NCBI GenBank assembly: GCA_014874455.1
Contig: JADBJL010000090.1
Coordinates: forward strand, 62,001-126,000
Source of the DNA: Thermomicrobiaceae bacterium
Lineage (GTDB): Bacteria; Chloroflexota; Chloroflexia; Thermomicrobiales; Thermomicrobiaceae
DNA: 64,000 nt
Direction: 5' to 3'
Positions 1-64,000 of the stretch are shown one piece after another (position 1 is the stretch's first letter; every line of letters begins with the position of its first letter). The notes under the pieces are model-generated. The model did no database searches, was not told where the DNA came from, and worked only from the letters and a program-made list of their open reading frames with translations. The position numbers and the translations under genes were made by a program.

Positions 1-1
1 C

Positions 2-1093
2 GCAGGCGAGGTGCGCGACTTCGACCCAGTTCACTGGCTGGGCCCGAAGGAGGCGCGTCGCACCGACCGCTTCATCCAGTTCGCCGTTGCCGCTGCCCGG
101 CTGGCGCTCCAGCAAGCCGGACTGGAGATTGCCGGTGACCTCGCAAATCGAACTGCGGTGATCATCGGCAGTGCGCTGGGGGGAATGGAGACGATCGAAC
201 GCGAGCTAGGCGTCCTTTTCACTCGCGGGCCGTCGCGCGTGAGCCCCTTTCTGATTCCGATGTTCCTGCCTGACATGGCCGCGGGCTACATATCGATCGT
301 TACTGGCGCGCGTGGGCCGAACTTCTCGACGCTTTCGGCCTGCGCGAGCGGGGCTCACGCGATCGGCGAGGGAGCCGAGATCATCCGGCGGGGGCAGGCT
401 GACGTCGTCCTCGCTGGGGGGAGCGAAGCGGCCATTACTCGTGGGATCATCGCTGCCTTCTGCGCTCTCCAGGCGTTGTCCACCAGGAACGATGAGCCAC
501 GAACGGCCAGTCGTCCCTTCGACCTGACTCGGGACGGATTCGTGATTGCGGAGGGCGCGGCTGTGCTGGTGCTGGAACGGCTCGACCATGCCCTGGCGCG
601 TGGGGCGCTGATCCTCGCTGAACTGACAGGTTATGCATCGACGGCCGACGCGTACCACATCGTCCAACCGTGTGCCAGTGGAGAAGGGGCGGCGCGCTGC
701 ATGCGGCTCGCCATCGACGATGCCGGACTCACGCCGGGGGACATCGACTACGTGAACGCGCACGGAACCTCGACGCCGCTGAACGACGCGGCGGAGACCA
801 CGGCGATCAAGGCGGCCTTCGCCGGACATCGGATTCCCCCGGTCAGCTCGACGAAGTCGCTGACCGGGCACCTGCTGGGCGCGGCCGGCGCGGTGGAGGC
901 GGTCTTCGCGATCCTGGCCTTGCAGCATCAGGTTATCCCGCCGACCTGGCACCTGCGCGAGCCGGATCCGGCGTGCGATCTCGACTATGTCCCAGAGGGG
1001 CCTCGGCCGGCGCGGCTGCGCCACGCCATGAGCAACGCCTTCGGTTTCGGCGGGCACAATACCTCGCTGATCTTCAGCCGCTACGAGGAGTAG
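2..1093 (+). CDS. fabF: 3-oxoacyl-[acyl-carrier-protein] synthase II (FabF/KAS II), 5' truncated by window edge
   Basis: Frame is open from the window start (..AGEVRDFDPVHWLGPKEARRTDRF). Active-site context TLSACASGAHAIGEGAEIIRRG, NAHGTSTPLNDAAET and KSLTGHLLGAAGAVEA, plus terminal NAFGFGGHN, are typical of KAS II. Confidence 0.95.
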   Translation, partial: AGEVRDFDPVHWLGPKEARRTDRFIQFAVAAARLALQQAGLEIAGDLANRTAVIIGSALGGMETIERELGVLFTRGPSRVSPFLIPMFLPDMAAGYISIVTGARGPNFSTLSACASGAHAIGEGAEIIRRGQADVVLAGGSEAAITRGIIAAFCALQALSTRNDEPRTASRPFDLTRDGFVIAEGAAVLVLERLDHALARGALILAELTGYASTADAYHIVQPCASGEGAARCMRLAIDDAGLTPGDIDYVNAHGTSTPLNDAAETTAIKAAFAGHRIPPVSSTKSLTGHLLGAAGAVEAVFAILALQHQVIPPTWHLREPDPACDLDYVPEGPRPARLRHAMSNAFGFGGHNTSLIFSRYEE

Positions 1094-1239
1094 CTAAGAC
1101 GCTCGCAGCAGGCTTCCGCCGCCAGCCTGGCCGTCCACTTGCGGGTCGTGTCCGCCTCGATTCTTTGGCGTGGCCGAGCGCGGGGCTGAAGGCTTGCGCT
1201 CGGCCCATTAAGCCGGCTCACCTGCCCTCACCCCCTGCC

Positions 1240-1265
1240 CCCTCTCCCGACGGTTCGGGAGAGGG
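1240..1265. repeat. Intergenic inverted repeat CCCTCTCCCGA-cggt-TCGGGAGAGGG, downstream of 'CCCTCACCCCCTGCC'
   Basis: Perfect 11-bp inverted repeat with a 4-nt loop, read directly; non-coding gap between fabF and rpoD. Confidence 0.7.
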
Positions 1266-1530
1266 TCGCGCGCTACGCCAGCGATCGAACTCGCGCCACC
1301 TCGCGTCGCCCTGAGGGACGAACGGCCTCTGAAGCTGCGCAGCTAACCCACGACCTGAGACGGAGCCCGGTGCCCAAGCGCTGGCTCAACGGGGCCCCCC
1401 GCAGCATCCGGCGAGGCCGTGGGATGTCCCCACCTCTGCGACTTTCGACCCTCACCGCAGCGTCGCCACCCCCTCTGCCGCTCGCGGGGGAAGAGCCACC
1501 GTGGAAGTTCGGCTTACACGTGGGAAGCAT

Positions 1531-1556
1531 CGAGCGCCCGACCATGCGGGCGCTCG
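1531..1556 (-). terminator. Candidate hairpin downstream of rpoD (CGAGCGCCCG-accatg-CGGGCGCTCG)
   Basis: Perfect 10-bp GC-rich stem, 26 bp past the rpoD stop. No U-tract, so terminator function is uncertain. Confidence 0.45.
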
Positions 1557-1581
1557 CCAGACGCACGGGCTGTGCCTAGGC

Positions 1582-2754
1582 TCAGTCCAGGTAGCCGCGC
1601 AGGACGCGGCTGCAGCTCGGATGGCGCAGCTTGCGCAGCGCCTTCGCCTCGATCTGCCTGATACGCTCGCGTGTGATCCCGAACTCGCGGCCGACCTCTT
1701 CGAGCGTCCGGAACTGGCCGTCTTCCAGCCCGAAGCGGAGGATGATGATCCGCCGTTCACGCTCGCTGAGCCGGCTCAGCGCCTCCTCGATCTGACTGCG
1801 CAGCAACTGTTGCGACGCAAGTTCCAGGGGTGCGGGCATCGACTCGTCCTCGATGAAGTCGCCGAGAAAGGCATCACCGTCCTGACCGACCGGAGCCTCG
1901 AGCGAGACCGGCAGGCGAGCCGCTTCGAGCACCTGGCGCACCTTCTCTTCGGGGAGATCGAGTGCCCGAGCGACCTCGAGCTGCGTCGGCTCGCGTTCGA
2001 GGATCTGCTGGAGCCGGTGACTCATCTTCTTGACCCGATTGATCGTCTCGCCGACGTGGACGGGTAGGCGGATGGTGCGACTCTGGTCGGAAATCGCACG
2101 GGTGATCGCCTGGCGAATCCACCAGGTGGCGTAGGTGGAGAACTTGTACCCTCGTTTGTAGTCGAACTTGTCGGTGGCCTTCATCAGGCCGATATTGCCC
2201 TCCTGGATGAGGTCGAGGAACGAGAGCCCACGCCCGACATACTTCTTGGCCACGCTGACGACAAGCCGGAGGTTCGCCTGGATCAAGTGCGCGCGTGCCC
2301 GCTCGCCGTCCTCCTTGTCGGCGACGAGTTCCGCGCGCTCCTCTTCACTCGTGTAGTCTCCGGTACGGAGCCGCTGTTCAGCGACCTTGCCTCGCTCCAT
2401 CCGCTTGGCGAGCCATACTTCCTCCTGCGAGGTGAGAAGGGCTGTTTCACCGATCTCCTGGAGATAGAGCCGCACGGTGTCGCTGACGCTCGACAGCGCG
2501 TCGTCGGGATCGGCCCGATGGCCGTGAGTGCCAAGCCGGCGACTCAGGAGCGAAGGCTGGGCATCTGGAACCGGATGGTGGTCGGGGTCGTCCTCGTCTT
2601 GGATCTCGATACCCTGCTCTTCCAGGGTCGGGTAGAATTCATCGAGCGACGCGATATCGTCTTCGGCATGTGGAAAGGCTGCCATGATCTCGTCGGCGCG
2701 CACATATCCGCGATCTCGGCCGCGCTGAATCAGGCTGGAGTCCATGGAATCCAT
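1582..2754 (-). CDS. rpoD: RNA polymerase primary sigma factor, sigma-70 family
   Basis: [55 protein letters not shown] (region 2) and [30 protein letters not shown] (region 4.2). Confidence 0.96.
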
Positions 2755-2933
2755 AGGACGTCACCCCACTCTTCAGGCTACCCTACCCCGCACCCGCAGA
2801 CGAGAGAAAGAAATCGCCCTGCGGCTCGCAGCGCAGGGCGGTCTGAACATGCAGAGGCGACTTCCGAGCGAGCGGTTCTGCTCCGTTTGTCCCAGTGTTT
2901 GGTTTCATGCCCGCCGTGTCACTCCCCGCGGAC

Positions 2934-2962
2934 AGTATATCGTGATTTTGCTACCATTTCAA
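2934..2962 (-). promoter_or_regulatory. Candidate sigma-70 promoter for rpoD: TTGAAA-17-TATACT
   Basis: On the minus strand: TTGAAA tggtagcaaaatcacga TATACT, about 180 bp upstream of the rpoD start. Confidence 0.7.
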
Positions 2963-3046
2963 GCTCGGAGTACGAAACGGCAGGACCAGAGCGACTGAGT
3001 ACCAGAAACGGCAAACTGGACTTCTCGTGAAACAATCGTAGGACGC

Positions 3047-3553
3047 ATGCTGACGGTCATAGGCGTCGACCCGGGTACGGCCTTACTCGGCTTTGGAGTC
3101 ATCCAGGACAGCGACCCACCACGGTCACTGGGATACGGGGTCGTCGTGACACAGCCCGATCGGCCGATGGCCGAGCGCCTCCTGCAGCTCTACACCGAAC
3201 TCGGTGCGCTCCTCGACCGTTTCCGCCCCGCGGCGGTGGCGCTCGAACAGCTCTTTTTCGCCCGTAACGTCACGACGGCGCTCGCGGTGGGCCAGGCGCG
3301 AGGGATAGTCCTGCTCCTCTCGGCGCAACGCGGGATCCCGGTGGTCGAGTACAAACCAGCCGAGGTGAAGCAGGCGATAGCCGGGTATGGCCGAGCCACC
3401 AAGGCTCAGATGCAGGAAATGGTGCGCCTGCTCCTCGATTTGCCTGCCCCTCCTCAGCCAGACGACGCCGCTGACGCGCTGGCCATCGCCCTGTGCCATC
3501 TGCAACACGCTCGCTTCGAACGTCAACTCAGGGTATTCCGTGACGGTGAGTAG
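3047..3553 (+). CDS. ruvC: Crossover junction endodeoxyribonuclease RuvC
   Basis: MLTVIGVDPGTALLGFGVIQ; ALEQLFFARNVTTALAVGQARGI; PDDAADALAIALCH. Confidence 0.95.
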   Translation: MLTVIGVDPGTALLGFGVIQDSDPPRSLGYGVVVTQPDRPMAERLLQLYTELGALLDRFRPAAVALEQLFFARNVTTALAVGQARGIVLLLSAQRGIPVVEYKPAEVKQAIAGYGRATKAQMQEMVRLLLDLPAPPQPDDAADALAIALCHLQHARFERQLRVFRDGE

Positions 3554-3555
3554 CG

Positions 3556-4359
3556 GTGCCTGCCCGTATCCGTGCCGATGAACGCTTACTCCAGCAAGGG
3601 CTCGTCGAATCCCGCAGCCAGGCGCGGGCACTGATCCTGGCGGGGCGGGTATGGCTGGGTGACCAGCGGGTCGACAAGCCAGGGATGCTCGTTCCGGTCG
3701 ACGCGGAACTGACGGTCACCCGGCCACCTCGCTTCGTGAGCCGTGGTGGCGAGAAGCTCGATTACGCGTTGACGGCGTTCGGGATCGATGTCGCGGGGCT
3801 CGTCTGCGCAGATTTCGGTGCCTCGACCGGTGGCTTCACCGATGCGCTGTTGCAACGGGGGGCGAGCCGCGTCTACGCGATCGATGTGGGGTACGGTCAA
3901 CTCGACTACCGGTTGCGTCGCGATCCGCGTGTGGTGGTGATGGAACGCACCAACGTTCGCTATCTGGAGCGACTGCCTGAGCCAGTCGACCTGGTTACGA
4001 TCGATGTATCGTTCATTTCGCTGCGGCTTGTCCTGCCAGCGGCACGTCGTGTCTTGCGGCCGGGCGGTCGGGTTATCGCTCTCATCAAGCCGCAGTTCGA
4101 GGCTGGGCGCGGGCGGGTCGGCAAAGGAGGGATCGTGCGCGACCCTGCGGTTCACCGCGAAGTGCTGGAAACGGTGCTGGCGAGTGCGATCGAGCAAGGG
4201 TTTACACCGGCAGGTCTGGTGCGTTCGCCGATCTTGGGGGCAGAGGGAAACGTCGAGTTTCTCGCTTTGCTGCGTCTCGATACCCAGATGCCCACCGTCT
4301 CCCTGGAGAGCTTGATCGCGTCGGCGCTTAGGGCCGAATCGGGCGGGAGAGAGCAGTGA
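3556..4359 (+). CDS. tlyA: TlyA-family rRNA (cytidine-2'-O)-methyltransferase, S4 + FtsJ-like
   Basis: S4-like N-terminus (IRADERLLQQGLVESRSQARALILAGRVWLGDQRVDKPG); FVSRGGEKLDYAL; DFGASTGGFTDALLQRGA; ALIKPQFEAGR. Confidence 0.9.
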   Translation: MPARIRADERLLQQGLVESRSQARALILAGRVWLGDQRVDKPGMLVPVDAELTVTRPPRFVSRGGEKLDYALTAFGIDVAGLVCADFGASTGGFTDALLQRGASRVYAIDVGYGQLDYRLRRDPRVVVMERTNVRYLERLPEPVDLVTIDVSFISLRLVLPAARRVLRPGGRVIALIKPQFEAGRGRVGKGGIVRDPAVHREVLETVLASAIEQGFTPAGLVRSPILGAEGNVEFLALLRLDTQMPTVSLESLIASALRAESGGREQ

Positions 4360-5153
4360 AGCAGGCTGAGCGAGACGTGTTCGCCGCGATCCGTGCAGCC
4401 GTGTTGGGTGAGACCGACGTCGGATCGGTCGGGAACCCCGGACTGTGGCTGGATCCCGGACGCGAGGCACGAACCGGCACACCGGAAGTCGTCCTGGCGG
4501 AGGGAAAGACGTCCGAGCAGCTCCTGGAGAGCGCGAGGACGATGCTGACACGCACCGGTCGAGTCATCGTCAGCCGCGTGGCCGAGGAGCAGCGGAGGGA
4601 ACTGGAAGGCGCGTTCCCGGACGTCGCGTGGCGACATAACCCAGGAGGTCGAACGATCGTCGGTCGCACCGCCCAGTACTCTCTTCCTTACTCGGGAGGT
4701 CGTGTGGGGATCCTAACGGCCGGCGCCTCAGACTACCCCGCGGCCGATGAGGCCCGGCTGGTCGCTGAGGAGATGGGATGTGCAGTCCAGCTCTACCAAG
4801 ACGTAGGCGTGGCTGGGCTGCACCGCCTTATCGTGCCGGTACGCGAGTTGCTCGCCTGGAAGGCCGACGTCGTGATCGTCGCGGCTGGGATGGACGGTGC
4901 GCTCGCTTCCGTGGTCTCAGGCTTGGTGCCGCTCCCGGTGATCGGCTTACCGACGGCTGTCGGTTACGGGGCAGGCGGCAGGGGCGAAGCCGCGTTGCTC
5001 AGTATGCTGCAGACGTGCGCGCCCGGCCTCGTCGTCGTCAACATCGACAACGGTATCGGTGCCGGGATCGCCGCCGCGCGTATCGCCGGGCTCGCCGCCC
5101 GGATGCGACGAGAGGCCAAAGAGGCGATCAGTGCGACCCCAGCGGAAGATTGA
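4356..5153 (+). CDS. larB: LarB-like protein (nickel-pincer cofactor biosynthesis / AIR carboxylase-like)
   Basis: GILTAGASDYPAADEARLVAEEMG, QDVGVAGLHRL, VVIVAAGMDGALASVVSGLVPLPVIGLPTAVGYG, NIDNGIGAG. Confidence 0.82.
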   Translation: MKQAERDVFAAIRAAVLGETDVGSVGNPGLWLDPGREARTGTPEVVLAEGKTSEQLLESARTMLTRTGRVIVSRVAEEQRRELEGAFPDVAWRHNPGGRTIVGRTAQYSLPYSGGRVGILTAGASDYPAADEARLVAEEMGCAVQLYQDVGVAGLHRLIVPVRELLAWKADVVIVAAGMDGALASVVSGLVPLPVIGLPTAVGYGAGGRGEAALLSMLQTCAPGLVVVNIDNGIGAGIAAARIAGLAARMRREAKEAISATPAED

Positions 5154-6081
5154 GCCGGAGGCCTTTCAACAGTCGCTCCGCGAGGGTACGCGGGTCGACC
5201 TGGCGCGTCACCAGGGCAGCTCGCTCGTTTTCTGGTAGCGCCGCCAGAGCGCTGTCGAGCCGCTCCTCGAGCGCTTCGAGCGCAAGGAAGCGTACCTCGC
5301 TCAACAGGCGGCGCTGCAGCCGTTCGAGCCGCTGCCCCGTCGCGTCAAGTTGTGTCCGGTGGTCGAGAATGCCTTGGAGGAGGGAGGCGACACCATCGCC
5401 TGTCGTCGCGACCGTCGCGTGGATCGGAATATGCGGTGAGGCGGCTCCGGCGAGGCGCTGGAGCGACCGCAGGTCACCGACCACACGCGCAGCCTCGGGT
5501 AAATCGGCTTTGTTGACGACGAAGATATCGGCGATCTCCAGTGTGCCCGCCTTGAGCGCCTGCACATGGTCGCCGAGCCCGGGAACGAGCACGAGCACCG
5601 TCGTGTCGGCGAGGCGGGCGATCTCGACATCGTCCTGGCCGGCACCCACGGTCTCCAGCACGATGAGATCGAACCCGAACGCATCGAGCAGGTGCGCCAT
5701 TGCGCAGAGCGACGGCGCCAATCCCCCACAGCGGCCGCGGCTGGTCAGGCTGCGGACGAAGACCCCGTCGTCGGACGCGATGTCGAGCATCCGGATGCGA
5801 TCTCCCATCACCGCGCCGCCCGTGATCGGGCTCGTGGGGTCGACGGCGAGCACGGCGATGGTCAGACCGAGGCGCCGAGCCTCGCGCGCCAGCGCCGCGA
5901 TCAACGTGCTCTTTCCAGCGCCGGGTGGGCCGGTTATGCCGACCAGATGCGCCCGTCCGGTCTGCCGGAAGAACTCGCGCTCAGCCGCGAGGCCGAGCGG
6001 GGTGCGGTTTTCCACATGCGTCAGCAGGCGGGCGAGCGCGCGCCGGTCACCGGCTCGAACGCGGGCCAGGAGGTCACTCAC
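5128..6081 (-). CDS. meaB: Methylmalonyl-CoA mutase-associated GTPase MeaB/ArgK
   Basis: [88 protein letters not shown]. Confidence 0.95.
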
Positions 6082-6527
6082 GAGCCACGCTCCCGATCGG
6101 GCGCGTGTTCGCGGATGAACGCGACGATCTCGTGCAGGGGGGTTCCTGGGCCGAAGACGGCAGCGATCCCCAGTGCTTGCAGGTGCGGGATGTCTTCTTT
6201 CGGGATGATCCCGCCAGCGACCACCAGGACATCGTCGAGACCAGCGCGGCGGAGTTCTTGCATGATCTGGGGGAAGAGCTGGTTGTGCGCGCCGGAGAGG
6301 ATGCTCAAGCCGACGACATCGACGTCCTCGTCCGCGGCGGCGCGGGCGATCCTTTCCGGCGTCTGAAAGAGACCCGTATAGATCACCTCCATTCCGGCGT
6401 CACGCAACGCGCGAGCGAGCACCTTAGCCCCGCGGTCATGGCCGTCGAGACCGGGCTTAGCGATTAGCACCCGGAGGGGGCGCGACCGCTGACGTCTGCC
6501 TGTTGCCACTGCCGCCTGCTCGACCAT
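6078..6527 (-). CDS. Stand-alone cobalamin-binding subunit of methylmalonyl-CoA mutase (C-terminal domain protein)
   Basis: [40 protein letters not shown] (DxHxxG B12 motif), [24 protein letters not shown]. Confidence 0.93.
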
Positions 6528-6572
6528 CGCCTCGTTCCCTCGCCTTCTCGGTCGCCCGACGCAGAAACGTGA

Positions 6573-7139
6573 TCAATAGTGCAGTCCGCGTCGGAGCTGC
6601 TGGGGCTCCGTCTCCCGAGACTTGACCGTTCGCATGACGGTCACAGTGTCGGCCGCATCCTCCAACGCTGGCGTCGCGGCGCGGCCAGTCACGACGATGT
6701 CCGTCCACGGCGCAGCCTTCTCCATCAGTTCGAGCACAGTTCGGTCGGGCACCATCCCCTCATCGACGAGCGTCAAGAGCCCGTCGAGGATCAAGATATT
6801 CGTCACGCGCTGCGCGATGTGTCTCCGTGCTTCGCGCAACGCGAACTCGAGTCGCTCGGGGGCGATGCCAGGGCCGGCAATATCCTCGGCTCGAGTGCTG
6901 ACATCGATCAAGCCGTACTGAGAGAGCGATACCCCGGTGAGGAAGGACACCGCCGCCACCTCGCCGCGCTCGCGACCCGTCTTCAAAAACTGGATGATAT
7001 GGATGCGCAAACTGTGACCAGCTCCCCGTAGGGCGATGCCCAGCGCCGCATCCGAGGTTCGCCGCTCGTCGCCGACCAGGAGCATCAGATAGCCACGGCC
7101 CTCAGGGCGCTGCTCGTTGCCAACCTGCTCCTCCTGCAT
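6573..7139 (-). CDS. Divergent CobA/BtuR (corrinoid adenosyltransferase)-family protein with degenerate nucleotide-binding motifs
   Basis: Overall CobA-like pattern (LMLLVGDERRTSDAALGIALRGAGHSLRIHIIQFLKTG ... ILILDGLLTLVDEGMV ... DIVVTGRAATPALEDAADTVTVMR), but the P-loop reads GDERRTSDAA. Confidence 0.7.
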   Translation of the reverse strand: MQEEQVGNEQRPEGRGYLMLLVGDERRTSDAALGIALRGAGHSLRIHIIQFLKTGRERGEVAAVSFLTGVSLSQYGLIDVSTRAEDIAGPGIAPERLEFALREARRHIAQRVTNILILDGLLTLVDEGMVPDRTVLELMEKAAPWTDIVVTGRAATPALEDAADTVTVMRTVKSRETEPQQLRRGLHY

Positions 7140-7167
7140 ACCTGGATCCTCCACTCCCTCAGGGACG

Positions 7168-8025
7168 CTACTCCTGGTAGCGGTAGAAACCTTCACCGCT
7201 CTTTCTCCCAAGTTTGCCAGCCGCGACCATCTGCCGCAGGAGGGGACACGGGCGATACTTCGGATCACCCAGATCGTGGTGCAGCACCTCGAGGATATGG
7301 AGAACCACGTCCAGGCCGATCAGATCCGCCAGCTCCAGCGGCCCCATCGGGTGGTTGGCACCAAGGCGTAGAACGGTGTCGATCGCTTCAGCCGGAGCGA
7401 CTCCCTCCATCAAGGCATAGATCGCCTCGTTGATCATCGGTACGAGCACGCGGTTCGACACGAACCCCGGCGAGTCGTTGACGACGACCGGGGTCTTACC
7501 GAGCCGCTGCGCGAACTCCACCGCCGCCTCAACAGCCTGGTCACCAGTGCGCAAGCCGCGGACGACCTCGACCAGCTTCATGACCGGTACCGGATTGAAG
7601 AAGTGGAGCCCGATCACCTGCCCTGGCCGTTGAGTTGCCGCTGCCAGGAGCGTGATCGAGATCGAGGAAGTGTTGGATGCCAGCAGCGCTTCTGGCGCGG
7701 CATACTGATCCAGTCGCCGGAACACGTCTTGCTTGAGCTCGACCACTTCAGGGACGGCCTCGATGACGAGGTCGGCATCGGCAACAGCCTGCAGGTCGGT
7801 ATCCAGGGCGATGAGGCTCAGCGCAACAGCCGCCTGTTCTCGATCCAGCCGGCCACGCTCGACGGCACGGTCGAGTTGCCGCCGGATCTCTTCCAACGAG
7901 GCGCGCACGAGCTCGGGCTCGCGGTCGATCAAGGTGACGACAATCCCTGCCTGAGCGACCACCTGGGCGATGCCCCGGCCCATCGTACCCGCACCCACGA
8001 CTGCAACCCGTTGAATGCGATTCAC
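7168..8025 (-). CDS. 3-hydroxybutyryl-CoA dehydrogenase
   Basis: VAVVGAGTMGRGIAQVVAQAG; NTSSISITLLAAATQRPGQVIGLHFFNPVPVMKLVEVVRG; NDSPGFVSNRVLVPMINEAIY. Confidence 0.95.
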   Translation of the reverse strand: MNRIQRVAVVGAGTMGRGIAQVVAQAGIVVTLIDREPELVRASLEEIRRQLDRAVERGRLDREQAAVALSLIALDTDLQAVADADLVIEAVPEVVELKQDVFRRLDQYAAPEALLASNTSSISITLLAAATQRPGQVIGLHFFNPVPVMKLVEVVRGLRTGDQAVEAAVEFAQRLGKTPVVVNDSPGFVSNRVLVPMINEAIYALMEGVAPAEAIDTVLRLGANHPMGPLELADLIGLDVVLHILEVLHHDLGDPKYRPCPLLRQMVAAGKLGRKSGEGFYRYQE

Positions 8026-8093
8026 GGTCGTGTCTCCCGCCTGTTACTAGTCCGAACTCTCGTCCTCACTCGCCTGTTTGCCGCCTCTTCTCA

Positions 8094-8726
8094 TCACTCG
8101 GCATGCGCGGCGTCGTCTTCCGTCCGGGTGACGGGGCGCCGCTCGGGACGGATCGGACGGTTGAACCGGTTCATGGCACGCACTATACCCTCCTGGCTCC
8201 ACGTCAGGGCAGCGTCGACCGCGCGCTCGACAATGCCTGCCAGTGCCGACTCCTCCTCAGGACGAAAACGACTCAGCACGTACGCAGTGACATCACGCCC
8301 GTCGCTGGGACGCCCGATGCCGATCCGAAGCCGCGCGAACCGGTCGCTCCCGAGCGCCGCGATGATCGATTCCACGCCATGGTGCCCACCACTGCTGCCG
8401 CCCAGGCGCAGCCGGATCGAGCCAAAGGGTAAGTCGACGTCGTCGTACACGACGAGTAGCCGATCGAGCGGTACCCGGTACCAGGCGATCGCCTGGCGGA
8501 CAGCTCGGCCACTCAGGTTCATGAAGGTCATCGGTTTGACGAGGATCAGGCGGACGCTCCCCGCTTCGGCCAGAGCGATCTCGGCTTCGAAACGGTTGAG
8601 CCACCGATCGACGCCGAGTCGGCGCGCCAGCGCGTCGACGACCAGGAAGCCGACGTTATGGCGAGTGCGTGCATAGCGCGGGCCGGGATTCCCGAGGCCG
8701 ACAATGACCTTGATTTCCTGGCTCAT
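8094..8726 (-). CDS. pth: Peptidyl-tRNA hydrolase
   Basis: VIVGLGNPGPRYARTRHNVGFLVVDALA; KPMTFMNLSGRAV; DDVDLPFGSIRLRLGGSSGGHHGVESI. Start chosen at MSQEIKV, inside the longer ORF 8094..8870. Confidence 0.95.
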   Translation of the reverse strand: MSQEIKVIVGLGNPGPRYARTRHNVGFLVVDALARRLGVDRWLNRFEAEIALAEAGSVRLILVKPMTFMNLSGRAVRQAIAWYRVPLDRLLVVYDDVDLPFGSIRLRLGGSSGGHHGVESIIAALGSDRFARLRIGIGRPSDGRDVTAYVLSRFRPEEESALAGIVERAVDAALTWSQEGIVRAMNRFNRPIRPERRPVTRTEDDAAHAE

Positions 8727-9850
8727 CCCTCGAGCGCCTCTCTGTAGAGCGCCAGCGTCTGGCGTGCACTCTGTTCCCAGCGAAACCGCGGCGCTCGCTG
8801 AAGCCCGCGCTGAGCCAACGTCCGCCGCCGCAGCTCGTCCCCCATGAGCCGGCCGATCTCCTGGGCCCAAACCTCAGGACAGTCGGAGTCGACGAATTCT
8901 CCCGCCTCATCGAGTATTTCGGGAAGGGCACCGCGCCGAGCCGCCAGCACGGGCAGGCCACTCGCCATCGCCTCGGCAGCGGGAAGGCAGAAGCCCTCAT
9001 CGAGCGAGGGTATCACGAGCATGGTCGCGACCGCATACAAGGCGCGCAGGGCATCGTCACTCGCATCCCTCAGCCAGATCGCCAGGCCGCGATCGATAGC
9101 CGATTGGAGTACAGTGACGGCGCCATCGTCGCACCAACCCGCCTGGCCCACGACCACAAGGATCGGAGCGTTCGCGACGGAGCGTGACCACAACCGCTCG
9201 AGCGCACCCACCAGAAGCGGATAGCGCTTGCGCGGCTCGATAGTGCCGACAGCGAGGACAAGGCTCCGTTCGCGTAACTGCCTCACGCGTTCCGGGCCGA
9301 CCGCCTCCTCGATAGTGTGCCAGGGATCGACTGGCAATGGATGGAAGAAGCGATCGTCGACCCCGTTATGCACCACTCGGACGCGATCGGCCAAGGCGGG
9401 ATAGGCCTGGCGCAGGCGGGCGGCTGTCCACTGGGAGACCGCGATGATCCGATTTGCCGCGGACAAAGCTTCGGCGAGCTGGCCGTAGTAACGCCGCGCC
9501 TCAGCCGAGAGAAGCTGCGGGTTATCCAAGAAAGCCAGGTCGTGAACCGTTGCGACGCGGCGAACAGAACGCGGCAGCCTCGGCGGGATGAAGTCGGGGC
9601 TGTGAACGAGGGCAGGCCGACGGAGGGCCAGCTCCAGACCGAGTACGCTGCGTTCCCAACGGTGGTGCGGAGGAGTAAGGACGCGAACCGCTGGCAGGGG
9701 TGCATCGACCCGTCGATTTCGAACCAGCAGGAGTTCGAACCCGTGGTCGAGCCGCGCGAACGCCGAGGCCAAGCCCAGCACGTAGCGCTGGATACCCCCG
9801 CGCCGGTACGCAAGGAGTCGACCATCAATGAGGATGCGGGGTCGGGCCAT
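8723..9850 (-). CDS. Glycosyltransferase, GT-B fold (family 4-like)
   Basis: [56 protein letters not shown]. Confidence 0.88.
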
Positions 9851-9967
9851 AGCGCTCCTCTGCTCTCACCGTCCCTGCGGCCCGCCGGGGCCGACTGGTA
9901 TACTACCTGGTGCTGTGGGCGCCTGCGCCAGGCAGAGCGACGCCTGGCGACATCGAGGAGCATATCG

Positions 9968-10465
9968 ATGAACTTCTTCGGAATGGGCCCAATGGAACTC
10001 GCGGTGATCCTGGTGATTGCCCTGATTATCTTCGGGCCGGGCAAGCTTCCCGAGATCGGGGCGGCGATCGGAAGGGGTATCCGCGACTTTCGTGCCGCAA
10101 CGCGCGAGTTGACGAGCGAGTTCGAAGAGACCCTCCGCGAAGTCGAGACGACGGCCAGCGAGGTGCAAGGGACGGCCCGGGAGGTCGGGCAGACGACCCA
10201 GTCGGTCTTGGCCGAAGCTCAGAGTGCCACTCGTGCAGCCCTCGCCGAGCCGAAAGCCGACCAGGCACCCGCGCCAGCGACAGCACCGGCGGCAGCGGCC
10301 GTACCGACTGTCACTGTTGACTACACGCCCGAGGATCCGGCACCGCCCGTTGCGAGTAACGGTCAGCCGCCGGCGGTCAAGGCTCCGACGAAGGCCGATC
10401 CGCTCGCTGACCTCGCCGCGTTCGGTGCCTTGTTGGACGAGATGCCGCCGAAGTCTGAGAGCTGA
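9968..10465 (+). CDS. tatA: Sec-independent translocase subunit TatA/TatB-like
   Basis: [42 protein letters not shown], then an amphipathic helix and a Pro/Ala-rich tail. Start at the internal ATG. Confidence 0.9.
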
Positions 10466-10495
10466 TACCGGTGGCATGTGAGTCGGTTTAGCCCC

Positions 10496-11128
10496 TCACG
10501 TATCCTTCCGCTCGGCGACCCAGACCGACGCGTACCCGTAGCGACTCGGTCTGCGCAGCCAGTAGCCAGGTAGCCTATCACTGGACAGCGGTGCCTCGGG
10601 CTGCCAGCCTGGCGAGAGGGCATGCCCGTAGAAGGCACGCAAGAAGACCACATGAGGCCATTGCCACCAGGCATGGCGCTCGAACGTTCCACCGATCACC
10701 ACGAGGAACCGCCCTCCTGGGGCGAGCACACGTGCGACTTCGTCTCGAACTCGTTGCTCGAGGATGAATTCGGCCGGAAACGTGCTGACCACAGTCGTGA
10801 AGGTGCCTTCACGAAAGGGGAGCGCTCGGGCGTCACCGCGCACCAGGTGCACGCCGGTTTTCGCGGCGCGGCCTCTGGCTCGCCGTAGCATTGCCGGTGA
10901 GCGATCGAGACCGACCACAACCTTGCCAGCCGTCGCGAGGTCTGGCAGGAACTGTCCGGTACCGCAGCCGAGATCCAAGATGCGCTCGCCGTGGACGAGC
11001 GGTAACACGCTACGCTGCCACTCGCGCCACTGACCAGCGAAGAGTAGGATCGTGAGCGGGTCGTAGAGCCAGGCCCCGGAGGTGTAGAGCCAAGTGAAGA
11101 GCCGTTGCCGGAGCTTTGGCGGAATCAT
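10496..11128 (-). CDS. Class I SAM-dependent methyltransferase
   Basis: ILDLGCGTGQFLPDLATAGKVVVGLDRSPAMLRRARGRA; VRGDARALPF. Confidence 0.85.
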   Translation of the reverse strand: MIPPKLRQRLFTWLYTSGAWLYDPLTILLFAGQWREWQRSVLPLVHGERILDLGCGTGQFLPDLATAGKVVVGLDRSPAMLRRARGRAAKTGVHLVRGDARALPFREGTFTTVVSTFPAEFILEQRVRDEVARVLAPGGRFLVVIGGTFERHAWWQWPHVVFLRAFYGHALSPGWQPEAPLSSDRLPGYWLRRPSRYGYASVWVAERKDT

Positions 11129-11196
11129 CGGCCATATCCCTGGAAGAGACAGCTCGGTTGCCTCGCCCGGAACTTGAAAGCAAGACTGGAACGGAG

Positions 11197-12423
11197 ATGA
11201 CAAGGGAAGGCTCCAACGAGTACTTCACCATTGTTGCACGCGACGAGGGTAGCCAGGCACGTACTGGCGTGTTGCGGACGAGACGAGGGCTTGTCCATAC
11301 GCCAGCCTTTATGCCGGTCGGTACCCAGGCGTCGGTCAAGTCGCTGACACCGGACGAAGTCCGCGCTACTGGCTGCGAAATCGTCCTCGCGAACACTTAT
11401 CACCTGATGTTGCGCCCGGGCCCGGAGGTGATCCAGGCCGCGGGCGGGCTCCACGCCTTTATGAGCTGGCCATACCCGATCTTGACCGATTCAGGCGGAT
11501 TTCAAGTCTACAGCCTGGCGACACTGCGCGAGGTTACCGAGCGCGGCGTACGCTTCCGCTCGCACATTGACGGAAGTCTGCATGAACTCACGCCCGAGTC
11601 CGCTATCGCGTTGCAGCTCGGATTCGGATCGGACATCATTATGCCGCTGGACGATGTCCCCGGGTACGAGACCGATCCCCAACGCCAGCGGGAAGCGACG
11701 GAACGGACGCACCGCTGGCTGCAGCGAGCACTGGACTGCTACGAGCGGGCGATCGACCGGCAGGATCCAGCACGTCCGTGGCTCTTCGGCATTGTTCAGG
11801 GTGGGTTCGAGCTCGACCTGCGCCGATGGAGTAGCGAATTCGTCGGCGCGCAACCGGTCGACGGTTGCGCCATCGGGGGATTGAGCGTCGGTGAGCCCAA
11901 GGCGGTGATGCTGGCGTTCCTGGATGAAGTGACCTCGCTATTGCCTTCCGATAAGCCACGCTACCTCATGGGCGTCGGCTCCCCCGAGGATCTCTGGTGG
12001 GGGGTCGCGTGTGGCGTGGACATGTTCGATTGCGTGCATCCAACCCGAGTGGCGCGGCACGGCGCACTCTACACGCCGGAAGGGAGAGTTGACGTAACGC
12101 GCCGCCAATACCGGACACACTTCGGGCCGGTCGATGAGACCTGCGACTGCTTGACCTGCACGCAGTTCACCGCTGCCTACCTCAATCACCTGTTCCGGGC
12201 ACGAGAGCTGCTCGCCTATCGCTTGGCGACAATACATAACCTTCGGTTTATCCAACGGGAGATGGAACGGATTCGTCAGTCGATCCGGGACGGGCGGTTC
12301 ACGGTCGAGCGCGACGCGTTTCTCGCGCGGTACCGTCCAGCCGGTCACGCGGCCGCCGCGGTGCAACGTTTCCGCAGGTTCTCGGCGGGAGGGTTCGAGG
12401 AGGTGAGTGACCTTGACCGGTGA
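11197..12423 (+). CDS. tgt: Queuine tRNA-ribosyltransferase (Tgt)
   Basis: TPAFMPVGTQASVKSLTPDEV; LTDSGGFQVYSLA; GGLSVGEPK; RYLMGVGSPEDL; zinc site CDCLTC. Confidence 0.96.
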   Translation: MTREGSNEYFTIVARDEGSQARTGVLRTRRGLVHTPAFMPVGTQASVKSLTPDEVRATGCEIVLANTYHLMLRPGPEVIQAAGGLHAFMSWPYPILTDSGGFQVYSLATLREVTERGVRFRSHIDGSLHELTPESAIALQLGFGSDIIMPLDDVPGYETDPQRQREATERTHRWLQRALDCYERAIDRQDPARPWLFGIVQGGFELDLRRWSSEFVGAQPVDGCAIGGLSVGEPKAVMLAFLDEVTSLLPSDKPRYLMGVGSPEDLWWGVACGVDMFDCVHPTRVARHGALYTPEGRVDVTRRQYRTHFGPVDETCDCLTCTQFTAAYLNHLFRARELLAYRLATIHNLRFIQREMERIRQSIRDGRFTVERDAFLARYRPAGHAAAAVQRFRRFSAGGFEEVSDLDR

Positions 12424-12703
12424 AGGGCGCGCTGCTCTACACTGCGTCGTCTATGGACGGGTACAGGGAGTTGGTTTCCGCTTCTTCGTCGTGGAAGAAG
12501 CTGAGCGCCTCGGGCTGACGGGCTGGGTGCGCAACCGGCCCGACGGGCGATCGGTCGAGTTAGTCGCTGAAGGGGCGCGGGCGAAGCTGGAGGAACTCCA
12601 GCGCCTCATTGCTGCAGGGCCGCCCGGTGCGTGGGTGGAGCGGGTAGAGTGCACGTGGAAAGAACCCACTGGCACGTTTACGAGCTTCGCTATCCGGCGG
12701 TGA
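12407..12703 (+). CDS. acyP: Acylphosphatase
   Basis: VVYGRVQGVGFRFFVVEEAERLGLTGWVRNRPDGRSVELVAEG. GTG start overlapping the tgt end. Confidence 0.93.
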   Translation: MTLTGEGRAALHCVVYGRVQGVGFRFFVVEEAERLGLTGWVRNRPDGRSVELVAEGARAKLEELQRLIAAGPPGAWVERVECTWKEPTGTFTSFAIRR

Positions 12704-12781
12704 CCCGGGGAACGACGGGGGTACACGAGTATACTGAGCCGGACTATCGCTCGATGGGCGGCCTGGAGGGACGCGGGGGAC

Positions 12782-14080
12782 ATGGCGATCATCTCCATCA
12801 TCGGGATGGGCTACGTGGGGCTGGTCTACGGGGCAGCCTTCGCTGACCTGGGCAACCAGGTCTACGGCGTCGATATCGACACTGCCAAGGTCGAGAAGCT
12901 GAAGCGTGGAATTGTGCCGATCTACGAGCCGGGGCTCGACGAGCTCGTGCGGCGGAACCGCGAGGCCGGTCGCCTGCGCTTCACGACAGACTATGCGGAG
13001 GCGGTGCCCGAATCCGAATTCGTTTTCATCTGCGTCGACACACCCTCCACCTTCGACGGGGATGCCGACATGCGGGCAGTGCGCTCTGCCGCTGAGACGA
13101 TCGGCCGCAACCTGCGAGGTTATACCGTCGTCGTTAACAAGAGCACCATGCCCATCGGTTCGGGCGACCTCGTCACGCAGCTCATCGAACAGGTGAAGCC
13201 TGCGGACGCGACATTCGCGGTAGTGAGCAACCCGGAGTTCTTGCGCGAAGGCTCAGCCGTACAGGACGTGTTTCACCCCAGCCGGATCGTGCTGGGCGCG
13301 GACGACCGCGGCGCGGCCGAGAAGGTAGCGGAACTCTACCGCGTGCTGAATGCCCCGATCCTGATCACCGACCGGCGGAGCGCGGAAATGATCAAGTACG
13401 CATCGAATGCGATCCTGGCCACCCGGATCAGTTTCATCAACGAGATTGCCCAGATCTGCGAGCAACTCGGTGCGGACGTCAAGGTCGTCGCACAGGGGAT
13501 GGGCTATGATCCCCGGATCGGGCCACATTTCCTCGAAGCCGGAATCGGCTTCGGCGGAAGCTGCTTCCCCAAAGACGTGCGCGCGCTCGCCTATATGGCC
13601 GAGGAGGCCGGCTGCCACCCGCAGTTACTCCATACGGTGCTCGAGATTAACCAGGATCAACGCCGCCGTTTCGTCCGCAGGCTCCAGGAGATTCTGGGTG
13701 ACCTGCACGGGAGGCCGCTAGCGCTGTGGGGGTTGTCGTTCAAGCAAGATACCGACGATATCCGTGAATCCCCGGCGATCGATGTGCTGCGCATGCTCAT
13801 CCAGCGAGGGGCGCGAGTGACAGCGTACGATCCGGTTGCCATGCCGCGCGCAGCCGCAGTCGTTCCGGAGGCGCGGTACGCGAGCGACCCGTATGAAGCA
13901 GTAGAAGGGGCGGACGCGCTGCTGATTGCCACACCGTGGAACGAGTTCAAACAGGCCGATCTGGCACGAGTCAAGGCGTTGATGCGTACCCCTGTTCTCC
14001 TCGATGGCCGGAATCTGTACGAGCCTGCTGACGTGCGGGCCTTGGGGTTCGTGTACGTGGGGGTCGGACGTGGGGTATGA
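12782..14080 (+). CDS. UDP-glucose 6-dehydrogenase
   Basis: IGMGYVGLVYGAAFADLGNQVYGVDID; STMPIGSGDLV; NPEFLREGSAVQDVFHPSRIV; GIGFGGSCFPKDVRAL; WGLSFKQDTDDIRESPAIDV. Confidence 0.93.
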   Translation: MAIISIIGMGYVGLVYGAAFADLGNQVYGVDIDTAKVEKLKRGIVPIYEPGLDELVRRNREAGRLRFTTDYAEAVPESEFVFICVDTPSTFDGDADMRAVRSAAETIGRNLRGYTVVVNKSTMPIGSGDLVTQLIEQVKPADATFAVVSNPEFLREGSAVQDVFHPSRIVLGADDRGAAEKVAELYRVLNAPILITDRRSAEMIKYASNAILATRISFINEIAQICEQLGADVKVVAQGMGYDPRIGPHFLEAGIGFGGSCFPKDVRALAYMAEEAGCHPQLLHTVLEINQDQRRRFVRRLQEILGDLHGRPLALWGLSFKQDTDDIRESPAIDVLRMLIQRGARVTAYDPVAMPRAAAVVPEARYASDPYEAVEGADALLIATPWNEFKQADLARVKALMRTPVLLDGRNLYEPADVRALGFVYVGVGRGV

Positions 14081-14534
14081 GCCACTTTGGGATCCGGAAG
14101 CAGCCGGCCCGGTCGAAGTGGGTATCGACATCATTGAGGTTGGTCGTGTCGCTCGCGCCCTCGAGCGCTTCGGGGAGCGCTTCTTGCGTCGCGTGTATAC
14201 GGAACAGGAGCGAGCGAGATATGCCGCCCGGGTCGCGGAACTCGCGGCCCGCTTCGCAGCGAAGGAAGCGACGATGAAGGCGCTCGGAACCGGCGTGCGC
14301 GGGATTAAGTGGCGGGAGATCGAGATCCTCTCGAACCGCCGTGGGAAACCGATCCTCGTCCTGCATGGTGGAGCTAAGGAGCGTGCTGAACAGCTCGGCT
14401 TCGAGCATCTCACCGTGTCGCTGACGCACTCGCGTTCCGAGGCGATCGCGGTTGTGGTGGCTGTCAAGAAGCATCTCCTGGGGAGTGGTGGCGATGCTGA
14501 AGCTCTGCCGAGTCGACGAGGTGCGGCGGGCTGA
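14070..14534 (+). CDS. acpS: Holo-[acyl-carrier-protein] synthase
   Basis: VEVGIDIIEVGRVARALERFGERFLRRVYTEQE; ARFAAKEATMKALGTG; VSLTHSRSEAIAVVV. Likely GTG start. Confidence 0.92.
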   Translation: MGYEPLWDPEAAGPVEVGIDIIEVGRVARALERFGERFLRRVYTEQERARYAARVAELAARFAAKEATMKALGTGVRGIKWREIEILSNRRGKPILVLHGGAKERAEQLGFEHLTVSLTHSRSEAIAVVVAVKKHLLGSGGDAEALPSRRGAAG

Positions 14535-16083
14535 GGAGGCGGCGGTCGCGTCCGGGCGTTCGGTTGCCGATCTGATGGCGATCGCCGGGAGCGGAGTCGC
14601 CAGCGAAATCCTGAAACGAGCTACGCGCGCCGGCACGGCCTTGTTCCTCGTGGGGCCGGGCAACAACGGGGGTGATGGGCTGGTCGCTGCCAGCCATCTG
14701 GCGGGCCGGGGATGGCGCTGCCTGGTCTGGGGATGGAAGCGAAGCTCGCCGGGCGACCTGCCGGTCGAGCAGAGCCTGCTCGAGCGACTGGAATGGATCG
14801 ATCCGGCAGGAATCGACGCCGCTATCGCTTCAGCCGATGTGATCGTGGACGCTGTCTTCGGCATCGGCGGTAAGCCGACGCTGCCCGATGAAGTCGGACG
14901 AGTTTTCGCTGCCGCGCGGGAGGCGCGGGTGCGGCGCGGCATCCCTCTCGTGGCGGTGGACACCCCCTCCGGGGTCGACTGCGATTCAGGGGAGTCCGAT
15001 CCTCGCGCGTTTCATGCCGATCTTACGGTGATGCTCGGTCTACCCAAGGTCGGACTGTACCGGCCGCCGGCCCTGTTGCACACCGGTCTGATCGAGTTCG
15101 TCGATATCGGTCTGCCTGCGCCGCCGGTGGGGCCCGGCGATGCTGCGCTGGTCACGCTGGAGGATGCGCGCGAGTGGTTACCGAGGCGACCCGCCGACAC
15201 GCACAAGCGGGCCGTCGGGACAGTGCTCGTCGTCGGCGGAGCCCCGACCTTCTACGGCGCCCCACGACTGGCGGCTGGGGCGGCCTTGCGTGCTGGCGCG
15301 GGACTCGTGACGCTGGCCGTGATCCGATCCTTGATCCCGTCGATCGCCGCCTCTCTTCCGGAAGTGACGTTCCTCCCACTCCCGGAGGGCGAGTTAGGTG
15401 CCGGAGCACGTATGGCGGAGCTCGTCCGGGAGGCGCTACCGCGGTACGATGCGCTGCTCGTCGGCCCTGGGCTCGGCCAGGAACCCCCGGTTCCCGAGTT
15501 CCTCGCCGGACTCTTCGGACTGCGAGGGGCACCTCGGCCGATCGGCTTCGGGCAGCCGCCTCAAGCTGGCCTGCCGCAACGGTTTACCGGGAGGGCGGTG
15601 GTCGACGCTGACGGGTTGAACTGGCTTGCAGGCCAACCGGACTGGTGGATCCAGTTGGCCGATGCCGACCTGATCCTGACGCCCCATCCCGGAGAGCTGG
15701 CGCGTCTCCTGAACATCGGGACGCGAGAGATCACGTCTGATCCATGGGCGTATGCAGCGGAAGCTGCTCGGCGGTTCCACCAGCACGTGGTGTTGAAGTA
15801 CGGTCACGCCACGCTCGCCTGTCCCGACGGAACCCTGATCGTCTCGCCGCAGGTGCATCCAGCGCTGGCAACGGCTGGTACCGGTGACGTTTTGGCTGGA
15901 CTGATCGCTGGGCTGGCAGCGCAGGGGCTGGGCTCGCGCGAGGCGGCGGCGGCTGGACTGGCGGTGGGAAGCGAGGCGATGCAGGAAGCGGTGCGCCGCG
16001 TCGGGACACTGGGGCTGCTCGCGGGTGACTTGGTCGAAGAGATCGCTGGGGTGCTGGCGCGGGTCTACGAGGCACGCTGGTAG
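14494..16083 (+). CDS. nnr: Bifunctional NAD(P)H-hydrate epimerase/dehydratase (Nnr)
   Basis: LVGPGNNGGDGLVAASHLAGRGW; VDTPSGVDCDSG; LTPHPGELARLL; LKYGHATLACPDG; LATAGTGDVLAGLIAGLAAQG. Confidence 0.94.
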   Translation: MLKLCRVDEVRRAEEAAVASGRSVADLMAIAGSGVASEILKRATRAGTALFLVGPGNNGGDGLVAASHLAGRGWRCLVWGWKRSSPGDLPVEQSLLERLEWIDPAGIDAAIASADVIVDAVFGIGGKPTLPDEVGRVFAAAREARVRRGIPLVAVDTPSGVDCDSGESDPRAFHADLTVMLGLPKVGLYRPPALLHTGLIEFVDIGLPAPPVGPGDAALVTLEDAREWLPRRPADTHKRAVGTVLVVGGAPTFYGAPRLAAGAALRAGAGLVTLAVIRSLIPSIAASLPEVTFLPLPEGELGAGARMAELVREALPRYDALLVGPGLGQEPPVPEFLAGLFGLRGAPRPIGFGQPPQAGLPQRFTGRAVVDADGLNWLAGQPDWWIQLADADLILTPHPGELARLLNIGTREITSDPWAYAAEAARRFHQHVVLKYGHATLACPDGTLIVSPQVHPALATAGTGDVLAGLIAGLAAQGLGSREAAAAGLAVGSEAMQEAVRRVGTLGLLAGDLVEEIAGVLARVYEARW

Positions 16084-16210
16084 GGGAACGCGACAAGCGA
16101 GGAACGGCGGATGGCAGAGGGCTCCAACGACATATCCCTTTGTGCCATCAAACGAACCGCAACCTCGAAGACCTGGAACTCCCGTACCCCCTCGCGCTAC
16201 CGAAGCTCGC

Positions 16211-16729
16211 TCAAGCTGATTCCTGCTGTCGCTTCAGCTCCTCGATGTCCTCGCGGACAACGAACGTCCGGCCGGACATCTCGTCGCGCACGTACTCGAG
16301 CTTACGCTCGTCCATCCAGCGATAGATCGTGGGCCGTGTCACACCGAGCTGCTGCGCAGCGCTGCCAATGCTGACCAGCTCACCAGGCTCGTAGGCTCGG
16401 AACTTCGCCAGGGAGAGCAGCCGACCCAGGTCGGTTTCCCAGAAACTCCGCGGCACAGTGTAGTCCTCAGCACCGGGGGCCCAGAACAGCATCTGGAGCA
16501 CCAACTCGATCGCCTCGAGCGTCCGCTCGCGGTTCTCGGTGATCTTCCCCTGAGCCACAGCCGCCAGCCGCTGCAGCACCTGACCAAGGGGGCCCTCGCG
16601 AAGCTGCTCCAACGAAAGCTGTTGAACCGCCTTGGGATACAATCGACTCATCAAGCGGTGATGCTGCGTGTACAGCAGCTTGAGCGCCTCGTCGATGACC
16701 TTCTGGTAGTCCAGCGCCTCGGCCTCCAC
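16211..16729 (-). CDS. Helix-turn-helix (excisionase/MerR-type) DNA-binding protein with uncharacterised helical N-terminus
   Basis: C-terminal SIGSAAQQLGVTRPTIYRWMDERKLEYVRDEMSGRTFVVREDIEEL is an excisionase-like HTH; the N-terminal ~110 aa are not recognised. Confidence 0.75.
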   Translation of the reverse strand: MEAEALDYQKVIDEALKLLYTQHHRLMSRLYPKAVQQLSLEQLREGPLGQVLQRLAAVAQGKITENRERTLEAIELVLQMLFWAPGAEDYTVPRSFWETDLGRLLSLAKFRAYEPGELVSIGSAAQQLGVTRPTIYRWMDERKLEYVRDEMSGRTFVVREDIEELKRQQESA

Positions 16730-16774
16730 TGTACCCCCTCTCAGGCCGCGAACGGACAGGTCTTGTACGTACCC

Positions 16775-16803
16775 ATTTTACGGACACTCCCGAACAAGGT
16801 CAA
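16775..16803 (-). promoter_or_regulatory. Candidate promoter for the HTH gene: TTGACC-17-TAAAAT
   Basis: Minus strand: TTGACC ttgttcgggagtgtccg TAAAAT, 46 bp upstream of the HTH gene start. Confidence 0.65.
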
Positions 16804-16898
16804 TACCGGTTCGCTCGAGCCTTCTCCTAGCCCAGCAGGCCCGGCTGTCGAGAACCGGGCTTGCACTCTCGCTTCGCGTCCGCTATATCCAGAACGCT

Positions 16899-18650
16899 AT
16901 GCGCGTACTCTGGCGTATCTTGCTGTATCTGAAACCATACCGCCGGACGTTGATCTCCGGGTACGCGGCGCTTCTCCTTAGCCTAGCGGCCCAGCTCGCT
17001 ATGCCCCGGTTGGTCGAACTGGCGATCGACGGCGGCATCGTCCCCCGTCGAGTCGAGGTCATTCTCGCCGCCGCCGGCGCCCTCGTACTCGTCGGCCTAG
17101 CGCAAGCGCTCCTGACATTCGCTCGCAGCTACTCCTTTCAGGCCCTCGCGGAAAATATCGCGTACCAATTGAGACACGAGCTGTATCGGCACCTCGAACG
17201 GCTGAGCTTTTCCTATTTCGACAAGGCCTATACCGGGCAGCTCATGGCCAGAGCAACCGAAGATGTGAACGCAATTCGCCGCTTCTTCTGGGTAGTGCCT
17301 CGTACATCCGTTCAGAGCTTGGGAACGCTCGCAGCGGTGTCAGTCATGCTCATCGTGATGAACTGGCGTCTTGCAGCCTTCTCGCTCAGCGTACTCCCTC
17401 TGCTGGCGCTAGCAACCGTCCACTTCAGTCGCAGGGCCCGCCACCTGTTTCTTCAGGTGCAGCAGCAGTTCGGCATCATGACGACGGTGCTCCAGGAGAA
17501 TCTGGCCGGGGCGAGAGTAGTCCGTGCCTTCGCGCGAGAAGACGCCGAAAGCGCGAGATTTGATGTCGAATTGCGCACCTTGCAGCAACGCTCGCTGACT
17601 GCCGCCCGCTGGTCGGCGCTCTACACCGCGTTCGTCACGACAGTGGGAGCCGCAAGTCTCATCCTCGTGGTCTGGTACGGGGGCCGGGAAGTCCTCGCCG
17701 GCCACCTGACGATTGGCCAGCTTACGGCCTTCTACTTCTTGCTCGTCTTGACCGCCCAGCCTGTGCGTATGCTGGGCTGGATGGTCAGCAGCACAGCGCG
17801 GGCCATCGCCTCCGGCCAGCGGATCTTCGAGGTTCTCGACCAATCACCGGAGATCTCGTCACCTCCTGGCGCTCTGGATGCCTCCGGCATCCGCGGTGCG
17901 GTGGAGTTCCGATCAGTCAGCTTCACTTACCCGGAGTCGGGTATCGCAAGCCTCTACGACATCTCGTTCACCGCTGAACCGGGTCAGCGTATCGCTCTCT
18001 TCGGCCCAACCGGCTCTGGAAAGAGCACGCTTGTCGCCCTCCTACCACGCTTCTACGACGCGAGTGCCGGAGCGGTTCTCATCGACGGCGTGGATGTACG
18101 GGCCTACGAGCTGAAGTCGCTGCGCCAGCGTATCGGCTTCGTAGCCCAAGACACGTTGCTCTTCTCTGTCACTATCTGGGAGAACATCGCCTTCGGACGA
18201 CCAGACGCTACCCAGAGCGAGATCATCGAGGCGGCGAAAGTCGCTCGAGCTCACGAGTTCATTACGGAACTACCTCGCGGTTACGACACCGTCGTAGGCG
18301 AGCGGGGCGTGTCGCTCTCAGGTGGCCAGAAGCAGCGCATCGCCATCGCTCGTACCTTGCTGATGGATCCCCGCATTTTGATCCTCGACGAGGCGACTTC
18401 CAGCGTCGATGCGGAGACTGAACACGCGATCCAAGAAGCTCTTCACGCACTGCTCGAAAGGCGGACATCGTTTATCATCGCGCACCGGATACGAACGCTC
18501 CAGAGCGCCGATCTTATCCTGGTACTCGACCAGGGTCGTATCGTCGAACGTGGAACGCACCAGGAGTTGCTCGCGCTCGGCGGCCTGTACGCGCGACAGT
18601 ACGCTCGGCAAGTGCAGGAGCGAACGCGACTGCACACGGCCGCGGATTAG
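16899..18650 (+). CDS. ABC exporter half-transporter (TMD-NBD), canonical NBD
   Basis: Membrane domain, then FGPTGSGKSTLVALLPR, LSGGQKQRIAIARTLLMDPRILILDEATSSVD. Confidence 0.93.
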   Translation: MRVLWRILLYLKPYRRTLISGYAALLLSLAAQLAMPRLVELAIDGGIVPRRVEVILAAAGALVLVGLAQALLTFARSYSFQALAENIAYQLRHELYRHLERLSFSYFDKAYTGQLMARATEDVNAIRRFFWVVPRTSVQSLGTLAAVSVMLIVMNWRLAAFSLSVLPLLALATVHFSRRARHLFLQVQQQFGIMTTVLQENLAGARVVRAFAREDAESARFDVELRTLQQRSLTAARWSALYTAFVTTVGAASLILVVWYGGREVLAGHLTIGQLTAFYFLLVLTAQPVRMLGWMVSSTARAIASGQRIFEVLDQSPEISSPPGALDASGIRGAVEFRSVSFTYPESGIASLYDISFTAEPGQRIALFGPTGSGKSTLVALLPRFYDASAGAVLIDGVDVRAYELKSLRQRIGFVAQDTLLFSVTIWENIAFGRPDATQSEIIEAAKVARAHEFITELPRGYDTVVGERGVSLSGGQKQRIAIARTLLMDPRILILDEATSSVDAETEHAIQEALHALLERRTSFIIAHRIRTLQSADLILVLDQGRIVERGTHQELLALGGLYARQYARQVQERTRLHTAAD

Positions 18651-18659
18651 GGGGCTTTC

Positions 18660-20474
18660 ATGCTCCAGCACGGGGAACTCGTCGGCACGATCGAGCAGCG
18701 GTTCGATCGACGAGTCTTGAGGAGACTCGTCCGGCGCGTGCTACCACACCGTACCGCCCTCATAGCGACCGGGCTGTTGATGCTGCTCAGCGCGCTGGCA
18801 GATCTGGCCATACCCTACCTGTTCGGGCGCGCAATCGATATGGTCGGTTCCGAGACTGACCACTCCATCTTCGGAGTCTCGGGGCAACGGGCGCTCGATG
18901 TAGTAGCACTCGCCCTACTCATTGCCGTCGGGCTGCGCTTCGGAGCCACCGCCGGGCAGCTCTACCTGGCTCAGGTCGTCGGGCAGCGATTGGTCTTCGA
19001 CCTACGCTCACGGCTCTTCACGCACCTGCAGCGGATCGGCCTGCGCTACCTGGATCGCCGAGGCGTCGGATCAGTGATGTCTCGGGTTCAGAACGACGTC
19101 AGTGTGATCAATGAACTATTCAGCGACGGCTTGGTCGGAGTCCTCAGCGACCTGCTGACCTTGGTGGGGATCGTCACAGTCATGGTCTTGACCAACTGGA
19201 GACTCGCGGCTGTCAGCTTCGCCGCAGTACCGATCGTGGTAGGAGGAATGGTGTGGTGGAGACGACATGCCGTCGAGGCGTATCGGGCCACCCGACTCGC
19301 GATTGCTCGACTGAACGGCCACCTGGCAGAGAGCATCAACGGAATCCGAGTGATCCAGACCTTCGCGCAGGAGGAGCGGCAACTCCAACGCTTCGAACAG
19401 GTGAATAGGGGTTATCTCGATGCCAGCTTGCGAGCGGCGCGGCTCTCGTCACTGCTCTTCCCTTCCGTGCAGGCGGTGGAAGCGGTGACGACGTCACTAC
19501 TCATCGGCGTCGGCGGCTGGTTACTGCTCGGGACACAGGCGTTCACGGTCGGTGAACTCGTCACGTTCGCTGCATACGTTTCGCGGTTCTACGAGCCGAT
19601 CCGCACGCTGAGCATGCGCTACGACACGCTGCAGGCAGCGACCACCGCGGCGGAGCGGATCTTCGAGCTCGAGGACGTCCGCCCCGAGGTGGAGGATCGC
19701 CCCGGTACGATCGAACTGCCGCCCGTACGCGGCGAAGTCGTGTACGACCATGTCACGTTCGGCTACGACCAGGTGCCAGTCCTGCACGACATCACAGTTC
19801 GAATCGAACCCGGCGAGACGGTCGCGCTGGTCGGTGAGACAGGTGCGGGGAAGAGCACCATGGCGGCTCTCCTGGCCCGGTACTACGACGTCTGGGCCGG
19901 CGCAATCCGGGTCGACGGCTACGATCTGCGGGACGTGACGCTGCGCTCGCTTCGCTCACAGCTCGGTGTCGTGCCGCAGGATCCCTTCCTCTTCGCGAGT
20001 ACTGTGCGTGACAATATCGCGTACGGGCGCCCAGAAGCCGAGGAGCACGACATCGTCGAGGTGGCGAGGGCAGTTGGTATCCATGAAGCGATCATGCAGT
20101 TGCCGCGAGGGTACGATACACCTGTCCACGAGCGCGGCGTTCGGCTCTCGGTCGGCCAGCGACAGTTAATCACGATTGCCCGCGTACTCCTGGCGGATCC
20201 GCGCATCGTTATCCTCGACGAAGCGACCGCTCACATCGACACGGAGACCGAGCAGCTCGTCCAGCGAGCGATCAAACGCTTGCTGAGCGGACGAACCGCT
20301 ATCGTCATCGCCCATCGCTTATCGACCGTGCGTGACGCGACGCGCATCCTCGTGCTCCACCAGGGGCGGATCGTGGAGGCCGGGAGACACGATGAGTTAC
20401 TCGCCCGCGAGGGTCATTACCGGCGCCTTTACCGGCTACAGTTCCAGGCGGCAGATAAGCTCGCGGCCGACTAG
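18660..20474 (+). CDS. ABC exporter half-transporter (TMD-NBD), probable heterodimer partner
   Basis: VGETGAGKSTMAALLARYYD; LSVGQRQLITIARVLLADPRIVILDEATAHID. Confidence 0.93.
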   Translation: MLQHGELVGTIEQRFDRRVLRRLVRRVLPHRTALIATGLLMLLSALADLAIPYLFGRAIDMVGSETDHSIFGVSGQRALDVVALALLIAVGLRFGATAGQLYLAQVVGQRLVFDLRSRLFTHLQRIGLRYLDRRGVGSVMSRVQNDVSVINELFSDGLVGVLSDLLTLVGIVTVMVLTNWRLAAVSFAAVPIVVGGMVWWRRHAVEAYRATRLAIARLNGHLAESINGIRVIQTFAQEERQLQRFEQVNRGYLDASLRAARLSSLLFPSVQAVEAVTTSLLIGVGGWLLLGTQAFTVGELVTFAAYVSRFYEPIRTLSMRYDTLQAATTAAERIFELEDVRPEVEDRPGTIELPPVRGEVVYDHVTFGYDQVPVLHDITVRIEPGETVALVGETGAGKSTMAALLARYYDVWAGAIRVDGYDLRDVTLRSLRSQLGVVPQDPFLFASTVRDNIAYGRPEAEEHDIVEVARAVGIHEAIMQLPRGYDTPVHERGVRLSVGQRQLITIARVLLADPRIVILDEATAHIDTETEQLVQRAIKRLLSGRTAIVIAHRLSTVRDATRILVLHQGRIVEAGRHDELLAREGHYRRLYRLQFQAADKLAAD

Positions 20475-20623
20475 CCAAACGGTCATAGTTTTCTGCGAGA
20501 AACCTTGCGGACGTACGCCTCTCGTGAAACAATGCTTCCAGAGTGCCCCAAGAGGTCGAGCCAGCCATCGAGCGCATCGGTCTTGGCCTACGTAAACAAG
20601 CTTGCGACCGAGAAGGGGCAAAC

Positions 20624-21469
20624 GTGAATAAGGTCGAGCTTGCAGCACGGGTAGCCCAACGGAGTGGTCAGCCTCCCGAGAAGACGGCCCACGTTGTCGG
20701 TCTCCTGTTCAGGGTAATCGCCGAAACGCTCGGCCGGGGTGAAGAAGTGCGCGTGGCGGGTTTCGGCTCGTTTCGTCGGCGCTATCTCCCGGCGCGTTAC
20801 GTGCGCAACCCTCGTACTGGTGAGCTCCAACCAGTGGCTCCCCGGTTTGTCCCCACCTTCGTCGCCAGCGATCGGCTGCGACGAGCTGTCCTCCCTCAAG
20901 ATCGGATAGAGGGATTGCGGCCTGAGCAGTCAGTGTCGGGGTTGACTATGCAGGTGACAGAGGACGCAGCGAGGACGACCGCAGAGCAGCCCGGGTCGGC
21001 GGGGGAGCAGCTCAGTCGCCGGGTCGGAGTACACCTGTATCTCCCGGAGTGTGTGGTGGTCGGAGAGCTGTTCGTCTCCGAACCTTCGCTCGCCGGGTTC
21101 TTGCAAGTCTCCGGCACTTGCTTGTATCTGCATAATGCAGTCGCCTTTCCGTATCTCGAGGGGAGTCCACCGACGAGGACGAAAGAGGTCGCTGTTCGGA
21201 AAGACGACGTGCTGTTTATCGTAGCGCGCGGCGAGCTGGCGAACGAGCCGCCGAGCGCCGCGGTTACCGAGGTACAGGCAATGTGCGGGGCGTTTGCCAT
21301 CCGTGGCAAGTCATCACTGCCCTGGGCAACACTGATCCGCGAGCTGAGTCAGGAGGAGCAACGCTTCATCCCGCTCTGGCAGGTGACCGTTCACGGGCCG
21401 AGCCGAGCGAGCTTCTCCGAACCGTCGATCCTTTTGGGGCTGCGACGGCTCACCCTCTTAGGCACTTGA
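20624..21469 (+). CDS. HU/IHF-family DNA-binding domain fused to an uncharacterised C-terminal region
   Basis: NKVELAARVAQRSGQPPEKTAHVVGLLFRVIAETLGRGEEVRVAGFGSFRRRYLPARYVRNPRTGELQPVAPRFVPTF (HU), then ~180 further residues. GTG start. Confidence 0.85.
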   Translation: MNKVELAARVAQRSGQPPEKTAHVVGLLFRVIAETLGRGEEVRVAGFGSFRRRYLPARYVRNPRTGELQPVAPRFVPTFVASDRLRRAVLPQDRIEGLRPEQSVSGLTMQVTEDAARTTAEQPGSAGEQLSRRVGVHLYLPECVVVGELFVSEPSLAGFLQVSGTCLYLHNAVAFPYLEGSPPTRTKEVAVRKDDVLFIVARGELANEPPSAAVTEVQAMCGAFAIRGKSSLPWATLIRELSQEEQRFIPLWQVTVHGPSRASFSEPSILLGLRRLTLLGT

Positions 21470-21485
21470 TGGTTCGGAGCCGGCA

Positions 21486-22289
21486 CTACAGCAGGCGTAA
21501 CTGATCGGTGCCCGTCACAGGAGCGCGCGAGTCCCACGCTACTGGTGAACCCCGGCGGGGTAATGTCCGTATCGGCACACGCTCGTGTCTGATGCCGATC
21601 GTCTGTCTGACCGTCTCAAGCGCACGGCGAGGGGTGTTGTTCTCGGCCGAGAGGTGAGCGAGCCAGACCTCCCGCCCGAGCCACAAGTCCAGCCTGGCGA
21701 GCGTCAATGCGCACTCCTCGTTGCTGAGGTGTCCGCGCGGGCTGCGTATGCGCTGCTTCAGCGGCCAGGGATAAGAGCCACGCTCAAGCAGCTCGGTGTC
21801 GTAGTTCGCTTCCAAAACCACGAGGTGTGCCGTGCGCAGCGCCTCGTAGACATGCTGGTCAACAGTACCAAGGTCGGTGAAGACAGCGACGGCCGCCTCG
21901 CCATCGCTCACGACGAAGCCAACCGGTTCCAAGGCATCGTGGGAGACTTCGACCGGCAGGACAACAAGCCCACCGAGTTCGTAGGCCCGGCCCGGCGAGA
22001 TGACCTCATGCTGGAAACCGGGACCCGGATCGAGCGCGCGCAGGGTTCCGGCGGTACAGATGACCGGCACGTGCTGGTATCGGAGCAAGTGAACAAGCCC
22101 GCACACATGGTCATGGTGCTCGTGCGACAGAAGGATAGCTGTGAGGGCATCGTCGGTAATCCCGAGTGCCGCCAGCGCCGTGTGCAGCGCGCGAATCGGC
22201 AGACCGGCGTCAAGCAGCAGGGCGGTGTCCCTATGCTGAATCACCATGGCGTTGCCACTGCTACCGCTGGCTAGCGAGACGACGCGCAT
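21486..22289 (-). CDS. MBL-fold metallo-hydrolase (YycJ/WalJ-like)
   Basis: MRVVSLASGSSGNAMVIQHRDTALLLDAGLPIRAL; ILLSHEHHDHVCGL; LEANYD; GHLSNEECA; HLSAENN. Confidence 0.9.
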   Translation of the reverse strand: MRVVSLASGSSGNAMVIQHRDTALLLDAGLPIRALHTALAALGITDDALTAILLSHEHHDHVCGLVHLLRYQHVPVICTAGTLRALDPGPGFQHEVISPGRAYELGGLVVLPVEVSHDALEPVGFVVSDGEAAVAVFTDLGTVDQHVYEALRTAHLVVLEANYDTELLERGSYPWPLKQRIRSPRGHLSNEECALTLARLDLWLGREVWLAHLSAENNTPRRALETVRQTIGIRHERVPIRTLPRRGSPVAWDSRAPVTGTDQLRLL

Positions 22290-22334
22290 CGGCGTTCTCC
22301 CATCCAGACAGGTGCCTCTACGCCCGCTCGTGCC

Positions 22335-23132
22335 TCAGAAACTCGGCACCGCGATCACCGCCGCGAAGCGTCCTGCACGGCAACTACCGGCTCGATAGTC
22401 CCGATGAGAAAACCAGTCGGAACTCCGACAACGCGTACAGATCGCAGCCAGCTCGACATGGTCAGGCCGCAGGCCGGCCGCCAGGAGTGACAACCGGTTC
22501 GCTTCCACGAGGTCGAAATGCCAGCCGCTGCCGCGCCGCAGCACCGCTCGGCCCTGCCGGTCTATCCCACACTTCGACCAGGCCTCGAGAACCTCGTCAC
22601 CGACTTCATAACAACAGACGCCGATCGCCGGGCCTATACCAGCGCGGAGTTGAGCTGGGTCAGTCCCGAACTCGGCGTGGAGCAGCCGCACTGCTTCGAG
22701 CACGATGCCGCTCACCGTGCCTCTCCACCCGGCATGCAGCGCCGCGGCAACACGGTTCACCGGGTCGTACAGGACAACCGGCGCGCAGTCGGCGCAGAAG
22801 ACCGCAAGGGGCAGCCCTGGGACGCACGTGGCCAATCCGTCCGTTGCCGAAATAGCCGTGTCGAGCACATCAGCGCCGCTCCCGGCATCGCGTTCTGAGA
22901 CGAGCGCGACGCGGGTACCATGCACCTGACGTGCACAGACTGTCCGGCGCCAGTCCAGGCCGATAGCCTGCCACCAGCGCCTCCGGTTGTCGCGTACTGC
23001 CGCCGCTTCGCCGGTGGCGAAACTGACATCTCCTTCGAGCGGGAGTGACGGGTGCCGCCGGGTGATGCCGTGCGGCACACCGAGTGCCTCCAGGTGACGA
23101 AAGCGGTACACGTCGAGCGGGAAATCGAGCAT
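22335..23132 (-). CDS. pgeF: Peptidoglycan editing factor PgeF / YfiH-family laccase-domain protein
   Basis: CARQVHGTRVALV; TDGLATCVPGLPLAVFCADCAPVVLYDP; ALHAGWRGTVSGIV; GIGPAIGVCCYEVGDEV. Confidence 0.9.
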   Translation of the reverse strand: MLDFPLDVYRFRHLEALGVPHGITRRHPSLPLEGDVSFATGEAAAVRDNRRRWWQAIGLDWRRTVCARQVHGTRVALVSERDAGSGADVLDTAISATDGLATCVPGLPLAVFCADCAPVVLYDPVNRVAAALHAGWRGTVSGIVLEAVRLLHAEFGTDPAQLRAGIGPAIGVCCYEVGDEVLEAWSKCGIDRQGRAVLRRGSGWHFDLVEANRLSLLAAGLRPDHVELAAICTRCRSSDWFSHRDYRAGSCRAGRFAAVIAVPSF

Positions 23133-23144
23133 CTGCGAAGCCGT

Positions 23145-24782
23145 TCAGTAGCGCTCGAGCGCCAAGGGTACGTCGATCAGCACCGGTCGACCGCTGTCGA
23201 CGCTACGGTGCAGCGCCTCCGCCAGCTCATCCGGTGAACTCGCCCGGAGCGCCTGAATGCCGTACGCGTCAGCGATCTTGAGGAAATCCGGGTTCACGAG
23301 ATCGACGTCGATATACCGGCCCGGGTGCGATCGCCGCATCGCCACTTTGACAGCCGTGTGGGTGCTGTCGTTGAAGATGACCACGGTGATCGGAATGCGA
23401 TAGTGTGCCAGTACGCCCAGCTCCTCTATCGTGAACTGGAACCCGCCATCCCCAGCGAGCGAGACGACCGTTCGCTCTGGCCGCGCTAGCTTCGCGCCGA
23501 TCGCTGTCGGCAAAGAAGATCCGAGCGTGCCGAAGCCGCGCGGGAAGATGTACGTGCGCGGCTCGTAAATCGGAAGATAGCGGACTCCCTCGTAGCACAT
23601 CATCGTCATATCGTTCACGACGACCGCATCGCGCGGTAATGCCTGGCGAAGAGCCTCGAGATAGGGGAGATAGCGCGCAGTTCGCTCGTCGACCGGTTCG
23701 AGCATTCGTTGCCGTACCGCCCTCACGTCCGCGATAGGCCAGCGCTCAACCGGACGAGCACCGGCACGGATCCGCTCGAGCAGTGCACGCAGTGTGGCGG
23801 CCGCGTCGGCCTGGATAGCGACGGCCGTGGGATAGCGCTTGCCGAACTCGCTCGGGTCGATATCGATATGAATCAGCGGCTTCGGTAGCGGCATGCTACC
23901 GTCGGCGGTCGTGCGGATCCCGAGCCCCGTGCCGATGGCGATCGTCAGATCCGATCCTGTCATCAGTGAAGAAACCGGGTTTTCGGGAGACCACCGGTAC
24001 CCGAAGGCGCCCGTGGCATAAGGGTGATCCTCAGGTATGGCACCCTTGCCGGGTAGTGACGTGCACACCGGCGCGCCGAGTTCCTCGGCTAATTCGCGGA
24101 CGAGTGGTGCGGCCTCTTCGGTTGCTGCGCCACCGCCGGCGAAGATGAAGACACGCCGTGCCTGGCGGATCAATTCAGCCGCCTGATCGATCAGCGAGTG
24201 GGGTGGGAGCGCTGGGCTCGGCTCGATCCTTCCAGGCTGCTCTAGTGTCGCTTCCTCCTCGAGTACATCGAGGGGGATCTCGACGTAAACTGGGCGTGGT
24301 CGGCCTGTATACAGTTGCGTAAATGCTTCACTGATGGCCGGGACAATCTCGGTCGCATCGCGAACCTGGTATGCCCATTTGACCAGTGGTTGGATAGACG
24401 CCATCTGGTCGGTCATCTCATGGAGGTTGCCTTCGAGTTTACCCAAGAAACGGCGTTCCAGGTTGGTAGCGATCAGGAGGACGCGAGAACTGTCGGCGAA
24501 GGCCTGGGCAACAGGCGTCGCAATGTTCGTTACTCCCGGGCCGGTGATCGTGATGGCTACGCCCGGTTGGCCGGAAGCTCGAGCGTAGCCATCGGCCATG
24601 AAGCCGGCGCCTTGCTCGTGGCGTGGGAGGATTGTCGATACGTGATCGTTGTCGTACAGCGCATCATAGATCTCGAGCGTGTGAACCCCGGGGATACCGA
24701 AGACATACCGTACACCCTGCGCTTCGAGGGCCTTCACTAAGGCCACGCCGCCGCTGACCCGGCGTTTCGTCTCGACTGCCAC
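23145..24782 (-). CDS. Thiamine-diphosphate-dependent enzyme, acetolactate synthase large-subunit-like
   Basis: GVRYVFGIPGVHTLEIYDAL; HEQGAGFMADGYARASGQPGVAITITGPGVTNIATPVAQA; GDGGFQFTIEELGVLAHYRIPITVVIFNDS. GTG at 24782 preferred over the longer ORF to 24878. Confidence 0.85.
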   Translation of the reverse strand: MAVETKRRVSGGVALVKALEAQGVRYVFGIPGVHTLEIYDALYDNDHVSTILPRHEQGAGFMADGYARASGQPGVAITITGPGVTNIATPVAQAFADSSRVLLIATNLERRFLGKLEGNLHEMTDQMASIQPLVKWAYQVRDATEIVPAISEAFTQLYTGRPRPVYVEIPLDVLEEEATLEQPGRIEPSPALPPHSLIDQAAELIRQARRVFIFAGGGAATEEAAPLVRELAEELGAPVCTSLPGKGAIPEDHPYATGAFGYRWSPENPVSSLMTGSDLTIAIGTGLGIRTTADGSMPLPKPLIHIDIDPSEFGKRYPTAVAIQADAAATLRALLERIRAGARPVERWPIADVRAVRQRMLEPVDERTARYLPYLEALRQALPRDAVVVNDMTMMCYEGVRYLPIYEPRTYIFPRGFGTLGSSLPTAIGAKLARPERTVVSLAGDGGFQFTIEELGVLAHYRIPITVVIFNDSTHTAVKVAMRRSHPGRYIDVDLVNPDFLKIADAYGIQALRASSPDELAEALHRSVDSGRPVLIDVPLALERY

Positions 24783-25010
24783 CTGTCTCCGCTCCCACTC
24801 ATAACTGCAGTGCGGCTCCCGGCGAGCTGCCAGCGGGTAGTATAGCCGGACATCCCGATGGTAGCCCCTGGTCGTCATCGATCTCGAGGGTGAGAACCTG
24901 GCCCGTTGTGGTTCCCAGAGGTTCGTGGGAGCGTGGTTAGGATGCGCGGGTGAACCGGTGGGGCGTAGACCGGCGGGTGCGTACTGTGCGTGCGGTCAGG
25001 CTCTAAGAGT

Positions 25011-25144
25011 GCTCTTGCGCATAAGCGCACTTATCCGCAAGAGCGGGGGCAGGGTGCCTCAGCGAACACGCCACCTGCAGGGGACTCACCTGCGATGTGC
25101 CTCTGCCCCGTCGGGCTGCACCTGCCTGCGAGGCTTGCGACAAG
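25011..25144 (-). other. Candidate structured RNA element between nfi and the ThDP enzyme gene
   Basis: Minus strand: CUUGUCGCAAG pairs with CUUGC(G)GAUAAG; GGGGCAG pairs with CUGCCCC; alternative hairpin GCUCUUGCG-G-AUAAG-UGCG-CUUAU-G-CGCAAGAGC. GCAGGTG occurs three times. No supported ORF. Confidence 0.55.
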
Positions 25145-25168
25145 GGCAATCACACTGCCTCCAGCCCC

Positions 25169-25846
25169 TTACGACCGTCGGGCACGGAGCGCGGCTACCG
25201 CACGCTGCGCTTCTCGGTGCGCACGCAGTGTGGGTTCGGGAATGCGATCGTGCGCAAGTCGTAATGTCCAGCTTACAGCTTCTTCGAGTGTGATCAGATG
25301 CCCCACGGACACGAAGACCGGCCGAGCACCGGCCTTTGTCCGAACGACCATGCCGACGACCTCTCCGTCATCGATGAGGGGCGAGGCGGCCCCGCGCTCC
25401 GGGGCAGGCTCGTGATAGCGACCAACCAGTTTAGATTTGGCTACCCCGATCGTCGGGATGCCAAGGTGTACCCCGACGTGGCTGGCCAGTCCGCACCGTC
25501 GTGGGTGGGCTCTGCCCTGCCCGTCGACGAATAGAAGGTCTGGCCGGGTTGCCAGTGCTCGTACCGCGTCGATCACAGCCGGCGCCTCGCGGAACGAAAG
25601 ATAACCTGGGATATACGGAAAATCGACGCGGCGGACGAGCTGGCGATGCTCGCGGACGACTAGCCCCTGGGGATCCATCGCGATCACCACCGCTACCGCT
25701 TCATCGCCGGCGATATGGACGTCCGCCCCGGCGACTACCGCCGGTTCCCGCTCGAGTGGCCGCTCGACGACCTGAAGAGCCAGTTGTCGTTGCAGTTCAT
25801 TTAGGCTAGCGAGATCGAGTGTGGTGATGCCGTGGGCTGCACGCAC
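25169..25846 (-). CDS. nfi: Endonuclease V (deoxyinosine 3'-endonuclease)
   Basis: VAGADVHIAGDEAVAVVIAMD; PYIPGYLSFREAPAVIDAV; DLLFVDGQGRAHPRRCGLASHVGVHLGIPTIGVAKSKLVG. GTG start near 25846. Confidence 0.93.
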   Translation of the reverse strand: MRAAHGITTLDLASLNELQRQLALQVVERPLEREPAVVAGADVHIAGDEAVAVVIAMDPQGLVVREHRQLVRRVDFPYIPGYLSFREAPAVIDAVRALATRPDLLFVDGQGRAHPRRCGLASHVGVHLGIPTIGVAKSKLVGRYHEPAPERGAASPLIDDGEVVGMVVRTKAGARPVFVSVGHLITLEEAVSWTLRLAHDRIPEPTLRAHREAQRAVAALRARRS

Positions 25847-25863
25847 GATGACTTCTCCAGCTC

Positions 25864-26802
25864 CTACGAGGCGAAGCGCGCACTTTCTGGTAATCGAGCG
25901 CCGTGCCACCACGCGATGCCGGACATCGGCTTGCGTCCTTCGGGAAGGACTTGCGTGAGGATGACCGGAGCGGTGCCAGTGCCGACCAGCAGGCGGTCGC
26001 TGTCGGCGCGTATGTGTCCGGGCTGGAGTGATGTGCTTTCCTGGGATATGTCGACGTGAAGGACAACCAGGCGCTCCCCGTCTACCGTCGTCCACGCCCG
26101 CGGCCACGGCTGCATCGCCCGTACCAGACGCTCGATCTCCTCCGCCGGCCGAGTCCAATCGATGCGGCCATCTTCCTTCCGAAGCGGTCGCGTATAGCTT
26201 GCTGCCGTCTCGTCTTGCGGCACTGGTATCAACTCTCCCCGAGCATACTGGATCAGCACCTCAGGGAGTTTCTCTGCCGCCAGCACAGCCAGCCGTGCCG
26301 AGAGTTCACCGGCTGTCTCGCCCGGGAAAATGGGAACCCGGAACTGCGCCAGGATTGGCCCGGCATCCATTCGCGCCGACATCTCGATGAACGTTACTCC
26401 GGTCTCCTCGTCACCGTTCAAGATCGCCGCTTGCACCGGAGATGCTCCTCGGTATTTCGGTAGTAGCGAGGGGTGGATATTGACCGCACCGATACGTGGC
26501 AAGCGCAACACTGTTCGCGGCAGGATCTCACCGTACGCGGCGACGACATAAAGGTCGGTCGCCTCCCCCTCGAGCCGGCGCCGGCTCTCAGGAAGCCTGA
26601 GTCCCTCCGGCTGCCAGACCTCCAACCCGAGTTCGAGCCCTGCACGCTTGACCGGCGGAGCGCTCGGCCGCTGCCCACGGCCCGCTGGCCGATCCGGTTG
26701 TGTCACCACGAGGCGAACCACGAAGCGCGGATCGCCAGCAAGCGCGCGAAGGATCGGCACGGCGAAGTCAGCGGTACCGAAGAAAACGATCTCGAGCACC
26801 AT
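25864..26802 (-). CDS. fmt: Methionyl-tRNA formyltransferase
   Basis: VFFGTADFAVPILRAL; TQPDRPAGRGQ; NIHPSLLPKYRGASPVQAAILNGDEETGVTFIEMSARMDAGPIL. Confidence 0.96.
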   Translation of the reverse strand: MVLEIVFFGTADFAVPILRALAGDPRFVVRLVVTQPDRPAGRGQRPSAPPVKRAGLELGLEVWQPEGLRLPESRRRLEGEATDLYVVAAYGEILPRTVLRLPRIGAVNIHPSLLPKYRGASPVQAAILNGDEETGVTFIEMSARMDAGPILAQFRVPIFPGETAGELSARLAVLAAEKLPEVLIQYARGELIPVPQDETAASYTRPLRKEDGRIDWTRPAEEIERLVRAMQPWPRAWTTVDGERLVVLHVDISQESTSLQPGHIRADSDRLLVGTGTAPVILTQVLPEGRKPMSGIAWWHGARLPESARFAS

Positions 26803-26808
26803 GCACGT

Positions 26809-27315
26809 CTAGACCCGCTGGCGCGCCGCTCGCTCGACGGCACTCGTCGCGAGGAATTCGAAAGCCCCCCTCACATTGAGGCCGGTCTTCGCAGAGACGA
26901 TCGCGTGTGGCGCGTGTACGACGCGAGCGAAGACCCGGCCCCACAGGATCGGGAACGCCGGTGAGAGGTCGGCCTTGTTCCCAACGATCAGCAGGCCAGC
27001 CTCGGGCGCGTACTCCCTACAGCGGCGGTACCACTCAACTAATCGCTCGAGCGAGGACAGGCTGGTCACGTCGTAGACCAGCATCGCCGCCTGAGCGCCC
27101 AAGTAGAAGACGGGGCGGTTCCCGCTCTGCCCCTCGATATCCCAGATGGCGAGCTTCACGACCTCGTCGCCGATCCTGAACTCCTGGGTAGTGATATCGA
27201 TGCCGAGCGTTACTTGCCGTGCCTGGCTGAACTTTCCCCGCGCATACCGGCGCACCAGGGAAGTCTTGCCGACGTTCCCCTCTCCGCCGATGATCACCTT
27301 CAGCGTCCGTTGCAT
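26809..27315 (-). CDS. Ras/Rab-superfamily small GTPase
   Basis: VIIGGEGNVGKTSLVRRYARGKFSQARQVTLGIDITTQEF; LAIWDIEGQ; MLVYDVTSLSSLE; VGNKADL; SAKTGLNV. Confidence 0.87.
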   Translation of the reverse strand: MQRTLKVIIGGEGNVGKTSLVRRYARGKFSQARQVTLGIDITTQEFRIGDEVVKLAIWDIEGQSGNRPVFYLGAQAAMLVYDVTSLSSLERLVEWYRRCREYAPEAGLLIVGNKADLSPAFPILWGRVFARVVHAPHAIVSAKTGLNVRGAFEFLATSAVERAARQRV

Positions 27316-27457
27316 CGCCGCCCCCGAGGAGTCCAGACGGTGGGTCAGGGCTCAGTATAGAGCGGTCACGACCCAGGGATCAACGTACAATCGTGGGGCG
27401 ATACCGTAGCCGGACTGCCCGCAGGCACTGGCCTTCGATCGTCGAGGTTCTTGCGAG

Positions 27458-30400
27458 ATGGAAGACTTGGCTCGGGAAAGTCGCGTCTCCTCTCCAGAGC
27501 GTACCCGGCTCTTCGCGCTGGCGATTCTCGCCCTGGCGCTGGCCGTACGCGTAGTCGGCTTGACCTGGGACGGTGGATATCTCCTCCACCCCGATGAACG
27601 CTTCCTCACCATCGTCGCGGTCGATCGCATCCATTGGCCGGGCATCTCCCACCTCGCTACCATCCTCGATCCCGCTCACAGCCCCCTCAATCCACGCGCG
27701 CTCGGCCCAGACGGGCGTCCACAACAGTACGCATACGGCTCACTGCCACTCTATGTCGTGAAAGTCGCGGCATGGGTCGCAGGCCGCTGGCTCGATCCTA
27801 CCCCGCTACCACACACGACAATCGCGTATGTCGGGCGCTTTCTCAGCGCCCTCCTCGATGTGGCGACCATCGCGCTCGCAATGGCCTTCGCAAGCCGGGC
27901 GTACGGGCGGGCGGCCGCACTCCTGACAGGGCTCCTCCTCGCACTCAGCGTCATCATGATCCAGCAAGCGCACTTCTTCGTCGTCGATCCCTGGACGACG
28001 ACGTTCACGATGGCCACGCTCGTGTGCGCGCTGCGGCTCTCCGAGACAGGCCGAGCACGGTGGGCACTGCTTTCCGGAGCCGGGTTCGGAGCCGCTCTCT
28101 CCACGAAGGCGAGCATCCTACCTCTTGCCATCCCGGTGCTCCTTGCCATTGCGTGGCCGCCTCTGTTGTCTCGTGACTGGAAGCCGAGGGACAGCCGGGC
28201 TCGGCTGGCTATGGCGTTCGTCGGTGCTACAGGCGTCACCTTCCTGCTCGTCGAACCGTACGCGGTGCTGTCGCCCAGGCCCTTTTTAAGCGACATCCTG
28301 CTCCAGTGGCAGATCGCCACCGGTCGGGTGGACGTGCCGTATACACTCCAATACGTCGAGACCACACGAGGGGTCTACCAGCTCGAACAACTCGTCAAAT
28401 GGGGTCTCGGCCCCCCACTGGGTCTCGCCTGTCTCGTCGCCGTGCTCGTGGCCGCCCGTCGCTGGTGGACGGCTCGCCGGCCGAGCGATCTGATCCTGCT
28501 GAGCTGGATCGTCGCTGACAGAGCCAGCATAGCTGGCGCGGAGACTAAGTACCTGCGCTACCTGCTACCGCTGGTACCACCGCTGGTTATCCTTGCGAGC
28601 TCGATGCTGGTATCCTGGGCGAGCCGGAGCGGATCCGGGATACACCAGGCTTTGCCGCGCGTCATCGTTGCTGGCATCGTACTCTCGACCGCTGGATGGG
28701 CTTTGGCTTTCTCCTCCATCTATTGGCAGACACACCCGCGGATCGCTGCCTCGCGCTGGATGCTCGACAACATCCCGAGGGGTGCATCGATAGGGCTGGA
28801 GCACTGGGACGACGCGCTTCCCCTCAACCTAAATGACGTGCCAAGCGCGAGAACGGCATTCCGGTCGGTGTCCTTCGCCCTCTACGATATCCGCCCGAAC
28901 GAAGAGGCATTCGACTACATCGCAGCCAACCTCGAGCAGGTCGACTATATCGTCCTCAGCAGCGACCGCCTGGCCAGGTCGATTCCACGGGTGCCGTGGC
29001 GCTACCCGGTGACCGCCGAGTACTACCGACTGCTCGAGCAGGGGCAGCTCGGCTTCCAGCTCGTCTACGAGGCGCGCGCTCTGCCTCATCTCGGGCCACT
29101 GACGATCGACGACCTTGCTGCGGACGAGAGCTTCACCGTCTATGACCACCCGAGAGTCAGGATCTATCGCAAAGTGCAGCAGCTTTCCCGCGAGGAGCTC
29201 CGCGAGCGGTTCGCGTGGGCGCTGGCTCAGCCGTTCGACCCGAGCCGAGAGCGACCCCCAGAGTACAAGGCTCTGCTCGGCCGCCCGGCATCTACGATCG
29301 AGACCGCAGGCGATATCGGCTGGTCGACGCCGCTGACCGGATCTCAACTGGTCGCGGTCGTCTGGTGGCTTCTCGTCACAGCGATCCTCGGAGCCACTGC
29401 CTTGCCCCTCGCGCCGCGGCTGTTCCCTGCATTCCCCGACGGAGGCCTTGGCCTCGCGCGTCTCTTGGGTCTGGTAGCGACGGGTTACGTTACCTGGATC
29501 CTCGTGAGCCTCGGAATCATGCCCTTCACCATGCCGTGGCTGGTCATACCAGCGGCTCTGGTGAGCGTAGCGACCAGTGTTGCCGCTCGGTTGCGACCAG
29601 CGCAGCTTGCAGGCTACCTGCGTGCGCGTCTACTGTACCTCGCCGCTTCCGAGACGGTCTTCTGGCTCGCCTTCCTGCTGTTTCTCACCTTCCGGTGGTT
29701 GAACCCGGATCTGTGGCACCCGATCTTCGGCGGCGAGAAGCCGATGGAACTCGCTTATCTCAACGCGGTGGCCCGCAGTCTGAGCTTGCCGCCGTACGAC
29801 CCCTGGTTCGCCGACGGCACGATGAACTATTACTACTACGGTTTCTTCCTGGTCGCGTACCTATGGAAATTGAGCGGTGTTGCGCCGGAGATCGGCTTCC
29901 AGCTCAGTGTCGCCACGCTTGCCGGGTTGCTTGCGAGCGGCCTCTTCAGCTTGGGAGCCGCCATTGGCCGTGCACTCCAGCCTCGCGGGCAGGTGACCTG
30001 GATGTATACGCTCGCGTCAGGTGGCCTCACGGTTGTCCTGGGTCTGCTGACCGGCAACCTCGATCCCTTATGGCAGATCCTCTCGCGCAACACGCTGACC
30101 ATCGATTTCTGGCAAAGCTCTCGCGCCGTCACCCACGCGATAACCGAGTTCCCCTACTTCACCTTCGTGTGGGCCGACCTGCATCCCCATGCCATCGCTC
30201 AGCCACTGATCGTCCTCTTGCTCGCACTCGTCTTGAGCCGCTGGCTCCAGGCGCGCCGAAGCCGGCTGGTCGGGAGCCTGCTCATGATCAGTATCGCCAG
30301 CTTGACCGCCGGTTCCCTCGCGGTGACGAATACCTGGGACGCGCCGCTTGCGGCTCTCATGCTCACCGTCTTCGCCCTGGCGCCAGCCCTGAGGCGGCCC

Positions 30401-31942
30401 CGGTTCTCCGTTCAGCCACTGGTGGCTGGCGCACTGCTCGCGGTCGCGATGCTGGGCGCTAGCTGGGTGCTGTTCAGCCCGTTCTTCGCACGGTTCGTTT
30501 TCGCCGCTGGAGGGCTCGCGCCGACCACCAGTGGGACGCCCGTCGGTGAGTACCTGACTCACTTCGGCGTCCTCCTCGGGTTGCTGACCACGTCGACGCT
30601 CTGGTGGTTGATACGTGAGCGCTCGGCTTGGGAGACGAGCATTGTGCGGGCAGCTCTCTTCGGCGTGGGAACGGCCGCTGGTGGCTATTGCTTGGGGAAG
30701 CTCCTTTTCGCTCGCGAACTCGGCATCCCTTTGGAAGTCGACTGGACGGGGCTGGTCACGGTACTGCTCGTCGGCATGCTCGCCCCGTTCGTCGCGCTGG
30801 CGCTCGTCGGCGGAGAGTCAGGACACCTCGAGCTGCTGGCCGGTGTGTCCCTGCTCAACGCGACCGCCGGACTCCTTCTGGCACTTCGACCTGCGGCCGG
30901 CGTAGCCTTGATCCCCGCCGTGCTCGCATCGGTCGCGGTGCTTCGCCTACGGCGCAGATCGGTACTCGGCTTCGTCACCCTCGTTGCATCTGCTGGCCTC
31001 TGGATTACGGTCGTCGTCGACCTCGTGCTCATCGTCGACGACCTCTACCGGTCACCTTGGGAGCGGATGAACACCGTTTTCAAGTTCTACCTCGAAGCCT
31101 GGCTCTTATTCGCAGTCGCCGCGGGAGCCGCCACTACGTGGCTGTTCTGGACGAGCTGGCAGGCGCTCGCCGGTACGGCGGAGACGACGCTCGGGATCAT
31201 TTCGCGCTGGGCTCTTCCTCGGCGACTACCGGCAACCAGCCTGCGAGTCGTCGGAGCCCGAGCGGCACCGTATTTTCTGATTGCTGTCAGCGCCTTCTTT
31301 CTGGCCGCCGGCCTTCTCTACCCTGTCCTCGGCACCCCGCAGCGGCTCGCCCAGCGTATGCCGACCACCCCCTCACCCGGGAGCCTCGATGGCTATGCCT
31401 GGATGAAGGGCGCTTGGATCCAGAATCAACTCGGCGAGCCGCTCATGCTGACCGGCGACTACGAGGCGATCCGATGGCTCCGGGAGCATGCGCGTGGTAA
31501 CCCCGTGATCGTAGAGGCCAGCATCGGGCCTTACCGAGGGAACGGCGCCCGCATCTCGTCAGCGACCGGCCTCCCCACCGTCTTAGGATGGGATCGGCAC
31601 GAGCGGCAGCAACGGCAGACGCCAGCGGTCGACCAGCGGCTACTCGACGTTCGCGAGCTGTACCAGACAACCGATCTGCAGCGAAAACGGTGGTTACTGC
31701 GCCGTTACGGCGTGCGCTACGTCGTCGTCGGCGATGTCGAGCGGCGCTGGCGAATCGATCCCCCGTTCGCTGGCGCGCGCTCCGATGCCGAGCCATACGC
31801 CTCCGAGGCCGGGCTCGCGGCGTTTCAGCAACTCGAGGGATCGCTGCTCCGGCGTGTCTTTCAGTCGGACTCGACAGTCATCTATGAGGTACTTCCCTTC
31901 CCTGCCCTGCCGCCAGCGACGGGCGGAGCTAGCCCCACATGA
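27458..31942 (+). CDS. Giant membrane protein: GT-C/PMT-like N-terminal half fused to DUF2298 ('YYY') domain
   Basis: N-terminal YLLHPDERFLT, GRAAALLTGLLLALSVIMIQQAHFFVVDPWTTTF. C-terminal GGEKPMELAYLNAVARSLSLPPYDPWFADGTMNYYYYGFF, EFPYFTFVWADLHPH, ATGLPTVLGWDRHERQQR. Confidence 0.82.
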   Translation: MEDLARESRVSSPERTRLFALAILALALAVRVVGLTWDGGYLLHPDERFLTIVAVDRIHWPGISHLATILDPAHSPLNPRALGPDGRPQQYAYGSLPLYVVKVAAWVAGRWLDPTPLPHTTIAYVGRFLSALLDVATIALAMAFASRAYGRAAALLTGLLLALSVIMIQQAHFFVVDPWTTTFTMATLVCALRLSETGRARWALLSGAGFGAALSTKASILPLAIPVLLAIAWPPLLSRDWKPRDSRARLAMAFVGATGVTFLLVEPYAVLSPRPFLSDILLQWQIATGRVDVPYTLQYVETTRGVYQLEQLVKWGLGPPLGLACLVAVLVAARRWWTARRPSDLILLSWIVADRASIAGAETKYLRYLLPLVPPLVILASSMLVSWASRSGSGIHQALPRVIVAGIVLSTAGWALAFSSIYWQTHPRIAASRWMLDNIPRGASIGLEHWDDALPLNLNDVPSARTAFRSVSFALYDIRPNEEAFDYIAANLEQVDYIVLSSDRLARSIPRVPWRYPVTAEYYRLLEQGQLGFQLVYEARALPHLGPLTIDDLAADESFTVYDHPRVRIYRKVQQLSREELRERFAWALAQPFDPSRERPPEYKALLGRPASTIETAGDIGWSTPLTGSQLVAVVWWLLVTAILGATALPLAPRLFPAFPDGGLGLARLLGLVATGYVTWILVSLGIMPFTMPWLVIPAALVSVATSVAARLRPAQLAGYLRARLLYLAASETVFWLAFLLFLTFRWLNPDLWHPIFGGEKPMELAYLNAVARSLSLPPYDPWFADGTMNYYYYGFFLVAYLWKLSGVAPEIGFQLSVATLAGLLASGLFSLGAAIGRALQPRGQVTWMYTLASGGLTVVLGLLTGNLDPLWQILSRNTLTIDFWQSSRAVTHAITEFPYFTFVWADLHPHAIAQPLIVLLLALVLSRWLQARRSRLVGSLLMISIASLTAGSLAVTNTWDAPLAALMLTVFALAPALRRPRFSVQPLVAGALLAVAMLGASWVLFSPFFARFVFAAGGLAPTTSGTPVGEYLTHFGVLLGLLTTSTLWWLIRERSAWETSIVRAALFGVGTAAGGYCLGKLLFARELGIPLEVDWTGLVTVLLVGMLAPFVALALVGGESGHLELLAGVSLLNATAGLLLALRPAAGVALIPAVLASVAVLRLRRRSVLGFVTLVASAGLWITVVVDLVLIVDDLYRSPWERMNTVFKFYLEAWLLFAVAAGAATTWLFWTSWQALAGTAETTLGIISRWALPRRLPATSLRVVGARAAPYFLIAVSAFFLAAGLLYPVLGTPQRLAQRMPTTPSPGSLDGYAWMKGAWIQNQLGEPLMLTGDYEAIRWLREHARGNPVIVEASIGPYRGNGARISSATGLPTVLGWDRHERQQRQTPAVDQRLLDVRELYQTTDLQRKRWLLRRYGVRYVVVGDVERRWRIDPPFAGARSDAEPYASEAGLAAFQQLEGSLLRRVFQSDSTVIYEVLPFPALPPATGGASPT

Positions 31943-34251
31943 CCGTCGGTGACACCGCATTCCAGGCGATCCATTGGTATCTGGCGGTCTCGCTGCTCGG
32001 ATGGGTCGGGTATCCGATCCTGTACCGTGCTTGCGCCCGCTTGATGGATCGCGGTGTATCTCTCGTCCGGCCGGGGGGCCTGCTCCTCGTCGTCGTGCCG
32101 GTGTGGTGGACGTCGGAAACGCTGTCGCTTCCGTTCCGCGTCGAGACCCTCGTTGCGGCTGCGGGAGTCGTCGCTCTCGCGGGCATGGGGCTCGAGCTGG
32201 CACGTCCTGGCGCTCTCCCCTTCATCAAGCGCCGGTGGCGCCTCGTCGGTGTCCTCGAGCTGATGAGCCTCCTCGCCTTCGTGCTTTATGTCGCATTTCG
32301 GGGCTTTCAACCGGATATCGCCTACACCGAGAAACCGATGGATCTAGCCTTCCTCGCGAGCGCCACCCGAACCGAGCGGTTGCCAGTCCCGGATCCGTGG
32401 TTCGCCGGGCTGCCGGCGAACTACTATGTCTTTGGTTACGTGCAGGCTGCCTCGCTGGCCAAACTGACCGGCACGTCGCCTGAGATCGCCTTTAACCTCG
32501 CGCTCGCGACGGTCTTCGCGCTGACAACCACCTCGGCCTTCGGAATAGCCGCAGACCTGGCGCGGCTCTGGCAACCTCATGCGGTAGGCCGACGATGGTG
32601 GCTCGGCGGAGCTGCCGCGGTCGTCTTGCTCATCGGGCTCGGCAACCTGTACACCCCTTGGCAACTCCTTCACCACCCTAGCACCACGCTGCATGCCTCC
32701 TGGTGGCAGGGGGTCGGTTGGCGAGCGTCACGAGTGATCGTCGACTCCGGATTCCCCTGGGACGGCGAACCGCGCCCGACGATCAACGAGTTCCCTGCCT
32801 TCTCGTTTGTGTTGGGGGATCTCCACCCACACCTTCTGGCTCTCCCGACATTGTTGCTCGGGCTTGGAGTCGCGCTCTCTCTGTTCCTCGACCCTGCTAA
32901 CCGTTGGGGGTGGTTGCTCGGGGGATTGGTTGCGGGAAGCGCTTATGCTGCTAATTCCTGGGATATGCCGACTATCGCTCTCTTCACCCTGGCGGCGCTC
33001 GCAGTTTCCACTGCCTCGATCCGCAGCGCGACCAAGGCGCTGGCAGCCGCAGCCTTCGTGCTAATTGCCATAATCGTCTCCTTCCCATTCAGCCACCGCT
33101 ACGTCCCATCATTCGGCGCCCAACCGGAGCTCATCCCGGAGCCGTTTGCCTCGCTCCCGCTCGTCGGTTGGCTGACCCGGACGCTCGGTATCGTGGTGTG
33201 GTCGCGGAGTTCGGTCGGAGAATTGCTGCTCGTCCACGGGCTGTTTCTGTTCCTTGGCTGGTTTCTCCTGGCTTTCCTGGTCGAGCGACTACCCGAACCG
33301 CTGCGCCCCTCTCCCGCAGTCAGCGTGGCGGTGATCGGTTCCGTTGGGGCTCTGGCCATCCTCGGTGACTTCCCGGCTCTGAGCCTCTTCGGGTTGCCGG
33401 CCGCGGCGTTGCTCTGGATCGCTTGGGCCGGCGATCTTCCGGCAGCGGAGCGGTTCACCGCACTGCTTCTCGGCCTCTGCTGGGCGTTGATCACAGGGGT
33501 GGAGATCTTTTACCTGCAGGATGTTTTCGGTGATCGGATGAACACCGTCTTCAAAATCTACTTCCAGGCATGGGCCCTCCAGTCGGTCGTGTTGGGAGCC
33601 GCGCTGCCCGCTCTAATCCACCGCCTCGGAGCCAGTCGTCGCGCGGTGAGGCTCGGCCTCGGCGGCGTCGCGGGACTGCTCGTACTCGGTTCAGCGACCT
33701 ACCTTCCAATCTCTGCTTATCACTGGACGGGGGGCTTTTCCACCTGGAGGGGGATAGACGGGCTGAGCTATTTGGAAGCGATTGCCCCGAACGAGGTGGC
33801 TGGGATCGCCTGGTTGCGCGCGCACGCCTCGCCTGGCACCAGCCTCGTCGAGGCGCCGGGTTGCTCATACGGCGTGACCGGCGGTATCCCCCACAATCGC
33901 GTCTCGATGGCAACCGGCATTCCCACGATCCTCGGTTGGACCGGACACGAGTACCAGTGGCGCCGGGGTAGCGCGGCCCAGCTCACCGAGTTGGACGCGC
34001 GCCGCGAGGAGGTTGCGGCCATCTACCAGGAGGCGGATCCCGCACTGTTGAGCACCATCCTTGAGCGATATCGAGTGAGCTTCGTCTACATCGGAACACT
34101 GGAGCGGCGTGGCTTGGGGCCGCAGTGCGGCACGCTTTCCACGCCCGATCCCCAGCGGCTCGAGCGCTCGCTGGCAGCGCTCGGCTGGCGTCAGTACTTC
34201 GCGGAGGGCGAGGTAGCCATTTACGGCCCGCCGGGAGAGACGGCACCGTGA
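31939..34251 (+). CDS. DUF2298 ('YYY') membrane protein, paralog of the upstream gene's C-terminal half
   Basis: YTEKPMDLAFLASATRTERLPVPDPWFAGLPANYYVFGYVQAASLAKLTG; EFPAFSFVLGDLHPH; DRMNTVFKIYFQAW; ATGIPTILGWTGHEYQWR. ATGA overlap with the upstream gene. Confidence 0.85.
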   Translation: MTVGDTAFQAIHWYLAVSLLGWVGYPILYRACARLMDRGVSLVRPGGLLLVVVPVWWTSETLSLPFRVETLVAAAGVVALAGMGLELARPGALPFIKRRWRLVGVLELMSLLAFVLYVAFRGFQPDIAYTEKPMDLAFLASATRTERLPVPDPWFAGLPANYYVFGYVQAASLAKLTGTSPEIAFNLALATVFALTTTSAFGIAADLARLWQPHAVGRRWWLGGAAAVVLLIGLGNLYTPWQLLHHPSTTLHASWWQGVGWRASRVIVDSGFPWDGEPRPTINEFPAFSFVLGDLHPHLLALPTLLLGLGVALSLFLDPANRWGWLLGGLVAGSAYAANSWDMPTIALFTLAALAVSTASIRSATKALAAAAFVLIAIIVSFPFSHRYVPSFGAQPELIPEPFASLPLVGWLTRTLGIVVWSRSSVGELLLVHGLFLFLGWFLLAFLVERLPEPLRPSPAVSVAVIGSVGALAILGDFPALSLFGLPAAALLWIAWAGDLPAAERFTALLLGLCWALITGVEIFYLQDVFGDRMNTVFKIYFQAWALQSVVLGAALPALIHRLGASRRAVRLGLGGVAGLLVLGSATYLPISAYHWTGGFSTWRGIDGLSYLEAIAPNEVAGIAWLRAHASPGTSLVEAPGCSYGVTGGIPHNRVSMATGIPTILGWTGHEYQWRRGSAAQLTELDARREEVAAIYQEADPALLSTILERYRVSFVYIGTLERRGLGPQCGTLSTPDPQRLERSLAALGWRQYFAEGEVAIYGPPGETAP

Positions 34252-34283
34252 CCAGATACCGCATTGTGACCGGTCAAACTCGA

Positions 34284-34312
34284 TTGACCAGGGGATATGC
34301 CTGTGGTACGAT
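34284..34312 (+). promoter_or_regulatory. Candidate sigma-70 promoter for infC operon: TTGACC-17-TACGAT
   Basis: TTGACC aggggatatgcctgtgg TACGAT; the -35 is one arm of a GGTCAA-N6-TTGACC inverted repeat (34272-34289). Confidence 0.65.
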
Positions 34313-34322
34313 TTGGGTCGGC

Positions 34323-34342
34323 CTCGCCACGCTCGTGGCGAG
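34323..34342 (+). promoter_or_regulatory. infC leader hairpin CTCGCCAC-GCTC-GTGGCGAG
   Basis: Perfect 8-bp stem with a 4-nt loop, a few nt after the predicted transcription start, 36 nt before the infC start codon. Confidence 0.6.
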
Positions 34343-34378
34343 TGCTGTTATCCCTGTACGTAGGATGAGGAGGGCTCC

Positions 34379-34960
34379 ATCAGTAGCACGAGACCGCTGC
34401 GTGTTAACGAGCGTATCCGAGTACCCGAAGTCCGGCTCATCGACGAACACGGCACCCACATCGGTGTCGTCCGTACCAGCGAAGCGCTTCAAATGGCGCG
34501 CGAGCGGGGACTCGACCTCGTCGAGGTGCAGCCGAATGCCGTGCCGCCGGTCTGCCGGCTGATGGATTACGGCAAGTACCGGTACGAGGAGAGTCGCCGC
34601 GAACGAGAGTCGCGCAAGCGGCAGCGAACGATCGAAATCAAGGAAATCCGCATGCGCCCGCGGATCGATACCCACGACTTCCAGACTAAGGTTCGCCAGG
34701 CGCAGCAGTTCCTGGAGGACGGCGCCAAGGTCAAAGTGACCGTGCTCTTCCGCGGGCGCGAGATTGCGCATCAGGATCTCGGGGAGCGCTTGCTCCAGCG
34801 GATGGCGGAGCAACTGCGCGACCGCGCTGTGTTGGATCAGCCACCGCACTTGGAAGGGCGGACGATGGTAATGCTTCTCTCGCCATTGCAGGCCGCGCCA
34901 GCCACTTCCCGGCCGAGTGCGCCTGAGCCGGCCCGCGAGTCGACGCAAGCGATGGAGTAG
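34379..34960 (+). CDS. infC: Translation initiation factor IF-3 (ATC start codon)
   Basis: Translated from ATC: (M)SSTRPLRVNERIRVPEVRLIDEHGTHIGVVRTSEALQMARERGLDLVEVQPNAVPPVCRLMDYGKYRYEES. SD GAGGAGG at 34367-34373. In-frame TAG at 34361 and no ATG/GTG/TTG before the conserved N-terminus. Confidence 0.93.
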   Translation: MSSTRPLRVNERIRVPEVRLIDEHGTHIGVVRTSEALQMARERGLDLVEVQPNAVPPVCRLMDYGKYRYEESRRERESRKRQRTIEIKEIRMRPRIDTHDFQTKVRQAQQFLEDGAKVKVTVLFRGREIAHQDLGERLLQRMAEQLRDRAVLDQPPHLEGRTMVMLLSPLQAAPATSRPSAPEPARESTQAME

Positions 34961-34970
34961 GGGACGGACG

Positions 34971-35177
34971 ATGACGAAAGTGAAGATGAAGACCAAGCGA
35001 GCCGCAGCCAAGCGCTTCAAGGTCACCGCTACCGGGAAGATCCTCCGGATGCGCGGTGCCCGCGGCCACAACCGGACGAAGAAGGCCAAGCGCACGATCC
35101 GCGCCTTCGACAAAATGGTGGAAGTGGCTCCCGCCGATCGGCACCGCTTCAAGCAGCTCTTACCCTATAGCCTATGA
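34971..35177 (+). CDS. rpmI: 50S ribosomal protein L35
   Basis: MTKVKMKTKRAAAKRFKVTATGKILRMRGARGHNRTKKAKR; position between infC and rplT. Confidence 0.95.
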   Translation: MTKVKMKTKRAAAKRFKVTATGKILRMRGARGHNRTKKAKRTIRAFDKMVEVAPADRHRFKQLLPYSL

Positions 35178-35273
35178 TGTGACCAGCCTCAGTATCGAGG
35201 CAGGCCTACGGGCAGCGCGTGTAGACGCTTGCTCGATCGGAGCAAGACGGCACGAGAGGAGACAGTTCGGGCA

Positions 35274-35627
35274 ATGGTGAGAGTCAAGCGGGGCGTTACG
35301 AAGCGCCGCAGGCACAAGAAGATCCTACAGCTTGCCAAGGGGTACCAGCTCACGCGGAGCAAGCTTTTCCGCCATGCGAACGAGGCGGTGCTCAAGGCTC
35401 TGCGATACCAGTACCGCGACCGGCGCGACCGCAAGCGCGACTTTCGGCGGCTCTGGATCGTTCGGATCAATGCAGCAGCCCGCGAGCATGGGATGCCGTA
35501 TCGTGAGTTCATGCACGGGTTGAAGCAGGCAGGTGTCGAGGTCGATCGAAAGGCGCTCGCCGATATTGCCGTGCGTGATCCAGCCGCCTTCGCTCAGCTT
35601 GTTGAGGTCGCCCGGCAGGCTAGCTGA
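35274..35627 (+). CDS. rplT: 50S ribosomal protein L20
   Basis: [74 protein letters not shown]. Confidence 0.96.
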
Positions 35628-35631
35628 TGCT

Positions 35632-36438
35632 GTGTCCTCGAGTCTCATCACCAGCTTGAGCAACCCCTGGGTCAAGTATGCCCGCTCTCTCCACCAGCGA
35701 CGCGCCCGCTATCGTGAGCGGGCGTTTCTCGTCGAGGGACCGCGAATCATCGCCGACGCCCTGGACGCTGGTGCCACCCCGAGAGCCATGTTCATCGCAC
35801 CCACACGGGCCAGAGACCAGTTCGATGACGTCATCGAGACGGCGCGCAGCAGGTCTGCTCGCGTGCTGCTGGTCGCCGAGCATGTCTTCGACCAGTTGAC
35901 CGATACGATCACGCCTCAGGGGATCGCTGCCGTGTTTCCGTTCCCCGATCTACCGGTTGTCGTCCCCGATGGCGAGCCACCGCTGCTCCTCCTCGTCGAC
36001 CGTTTGCAGGATCCCGGCAACCTCGGCACGCTGCTGCGTTCAGCCCTCGGCGCTGGAGCTCACGCCGTCTATCTATCTCCAGGTACCACCGACCCCTTCG
36101 CACCGAAGGTCGTCCGCGCAGCAGCGGGCAGTCACTTCAAGTTGCCGATCAAATGGGTTCGTTGGGACGCACCGGAGGAACTCTTGATGCGCTGCAGTCA
36201 GCGACTGGCTGCCACTCCCCGAGCTAGGCGACAGTACGATGAGGTGGACTGGACGAGCAGCGCGACCGTGCTGATCGGCAGTGAAGCACACGGCCTATCC
36301 GACGCAGCGATGGCCATCGCCACAGATCAGATTGCGATCCCCCTCCGCGGCGGGCTGGAGTCGCTCAACGCCGCAGTGGCAGGCTCGATCATTCTGTTCG
36401 AGGCAGCGCGCCAGCGGCGTGCCGCTGGCAGAATCTGA
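35632..36438 (+). CDS. TrmH/SpoU-family RNA 2'-O-methyltransferase
   Basis: ITSLSNPWVKYARSLHQRRARYRERAFLVEGPRII; LLLVDRLQDPGNLGTLLRSALGAGA; IGSEAHGLSD; IPLRGGLESLNAAVAGSIILFEAAR. Likely GTG start. Confidence 0.92.
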   Translation: MSSSLITSLSNPWVKYARSLHQRRARYRERAFLVEGPRIIADALDAGATPRAMFIAPTRARDQFDDVIETARSRSARVLLVAEHVFDQLTDTITPQGIAAVFPFPDLPVVVPDGEPPLLLLVDRLQDPGNLGTLLRSALGAGAHAVYLSPGTTDPFAPKVVRAAAGSHFKLPIKWVRWDAPEELLMRCSQRLAATPRARRQYDEVDWTSSATVLIGSEAHGLSDAAMAIATDQIAIPLRGGLESLNAAVAGSIILFEAARQRRAAGRI

Positions 36439-36497
36439 GCAGCCTTTCCTCGCACCTGCAAGCCATGTTCGAATCGAGCGGCATTTCGGGCGTAGGC

Positions 36498-36525
36498 TTG
36501 AGAAATCTGCAATTTGTGCTATAGT
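36498..36525 (+). promoter_or_regulatory. Candidate promoter for hup: TTGAGA-16-TATAGT
   Basis: TTGAGA aatctgcaatttgtgc TATAGT, 52 bp upstream of the HU start. Confidence 0.6.
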
Positions 36526-36576
36526 GGCGGTGATCTCGATGTGACGGTCACGTTCGGAAGGGAAAAGGGGGTAAAC

Positions 36577-36855
36577 ATGCGCAAGAGCGATCTGATCAGG
36601 GCAGTCGCAGAGAGGTCGGGGATGCGGCAGAGCCAGGTGGCTCCGATCGTGAACGCGGTCTTTGCGACAATTCAGGAGGCGCTCGCCTCTGGCGAAGAGG
36701 TCAGCATCGCCGGCTTCGGTACCTTCCGGATCAGCGAGCGGGCTGCCCGCGAGGGCCGCAACCCTCAGACCGGTGCTCGCATTACGATCCAGGCCCGCAA
36801 GAGCCCGAGTTTCCGCCCTGGCACACAGCTCAAGCGTGCTGTGGCTGGGCGCTAG
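36577..36855 (+). CDS. hup: HU family DNA-binding protein (canonical length)
   Basis: MRKSDLIRAVAERSGMRQSQVAPIVNAVFATIQEALASGEEVSIAGFGTFRISERAAREGRNPQTGARITIQARKSPSFRPGTQLKRAV. Confidence 0.95.
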   Translation: MRKSDLIRAVAERSGMRQSQVAPIVNAVFATIQEALASGEEVSIAGFGTFRISERAAREGRNPQTGARITIQARKSPSFRPGTQLKRAVAGR

Positions 36856-36875
36856 CCCCGGCCTGTAGCGTTTCC

Positions 36876-36918
36876 AGGTACCCCGAGCGTGAGCCTGAGC
36901 GCTCCGCTCGGGGTACCT
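36876..36918. terminator. Candidate bidirectional terminator between convergent hup and plsX
   Basis: AGGTACCCCGAGCG ... CGCTCGGGGTACCT, perfect 14-bp stem, 15-nt loop, between convergent stops. Confidence 0.75.
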
Positions 36919-36951
36919 TATCGCCCGACACCGGCGTCGACTCGCGCTTCG

Positions 36952-37971
36952 TTACCCGGAAGGCTGTGAGAACTCGCGGAGTTGGCGTGCAGCGATCTCT
37001 TCGAGATGGGTCAACAGACCTGACCGAGCAGCGCTCGCGGCCGCCAGGATCGCCTGCCGCATGGCCCAGGCATCCGAGCGCCCGTGGGCTATGTAGACGA
37101 GGCCAGCCACGCCGAGCAGTGGCGCACCGCCATAGGTACGATAATCCAAGCGAAGCATCTCACGGCGCAACGTCGGCCGAAGCAGCAATCCCAGGAGTTT
37201 GGTGTACCAGTGGCGGGCGAGTGCGGCGCGCAACGTCTGCTGAACAAGCGCGGCGACTCCTTCGGCCGTCTTGAGCAGGATATTGCCGGTGAACCCGTCG
37301 CAGACGACCACGTCCACTATCCCGTCTGGAATCCGGTGCGGCTCGATGTTTCCCGCGAACGACGGCCCGAGAGCGGCTGCCATGAGCTGATGTGTCTCCC
37401 GTACCAGCCGGTTCCCCTTCGTCGGCTCCTCACCGTTGCTCAGCAGCCCAACGCGCGGCTGCGATACCCCCCAGACTGCCCGGACATAACCCGCGGCCAG
37501 CATGGCCTGCTGGACGAGCCACTGGGGTCGTGGATCCACCACCGCCCCCGCATCGATGACCAGAACCCACTTCCCGACAGTCGTCGGAAACGGGATGGCC
37601 AGCCCCGGCCGTTCGATGCCGGACAATCGCCCGAGATACAGCACCGCAGCCGCTACCACCGCGCCGGAGTGACCGGCGGAGACGACAGCGCCTCCCCGTC
37701 CAGCCTTCAGGAGCTCCATAGCCACCACAATCGAGGCTCCAGTTCGCTGGCGAACGGCCGCAACCGCCTCGTCCCCCATCCCGACCGTTTCCGGCGCATG
37801 GTGGATCTGGATCAGCTCTCCCAGCGATGTGTCAGGCAGCAGCGAGCGCACCGTATCCTGGTGCCCGACCAGAATGACCGGAACCCCGTGCTCCCGCGCG
37901 GCCAGGATCGCGCCCTGCACTGGGGCAGCGGGGGCGTGGTCGCCACCCATCGCATCGACGATGACCGGCAT
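36952..37971 (-). CDS. plsX: Phosphate acyltransferase PlsX
   Basis: MPVIVDAMGGDHAPAAPVQGAILAARE; VSAGHSGAVVAAAVLYLGRLSGIERPGLA; NGEEPTKGN; VDVVVCDGFTGNILLKTAEGV. Confidence 0.95.
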   Translation of the reverse strand: MPVIVDAMGGDHAPAAPVQGAILAAREHGVPVILVGHQDTVRSLLPDTSLGELIQIHHAPETVGMGDEAVAAVRQRTGASIVVAMELLKAGRGGAVVSAGHSGAVVAAAVLYLGRLSGIERPGLAIPFPTTVGKWVLVIDAGAVVDPRPQWLVQQAMLAAGYVRAVWGVSQPRVGLLSNGEEPTKGNRLVRETHQLMAAALGPSFAGNIEPHRIPDGIVDVVVCDGFTGNILLKTAEGVAALVQQTLRAALARHWYTKLLGLLLRPTLRREMLRLDYRTYGGAPLLGVAGLVYIAHGRSDAWAMRQAILAAASAARSGLLTHLEEIAARQLREFSQPSG

Positions 37972-38164
37972 CTGCGGGTGTCGATCAACGACTCGCCCAG
38001 TGTTCACCGGCATCCGCCCTCGTGGACTCGCGGGCGTTCCCCGCTCGACCTCGCCCTCGCGCGTCGACCTAACAGCTCGGCTCGATTCGCGCGCCGGTCG
38101 ACCTCCGAAGGACCACCCTGCGAACCATTCGGCGCGCGCTGAAGCGGTCCAGGCACCACGAAAC

Positions 38165-40096
<1,932 letters not shown>

Positions 40097-41065
40097 TTAC
40101 GGACGTGCACGCTTCGATGCCTGCTGCGCCAGCACCCCGGCGACACGGTCGCGGTAGAAGAGCATGGCAGCCAGCGCGAGCCCGGTGACGAGATACGCAT
40201 AGCTGACCGACGCGAAGGGCATACCCCAGGGCGTCCTCGTGAACAGGCTGAGGGCGATCGGAGCACCGGTCTGGATAAGCATCACGACCAGAATGAACCG
40301 AAGGGCCTGCCAGAAGTACGAACGCAGCAGGTGGTAGCTCAGATAGAGCGCGCGCAGCGGGCCGGCCTGCGACAGCACGATCGCCTCTTCCACGAAGAAC
40401 GTGAGCAGGAACACCCAAAGGGAAAGCGCGAACAGAAACAGCGACACGAGCGGGAGGATCACGGCATCGATGCCGATCAACACCGCCAGCGCAACCGTTA
40501 TCGTTGCCGGCGTCATCAGCAGGGCGAACAGGCCGAACAAGATCAGGTAGAGCCCCACCATTCTCAGTCCGTTTTGCAGAGCCGCTCGCGGCAATTCCCG
40601 GCTGATGACCGGGTACCCACGCACCAGCCGGCCAAGCATCGTCAAATAGCCCATCCCCAGCAAAACACCAGTAACAGAGAGCACGAGGATCGCTGGCGGC
40701 ACCAGCCACCAGGGGAGTTCCATCCGCAGAGAGAATACCGGCAGCTCGGGCAATCCTCCGACTCCCAGAGCGAAGACCAGGGTCGGCACAACGTCGCTCA
40801 ACAGCAGAAACAAATTATCGAACTGCAAACCAAGCTCGGAAACGAGACTCTGTGCCTGAGCATCTGCTCCGGTGCGCCCCAGCCAGTCCGCGACCACGCG
40901 CATAAAGACAACCGGCGACAGTCGCGGCCCCAGCCAGTACAGAACATCCAGACCGACCAGGCACAGGATGACGTACGGCTGCCGGTTCAGCAGCGCATAC
41001 GCGGTGCCGATCGTGTCGATGACGCCCGGCACAGTTCGACCAGCACCAGCCTGCGAGATGCTCAC
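40097..41065 (-). CDS. Hypothetical multi-pass membrane protein
   Basis: Several hydrophobic segments in a 322-aa ORF located between gyrB and a zincin gene; family not recognised. Confidence 0.7.
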   Translation of the reverse strand: MSISQAGAGRTVPGVIDTIGTAYALLNRQPYVILCLVGLDVLYWLGPRLSPVVFMRVVADWLGRTGADAQAQSLVSELGLQFDNLFLLLSDVVPTLVFALGVGGLPELPVFSLRMELPWWLVPPAILVLSVTGVLLGMGYLTMLGRLVRGYPVISRELPRAALQNGLRMVGLYLILFGLFALLMTPATITVALAVLIGIDAVILPLVSLFLFALSLWVFLLTFFVEEAIVLSQAGPLRALYLSYHLLRSYFWQALRFILVVMLIQTGAPIALSLFTRTPWGMPFASVSYAYLVTGLALAAMLFYRDRVAGVLAQQASKRARP

Positions 41066-41086
41066 CCCCTTACCTCCCAGTCCCCC

Positions 41087-41458
41087 TCAGTAGCGCCCGA
41101 GTTGCCGCAGCCGCTCATCGGTGATGCCGAAGTGGTGCGCTACCTCGTGAATCACGGTATCGCGCACGATTTGGCGCACCTTCTCGATGGTTCGAGCTGT
41201 GCGGCAGATGGGCCCCTGAAAGATGGTGATCACGTCGGGAGGTACGAGGTTGTACGATGATGCGCGCTCCGTCAGCGGGATACCCTCGTAGAGCCCGTAC
41301 AGGGTGCCGCGTGCGATTCCGGCTGCCCGACGGTGGCGATACTTCGGCTCGCGTTCGACCACGATCTCGACATTGTCAAGCGCCGCTGCAATCTCAGGCG
41401 GCAACTCCTCCAACGCTTCCAGAACGAGTCGCTCAAATTCCTGTCGACTGAGCAGCAT
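41087..41458 (-). CDS. Minimal zincin-type metallopeptidase-like protein
   Basis: FERLVLEALEELPPEIAAALDNVEIVVE ... LYGLYEGIPLTERA ... DTVIHEVAHHFGITDERLRQLG (HExxH variant HEVAHHFG). Confidence 0.85.
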   Translation of the reverse strand: MLLSRQEFERLVLEALEELPPEIAAALDNVEIVVEREPKYRHRRAAGIARGTLYGLYEGIPLTERASSYNLVPPDVITIFQGPICRTARTIEKVRQIVRDTVIHEVAHHFGITDERLRQLGRY

Positions 41459-41550
41459 GACGGCTCCCGAGATGAGCGGCCGCACCCCAGTCAGTATACC
41501 ATTTTCATTGTCCGTACGCTAAAACGCGGCCGCCTCTCGTCGGTCTGAGT

Positions 41551-43197
41551 TCACCGGCCGAGCGCCAGTTCGAGCAGCGCCCGGCCGATCGGAAGCGCGA
41601 CCTCAGTGCCCGACCCAGCGTTCTCCACCACCACCGCGACGACGTATTGCGGTTCCTCCCGACCGGCAAAGCCGATGAACCAGGCATGAGGTGGGCGGTC
41701 ACCGACTTCGGCGGTACCGGTCTTGCCGCCGACCACCGCCGACGGGATCTGCGCGCCCCGGGCATAACCGTGCTCCACCGACCAGCGCATGGCCTGCTCG
41801 ATCTGCACGGCCGTTTCCGGCGACATAGCCCTGCGCCAGGCACGGGGTCGATGCTGTTCGACGATCTCGCCGCTGGGGGTCTGGATCCTGTCCACCAGGA
41901 AAGGAACCGGCTGCTCGCCGCCATTGACGACAGCCGCGGCCACCAGAGCCATCTGCAGCGGCGTGACGAGCAGCTCTCCTTGGCCGAAGGACGTCTCAGC
42001 CAGGCCCGCGGGGTTCGCCAAGTACCCCGTGTCCACGCTGACGACACTCGGCGCTACCGGCAGGTCGAACGGAATCGACTCGCCGAACCCGAATCGCTGG
42101 GCAGCCTCCGTCAACCGGCCCGCTCCCAGCTCCAGACCGAGCTGCGCGAAGACCACGTTGAGCGAGTAGCCGTACCCCTCCAGGAGCGAGTAGGATACCC
42201 GGTTCGGGTCGGGCCGGTTCTGCTCGACGATAACCCGGGAGTCAACCGTAAACGCACCCTCGTCACGGTAAACCTTGTCGAGGTTCGCGACCCCGCTCTC
42301 GAGCGCGGCAGCCAGCGTTACCGTCTTGAACGTCGAACCGGGCGGATACCGCCCCTGTGTCGCACGCAACACCAACCGCCCGTCATTTGACTGCTGCAAC
42401 GATGCCCAGTAGGCACGGGCAGCCTCGAGTTCCTCGGGCGTCGCGCGCGTGCCGACAGAGAGCGTATTCGGGTCGAACGCCGGCGCGCTCGCCATCGCGA
42501 GGACAGCGCCAGTACGAGCGTCGAGCAGCACGACGGCTCCAGCACGCCCGCCGAGCAGGCGATCGGCTTGCGACTGGAGTTCAGGATCGATGGTGAGGAC
42601 GACATCGTAGCCAGGCGTCGGCCGGTTGAGAATTCCGTCGATCCACTCGCGAAGCCGTCTGACCTCAGTCCGGCCACTGAGGGCGCCGTCATACGCCAGC
42701 TCGACGTTCGCGGCCCCGTAGAGCGCTGGCGAGTAGTACCCGGCGAGGTATGCGGCAGGGCCGAAGGGATACACCCGTCTCGATCGGCCGTCCTCGCCGA
42801 CCCTGGTCTCAGCGATGACCGTGCCGTCACGCGCCAGGATTCTCCCTCGTTGCGACTCCTGAGCCAGCACCTGGCGACGCGGGTCAGCCACCACTTCCGT
42901 CCCGGTAGAAACCACGCGCGATTGGATCCGCTCGCGGTCGAGGGCCTGTGCTCTGATCAGTTGAGTCGCTACCAGGAGAAACCCGATGCCGATGACGGCC
43001 GTGACATGGATCATGGCCCGATCCACGGTGCGCGCCTGCCGCACGGTCGCCGGCCAGAGCGAGATGCCCCAGAGCAGCCCCACGATGACGAGCAGCACGA
43101 GCCATCGTGGATCGGTGCGCTCCTCGATCGTCGCCACTCCATAGACGACGATCGAGGTCGCTGCGACGAGTGCAGCGGAGCGGACGAACCAGCTCAT
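41551..43197 (-). CDS. Penicillin-binding protein (transpeptidase; PbpA/FtsI-like)
   Basis: PPGSTFKTVTLAAALESG (SxxK), YSLN, GKTGTAEVGDRPPHAWFIGFA (KTG). Starts at MSWFVRSAALVA, overlapping the ftsW/rodA-like stop. Confidence 0.92.
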   Translation of the reverse strand: MSWFVRSAALVAATSIVVYGVATIEERTDPRWLVLLVIVGLLWGISLWPATVRQARTVDRAMIHVTAVIGIGFLLVATQLIRAQALDRERIQSRVVSTGTEVVADPRRQVLAQESQRGRILARDGTVIAETRVGEDGRSRRVYPFGPAAYLAGYYSPALYGAANVELAYDGALSGRTEVRRLREWIDGILNRPTPGYDVVLTIDPELQSQADRLLGGRAGAVVLLDARTGAVLAMASAPAFDPNTLSVGTRATPEELEAARAYWASLQQSNDGRLVLRATQGRYPPGSTFKTVTLAAALESGVANLDKVYRDEGAFTVDSRVIVEQNRPDPNRVSYSLLEGYGYSLNVVFAQLGLELGAGRLTEAAQRFGFGESIPFDLPVAPSVVSVDTGYLANPAGLAETSFGQGELLVTPLQMALVAAAVVNGGEQPVPFLVDRIQTPSGEIVEQHRPRAWRRAMSPETAVQIEQAMRWSVEHGYARGAQIPSAVVGGKTGTAEVGDRPPHAWFIGFAGREEPQYVVAVVVENAGSGTEVALPIGRALLELALGR

Positions 43198-44492
43198 CGC
43201 GGTTCCGTTGACCTCTCGCTCGCCTTGAGCAGCAGCGCGATGATCAGGAAGTTGGTCAAGAGCGAACTCCCTCCCGCACTGATGAACGGCAGCGTGATGC
43301 CAGTGAGCGGCAACAGGCGGACGTTTCCACCGAGGATAATCAGCGTCTGCAGCCCCAAGACAACGGTGAGTCCGGCGGCGAGTAGCCGAACGAACGACCC
43401 TCTGGCTCGGAGGGCGATCAGTGTCCCCCGTGCCACGAGGAGCACGTACAGCCCCAGCACCGCCGTCGTCCCCAGCAGGCCGAGCTCCTCGCCGAGCGCG
43501 GCGAGCGCGTAGTCGCTCGCCACCAGGGGAACGAACTGAGGGAACCCGAAGCCTAGTCCGGTGCCGAATATGTGGCCGTGAGCGAACGCGTAGTCGGCCT
43601 GGATCGGTTGGAATCCAGCGTGCAGTGGCTGGCTCCAGGGATTTAGCCATACCTGGATACGCACCATGACGTGACCGAACAGGTGAAGCGCGACATACAC
43701 TGCCGCCGCAAACGTCAAGAGGCCAGCGACGACATAGGCTATCCGGCCTGTCGCCATGTAGAGCATGGCGAGGAAGATACCGAAGAGCAGGAGTGCGTTG
43801 CCCAGGTCGCGCTGCAGCACCACGGCCAGCACTGAGAGACCCCACATGACGAGCATCGGCAGCAGATAGGGTAGCGGAGGGATCGTCACCGGGCCCAGGC
43901 GGTAGCCGGTCGCGATGAGGTCGCGATAGTCGTCCAGATATGCGGCGAGGAAGACCACCAGGAGGACTTTGACCAGCTCACCAGGCTGCACGGTAACGAC
44001 GCCGAGGTCGAGCCAGAGCCTGGCGCCCTGGATCTCTACGCCGAAGAGCATCGTGACCGCAGTCAGCGCGAGGCCCAGCACCGCTGCGGTGTACTTGTAG
44101 CGGCGTAACCAATCGAGCCGCCGAAGGAACGTGATAGTGCCCCAGAGGAGCCCGAAAGACAAGATCAAATACACCAGTTGTCGCTGTGCGAGCGTCGCCC
44201 ACCCCGCGTCCTGCTGCAACACCGGTTGGAGCCGCTGGCTCAGCAGAAGCCCTAACCCGCTCAACATGGCGACCAGCGGGAACAGCACCTGATCACCGCC
44301 GAAGCCGATCAGGCTCAACCACACGCTGGTGCCGAGCACCATTCCCATGAACACGAGGCTGACCCAAATGTCTGACCAGCTCCACCGCGTGGAGCCGGTG
44401 CGGGAGAGATAGATGGTCAGCAGCCCGACGATCCCGAGGAGCGCGGGAAGTACCAGGAGCTGCAGCTCCAGCAGCCGGACTCGGGCGGCCAT
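43194..44492 (-). CDS. FtsW/RodA/SpoVE-family SEDS protein
   Basis: VTVQPGELVKVLLVVFLAAYL; LQRDLGNALLLFGIFLAMLY; GEELGLLGTTAVLGLYVLLV; LPLTGITLPFISAGGSSLLTNFLIIALLL. Confidence 0.93.
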   Translation of the reverse strand: MAARVRLLELQLLVLPALLGIVGLLTIYLSRTGSTRWSWSDIWVSLVFMGMVLGTSVWLSLIGFGGDQVLFPLVAMLSGLGLLLSQRLQPVLQQDAGWATLAQRQLVYLILSFGLLWGTITFLRRLDWLRRYKYTAAVLGLALTAVTMLFGVEIQGARLWLDLGVVTVQPGELVKVLLVVFLAAYLDDYRDLIATGYRLGPVTIPPLPYLLPMLVMWGLSVLAVVLQRDLGNALLLFGIFLAMLYMATGRIAYVVAGLLTFAAAVYVALHLFGHVMVRIQVWLNPWSQPLHAGFQPIQADYAFAHGHIFGTGLGFGFPQFVPLVASDYALAALGEELGLLGTTAVLGLYVLLVARGTLIALRARGSFVRLLAAGLTVVLGLQTLIILGGNVRLLPLTGITLPFISAGGSSLLTNFLIIALLLKASERSTEPR

Positions 44493-44550
44493 AACCTCAC
44501 CTTTCCCGTAACCGCTGAGACCAGATCGCGGCTCCCACTGTCAAACTGGT

Positions 44551-45420
44551 CTACTCCGCGGGCAAGTAGCGAGCGAGCAGCAAGCTGAAGCGTCGACGTA
44601 CCTCGCTGGGGATCGCCTCCGGCGCGGTCACGATCGCCTGCGCGAGCGCGTTTGCGCAGGCGCAGGTCGGCTCCCCGGAGAGAAGCGGTATCAGCTCCTT
44701 CAGCACCACCTGTGCCGTCTGCACGTTACGCTGCAGATTCTCGATCACCGTTGCGACGCTCACCGGCTGTTCCGAAACGTGCCACACATCGTAGTCGGTT
44801 ACCAGCGCGAGGATCGCGAAGCACAGCTCCGCTTCGCGGGCCAGCCTCGCTTCGGGCATCGCAGTCATACCGATGACATCGACTCCCCAGCTTCGGTAGA
44901 TCCTCGACTCGGCCTTGGTCGAGAACTGTGGCCCCTCGATGCAGATGTACGTCCCGTGGCCGTGGACACGCGCCTGGGCTCGCCTCCCTGCCTCGATCAG
45001 CGCGAGCCGCAACTCCGGGCAAAACGGCTCGTCCAGCGCCACATGGACGACCGGCCCCTCCTCCTCGAAAAACGAGCGCGGGCGTCGCACCGTACGGTCG
45101 AAGATCTGATCCGGCACGACGAGATCGAGCGGTGCGATCTCCTCACGCATGCTCCCGACCGCACTGACGGAGACCACCCGGCGCACCCCGAGCTGCTTCA
45201 GCGCCCAGAAGTTCGCTCGGGCCGGTACGGTACTCGGGCTGATCTGGTGATGCAGTCCATGCCGGGGAAGAAAGGCGACCCGAACCCCTTGTAGCGTCCC
45301 GATCGTGATCGGCGCGCTTGGCGGGCCAAACGGCGTCTCGACCGTCACCTGCTCGATGTCCGCTAGCTCGGCCATGCGGTACAAGCCGCTGCCGCCGATA
45401 ACCCCAATCTCCGCCTGCAC
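44551..45420 (-). CDS. mtnP: 5'-methylthioadenosine phosphorylase (PNP/MTAP family)
   Basis: IGVIGGSGLYRMAEL; LPRHGLHHQISPSTVPARANFWALKQLGVRRVVSVSAVGSM; TYICIEGPQFSTKAESRIYRSWGVDVIGMTAMPEARLAREAELCFA. GTG start. Confidence 0.92.
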   Translation of the reverse strand: MQAEIGVIGGSGLYRMAELADIEQVTVETPFGPPSAPITIGTLQGVRVAFLPRHGLHHQISPSTVPARANFWALKQLGVRRVVSVSAVGSMREEIAPLDLVVPDQIFDRTVRRPRSFFEEEGPVVHVALDEPFCPELRLALIEAGRRAQARVHGHGTYICIEGPQFSTKAESRIYRSWGVDVIGMTAMPEARLAREAELCFAILALVTDYDVWHVSEQPVSVATVIENLQRNVQTAQVVLKELIPLLSGEPTCACANALAQAIVTAPEAIPSEVRRRFSLLLARYLPAE

Positions 45421-45529
45421 ATCCTCCCCCTTCCACTCCCGCAGTCGCCCGGAATTGTACCTGGAGCGGAAACCGGTGACGGTAGCAACCGGGTGCCGCA
45501 TACTTTCGCCGGTGTCGGAGAAGGGAAGC

Positions 45530-46261
45530 ATGCGTTCATCGAGCGACTCTCTGAATCGAACTTTCCTGACACGCCTCTTCAACACTCCACTCCGTGCGGC
45601 GCGTGGGATCGGGCTCTCGGCTGCCGTCGGGCTCGTCCTCCTCGCCTCAGCCTGGATGCTTACAGTGGCCGACCGCCTGAACCAGGTGGGAATCCCGAGA
45701 CCGGACGCTGCCGCTGGTGAGGCCCTCTTCCCCGGAAATGCCGCGCTTCCCCATCCCGCCGTTTCGACCCAGGGTGATTGGGTGACGCAGCAGGTCGGAG
45801 GCCAAACCTTCCTCGCCACTCGCGCGGCCGGCGCCACGCTCACGATTCCTTTCTACGGCACTTCACTCAGCCTGACCGCTCGCACCGGCCCCGACGCCGG
45901 CCGCGTGTATGTGACTGTCGACGGCGCCCCGGTACCGGGCCTCCCGCGTGACGATGCAGGCACCTTCCTGACATTGAGAGCACCAAAGGCTGCCGGCACG
46001 GTGGTTCTCGTCACGGCCGAGCTCAGGCCAGGGCATCATGTCGTCACGCTGACGAACACCCCAGGCGTCGAATTGGCGGTGAGCAGCGTGGAGGTCAGCA
46101 ATCGGCCTGGGCTCGGTTGGGTGCTGTCTCTCGCGTTCAGCGCCCTGACCGGGCTCCTCTTCATCGCGATCCGCAGTTCCTGGCGCGCGCTCGCTGAGAC
46201 TCGAGGCTGGCTCCGGCCAGTTCTCCCTCCCGAGAAGGTGGAGGACGACAGTCTTGCTTGA
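45530..46261 (+). CDS. Hypothetical membrane-anchored protein (one N-terminal TM, extracytoplasmic beta-rich domain, one C-terminal TM)
   Basis: LSAAVGLVLLASAWMLTVA; GQTFLATRAAGATLTIPFYGTSLSLTARTGPDAGRVYVTVDGAPV; VLSLAFSALTGLLFIAI. Start of the polysaccharide cluster. Confidence 0.7.
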   Translation: MRSSSDSLNRTFLTRLFNTPLRAARGIGLSAAVGLVLLASAWMLTVADRLNQVGIPRPDAAAGEALFPGNAALPHPAVSTQGDWVTQQVGGQTFLATRAAGATLTIPFYGTSLSLTARTGPDAGRVYVTVDGAPVPGLPRDDAGTFLTLRAPKAAGTVVLVTAELRPGHHVVTLTNTPGVELAVSSVEVSNRPGLGWVLSLAFSALTGLLFIAIRSSWRALAETRGWLRPVLPPEKVEDDSLA

Positions 46262-47663
46262 CCGCCTAGCCCCGCGCCTCCATCGCCGCATGCGCGCAGT
46301 TGCCCCGTGGTTCAGTCCCGCGTGCGCGGCACTACTGGTCGCACTGGCATACGCCACCTCTGGTTCATCGCTTGCGCTCCTGGCGCTCGCACTCCTCACG
46401 GCTCTCGCGGTCGTCTCGCCTCGTGGCACGTTGATCGTCTTGCCAGCCAGCCTCGGTCTCGTCTATCAACCCGTGCTGGTCGGACTGGGGACAGCCCGCC
46501 TCAACCCGGCCGAGATCCTCCTCGCAGCCACGGCTGCCGGCGTGGCCTCGCGCGCCGCCTGGAGCGTGATCCGCTCACCGTCGAGTTGGCATCCACAATT
46601 GACCGTGCTTCGTTCCTGGTTCGGTGAACTGCGCTTCGCCGCCCTCGCTGTCGGGCTCGCGGTCGCCGGTACGGTGTCGCTGGGAACGGTGGCTGACCCC
46701 ACTCACCTGCGTGAGAGCGTGCGCGAGTTCCGCTGGGTCATTCTCGAACCCGTTGTCGCCTATTTCCTGTACTGCTGGCACGTCCGCGAGCCTGCCGACC
46801 GCTGGCGCGCGGTTTCCGGTTGGGTCATCGCGAGTAGCGTGGTCGGGTTGTATAGCATCGGAGCCGGGCTGGCCGGGGCGGGTGTCGAGAGCGAAGGTGT
46901 GCTTCGCATCCGTGGCCTGCACCCCCACCCGAACGCCCTCGCGCTGTACTTGGAACGCCCACTCCTGCTCGCTGCGACGCTCGCGATCGCGCAATCCGGG
47001 CGCTCGCGCTGGCTTTGGGCGGCGTCGGCCGCGATCACAAGCGCGGCGCTCGTCCTGACCTTTTCACGTGGCGCTCTCTTGAGCGTCCTCGTCACTCTCG
47101 GGCTTGCTGGGATGTTTACCGGGCATCCTCGCCGCACCGTCGCTCTCGCCGTCGCCGGTATACTCGCGTTCGGCGGCCTCCTGGCGGCCGCGCCGGAACG
47201 GATCCTCAGCCTCTTTCAGGGCGGTAGCGGCAGCCTACGGCTCCACATCTGGAGTGCGGCGGTGGCGATGTTGCGCGACTATCCACTGTTCGGTGTCGGG
47301 CTCGACCAGTTCCTGTACCAGTACGCCCCACGCTACGTCGCTCCCGAGGCCTGGCCAGAGCGATTCACGTCGCATCCGCACAATCTCGTCCTCGATGCCT
47401 GGCTGCGGCTCGGGCTGATGGGTCTCGCGTTGCTTCTCTCTGGAGCGGCCCTGATCGTGCGCGCCCTCTCCCATGCGGTTCGAACGGGTGATACCCTCGC
47501 GCTCGCCACAGCGGTGGCGATTGTCGGCGGGGCGATGCACGGCTTGGTCGACAACGGGTATTTCCTGCCCGATCTTGCTCTGGCCTTCTGGCTGCTCGCT
47601 GCCATACTTGAGCCAGAGCCGCGCAGCCTCGCCCGAGTGGACGAGGCTTCGGAGATGGGCTGA
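46254..47663 (+). CDS. O-antigen ligase/polymerase-like (Wzy_C) membrane protein 1
   Basis: LVLTFSRGALLSVLVTLGLAG; DYPLFGVGLDQFLYQY; SHPHNLVLDAWLRLGLMGL. Confidence 0.86.
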   Translation: MLDRLAPRLHRRMRAVAPWFSPACAALLVALAYATSGSSLALLALALLTALAVVSPRGTLIVLPASLGLVYQPVLVGLGTARLNPAEILLAATAAGVASRAAWSVIRSPSSWHPQLTVLRSWFGELRFAALAVGLAVAGTVSLGTVADPTHLRESVREFRWVILEPVVAYFLYCWHVREPADRWRAVSGWVIASSVVGLYSIGAGLAGAGVESEGVLRIRGLHPHPNALALYLERPLLLAATLAIAQSGRSRWLWAASAAITSAALVLTFSRGALLSVLVTLGLAGMFTGHPRRTVALAVAGILAFGGLLAAAPERILSLFQGGSGSLRLHIWSAAVAMLRDYPLFGVGLDQFLYQYAPRYVAPEAWPERFTSHPHNLVLDAWLRLGLMGLALLLSGAALIVRALSHAVRTGDTLALATAVAIVGGAMHGLVDNGYFLPDLALAFWLLAAILEPEPRSLARVDEASEMG

Positions 47664-47674
47664 AGGAGCGACGT

Positions 47675-48628
47675 GTGCGAGTCCTTGTTGCTGGAGGCGC
47701 TGGGTTCATCGGGTCGCACCTGTGCGAGTCGCTGCTGCATTCGGGGTGGGAAGTCGTCGCTGTCGATAACCTGATCACTGGGCGACTGGCCAACCTGGCT
47801 AGCCTCCTCGATCACCCGCGCTTCACCTTCATCCAGCACGACATCACCGAGCCGCTCGACCTCGATGTGGACGCCATTTTCCACCTTGCCAGCCCGGCCA
47901 GCCCGGTCGGCTACCGCCGGCACTCGATCGAGACACACCTTGTCAACTCGCTCGGTACTTTCCATCTGCTCCAGCTCGCGCGCCGCCGAAGCGCGCGCTT
48001 TCTCTTCGCCTCGACCTCGGAGGTCTACGGCGATCCCCAAATCCACCCTCAGCCCGAAACCTATCACGGCAACGTGAATCCAGTCGGGCCACGAAGCTGT
48101 TACGACGAGAGCAAGCGTTTCGGCGAGTCGCTGACCATGGAGTTCGTGCGTACCTTCGGCCTCGACGCGCGCATCGTCCGTATCTTCAACACCTACGGCC
48201 CGCGAACCGATCCTGGAGATGGCCGGGTGGTGCCGAACTTCGTCATGCGGGCGTTGCGCGGCGAACCACTGGTCGTTTATGGTGACGGCAAGCAGACGCG
48301 CTCCTTGTGTTACGTCAGCGATATGGTTCGTGGTATCCGGCTCGCGCTGGAACTCGAGGGACTCGCCGGTGAAGTGATCAATCTCGGCAATCCCGATGAA
48401 CGCACCGTGCTCGAGCTGGCCCAGCTCATCCTGGAGCTGACCGGCTCGTCTTCTCCCGTGACCTTCGCCCCACAGCGGCCCGACGACCCCGTCCGGCGAT
48501 GCCCGGACATCGCCAAGGCTCGTCGCCTTCTCGGTTGGGAGCCCTCGGTTAACCTTCGCGAGGGCCTCAGGATGACGATCGCCTACTTCGCTGGAACGCT
48601 CGACCATGCTCCCGCTCCCGGCGCATAG
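47675..48628 (+). CDS. UDP-glucuronate decarboxylase (UXS)-like NAD-dependent epimerase/dehydratase
   Basis: VLVAGGAGFIGSHLCESLL; DNLITGRLANLASLLDHPRFTFIQHDITEPL; HLASPASPVGYRRHSIETHLVNSLGT; STSEVYGDPQIHPQPETYHGNVNPVGPRSCYDESKRFGE. Confidence 0.9.
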   Translation: MRVLVAGGAGFIGSHLCESLLHSGWEVVAVDNLITGRLANLASLLDHPRFTFIQHDITEPLDLDVDAIFHLASPASPVGYRRHSIETHLVNSLGTFHLLQLARRRSARFLFASTSEVYGDPQIHPQPETYHGNVNPVGPRSCYDESKRFGESLTMEFVRTFGLDARIVRIFNTYGPRTDPGDGRVVPNFVMRALRGEPLVVYGDGKQTRSLCYVSDMVRGIRLALELEGLAGEVINLGNPDERTVLELAQLILELTGSSSPVTFAPQRPDDPVRRCPDIAKARRLLGWEPSVNLREGLRMTIAYFAGTLDHAPAPGA

Positions 48629-50204
48629 CTTGGCGCGCGCCCGCGCGTCCGGACGCCTCGCATCAGTCGGAGGGCTGCTGGCATCGCTCGTACTCGCGCT
48701 GGCGATATTCTCACTCCCCCTGCCACTGAATCTGCTTCTGGTACCGGGAGCGATACTGGGCATCCTTGTCCTCCTCTTTCCGGCGTCGGCGCCGATCCTC
48801 TTGGTGGCTTCAGTACCGATCCAGGACGCCGGAGCGGTCTCACTCGGCGTCCAGACGCTGACGGCAACCAAAGCGGCGGTCGCCACCACGGCGATCGTTC
48901 TGCCGCTGGTGCTGCTCGCGAAACGCAGCGCATTGCGCGTGCCGCCGCTGGCGCTAGCGCTCGTGCTCTACATGCTGGCTCAGGTAATCTCGCTGCGGTC
49001 GGCACGAGAACTCCTGCCTGGTTTGGCGGAGATCTATCGCTGGGGGGTCGCGCTCCTCGCATTCCTCGCGGTGCTTCACCTCGTGCGCGGCAGAGCGGCG
49101 GTGCTCTGGTTGAGTCTGGTAGTGGCGATCGGGGCCATCGGGGAGGCTGTGTTGGGTGCGACCCAGTCTTTCCTGCGTCTGGGGCCGGAGAGTTTCGCGG
49201 TCGGCAACCTGTTTCGGGCTTACGGCACGTTCGGTAAGCCCAACCCCTATGCTGGCTACCTCGAGATGACCGGGCTGTGGCTGCTGCCGATGGCCATCTG
49301 GGCCCTCCGCGAGTGCCTGGCCTCGCTCGCTGGCTGGAGACAGGCACGGCTGGCCGGCTTCACGGCTAGCCGCCAGGCCCGGCGCGCACTCCTGCGCCAG
49401 CTCGGGGTATGTACCTGGCTCGCCTCGGGGAGCGCTGCGAGTCTCGTCGGTATTGGCCTCAGCTTCTCACGCGGGGCGTGGCTGGGTGTCACAGCCGGGA
49501 TCGGCGTCCTGCTCCTGGCCGCCTCGCGACGCGTGCAGATCCTTGCCCTCGGTCTAGCGCTAGCAGGTATGGTGGTTCTCCTGGCTGGCGGCGCGGCCCT
49601 CCTCCCAGCCGCACTGCGAGAGCGCGCAGTGCAGCTCACGTCTCAGCTTCGCCTTTTCGATGTCCGAGATGTCCAGCTCACCGACGAGAACTTCGCCGCC
49701 ATCGAGCGCATGACGCACTGGCAGGCCGGCCTGGAGATGGCAAAAGCGTCTCCCCTGACCGGGGTGGGTGTAGGAAACTACAACGTTCGCGTCCCGGAGG
49801 TCTCTCCTCATCCGCTGTTCCGGATCTCCCAGGGCCACGCGCACAACTACTACATCCATGCTGCGGCCGAGACGGGTTTGCTTGGACTGGCGACGTACCT
49901 GCTGGTCTTGTCGACCGGAGTCGCCACGGCGATCCGCGCCTCGAGGCGCGGGCCCACCCCACTCGACCGCGCTCTTGGTCTCGGGGCACTCGCGGCGACG
50001 ACAGCGGTGATGGTTCATAATGTGGTCGAGAACCTGCACGTGCTCAACTTGCCGGTTCAGCTCGCCGCACTCTGGGCACTCGCAGCGTCGACCCATGTCG
50101 ACCGGATCGGCTCGCAGGCAGAGTCCTGGAAATTGTCTGTCTCCGGCAAGGACGATGGATTCCGTGATGGATACCGAGCGGGCAACCAGCGCGACGCCGG
50201 TTGA
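48606..50204 (+). CDS. O-antigen ligase/polymerase-like (Wzy_C) membrane protein 2
   Basis: LSFSRGAWLGVTAGIGVLL; ASPLTGVGVGNYNV; GHAHNYYIHAAAETGLLGL. Confidence 0.86.
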   Translation: MLPLPAHSLARARASGRLASVGGLLASLVLALAIFSLPLPLNLLLVPGAILGILVLLFPASAPILLVASVPIQDAGAVSLGVQTLTATKAAVATTAIVLPLVLLAKRSALRVPPLALALVLYMLAQVISLRSARELLPGLAEIYRWGVALLAFLAVLHLVRGRAAVLWLSLVVAIGAIGEAVLGATQSFLRLGPESFAVGNLFRAYGTFGKPNPYAGYLEMTGLWLLPMAIWALRECLASLAGWRQARLAGFTASRQARRALLRQLGVCTWLASGSAASLVGIGLSFSRGAWLGVTAGIGVLLLAASRRVQILALGLALAGMVVLLAGGAALLPAALRERAVQLTSQLRLFDVRDVQLTDENFAAIERMTHWQAGLEMAKASPLTGVGVGNYNVRVPEVSPHPLFRISQGHAHNYYIHAAAETGLLGLATYLLVLSTGVATAIRASRRGPTPLDRALGLGALAATTAVMVHNVVENLHVLNLPVQLAALWALAASTHVDRIGSQAESWKLSVSGKDDGFRDGYRAGNQRDAG

Positions 50205-51225
50205 AGTCGAGCCGGGTCAGGACACACGGCACCCGCGCCTGACGGATCTCAGGGTGTGGGGACGCCTAGCGGGTTCGTTGCTGCTCGCTGCTGCGATCGG
50301 GGCCTTCGGCCTTTCGCGGCTCGACCTCGACGTCTCGGTCGTGGTGGAAGAGCTCCTCCGCGCCCAACCACTCCTGCTCGCGGTCTCTCTGGTCGTCTAC
50401 TACGGCTCGATGCCACTGCGGGCGTGGCGATGGAAGGTGATCCTCGAACGATCCGATGCGCTACCGGGTCTCGAGGCGAAGTTGCCCGCTCTGCCGAGCC
50501 TGCTGCGTATCTACTTGCTCGGCTGGCTCGTCAACTGCCTGCTGCCGGCCAAGGCGGGAGAGGTCTATCGCACGTACCTGCTCCGGCGGCAGTCGGGGGT
50601 GCGCCTCAGCAGCACCTTCGGTACCGTCATCTTCGAGCGTGCCAGCGATCTCCTCGCGTTGACCTCGCTGTTCGTCGTCTTCGGAGCCATCGTCTTCGGT
50701 GGCCGGCTCATGGACACCGCGCGGCACTGGGTGGTCTGGGCGCTGCTGCTGGCGCTGTCGGTCATCGTCATCCTCGCGGTCACCTACGCGCTGCGGGGAA
50801 GGCTCGTCGAGCTGCTTCCCACTGCGCTTCGCCAGGTCTTCTGGGGTCTGCAACAGGGCCTGTTCGGCAGCCTCGAGCGCCTTCCCCTGATCGCTCTTCT
50901 GACCGCGGCCATCTGGAGCCTCGAAGGCGTGCGGTTCTTCGCCGCCGCCAAGGCCGTCGGCGTCTCTCTTCCCTTCGCCGTCGCGTTCCTGGCGGCCTTG
51001 CTTGCCTCGCTCCTGACGACCGTGCCCCTCACGCCCGCCGGAGTCGGTGTGGTCGAGACCGGCGTCGTTGGGCTGTTGTTGCTGCTCGGCGTCGCTGAAT
51101 CATCCGCTGTGTCGGTGGCTATCCTCGACAGGCTGGTGGCCTACTGGAGCGTCCTCGTCGTCGTCCCGCCGGTCTGGGCGTATTCACGCTTGCGGTCGCT
51201 CAAGCATGATGCGCATCGCGCTTGA
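50155..51225 (+). CDS. Lysylphosphatidylglycerol synthase TM region / AglD-like flippase-type membrane protein
   Basis: PLRAWRWKVILERS; LLGWLVNCLLPAKAGEVYRTYLLRRQSGVRLSSTFGTVIFERASDLL; LTTVPLTPAGVGVVETGVVGLLLLLGV. Confidence 0.85.
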   Translation: MDSVMDTERATSATPVEVEPGQDTRHPRLTDLRVWGRLAGSLLLAAAIGAFGLSRLDLDVSVVVEELLRAQPLLLAVSLVVYYGSMPLRAWRWKVILERSDALPGLEAKLPALPSLLRIYLLGWLVNCLLPAKAGEVYRTYLLRRQSGVRLSSTFGTVIFERASDLLALTSLFVVFGAIVFGGRLMDTARHWVVWALLLALSVIVILAVTYALRGRLVELLPTALRQVFWGLQQGLFGSLERLPLIALLTAAIWSLEGVRFFAAAKAVGVSLPFAVAFLAALLASLLTTVPLTPAGVGVVETGVVGLLLLLGVAESSAVSVAILDRLVAYWSVLVVVPPVWAYSRLRSLKHDAHRA

Positions 51226-52345
51226 CTATACCGCGGCGTTGACCCAGCATGCCGGCATCGGGCGCTACGTGCGCGAGTTGGCCAGGGCGCTGATCCCCCT
51301 TTTGGGGAGCCAGGAGGAACTGGTTCTCTGGCACGGACGCGTCGTTGCGCCTGTGGCACGCGAGTGGCCGGAGAGCGCACCCGTCCGAGAGGTCGAGCTA
51401 CCTTTCTCGCCGACCTGGGTCACGCGGCTGTGGCAACGTCTCCGTGTGCCGCTGCCCCTCGAACGCTTCACCGGCTCGCTCACCGTGAGCCACGGGCCAG
51501 ACTTCGTCGCTCCGCCGAGCCGCGCCCCCTGCCTGGTGACGGTCCATGACCTCAGCTTCATCGTGGTACCCCAGTACGCCCACCCGCGGCTGCGTGTCTA
51601 CCTTGCTACCGCTGTTCCCCGCTCGGTACGGCGGGCAAGCGCGGTTATCACGGTGTCCGAGCAGGTGCGCCGCGAGGTCGTCGAGTACTTCGGCCTGCCA
51701 GCGGAACGAGTCATCGCCATTCCCCACGGCGTAACCAGTTGCCTTGGGCCACTACGCGAAGAGGAAGCGCGAGACACGCTCTCTCGACTCGGTGTCCACG
51801 AGCCCTACTTCTTGATGGTCGGAACGATCGAGCCACGCAAGAACCATCTCGGCGCTCTCGAAGCCTTCGCCATGCTGGCCTCACGGTACCCGGAGGTCTC
51901 CCTGGTCGTGGTAGGCCGGCCAGGCTGGCTCTCCGAGCCGATCATGCGGGCGCTGCACGAGGCTGCCGCGCGACTGCCGGTACGCTACCTGGGCCCGGTG
52001 ACCAACAGGGATCTGGCCGCGCTGTATAGCCGGAGCCTTGCGCTGGTCTATCCTTCCTGGTATGAGGGCTTCGGGTTGCCGATCCTCGAGGCGATGGCGT
52101 GCGGGACATGCGTTATCACGACTGGTGGGGGAGCGCCCGCCGAGATGGCCGGCGACGCCGCGCTGACGATCACGCCTGGCCAGCCGGAAACCCTGGCGGA
52201 CGCGATGGAGCGACTGATCGCTGACGCTGCCCTCCGTCAGCGGCTGGCTGAGTGTGGGAAGCGACGGGCAGCGGCCTATTCCTGGGATCGCACCGCGCGG
52301 CTTCACCTCGAGCTCTACCGGCAGATCTCCGAAGGAGCCGGCTGA
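51206..52345 (+). CDS. Glycosyltransferase, GT-B fold (family 4-like)
   Basis: [87 protein letters not shown]. Confidence 0.92.
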   Translation: MMRIALDYTAALTQHAGIGRYVRELARALIPLLGSQEELVLWHGRVVAPVAREWPESAPVREVELPFSPTWVTRLWQRLRVPLPLERFTGSLTVSHGPDFVAPPSRAPCLVTVHDLSFIVVPQYAHPRLRVYLATAVPRSVRRASAVITVSEQVRREVVEYFGLPAERVIAIPHGVTSCLGPLREEEARDTLSRLGVHEPYFLMVGTIEPRKNHLGALEAFAMLASRYPEVSLVVVGRPGWLSEPIMRALHEAAARLPVRYLGPVTNRDLAALYSRSLALVYPSWYEGFGLPILEAMACGTCVITTGGGAPAEMAGDAALTITPGQPETLADAMERLIADAALRQRLAECGKRRAAAYSWDRTARLHLELYRQISEGAG

Positions 52346-52524
52346 TGGTTCGCCTGCCGGGGCATCGGCGACGATGCGTTACCGGGCGTGCGGTCAGTGC
52401 CCTTCCGCTTCGTCGCCACCCTTCCGGCGTGTGCCTCGCAGCGACCAGGGCAAGGAAGATCGCCTGCTCTTGGGCCTCCAGCCGGCTCGCGGTTGCACAC
52501 CGCTGACGGTCGAGGTCAGGTTGA

Positions 52525-54105
52525 ATGGTCGAGATGCTCGTTTCCTGGCCATCCGCGCCGCTCGCTTTTTCCCTCTTTGGCGTGGCGAATGCGCTAGCGC
52601 TGCTCGCGTTGGCCTGGAGCGGGCTGCCGGCCGTCGAGCGGGCGCTCACCACCTCGGCGCGGCGCGTCTTCACCAACAGCGCCATGCCGTTGGGAGCCCA
52701 GTTCTTTAACCGCGCGGTCGACCTAGTCTTCGCGGCCTTCGCCCTCCGGCTACTCGGCGTGGCCGGGAACGGCCAGTACGCCATCGCGGTCGTCACCTGG
52801 CTCTATCTCAAGACCATCTCCGACTTCGGACTGAGCGTGCTGGTGACTCGCGAGGTTGCTCAAACGTCCGCCATCGCAGGGCGGCTCCTCGGCCTGACGA
52901 CACTCCTCAGGCTCGTGGTGCTCCTGGCCCTCGGCCCGGTCGTCGCCGTGCTCGTCCTCGCTGGTCGCTCCTGGTTCCAGCTCTCATCGGAGAGCGTGCT
53001 GGCGATTCTGCTCCTGTACCTCTCGATAGTGCCTGGAAGCTACAGTGAAGCGATCAACTCGGTCTTCAACGGTCGCGAGCAGATGCACCTACCGGCTGCG
53101 CTCACGGTGCTCACGAATCTCAGTCGGTTCGGCTTCGGGCTCGCCGCGCTTTTCGCGGGGTACGGAGTGCCAGGTCTGGCCGCCGTCTCCGTCCTCGTAA
53201 CCACGCTCTCGGCGCTGGCGTTTCGACTGGCGCTCCGCCACCTGCGCGTGCAGCCGATCTGGTCGTTTCCACTGGACGAGGCTCGTCGCCTCCTCGCCCT
53301 CGCCTGGCCGCTCCTGCTGAATGGCTTGCTGATAACGCTCTTCTTCCGCCTGGATACCTTCGTCATCCAGGCGGCACAAGGCGACCGGGCTCTGGGAACG
53401 TACGACGCAGCATACAAGTTCGCGAACCTCCTGCTGCTCATCCCCTCGTACTTCGTCCTGGCAATCTTCCCGATCCTCTCGCGCCAGGCCGGAAGCGATC
53501 GCCTGCGCGACAGTTTCGAACTGGCGGCCAAGTTCCTTCTCCTCATCGCGTGGCCGATCGTGCTCGGTACGCTGGCGCTCGCGCCGATGATGATCCAAAT
53601 CCTGGGCGGCAGTGCTTTCCTCCCCGAATCCGCCACCGTGCTCCGCGTCCTAGTCTGGTTTACGCCGTTGCATTATGTCAACGGCGTCGCGCAATACGCC
53701 ATCATCGCGGTCAACCAGCAGCGCCAGATCGCACGAGCCTACATGCTTGCCACCGTGTTCAACCTGGTCGCCAACGTGTTGCTGGTTCCCCGCTACGGCT
53801 ACCTCGCGGCCGCGGTGATCACCGTTCTCACGGAGATCGTTCTGTTTATCCCGTTGCAGCGGGCCATTCACCGGTACGTCGGCGTGGTCTCCTGGGCTCG
53901 GCTGGGGCTGACACCGCTACCCGCGGTAGCAGCGATGGCTGGGGGAGTCCTGCTGAGCCGGTGGATCGAGCCGATCCTCGCCGTAGCGCTCGGTTTGCTG
54001 CTCTATCTCGTCGCCCTGCCCCTTTCGCGCGCCGTCGGCATGACAGAGTACCGGATATTGCGCGAGCTAGCTGGAAGGCCGCGTGCCGCCGGTTCACGTG
54101 CCTGA
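52525..54105 (+). CDS. Polysaccharide biosynthesis / flippase (Wzx-like, MOP superfamily)
   Basis: AQFFNRAVDLVFAAFALRLLGVAGNGQYAIAVVTWLYLKTISDFGLSVLVTREVAQ; ALAWPLLLNGLLITLFFRLDTFVIQAAQGDRALGTYDAAYKFANLL. Confidence 0.9.
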   Translation: MVEMLVSWPSAPLAFSLFGVANALALLALAWSGLPAVERALTTSARRVFTNSAMPLGAQFFNRAVDLVFAAFALRLLGVAGNGQYAIAVVTWLYLKTISDFGLSVLVTREVAQTSAIAGRLLGLTTLLRLVVLLALGPVVAVLVLAGRSWFQLSSESVLAILLLYLSIVPGSYSEAINSVFNGREQMHLPAALTVLTNLSRFGFGLAALFAGYGVPGLAAVSVLVTTLSALAFRLALRHLRVQPIWSFPLDEARRLLALAWPLLLNGLLITLFFRLDTFVIQAAQGDRALGTYDAAYKFANLLLLIPSYFVLAIFPILSRQAGSDRLRDSFELAAKFLLLIAWPIVLGTLALAPMMIQILGGSAFLPESATVLRVLVWFTPLHYVNGVAQYAIIAVNQQRQIARAYMLATVFNLVANVLLVPRYGYLAAAVITVLTEIVLFIPLQRAIHRYVGVVSWARLGLTPLPAVAAMAGGVLLSRWIEPILAVALGLLLYLVALPLSRAVGMTEYRILRELAGRPRAAGSRA

Positions 54106-55284
54106 GGCTCGCCTCTCCAGCTCCACGGCGACCACGTGCTGGTCGTGCAATCGCCAGAAGGCCATCCACCGCCCGTTCGGGGAGACCTCCCAGACCGAGT
54201 TGAGCACTTGCCCTGGAAGCGGGACTGTGCGCAGCCGCTCGCCGCTGCGTGCGTCGAGGAGCACGAGCGCGTCTGGATGGTCGCCTTCTCCGGGGTCGAG
54301 GAGCCAGAGAGCGTCCCCGCTACCAGCCCAGCGGAACCCGGCAGCGACCGGTAAGCGCCAGCTCTCTCGCGACGCGAGGTCGAGGATCCACAGTCCATCG
54401 CCACCCGGTTCGCCGCTGAAGGCCTGCACGTACCCGAGTCGACGCCCGTCCGGTGAGAGGCGCACGTTATACAGGAACGTGCCCCTGACCAGGATGTCGA
54501 CGGCGCCAGACTGTACGTTCACCAGCCAGATGCCCGGCTGCTCTCCTCCTGGAGAGCGTGCCGCAACGAGCAGCCGCTGGCTGTCGGGCAACCAGGTGAG
54601 ACTGGCGGCCTGGAGTTCGAGGAGCGCTCGTCGCTCCCCGGTCGCGAGCTCCGCCACCCACAAGCGTCTCACCCGGTTGACTGAGGAACTTGGCGTCCGC
54701 ACCGGCAGCCGCTCGAGCCAGGCGAGCCACCGGCCATCAGGGGATGGCCAGCTCAGCGCCCCACCGGTCGGCACGACCGCCAGCTCATTCCCCTCCAGAT
54801 CCACGACCGTCGTCCGCTGCTCCGGCGTATCGGGGAGGGCCACGATCCCCGCAGGCGAGGGGAGACCGAAGCGGGACGCGAGGAAACGGCGCTCACCGCC
54901 GGGTAGCGTGACCAGCCAGGCGCCCGCTGGCGCCTCAGGGCGCGTGTCGTAGACCAGCAGGCGCGCGTCGTCGACCCACGCCAGGAGACCGCAGCAGGTA
55001 GCGACTTCCATCTCAGAACCGGTCGTGCTCACTCGAGCTGTCGGACTCGGTGGGACGATCGCTGCAGCCGCCAGGGCTGGTGTCGAGCTGGTCATCGGCG
55101 AAGGTCGCGGGGTCGGGGGTGATCCTGCGGTCGGGGTATCGGTGACCTCGACACGTGTCGGCTCCGGCGACGCTGTGACACGCCGCGGTACCGTCGTCGC
55201 TGGCGCCACGCCATGAGACGCGCGACAGCCGATGACCAGCACCGTCAGCCAGAGCACAAAGAGAGCATATCGAAGCCGGCTCAT
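54094..55284 (-). CDS. Secreted lipoprotein with beta-propeller (TolB/WD40-like) repeats
   Basis: Lipobox-like LFVLWLTVLVIGC; repeated SPDGRWLAWLERL, LPDSQRLLVAARS, LSPDGRRLGYVQA, SPNGRWMAFWRL. Confidence 0.82.
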   Translation of the reverse strand: MSRLRYALFVLWLTVLVIGCRASHGVAPATTVPRRVTASPEPTRVEVTDTPTAGSPPTPRPSPMTSSTPALAAAAIVPPSPTARVSTTGSEMEVATCCGLLAWVDDARLLVYDTRPEAPAGAWLVTLPGGERRFLASRFGLPSPAGIVALPDTPEQRTTVVDLEGNELAVVPTGGALSWPSPDGRWLAWLERLPVRTPSSSVNRVRRLWVAELATGERRALLELQAASLTWLPDSQRLLVAARSPGGEQPGIWLVNVQSGAVDILVRGTFLYNVRLSPDGRRLGYVQAFSGEPGGDGLWILDLASRESWRLPVAAGFRWAGSGDALWLLDPGEGDHPDALVLLDARSGERLRTVPLPGQVLNSVWEVSPNGRWMAFWRLHDQHVVAVELERRASGT

Positions 55285-55297
55285 CTCCGATCCGTGC

Positions 55298-56011
55298 CTA
55301 CCGGGGCGGCCAGGCGTCAGGGTAGGCATTCAGCGCTGGCCCCCCGAACCTGACCTCCGGCTGATCCCACGGCGTACGCCACCGGTGAGGCTCCTCATAG
55401 GCGAGCGCGAACTGCGTCCCATCGGTTCCCAGGCCCAGCGTGATTCCGCGCCAATCGGCATCGATGAGGGACACAGGGTTGAACGCCAGGCGCATGGTGC
55501 GGTCGCGGATCTCGAGATGCAGGTGCGGCGCGCGGTCGCACGCCGGGCTAGCCGGGTCACCGACCACGCCGACAGGGTCGCCGCGCTGCACGCGCTGGCC
55601 CGCAGCCAGCGAAGAGCGCTGGCCGAGATGCCCGTAGAGCGACCGGTAACCGTTCGGATGCTCGATGACCACGTTGTGCGGCGCAGAACCGTATGGCCCA
55701 TCGACGGCGACGACCACGCCCTCGCCGATCGCGACTACCGGAGTACCACAGGGAGCGGCGAAGTCGACACCGAAGTGCAGACCCTGTCCTGCGCTGTACA
55801 GGTCTTCACGGTTGCGGTAGGCCCACACGGTGTTGCCGTAGAACTGGGTCACGAACCAGGTCGACGGCCCAGGCGGCGACATGAAGGGCAGTCCGAACGG
55901 TCGCTGGGCGGCAGCCGGCCGTGCCGATCCCAATATCATCAGGCCGCCGAGGCAGATCCACGTGAGGAGGAAGCCGGCTCGCGCTACATGACGGCGACGA
56001 ACCTGACGCAT
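55298..56011 (-). CDS. M23-family metallopeptidase (LytM-like), secreted
   Basis: Signal peptide; GLHFGVDFAAPCGTPVVAIGEGVVVAVD; GYRSLYGHLGQRSSLAAGQRVQRGDPVGVVG; APHLHLEIRD. Confidence 0.93.
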   Translation of the reverse strand: MRQVRRRHVARAGFLLTWICLGGLMILGSARPAAAQRPFGLPFMSPPGPSTWFVTQFYGNTVWAYRNREDLYSAGQGLHFGVDFAAPCGTPVVAIGEGVVVAVDGPYGSAPHNVVIEHPNGYRSLYGHLGQRSSLAAGQRVQRGDPVGVVGDPASPACDRAPHLHLEIRDRTMRLAFNPVSLIDADWRGITLGLGTDGTQFALAYEEPHRWRTPWDQPEVRFGGPALNAYPDAWPPR

Positions 56012-56233
56012 CTTCTCCCCGACTCCCTCAAGAACTCAAATCACCCGAGCACAAGAGACCATACCACAGCACGCACGCGAGTCCCCTGTCCGCCCCTCTC
56101 ACGGCGTAGAATCGAACTGCCCGGCAGCCTGGGCGTCACGCGGAGAGGGTAGCGAGGAGACTCCACCTCTTTTCTGAGGGTGCAGACGGGGCGACTATCA
56201 CTGTAGGCGTCACACGAAGCTGGAGAGCGCAGG

Positions 56234-57301
56234 GTGCTCATCGTCCTCGGGGGCGACAACCGGCTGGCGATCGACGAGCGGGTGCGCGAGCTACGCGTCC
56301 AGTACGACCCGAACGGGTTTGCGACCAGCATGTTCTCGATGCCGGACTCCAGCATCGAGGCGGTTCGCGGCGCCTGCCTCTCCCCAGGTTTCTTCGGCTC
56401 TACCAGGTTGGTTATCGTCTACGACCTCGTAGTCTCGACCACCAGCCAGCGCTCGGGTCGACAGGCCGCGACGCTGCCACCGGCGCTGGCGGAGCTGCTG
56501 CGCGACTTGCCGGAGTCCACCGTCCTGGTGCTGGTCGAGCGCGCCCTCGATCAGACGAGTGCGAGCACGATCCAGCGTGCCGCGCCGACCGCCATCGTCG
56601 AGCGGTATCCCACGCCTCGCGGTGCCGAGCTGGTCGAGTGGACGGTGCGGCGCGCTCGCACGCATGGAGCCAGCATCGAGCGCGAGGTCGCGATAAGACT
56701 ACTCGAGGCGCTCTTCCCAGCCACCTGGCAGCGCCCGGCTCGCGGCGAAGACCTGCCGCCCGACCTCTACCGGCTCGATCAGGAACTCGCAAAGCTCGCC
56801 GTGGCGGCACAGCCTGAAAGCACCATTACCGCCGCGCTGGTGGCCGACCTGGTCGTCAGCGAGGAAGCCGGAGACGACTGGGCGCTGGCCGATGCGCTCG
56901 CCAAGGGGGACGCGGAAGCTGCGATCAGGGAGCTGGAGCGGGCGCTGGCGCGGGGGGCCCAGCCGGAAGTCGTGCTCGGCCAGCTTGTCAGCCACTACGA
57001 GCCCTATGTGGCGCTCGTGAGCGCTCCGGGAGATCCGATCGAGCCGATCGCGGAGAAGACCGGACTCAGCGAGGGACGGCTCCGGCGGGGCCAGCGAGCT
57101 GCCTCGGGGCTCGATCGCGCTGCCGTCGCCGAGGCGCTGGGCTGGTTGCGCCGCCTCGATGCGGCGGTCAAACTCGGGCAGGCTGAACTTACGGACAGCC
57201 TTCCAGCCGTCGTGCAGCGCCTGGCCCAGCTCTCGGCAACACGAAACAGCGCGACGAGTTCATCTCGTCGCGCCTCGAAGTCGAACCTGAACCGCTCCTA
57301 G
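56234..57301 (+). CDS. holA: DNA polymerase III subunit delta
   Basis: [93 protein letters not shown]. Confidence 0.87.
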
Positions 57302-57588
57302 GCCTGTGCCGCCTCCAGCCGCGCCTTGACCAGCCGGTTGAACTTCTTCATCAGGCGCGACTTGCGCCGGGCGGCGTTGTTCTTGTGGATGATCCCCTTG
57401 ATGGCGGCGCGGTCGAGCGTGCTGATCGCATCTCCGATCGCGCGGGCGGCCGCCTCCAGATCACTGGCCGCCATCAGCTTTTCGGCCTTCTTGATATACG
57501 TACGGGCGGCCGAGCGGTACACGCGGTTGCGCAGCCGGCGCTTCTCGGCCTGCCTGGCACGCTTCGCGGCGGATTTCGTATTCGGCAA
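57298..57588 (-). CDS. rpsT: 30S ribosomal protein S20 (TTG start codon)
   Basis: [37 protein letters not shown] ... [23 protein letters not shown] start with GGGAGG SD upstream on the minus strand. Confidence 0.95.
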
Positions 57589-57844
57589 AGCTCACTACCT
57601 CCCTATGTGCTGCCACGCACGCTCAGGAGCGAACGAACTCACCTGTCGATACTACCAGATCCGCACCGGCAACGGCAAACGAGGCGTGCCCGAACGGGGC
57701 GCTCGCACCTTCAGTGCAGCAGTTTGTCGCGGAGCGGCGGAACGCGACGGCGCAGCCGTCAGAGCGCGGCGGACGGTGTCCTCTGAACATAGCCGCACTC
57801 TACCTCCGTGACACCCTTCTCCACGGGCTCCTACAATTCGGCCT

Positions 57845-59473
57845 GTGAGCGACGCGACGCCTGGGCAAACCCGGGAATTGACCACGATCGAGAGCAGTAC
57901 CACCCGCGGCGTGGCCGGGAACGCCGCCATCGTCGCGGCTGCCTTCGTGCTGAGCCGCGTGCTCGGCCTGGTTCGCGAGATCCTGATCGCGGCCCGCTTC
58001 GGCACCGGCCCCGACTACGACGCCTACGTGGCGGCCTTCCGCATCCCCGATCTCCTCTTCCTCGTGGTGATGAGCGGCGCCTTCGGCTCCGCGTTCATCC
58101 CGGTCTTCGGCGGGCTGCTGGCTCGCGGCGACCGGGCACGCGCCTGGCGGCTCGCTAATACCGTCCTCACGCTGGCGCTCGTCATGCTCGCGGTCGCTTC
58201 TCTGCTCACCTTCTTGCTCGCCGGCTGGCTGATCCGCACGCTGGTCGCCCCCGGTCTCGCCCCGCCACAGCAAGAGCTCGCCACCGACCTCACCCGTTTG
58301 CTTCTGCTCTCCCCGCTCCTCCTCGGCCTCGGGGCGGCCGGGAAGGGCATGCTCGAGGCGCAGAACGCCTTCACGGTCGCTGCCCTCGCGCCGGTGCTCT
58401 ACAACCTCGGCATCATCCTGGGCGCGCTGTTCCTGGCCCCCTCCTACGGCCCGTTCGGCCTGGCCATCGGTGTCATCGGCGGCGCGCTCGGGCACGCTGG
58501 TATCCAGTTCCTCGAGCTGCTGCGCCGCGGCTGGCGTTTCGCCCCCACGCTGGATCTTCGCACCGAGGGGCTGGGCCAGGTCGGCCGCCTGATGGCGCCG
58601 CGCATCCTGGGCCAGGCCGCCTTTCAGATCAACATGATCGTGTTGACCAACTTCGCCTCCCGGCTGGGCGAACGGCACGTCTCCGCGCTGAACTACGCCT
58701 TCCAGCTCTTCATGCTACCGCACGGCGTGCTCGCGCTCAGCCTCTCGACCGTGATCTTCCCGCTGATGACACGCCAGTTCGCCGTGGGGGATCTCCATGG
58801 CATGCGCCGGACGTTCCAGCAGGCGCTCTCCCCGCTGCTCTTCCTGACCATCCCGGCGACGCTCGGGTTGCTCCTGTTCCGCACCAGCATCGTGCAGGTA
58901 CTGTTCCAGTTCGGCGCCTTCTCAGCCTCATCGACCGAGCTGGTCGCCGCCGCGCTCGGCTATTTCGCCCCCGGCCTCGTCGCCTTCGCGGTCGTGGAGG
59001 CCGTCACCCGCGTCTTCTACGCCATGCACGATACGCTGACGCCGGTGCTGGCGGCGGTCACCACCATCGCCGCCAACATCGCGTTGAGCTGGCTGTTGAT
59101 GCCCTCCCTCGGCCATCGCGGCCTGGCTCTCAGCCTCTCGCTCACCACCACCCTGGAGATGACGATCCTCCTGCTGGTGCTACGGCGCCGTCTCGGCGGC
59201 TTCGGAGCTGGCCTCTTCGGATCGCTGGCCCGGATGCTGGCAGCCGCAGCGGTGATGGCCCTCCCCTCTTGGTGGCTGGCCGGCCCGCTGGCACTTGCCA
59301 CCGACCCGTCCACCGGCCGTTCCCCTAGCCAGCTTCTCGCCTTCGCCTATACGCTAGCCGCTGTTGCCGCCAGCTACTTCGTGGCCGCACGCAGCCTCGG
59401 CATCGCCGAGCCGCACCAGTTCCTGCAGCGCCTCGGAGGCGCGAGGCGAACCCCTTCGAGCAGCCCGGACTGA
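57845..59473 (+). CDS. murJ: Lipid II flippase MurJ/MviN
   Basis: [90 protein letters not shown] start. Confidence 0.94.
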
Positions 59474-59534
59474 GCGCAGGCGCGACAGATATACTTGCAA
59501 GGTGACGCCGAATGCGGCGCGTTCGAAGGACGCT

Positions 59535-61363
<1,829 letters not shown>

Positions 61364-61367
<4 letters not shown>

Positions 61368-62758
61368 GCGCGACCGCGGACATCACGATCGTCGGGTTGG
61401 GCCCGGGACGAGCCGACCTTCTCACGTCGGAGGCCCGTGAGGCCTTGCGAGCAGGTCGAGTCTTCCTGCGGACGCGCCGGCATCCGACTGTGGACGAGCT
61501 GCCTGAAGCCAGCGCTTGGCCCTCCTTCGACGAGTTCTACGAGCGAGCGAACCGTTTCGAGGAGGTCTACCAGGGGATCGTCGAGTCGCTGCTCAGCGAG
61601 GCAGCGCGCGGGCCGCTGGTCTATGCCGTGCCCGGACACCCGCTGGTCGGCGAGACGCCGACACGCCTCATCCTGCAGCAGGCTCCCGAACGGGGTCTGA
61701 GCGTGCGAATCGTGCCCGGGTTGAGCTTCGTCGATGTGGCGTTGCCGCTACTCGGGGTCGACGCGCTGAGCGAGAACCTGCAGGTGGTGGACGCGCTGGA
61801 ACTCGTCGCCTGCGTCGAGCGCGAGCCGTTCTCCGGCGGGAGCTGGCCGCTCTCGCCGCTCCGGCCAGCGCTGGTCGGCCAGATCTATAGCCGGCTGATC
61901 GCTGGCGAGGTCAAGCTGGCGCTGTTCCGGCTCTACTCCGAGGACTGGCCAGTGACGCTGATCCAGGCAGCCGGAACCGCCGAGGCGGCCGCCAGGCAGA
62001 TCTCACTCTACGAGCTCGACCACCAGGAAGTCGACCATGTGACTGCCCTGTACCTGCCCGCGGTGCCGGTCGAGCGGGCCCAGACCGTCGACGCCCTGCA
62101 GCAGATCGTGGCACGCCTGCGGGCGCCCGGTGGGTGCCCCTGGGATCGAGAGCAGACCCACCGTACGCTCCTTCGCCACCTCATCGAGGAGGCCTACGAG
62201 GTCGCCGACGCCATCGAGTCTGGCGACCCCGAGGCGCTGCGCGACGAGCTGGGCGACTACCTGCTCCAGGCGCTGATGCACGCCCAGATCGCCGAGGAAG
62301 CGGGCAACTTCACCCTGGAAGAGGTCGCGGGCCACGAGATCCGCAAGCTGGTGCGGCGACATCCCCACGTCTTCGGCGATACCTTGGCGGAGACGGCCGG
62401 AGCCGTCCTGGCGAACTGGGAGCGGATCAAGCAGGCGGAGCGAGCCGAGCGCGGGGAAGCCGAAGAGCACCCGCTGGGACGCATACCTGCGGCGATGCCG
62501 GCGCTGGCCAGGGCCCAGACGCTGATCCGGCGAGCGCGCCGGCACGGTCTCGAAGCGATCCCCTCAGACACACTGGCCTACTGGCGATCCGTGCTCCCCG
62601 ACGGTAACGTGACCGAGGAGAGGCTCGCGGTCGCGCTGGCGGCGCTCTGCGCGCTGGCCCAGGAGGCGGGCCTCGACGCCGAGCAGGCCCTGCGACGGTG
62701 GACGCTCGCAAGCGAGGCCCGCCTGCGCGGAGACCTGCCGCCTGCGAGCGACCGCTGA
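61364..62758 (+). CDS. mazG: Tetrapyrrole methylase-like + MazG nucleotide pyrophosphohydrolase fusion
   Basis: N-terminal [23 protein letters not shown]-terminal [64 protein letters not shown] start overlapping the lepA stop. Confidence 0.93.
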
Positions 62759-62809
62759 CCTGTGCAACACTCGTGGGGAATAAACTGGGTTCGAGGAGAG
62801 GGTGACAGC

Positions 62810-64000
62810 ATGGCGGAATCCCCAACGACGGTGCGAAGGCCCGGTGCCCGCGCCCACACCACCTGCGGAGAGCTCCGGCTCGGCGATGTCGGCCGCCTCG
62901 TAACACTCAAGGGCTGGGTGAACCGGCGGCGTGACCACGGCGGCTTGATCTTCCTCGACATGCGTGACCGCTACGGCATCACCCAGGTCATCGCCAACCC
63001 AGAGCACTCGCCAGAAGCGCACGCCGTCGCTGAGCGTGTCCGCGGCGAGTATGTGCTGGCGGTGACCGGGCGAGTGGTCGCTCGCCCCGAAGGAACTGTT
63101 AACCCTGCTTTGCCCACCGGCGAGATCGAGGTACTGGCCGAGCGGATCGAGATCCTTAACCCCTCCAAGCCGCTGCCCTTCCCGATCCACGAGGAGACGG
63201 AGGTCGACGAGTCGCTGCGGCTCGAGTTCCGCTACCTCGACCTGCGGCGCGAGCGCATGCAGCGCAACCTGATGCTGCGCCACCAGGTGACGCGCTTCAT
63301 CCGCCAGTACCTCGACGAGCGCGACTTCGTCGAGGTCGAGACGCCGATGCTGATCAAGAGCACGCCGGAAGGCGCGCGTGACTACGTCGTGCCCAGCCGG
63401 CTCTTCCCTGGGCACTTCTACGCGCTGCCCCAGTCACCGCAGCAGCTCAAGCAGCTCCTGATGGTCGCCGGCTTCGACCGCTACTACCAGATCGCGCGCT
63501 GCATGCGTGACGAGGACCTGCGTGCCGATCGCCAACCGGAGTTCACCCAGCTCGACCTCGAGATGTCGTTCGTCGATGTCGAGGACATCCTGGTTCTGAT
63601 CGAGGGACTCTACACCGAGCTCTTCGAGCGGTTCTCGAGCAAGCCGATCCTCCAGAAGCCATTCCCGCGGCTGACCTTCGCCGAGTCGATGTTCCGCTAC
63701 GGCAGCGACAAGCCGGACCTGCGGTTCGGCATGGAGATCGGTGACGTGACTGACCTCGTCGCCGGCAGCCAGTTCGCCGTCTTCGCCCGCGCCGTCGAGG
63801 ACGGCGGTGTCGTCCGCGGCCTGGTAGCGCCGGGCATGGCCAGCGCGCCGCGCCGCCAGACCGATGAGCTTACCGAACTCGCGCGCAGCTTCGGCGCCCG
63901 GGGGCTGGTCTGGCTGGCGCTGCAGCAGGATGAGGGTGAGCTGACCGCCCGGTCTCCAGTTGCGAAGTTCCTGAGTAGCGAGGAGATCAGCGGCATCGCC
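62810..64000 (+). CDS. aspS: Aspartyl-tRNA synthetase, 3' truncated by window edge
   Basis: Direct translation from ATG at 62810: [109 protein letters not shown]. Absent from the ORF track because there is no stop in the window. Confidence 0.95.

Follow-up and report, generated by a model that had tools for sequence, protein, structure and literature searches.

The window, a stretch of 64,000 nucleotides from contig JADBJL010000090.1 of a Thermomicrobiaceae bacterium (genome of 3.37 Mb, 99.89% complete), carries on its minus strand a run of four genes: hbd, then the gene of a P-loop-less CobA homologue, here called pCobA, then the genes of the small, B12-binding subunit of methylmalonyl-CoA mutase (MCM) and of MeaB (Table 1). 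The meaB start overlaps the stop of the B12 subunit by 4 bp. A position between hbd and a B12-domain/meaB pair had been proposed in the original prediction, and the profile matches of the neighbours bear this out. No cobalamin riboswitch or other known RNA was matched in an Rfam scan of the window. At its far end the run converges on larB, which adjoins meaB in most genomes of the family, with no larB match beside meaB in one genome (G005) or in two Sphaerobacter genomes.

Table 1. Genes and sequence elements of the pCobA locus (positions within the window; residue numbers are those of pCobA)
Feature	Position	Strand	Remarks
larB, nickel pincer cofactor biosynthesis	4356-5153	plus	NF033503; 26 bp convergent overlap with the 3' end of meaB
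meaB	5128..6081	minus	TIGR00750, E 2.9e-86
MCM small (B12-binding) subunit	6078..6527	minus	149 aa; TIGR00640, E 1.4e-55
pCobA	6573..7139	minus	188 aa, stop codon included
C-terminal RRGLHY, residues 183-188	6576..6593	minus	R183, R184, G185, H187 and Y188 fixed in 17/17 orthologues
TGR, residues 151-153	6681..6689	minus	kept except in Sphaerobacter
LDG, residues 118-120	6780..6788	minus	Walker-B Glu of CobA (E128, Salmonella numbering) replaced by Gly
RGEVAAVSFLTGV, residues 58-70	6930..6968	minus	invariant in orthologues; GE common to CobA, remainder newly fixed
Degenerate P-loop, residues 23-34	7038..7073	minus	GDERRTSDAALG instead of CobA-type GNGKGKTTAALG
Shine-Dalgarno GGAGG of pCobA	7148..7152	minus	8 nt upstream of ATG 7139; read directly
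hbd, 3-hydroxybutyryl-CoA dehydrogenase	7168..8025	minus	28 bp upstream of pCobA

In a Pfam profile search, pCobA matches PF02572 (CobA_CobO_BtuR) between residues 15 and 188, approximately its whole length, with 109.7 bits (E 2.4e-31) against a curated cut-off of 25.7 bits; the NCBIfam cobA profile, TIGR00708, gives it 75.1 bits, short of the equivalog cut-off of 167.75. By sequence, its sole significant relatives of solved structure are those of Salmonella CobA (1G64, 4HUT; PF02572), which has the same fold and length. The AlphaFold model of pCobA is of moderate confidence only (pLDDT 67.7, pTM 0.69), with pLDDT below 50 at residues 42-58, 75-90 and 173-188. Comparison with Salmonella CobA had been suggested as a structural check, and a Foldseek search of the PDB with this model places it in the CobA fold: the best four matches are all CobA, with E values from 2.2e-8 to 2.1e-7 and TM scores of 0.57-0.60 of the query. 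The CobA frame that had been recognised from the letters is thus supported by the profile match and by the predicted fold. In the model, strand 18-23 runs straight into helix 25-39, with no phosphate loop between them.

Both nucleotide-binding motifs had been described as lost, and both losses are real. The replacement of GNGKGKTTAALG by GDERRTSDAALG has its counterpart throughout the family, since the P-loop GxGKGKT is missing from all 17 pCobA orthologues in the alignment; LILDE reads LILDG, and in the same 17 proteins the D of the Walker-B type DE pair is retained while the E has become G. Compared with Salmonella CobA, whose numbering is used here, G38, K39, G40, K41 and Glu128 are replaced, H182 is gone and the conserved C-terminal segment KHP...G is largely missing. 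The fixed switches are I30Y, G38E, K39R, K41T, D122N and E128G, each written as the majority CobA residue followed by that of pCobA, except that position 30 is mostly L in CobAs. The positions that pCobA has in common with CobA include G29, G36, A44, A45, G47, R51, G54, G72, E73, D127, G160, A171, D172, V174, K181 and G193, and 53 more are fixed in the pCobA orthologues but variable in CobA. A third stretch, VTGR.A...L...AD.VT.M, had been given as kept; this holds for TGR and AD.VT.M in the window protein, but TGR is not universal, being replaced by SGA in the two Sphaerobacter orthologues, while R161 is retained elsewhere. The B12 subunit retains its GLDGHDRG and MeaB its P-loop, GPPGAGKST, as read from the sequence, so the CobA member is the only one of the operon to have lost its motif.

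Among 21 genomes of the heat-loving Thermomicrobiaceae, orthologues of pCobA -- taken as strong matches with E < 1e-50 -- are found in 17; they are 52-97% identical, none has an internal stop in its reading frame, and that of Thermalbibacter, a named member of the genus of the window genome, is 94% identical. Three of the genomes with no strong match (G007, G017 and G019) are 62-78% complete and are also without a B12-subunit match; in the fourth, G012, the mutase gene starts at base 88 of its contig, so that a pCobA gene would fall beyond the contig end. The P-loop, scored as G.[GS][KR]GK[TS], is retained in all 88 CobA homologues from other Chloroflexota families (32/32 and 56/56), which were taken from ranked matches across the class and phylum rather than drawn at random. 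A loss that is fixed in 17 of 17 orthologues and absent from the 88 outgroup proteins cannot be put down to chance or to faulty sequencing; a frameshift or misread is ruled out by the 17 genomes that lack the loop, which include a Sphaerobacter assembly in 2 contigs. A pattern scan for the new motif in 84,980 species genomes, narrow by design in that it covers this motif and not all conceivable P-loop-less CobAs, returned 13 loci, all on the Thermomicrobiaceae contigs already found.

The gene is under strong constraint. Within the genus its dN/dS is 0.023-0.095, where the corresponding ranges are 0.061-0.095 (hbd), 0.062-0.134 (B12 subunit) and 0.128-0.175 (meaB); it has the lowest value of the four genes in 5 of 6 species pairs, and in the closest pair, where changes are few, hbd and the B12 subunit lie slightly below it. 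Two Thermomicrobium species differ in pCobA by 60 synonymous changes and 0 non-synonymous ones. At the greater distances within genus g4, hbd and the B12 subunit are more conserved than pCobA, which is therefore not always the slowest gene. In the tree, the orthologues form one clade with 100/100 support and short inner branches on a long stem (3.96 changes per column), a burst followed by constraint, as would be expected for a new role. An attempt to place this clade by tree among the CobAs of similar operons failed, as the stem is too long and the outgroup backbone is unresolved; descent in place is therefore argued from synteny and not from phylogeny.

Wherever the locus has been assembled, the B12 subunit and meaB follow immediately after pCobA, save that in Sphaerobacter a mutase gene is inserted, giving the order pCobA, second mutase large subunit, B12 subunit, meaB; hbd was not found at this locus in Thermomicrobium or in G005. 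The Sphaerobacter operon mutase (L122 in G004, L123 in G009, L124 in G012) reads WTMRMF[SA]GFG and FPP.PSM[SK]L where MCM copies (compare L033) have WT[MI]RQYAG and PSMRL at the matching places. The positions that differ are presumably those of substrate specificity, and going by these motifs the enzyme may be a mutase of isobutyryl-CoA or of a hydroxyacyl-CoA and not an MCM; the neighbouring hbd and acyl-CoA dehydrogenases would be in keeping with this.

Equivalent operons occur in other Chloroflexota. The order is MCM-CobA-B12 subunit-MeaB in G118 (L207), mutase-CobA-mutase-B12 subunit-MeaB in G127 (L208) and Hbd-CobA-B12 subunit in G061 (L056; a 3.8 kb contig of a MAG that is 51% complete), while in G251 an intact CobA adjoins a mutase. 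The CobAs of the first three have the same kinds of neighbours as pCobA -- mutase, B12 subunit, MeaB or Hbd -- but, unlike pCobA, have kept both the P-loop and the DE pair; that of G061 is about 29% identical to pCobA. The two mutase large subunits that flank the intact CobA of G127 (C1:33500-44000), which also has the B12 subunit and MeaB, are different from each other. In sister families belonging to the same taxonomic order, the operon reads Hbd-B12 subunit-MeaB or mutase-B12 subunit-MeaB, with no CobA between, and in one of them an acyl-CoA dehydrogenase occupies the gap where CobA would be. Since two of these families (f2 and f3) run the operon without CobA, the mutase as such can do without the function of pCobA. 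The operon would once have held an active CobA dedicated to the mutase; some lineages would later have lost it, and in Thermomicrobiaceae it would have been deprived of catalysis.

A search for a second, intact CobA or a PduO had been recommended, and it gave a clear answer. PF02572 matches a single protein in the window genome, pCobA itself, and at most one in any Thermomicrobiaceae genome, so there is no second CobA; an intact PduO-type adenosyltransferase is encoded elsewhere in the genome (on contig C18; 173 bits), with the stretches RRAER and NRLSSLLF. PduO is matched in 19 of the 21 family genomes. It has no match in G009 (L042, L054), a Sphaerobacter MAG of 99% estimated completeness in which pCobA and two mutases are present; this may be due to a gap in the assembly or be a true exception, which would bear on whether pCobA is active. 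The window genome has one MCM large subunit, on contig C10 beside an epimerase-like gene, and no B12 subunit lies within 1.5 kb on either side of it. No MCM-type B12 subunit other than the window copy was found in the genome, a second PF02310 match being below cut-off, so the window B12 subunit very probably serves the large subunit on C10. An MCM-type large subunit is present in 14 of the 14 good Thermomicrobiaceae genomes; the Thermomicrobium genome G014 has, besides its full MCM, a partial MCM-like match (L125-L126, C12:348994-349584; profile positions 321-512).

The profile and fold, the fixed motif loss, the purifying selection and the conserved operon all give good support to the original prediction of a CobA-family pseudoenzyme in an MCM accessory operon, and so does the genome context, with its intact PduO and with just one MCM large subunit, for which the genome offers no other B12 subunit. 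Catalytic motifs have been lost from a protein that is still under purifying selection, and adenosyltransferase activity has, in all likelihood, gone with them. Position and ancestry make the further suggestion of a cobalamin-binding, delivery or regulatory role a reasonable one. The reading we favour, and to which we would give about an even chance, is that pCobA, having lost catalysis, escorts or docks AdoCbl at the complex of B12 subunit and MeaB, to both of which it is genomically linked. It is drawn by analogy: human ATR is both the catalyst and the escort of AdoCbl to MCM, with point mutations that affect the two roles differently (PMC8633584), and delivery by ATR to MCM is gated by MeaB/MMAA (PMC9974510). 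The PduO-type ATRs, of which human MMAB is one, work with MeaB/MMAA and MCM, and their catalytic and escort roles can be distinguished (PMC8633584), but they belong to a different family from pCobA (PF01923), and the window genome has its PduO as a separate gene. As the fold of human ATR is of the PduO type, unrelated to CobA, the precedent is a functional one only. The G-protein chaperone MeaB/MMAA shares operon and client mutase with pCobA; unlike pCobA, with its lost loop, it has an intact GTPase, and it works without directly binding cobalamin (PMC9974510).

The main competitor, rather unlikely in our judgement but well ahead of the others, is that pCobA has no dealings with corrinoids and plays a structural part alongside MeaB, the B12 subunit or the mutase, for example tuning GTP hydrolysis or holding a split mutase together. 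Its gene adjoins those of the B12 subunit and MeaB, in the window genome the large subunit of the mutase and its B12 subunit are encoded at separate loci, part of the C-terminal segment of CobA is gone, and the many newly fixed residues, among them the charged R45, H47, R56, R58, R96, E103, H107, R183, R184 and H187, could form an interaction surface. On the other hand, R51, G72-E73, D127, G160 and K181 have been kept, perhaps as part of a ligand site that has been preserved, and the partner itself is putative.

It is improbable that pCobA remains an active adenosyltransferase, or is an enzyme that uses nucleotides in some other way, by means of a rebuilt ATP site. The replaced loop is itself strongly conserved, as G[DH]ER.T, and there is the Sphaerobacter MAG that has pCobA but no PduO match; however, the Gly and Lys of the P-loop and the Walker-B Glu are missing in 17 of 17 orthologues, the predicted helix appears to pass through the loop, and nearly all of the genomes have PduO. 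We give equally little credence to a new enzyme unrelated to cobalamin adenosylation and tied to the acyl-CoA metabolism of the hbd side: in several genera hbd is the gene next upstream, and CobA has nothing that corresponds to the newly fixed motifs, but in Thermomicrobium and G005 the pCobA-B12 subunit-meaB arrangement stays though the operon has no Hbd, and outgroups have an intact CobA in equivalent places. A decaying, functionless relic of CobA, which the lost catalytic motifs, the presence of an unrelated adenosyltransferase and the absence of the gene from the operon of sister families might suggest, is barely credible given the intact frame in all 17 genomes and the 60-to-0 ratio in Thermomicrobium, and is ruled out by the dN/dS values.

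Escort or docking of AdoCbl by pCobA would have arisen as follows. The ancestor would have been a CobA-type ATP:corrinoid adenosyltransferase that served an acyl-CoA mutase alone; ATP binding and catalysis would have been lost in Thermomicrobiaceae, where new fixed residues took the place of the P-loop and the Walker-B Glu, while the unlinked PduO-type enzyme would cover adenosylation. What has been kept would be the non-catalytic half, binding AdoCbl or the complex of B12 subunit and MeaB and aiding the handover or repair of the cofactor between PduO and the mutase. Somewhat more tentatively, this could amount to a two-protein system beside MeaB, in which PduO makes AdoCbl and pCobA hands it over, the catalytic half having evolved away and the delivery half been kept. 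A search of the open-access literature turned up no description of such a separation of function between PduO and pCobA, and no mention of the pCobA operon or of any CobA-family pseudoenzyme.

An annotation that makes members of the pCobA family active cob(I)yrinic acid a,c-diamide adenosyltransferases is probably wrong. The route that AdoCbl takes from adenosyltransferase to mutase, and the part of the transferase that escorts it, are under active study, and the matter has its parallel in a human disease, cblB (PMC8633584); if the escort reading is true, pCobA would be a way to study the escort function apart from the chemistry.
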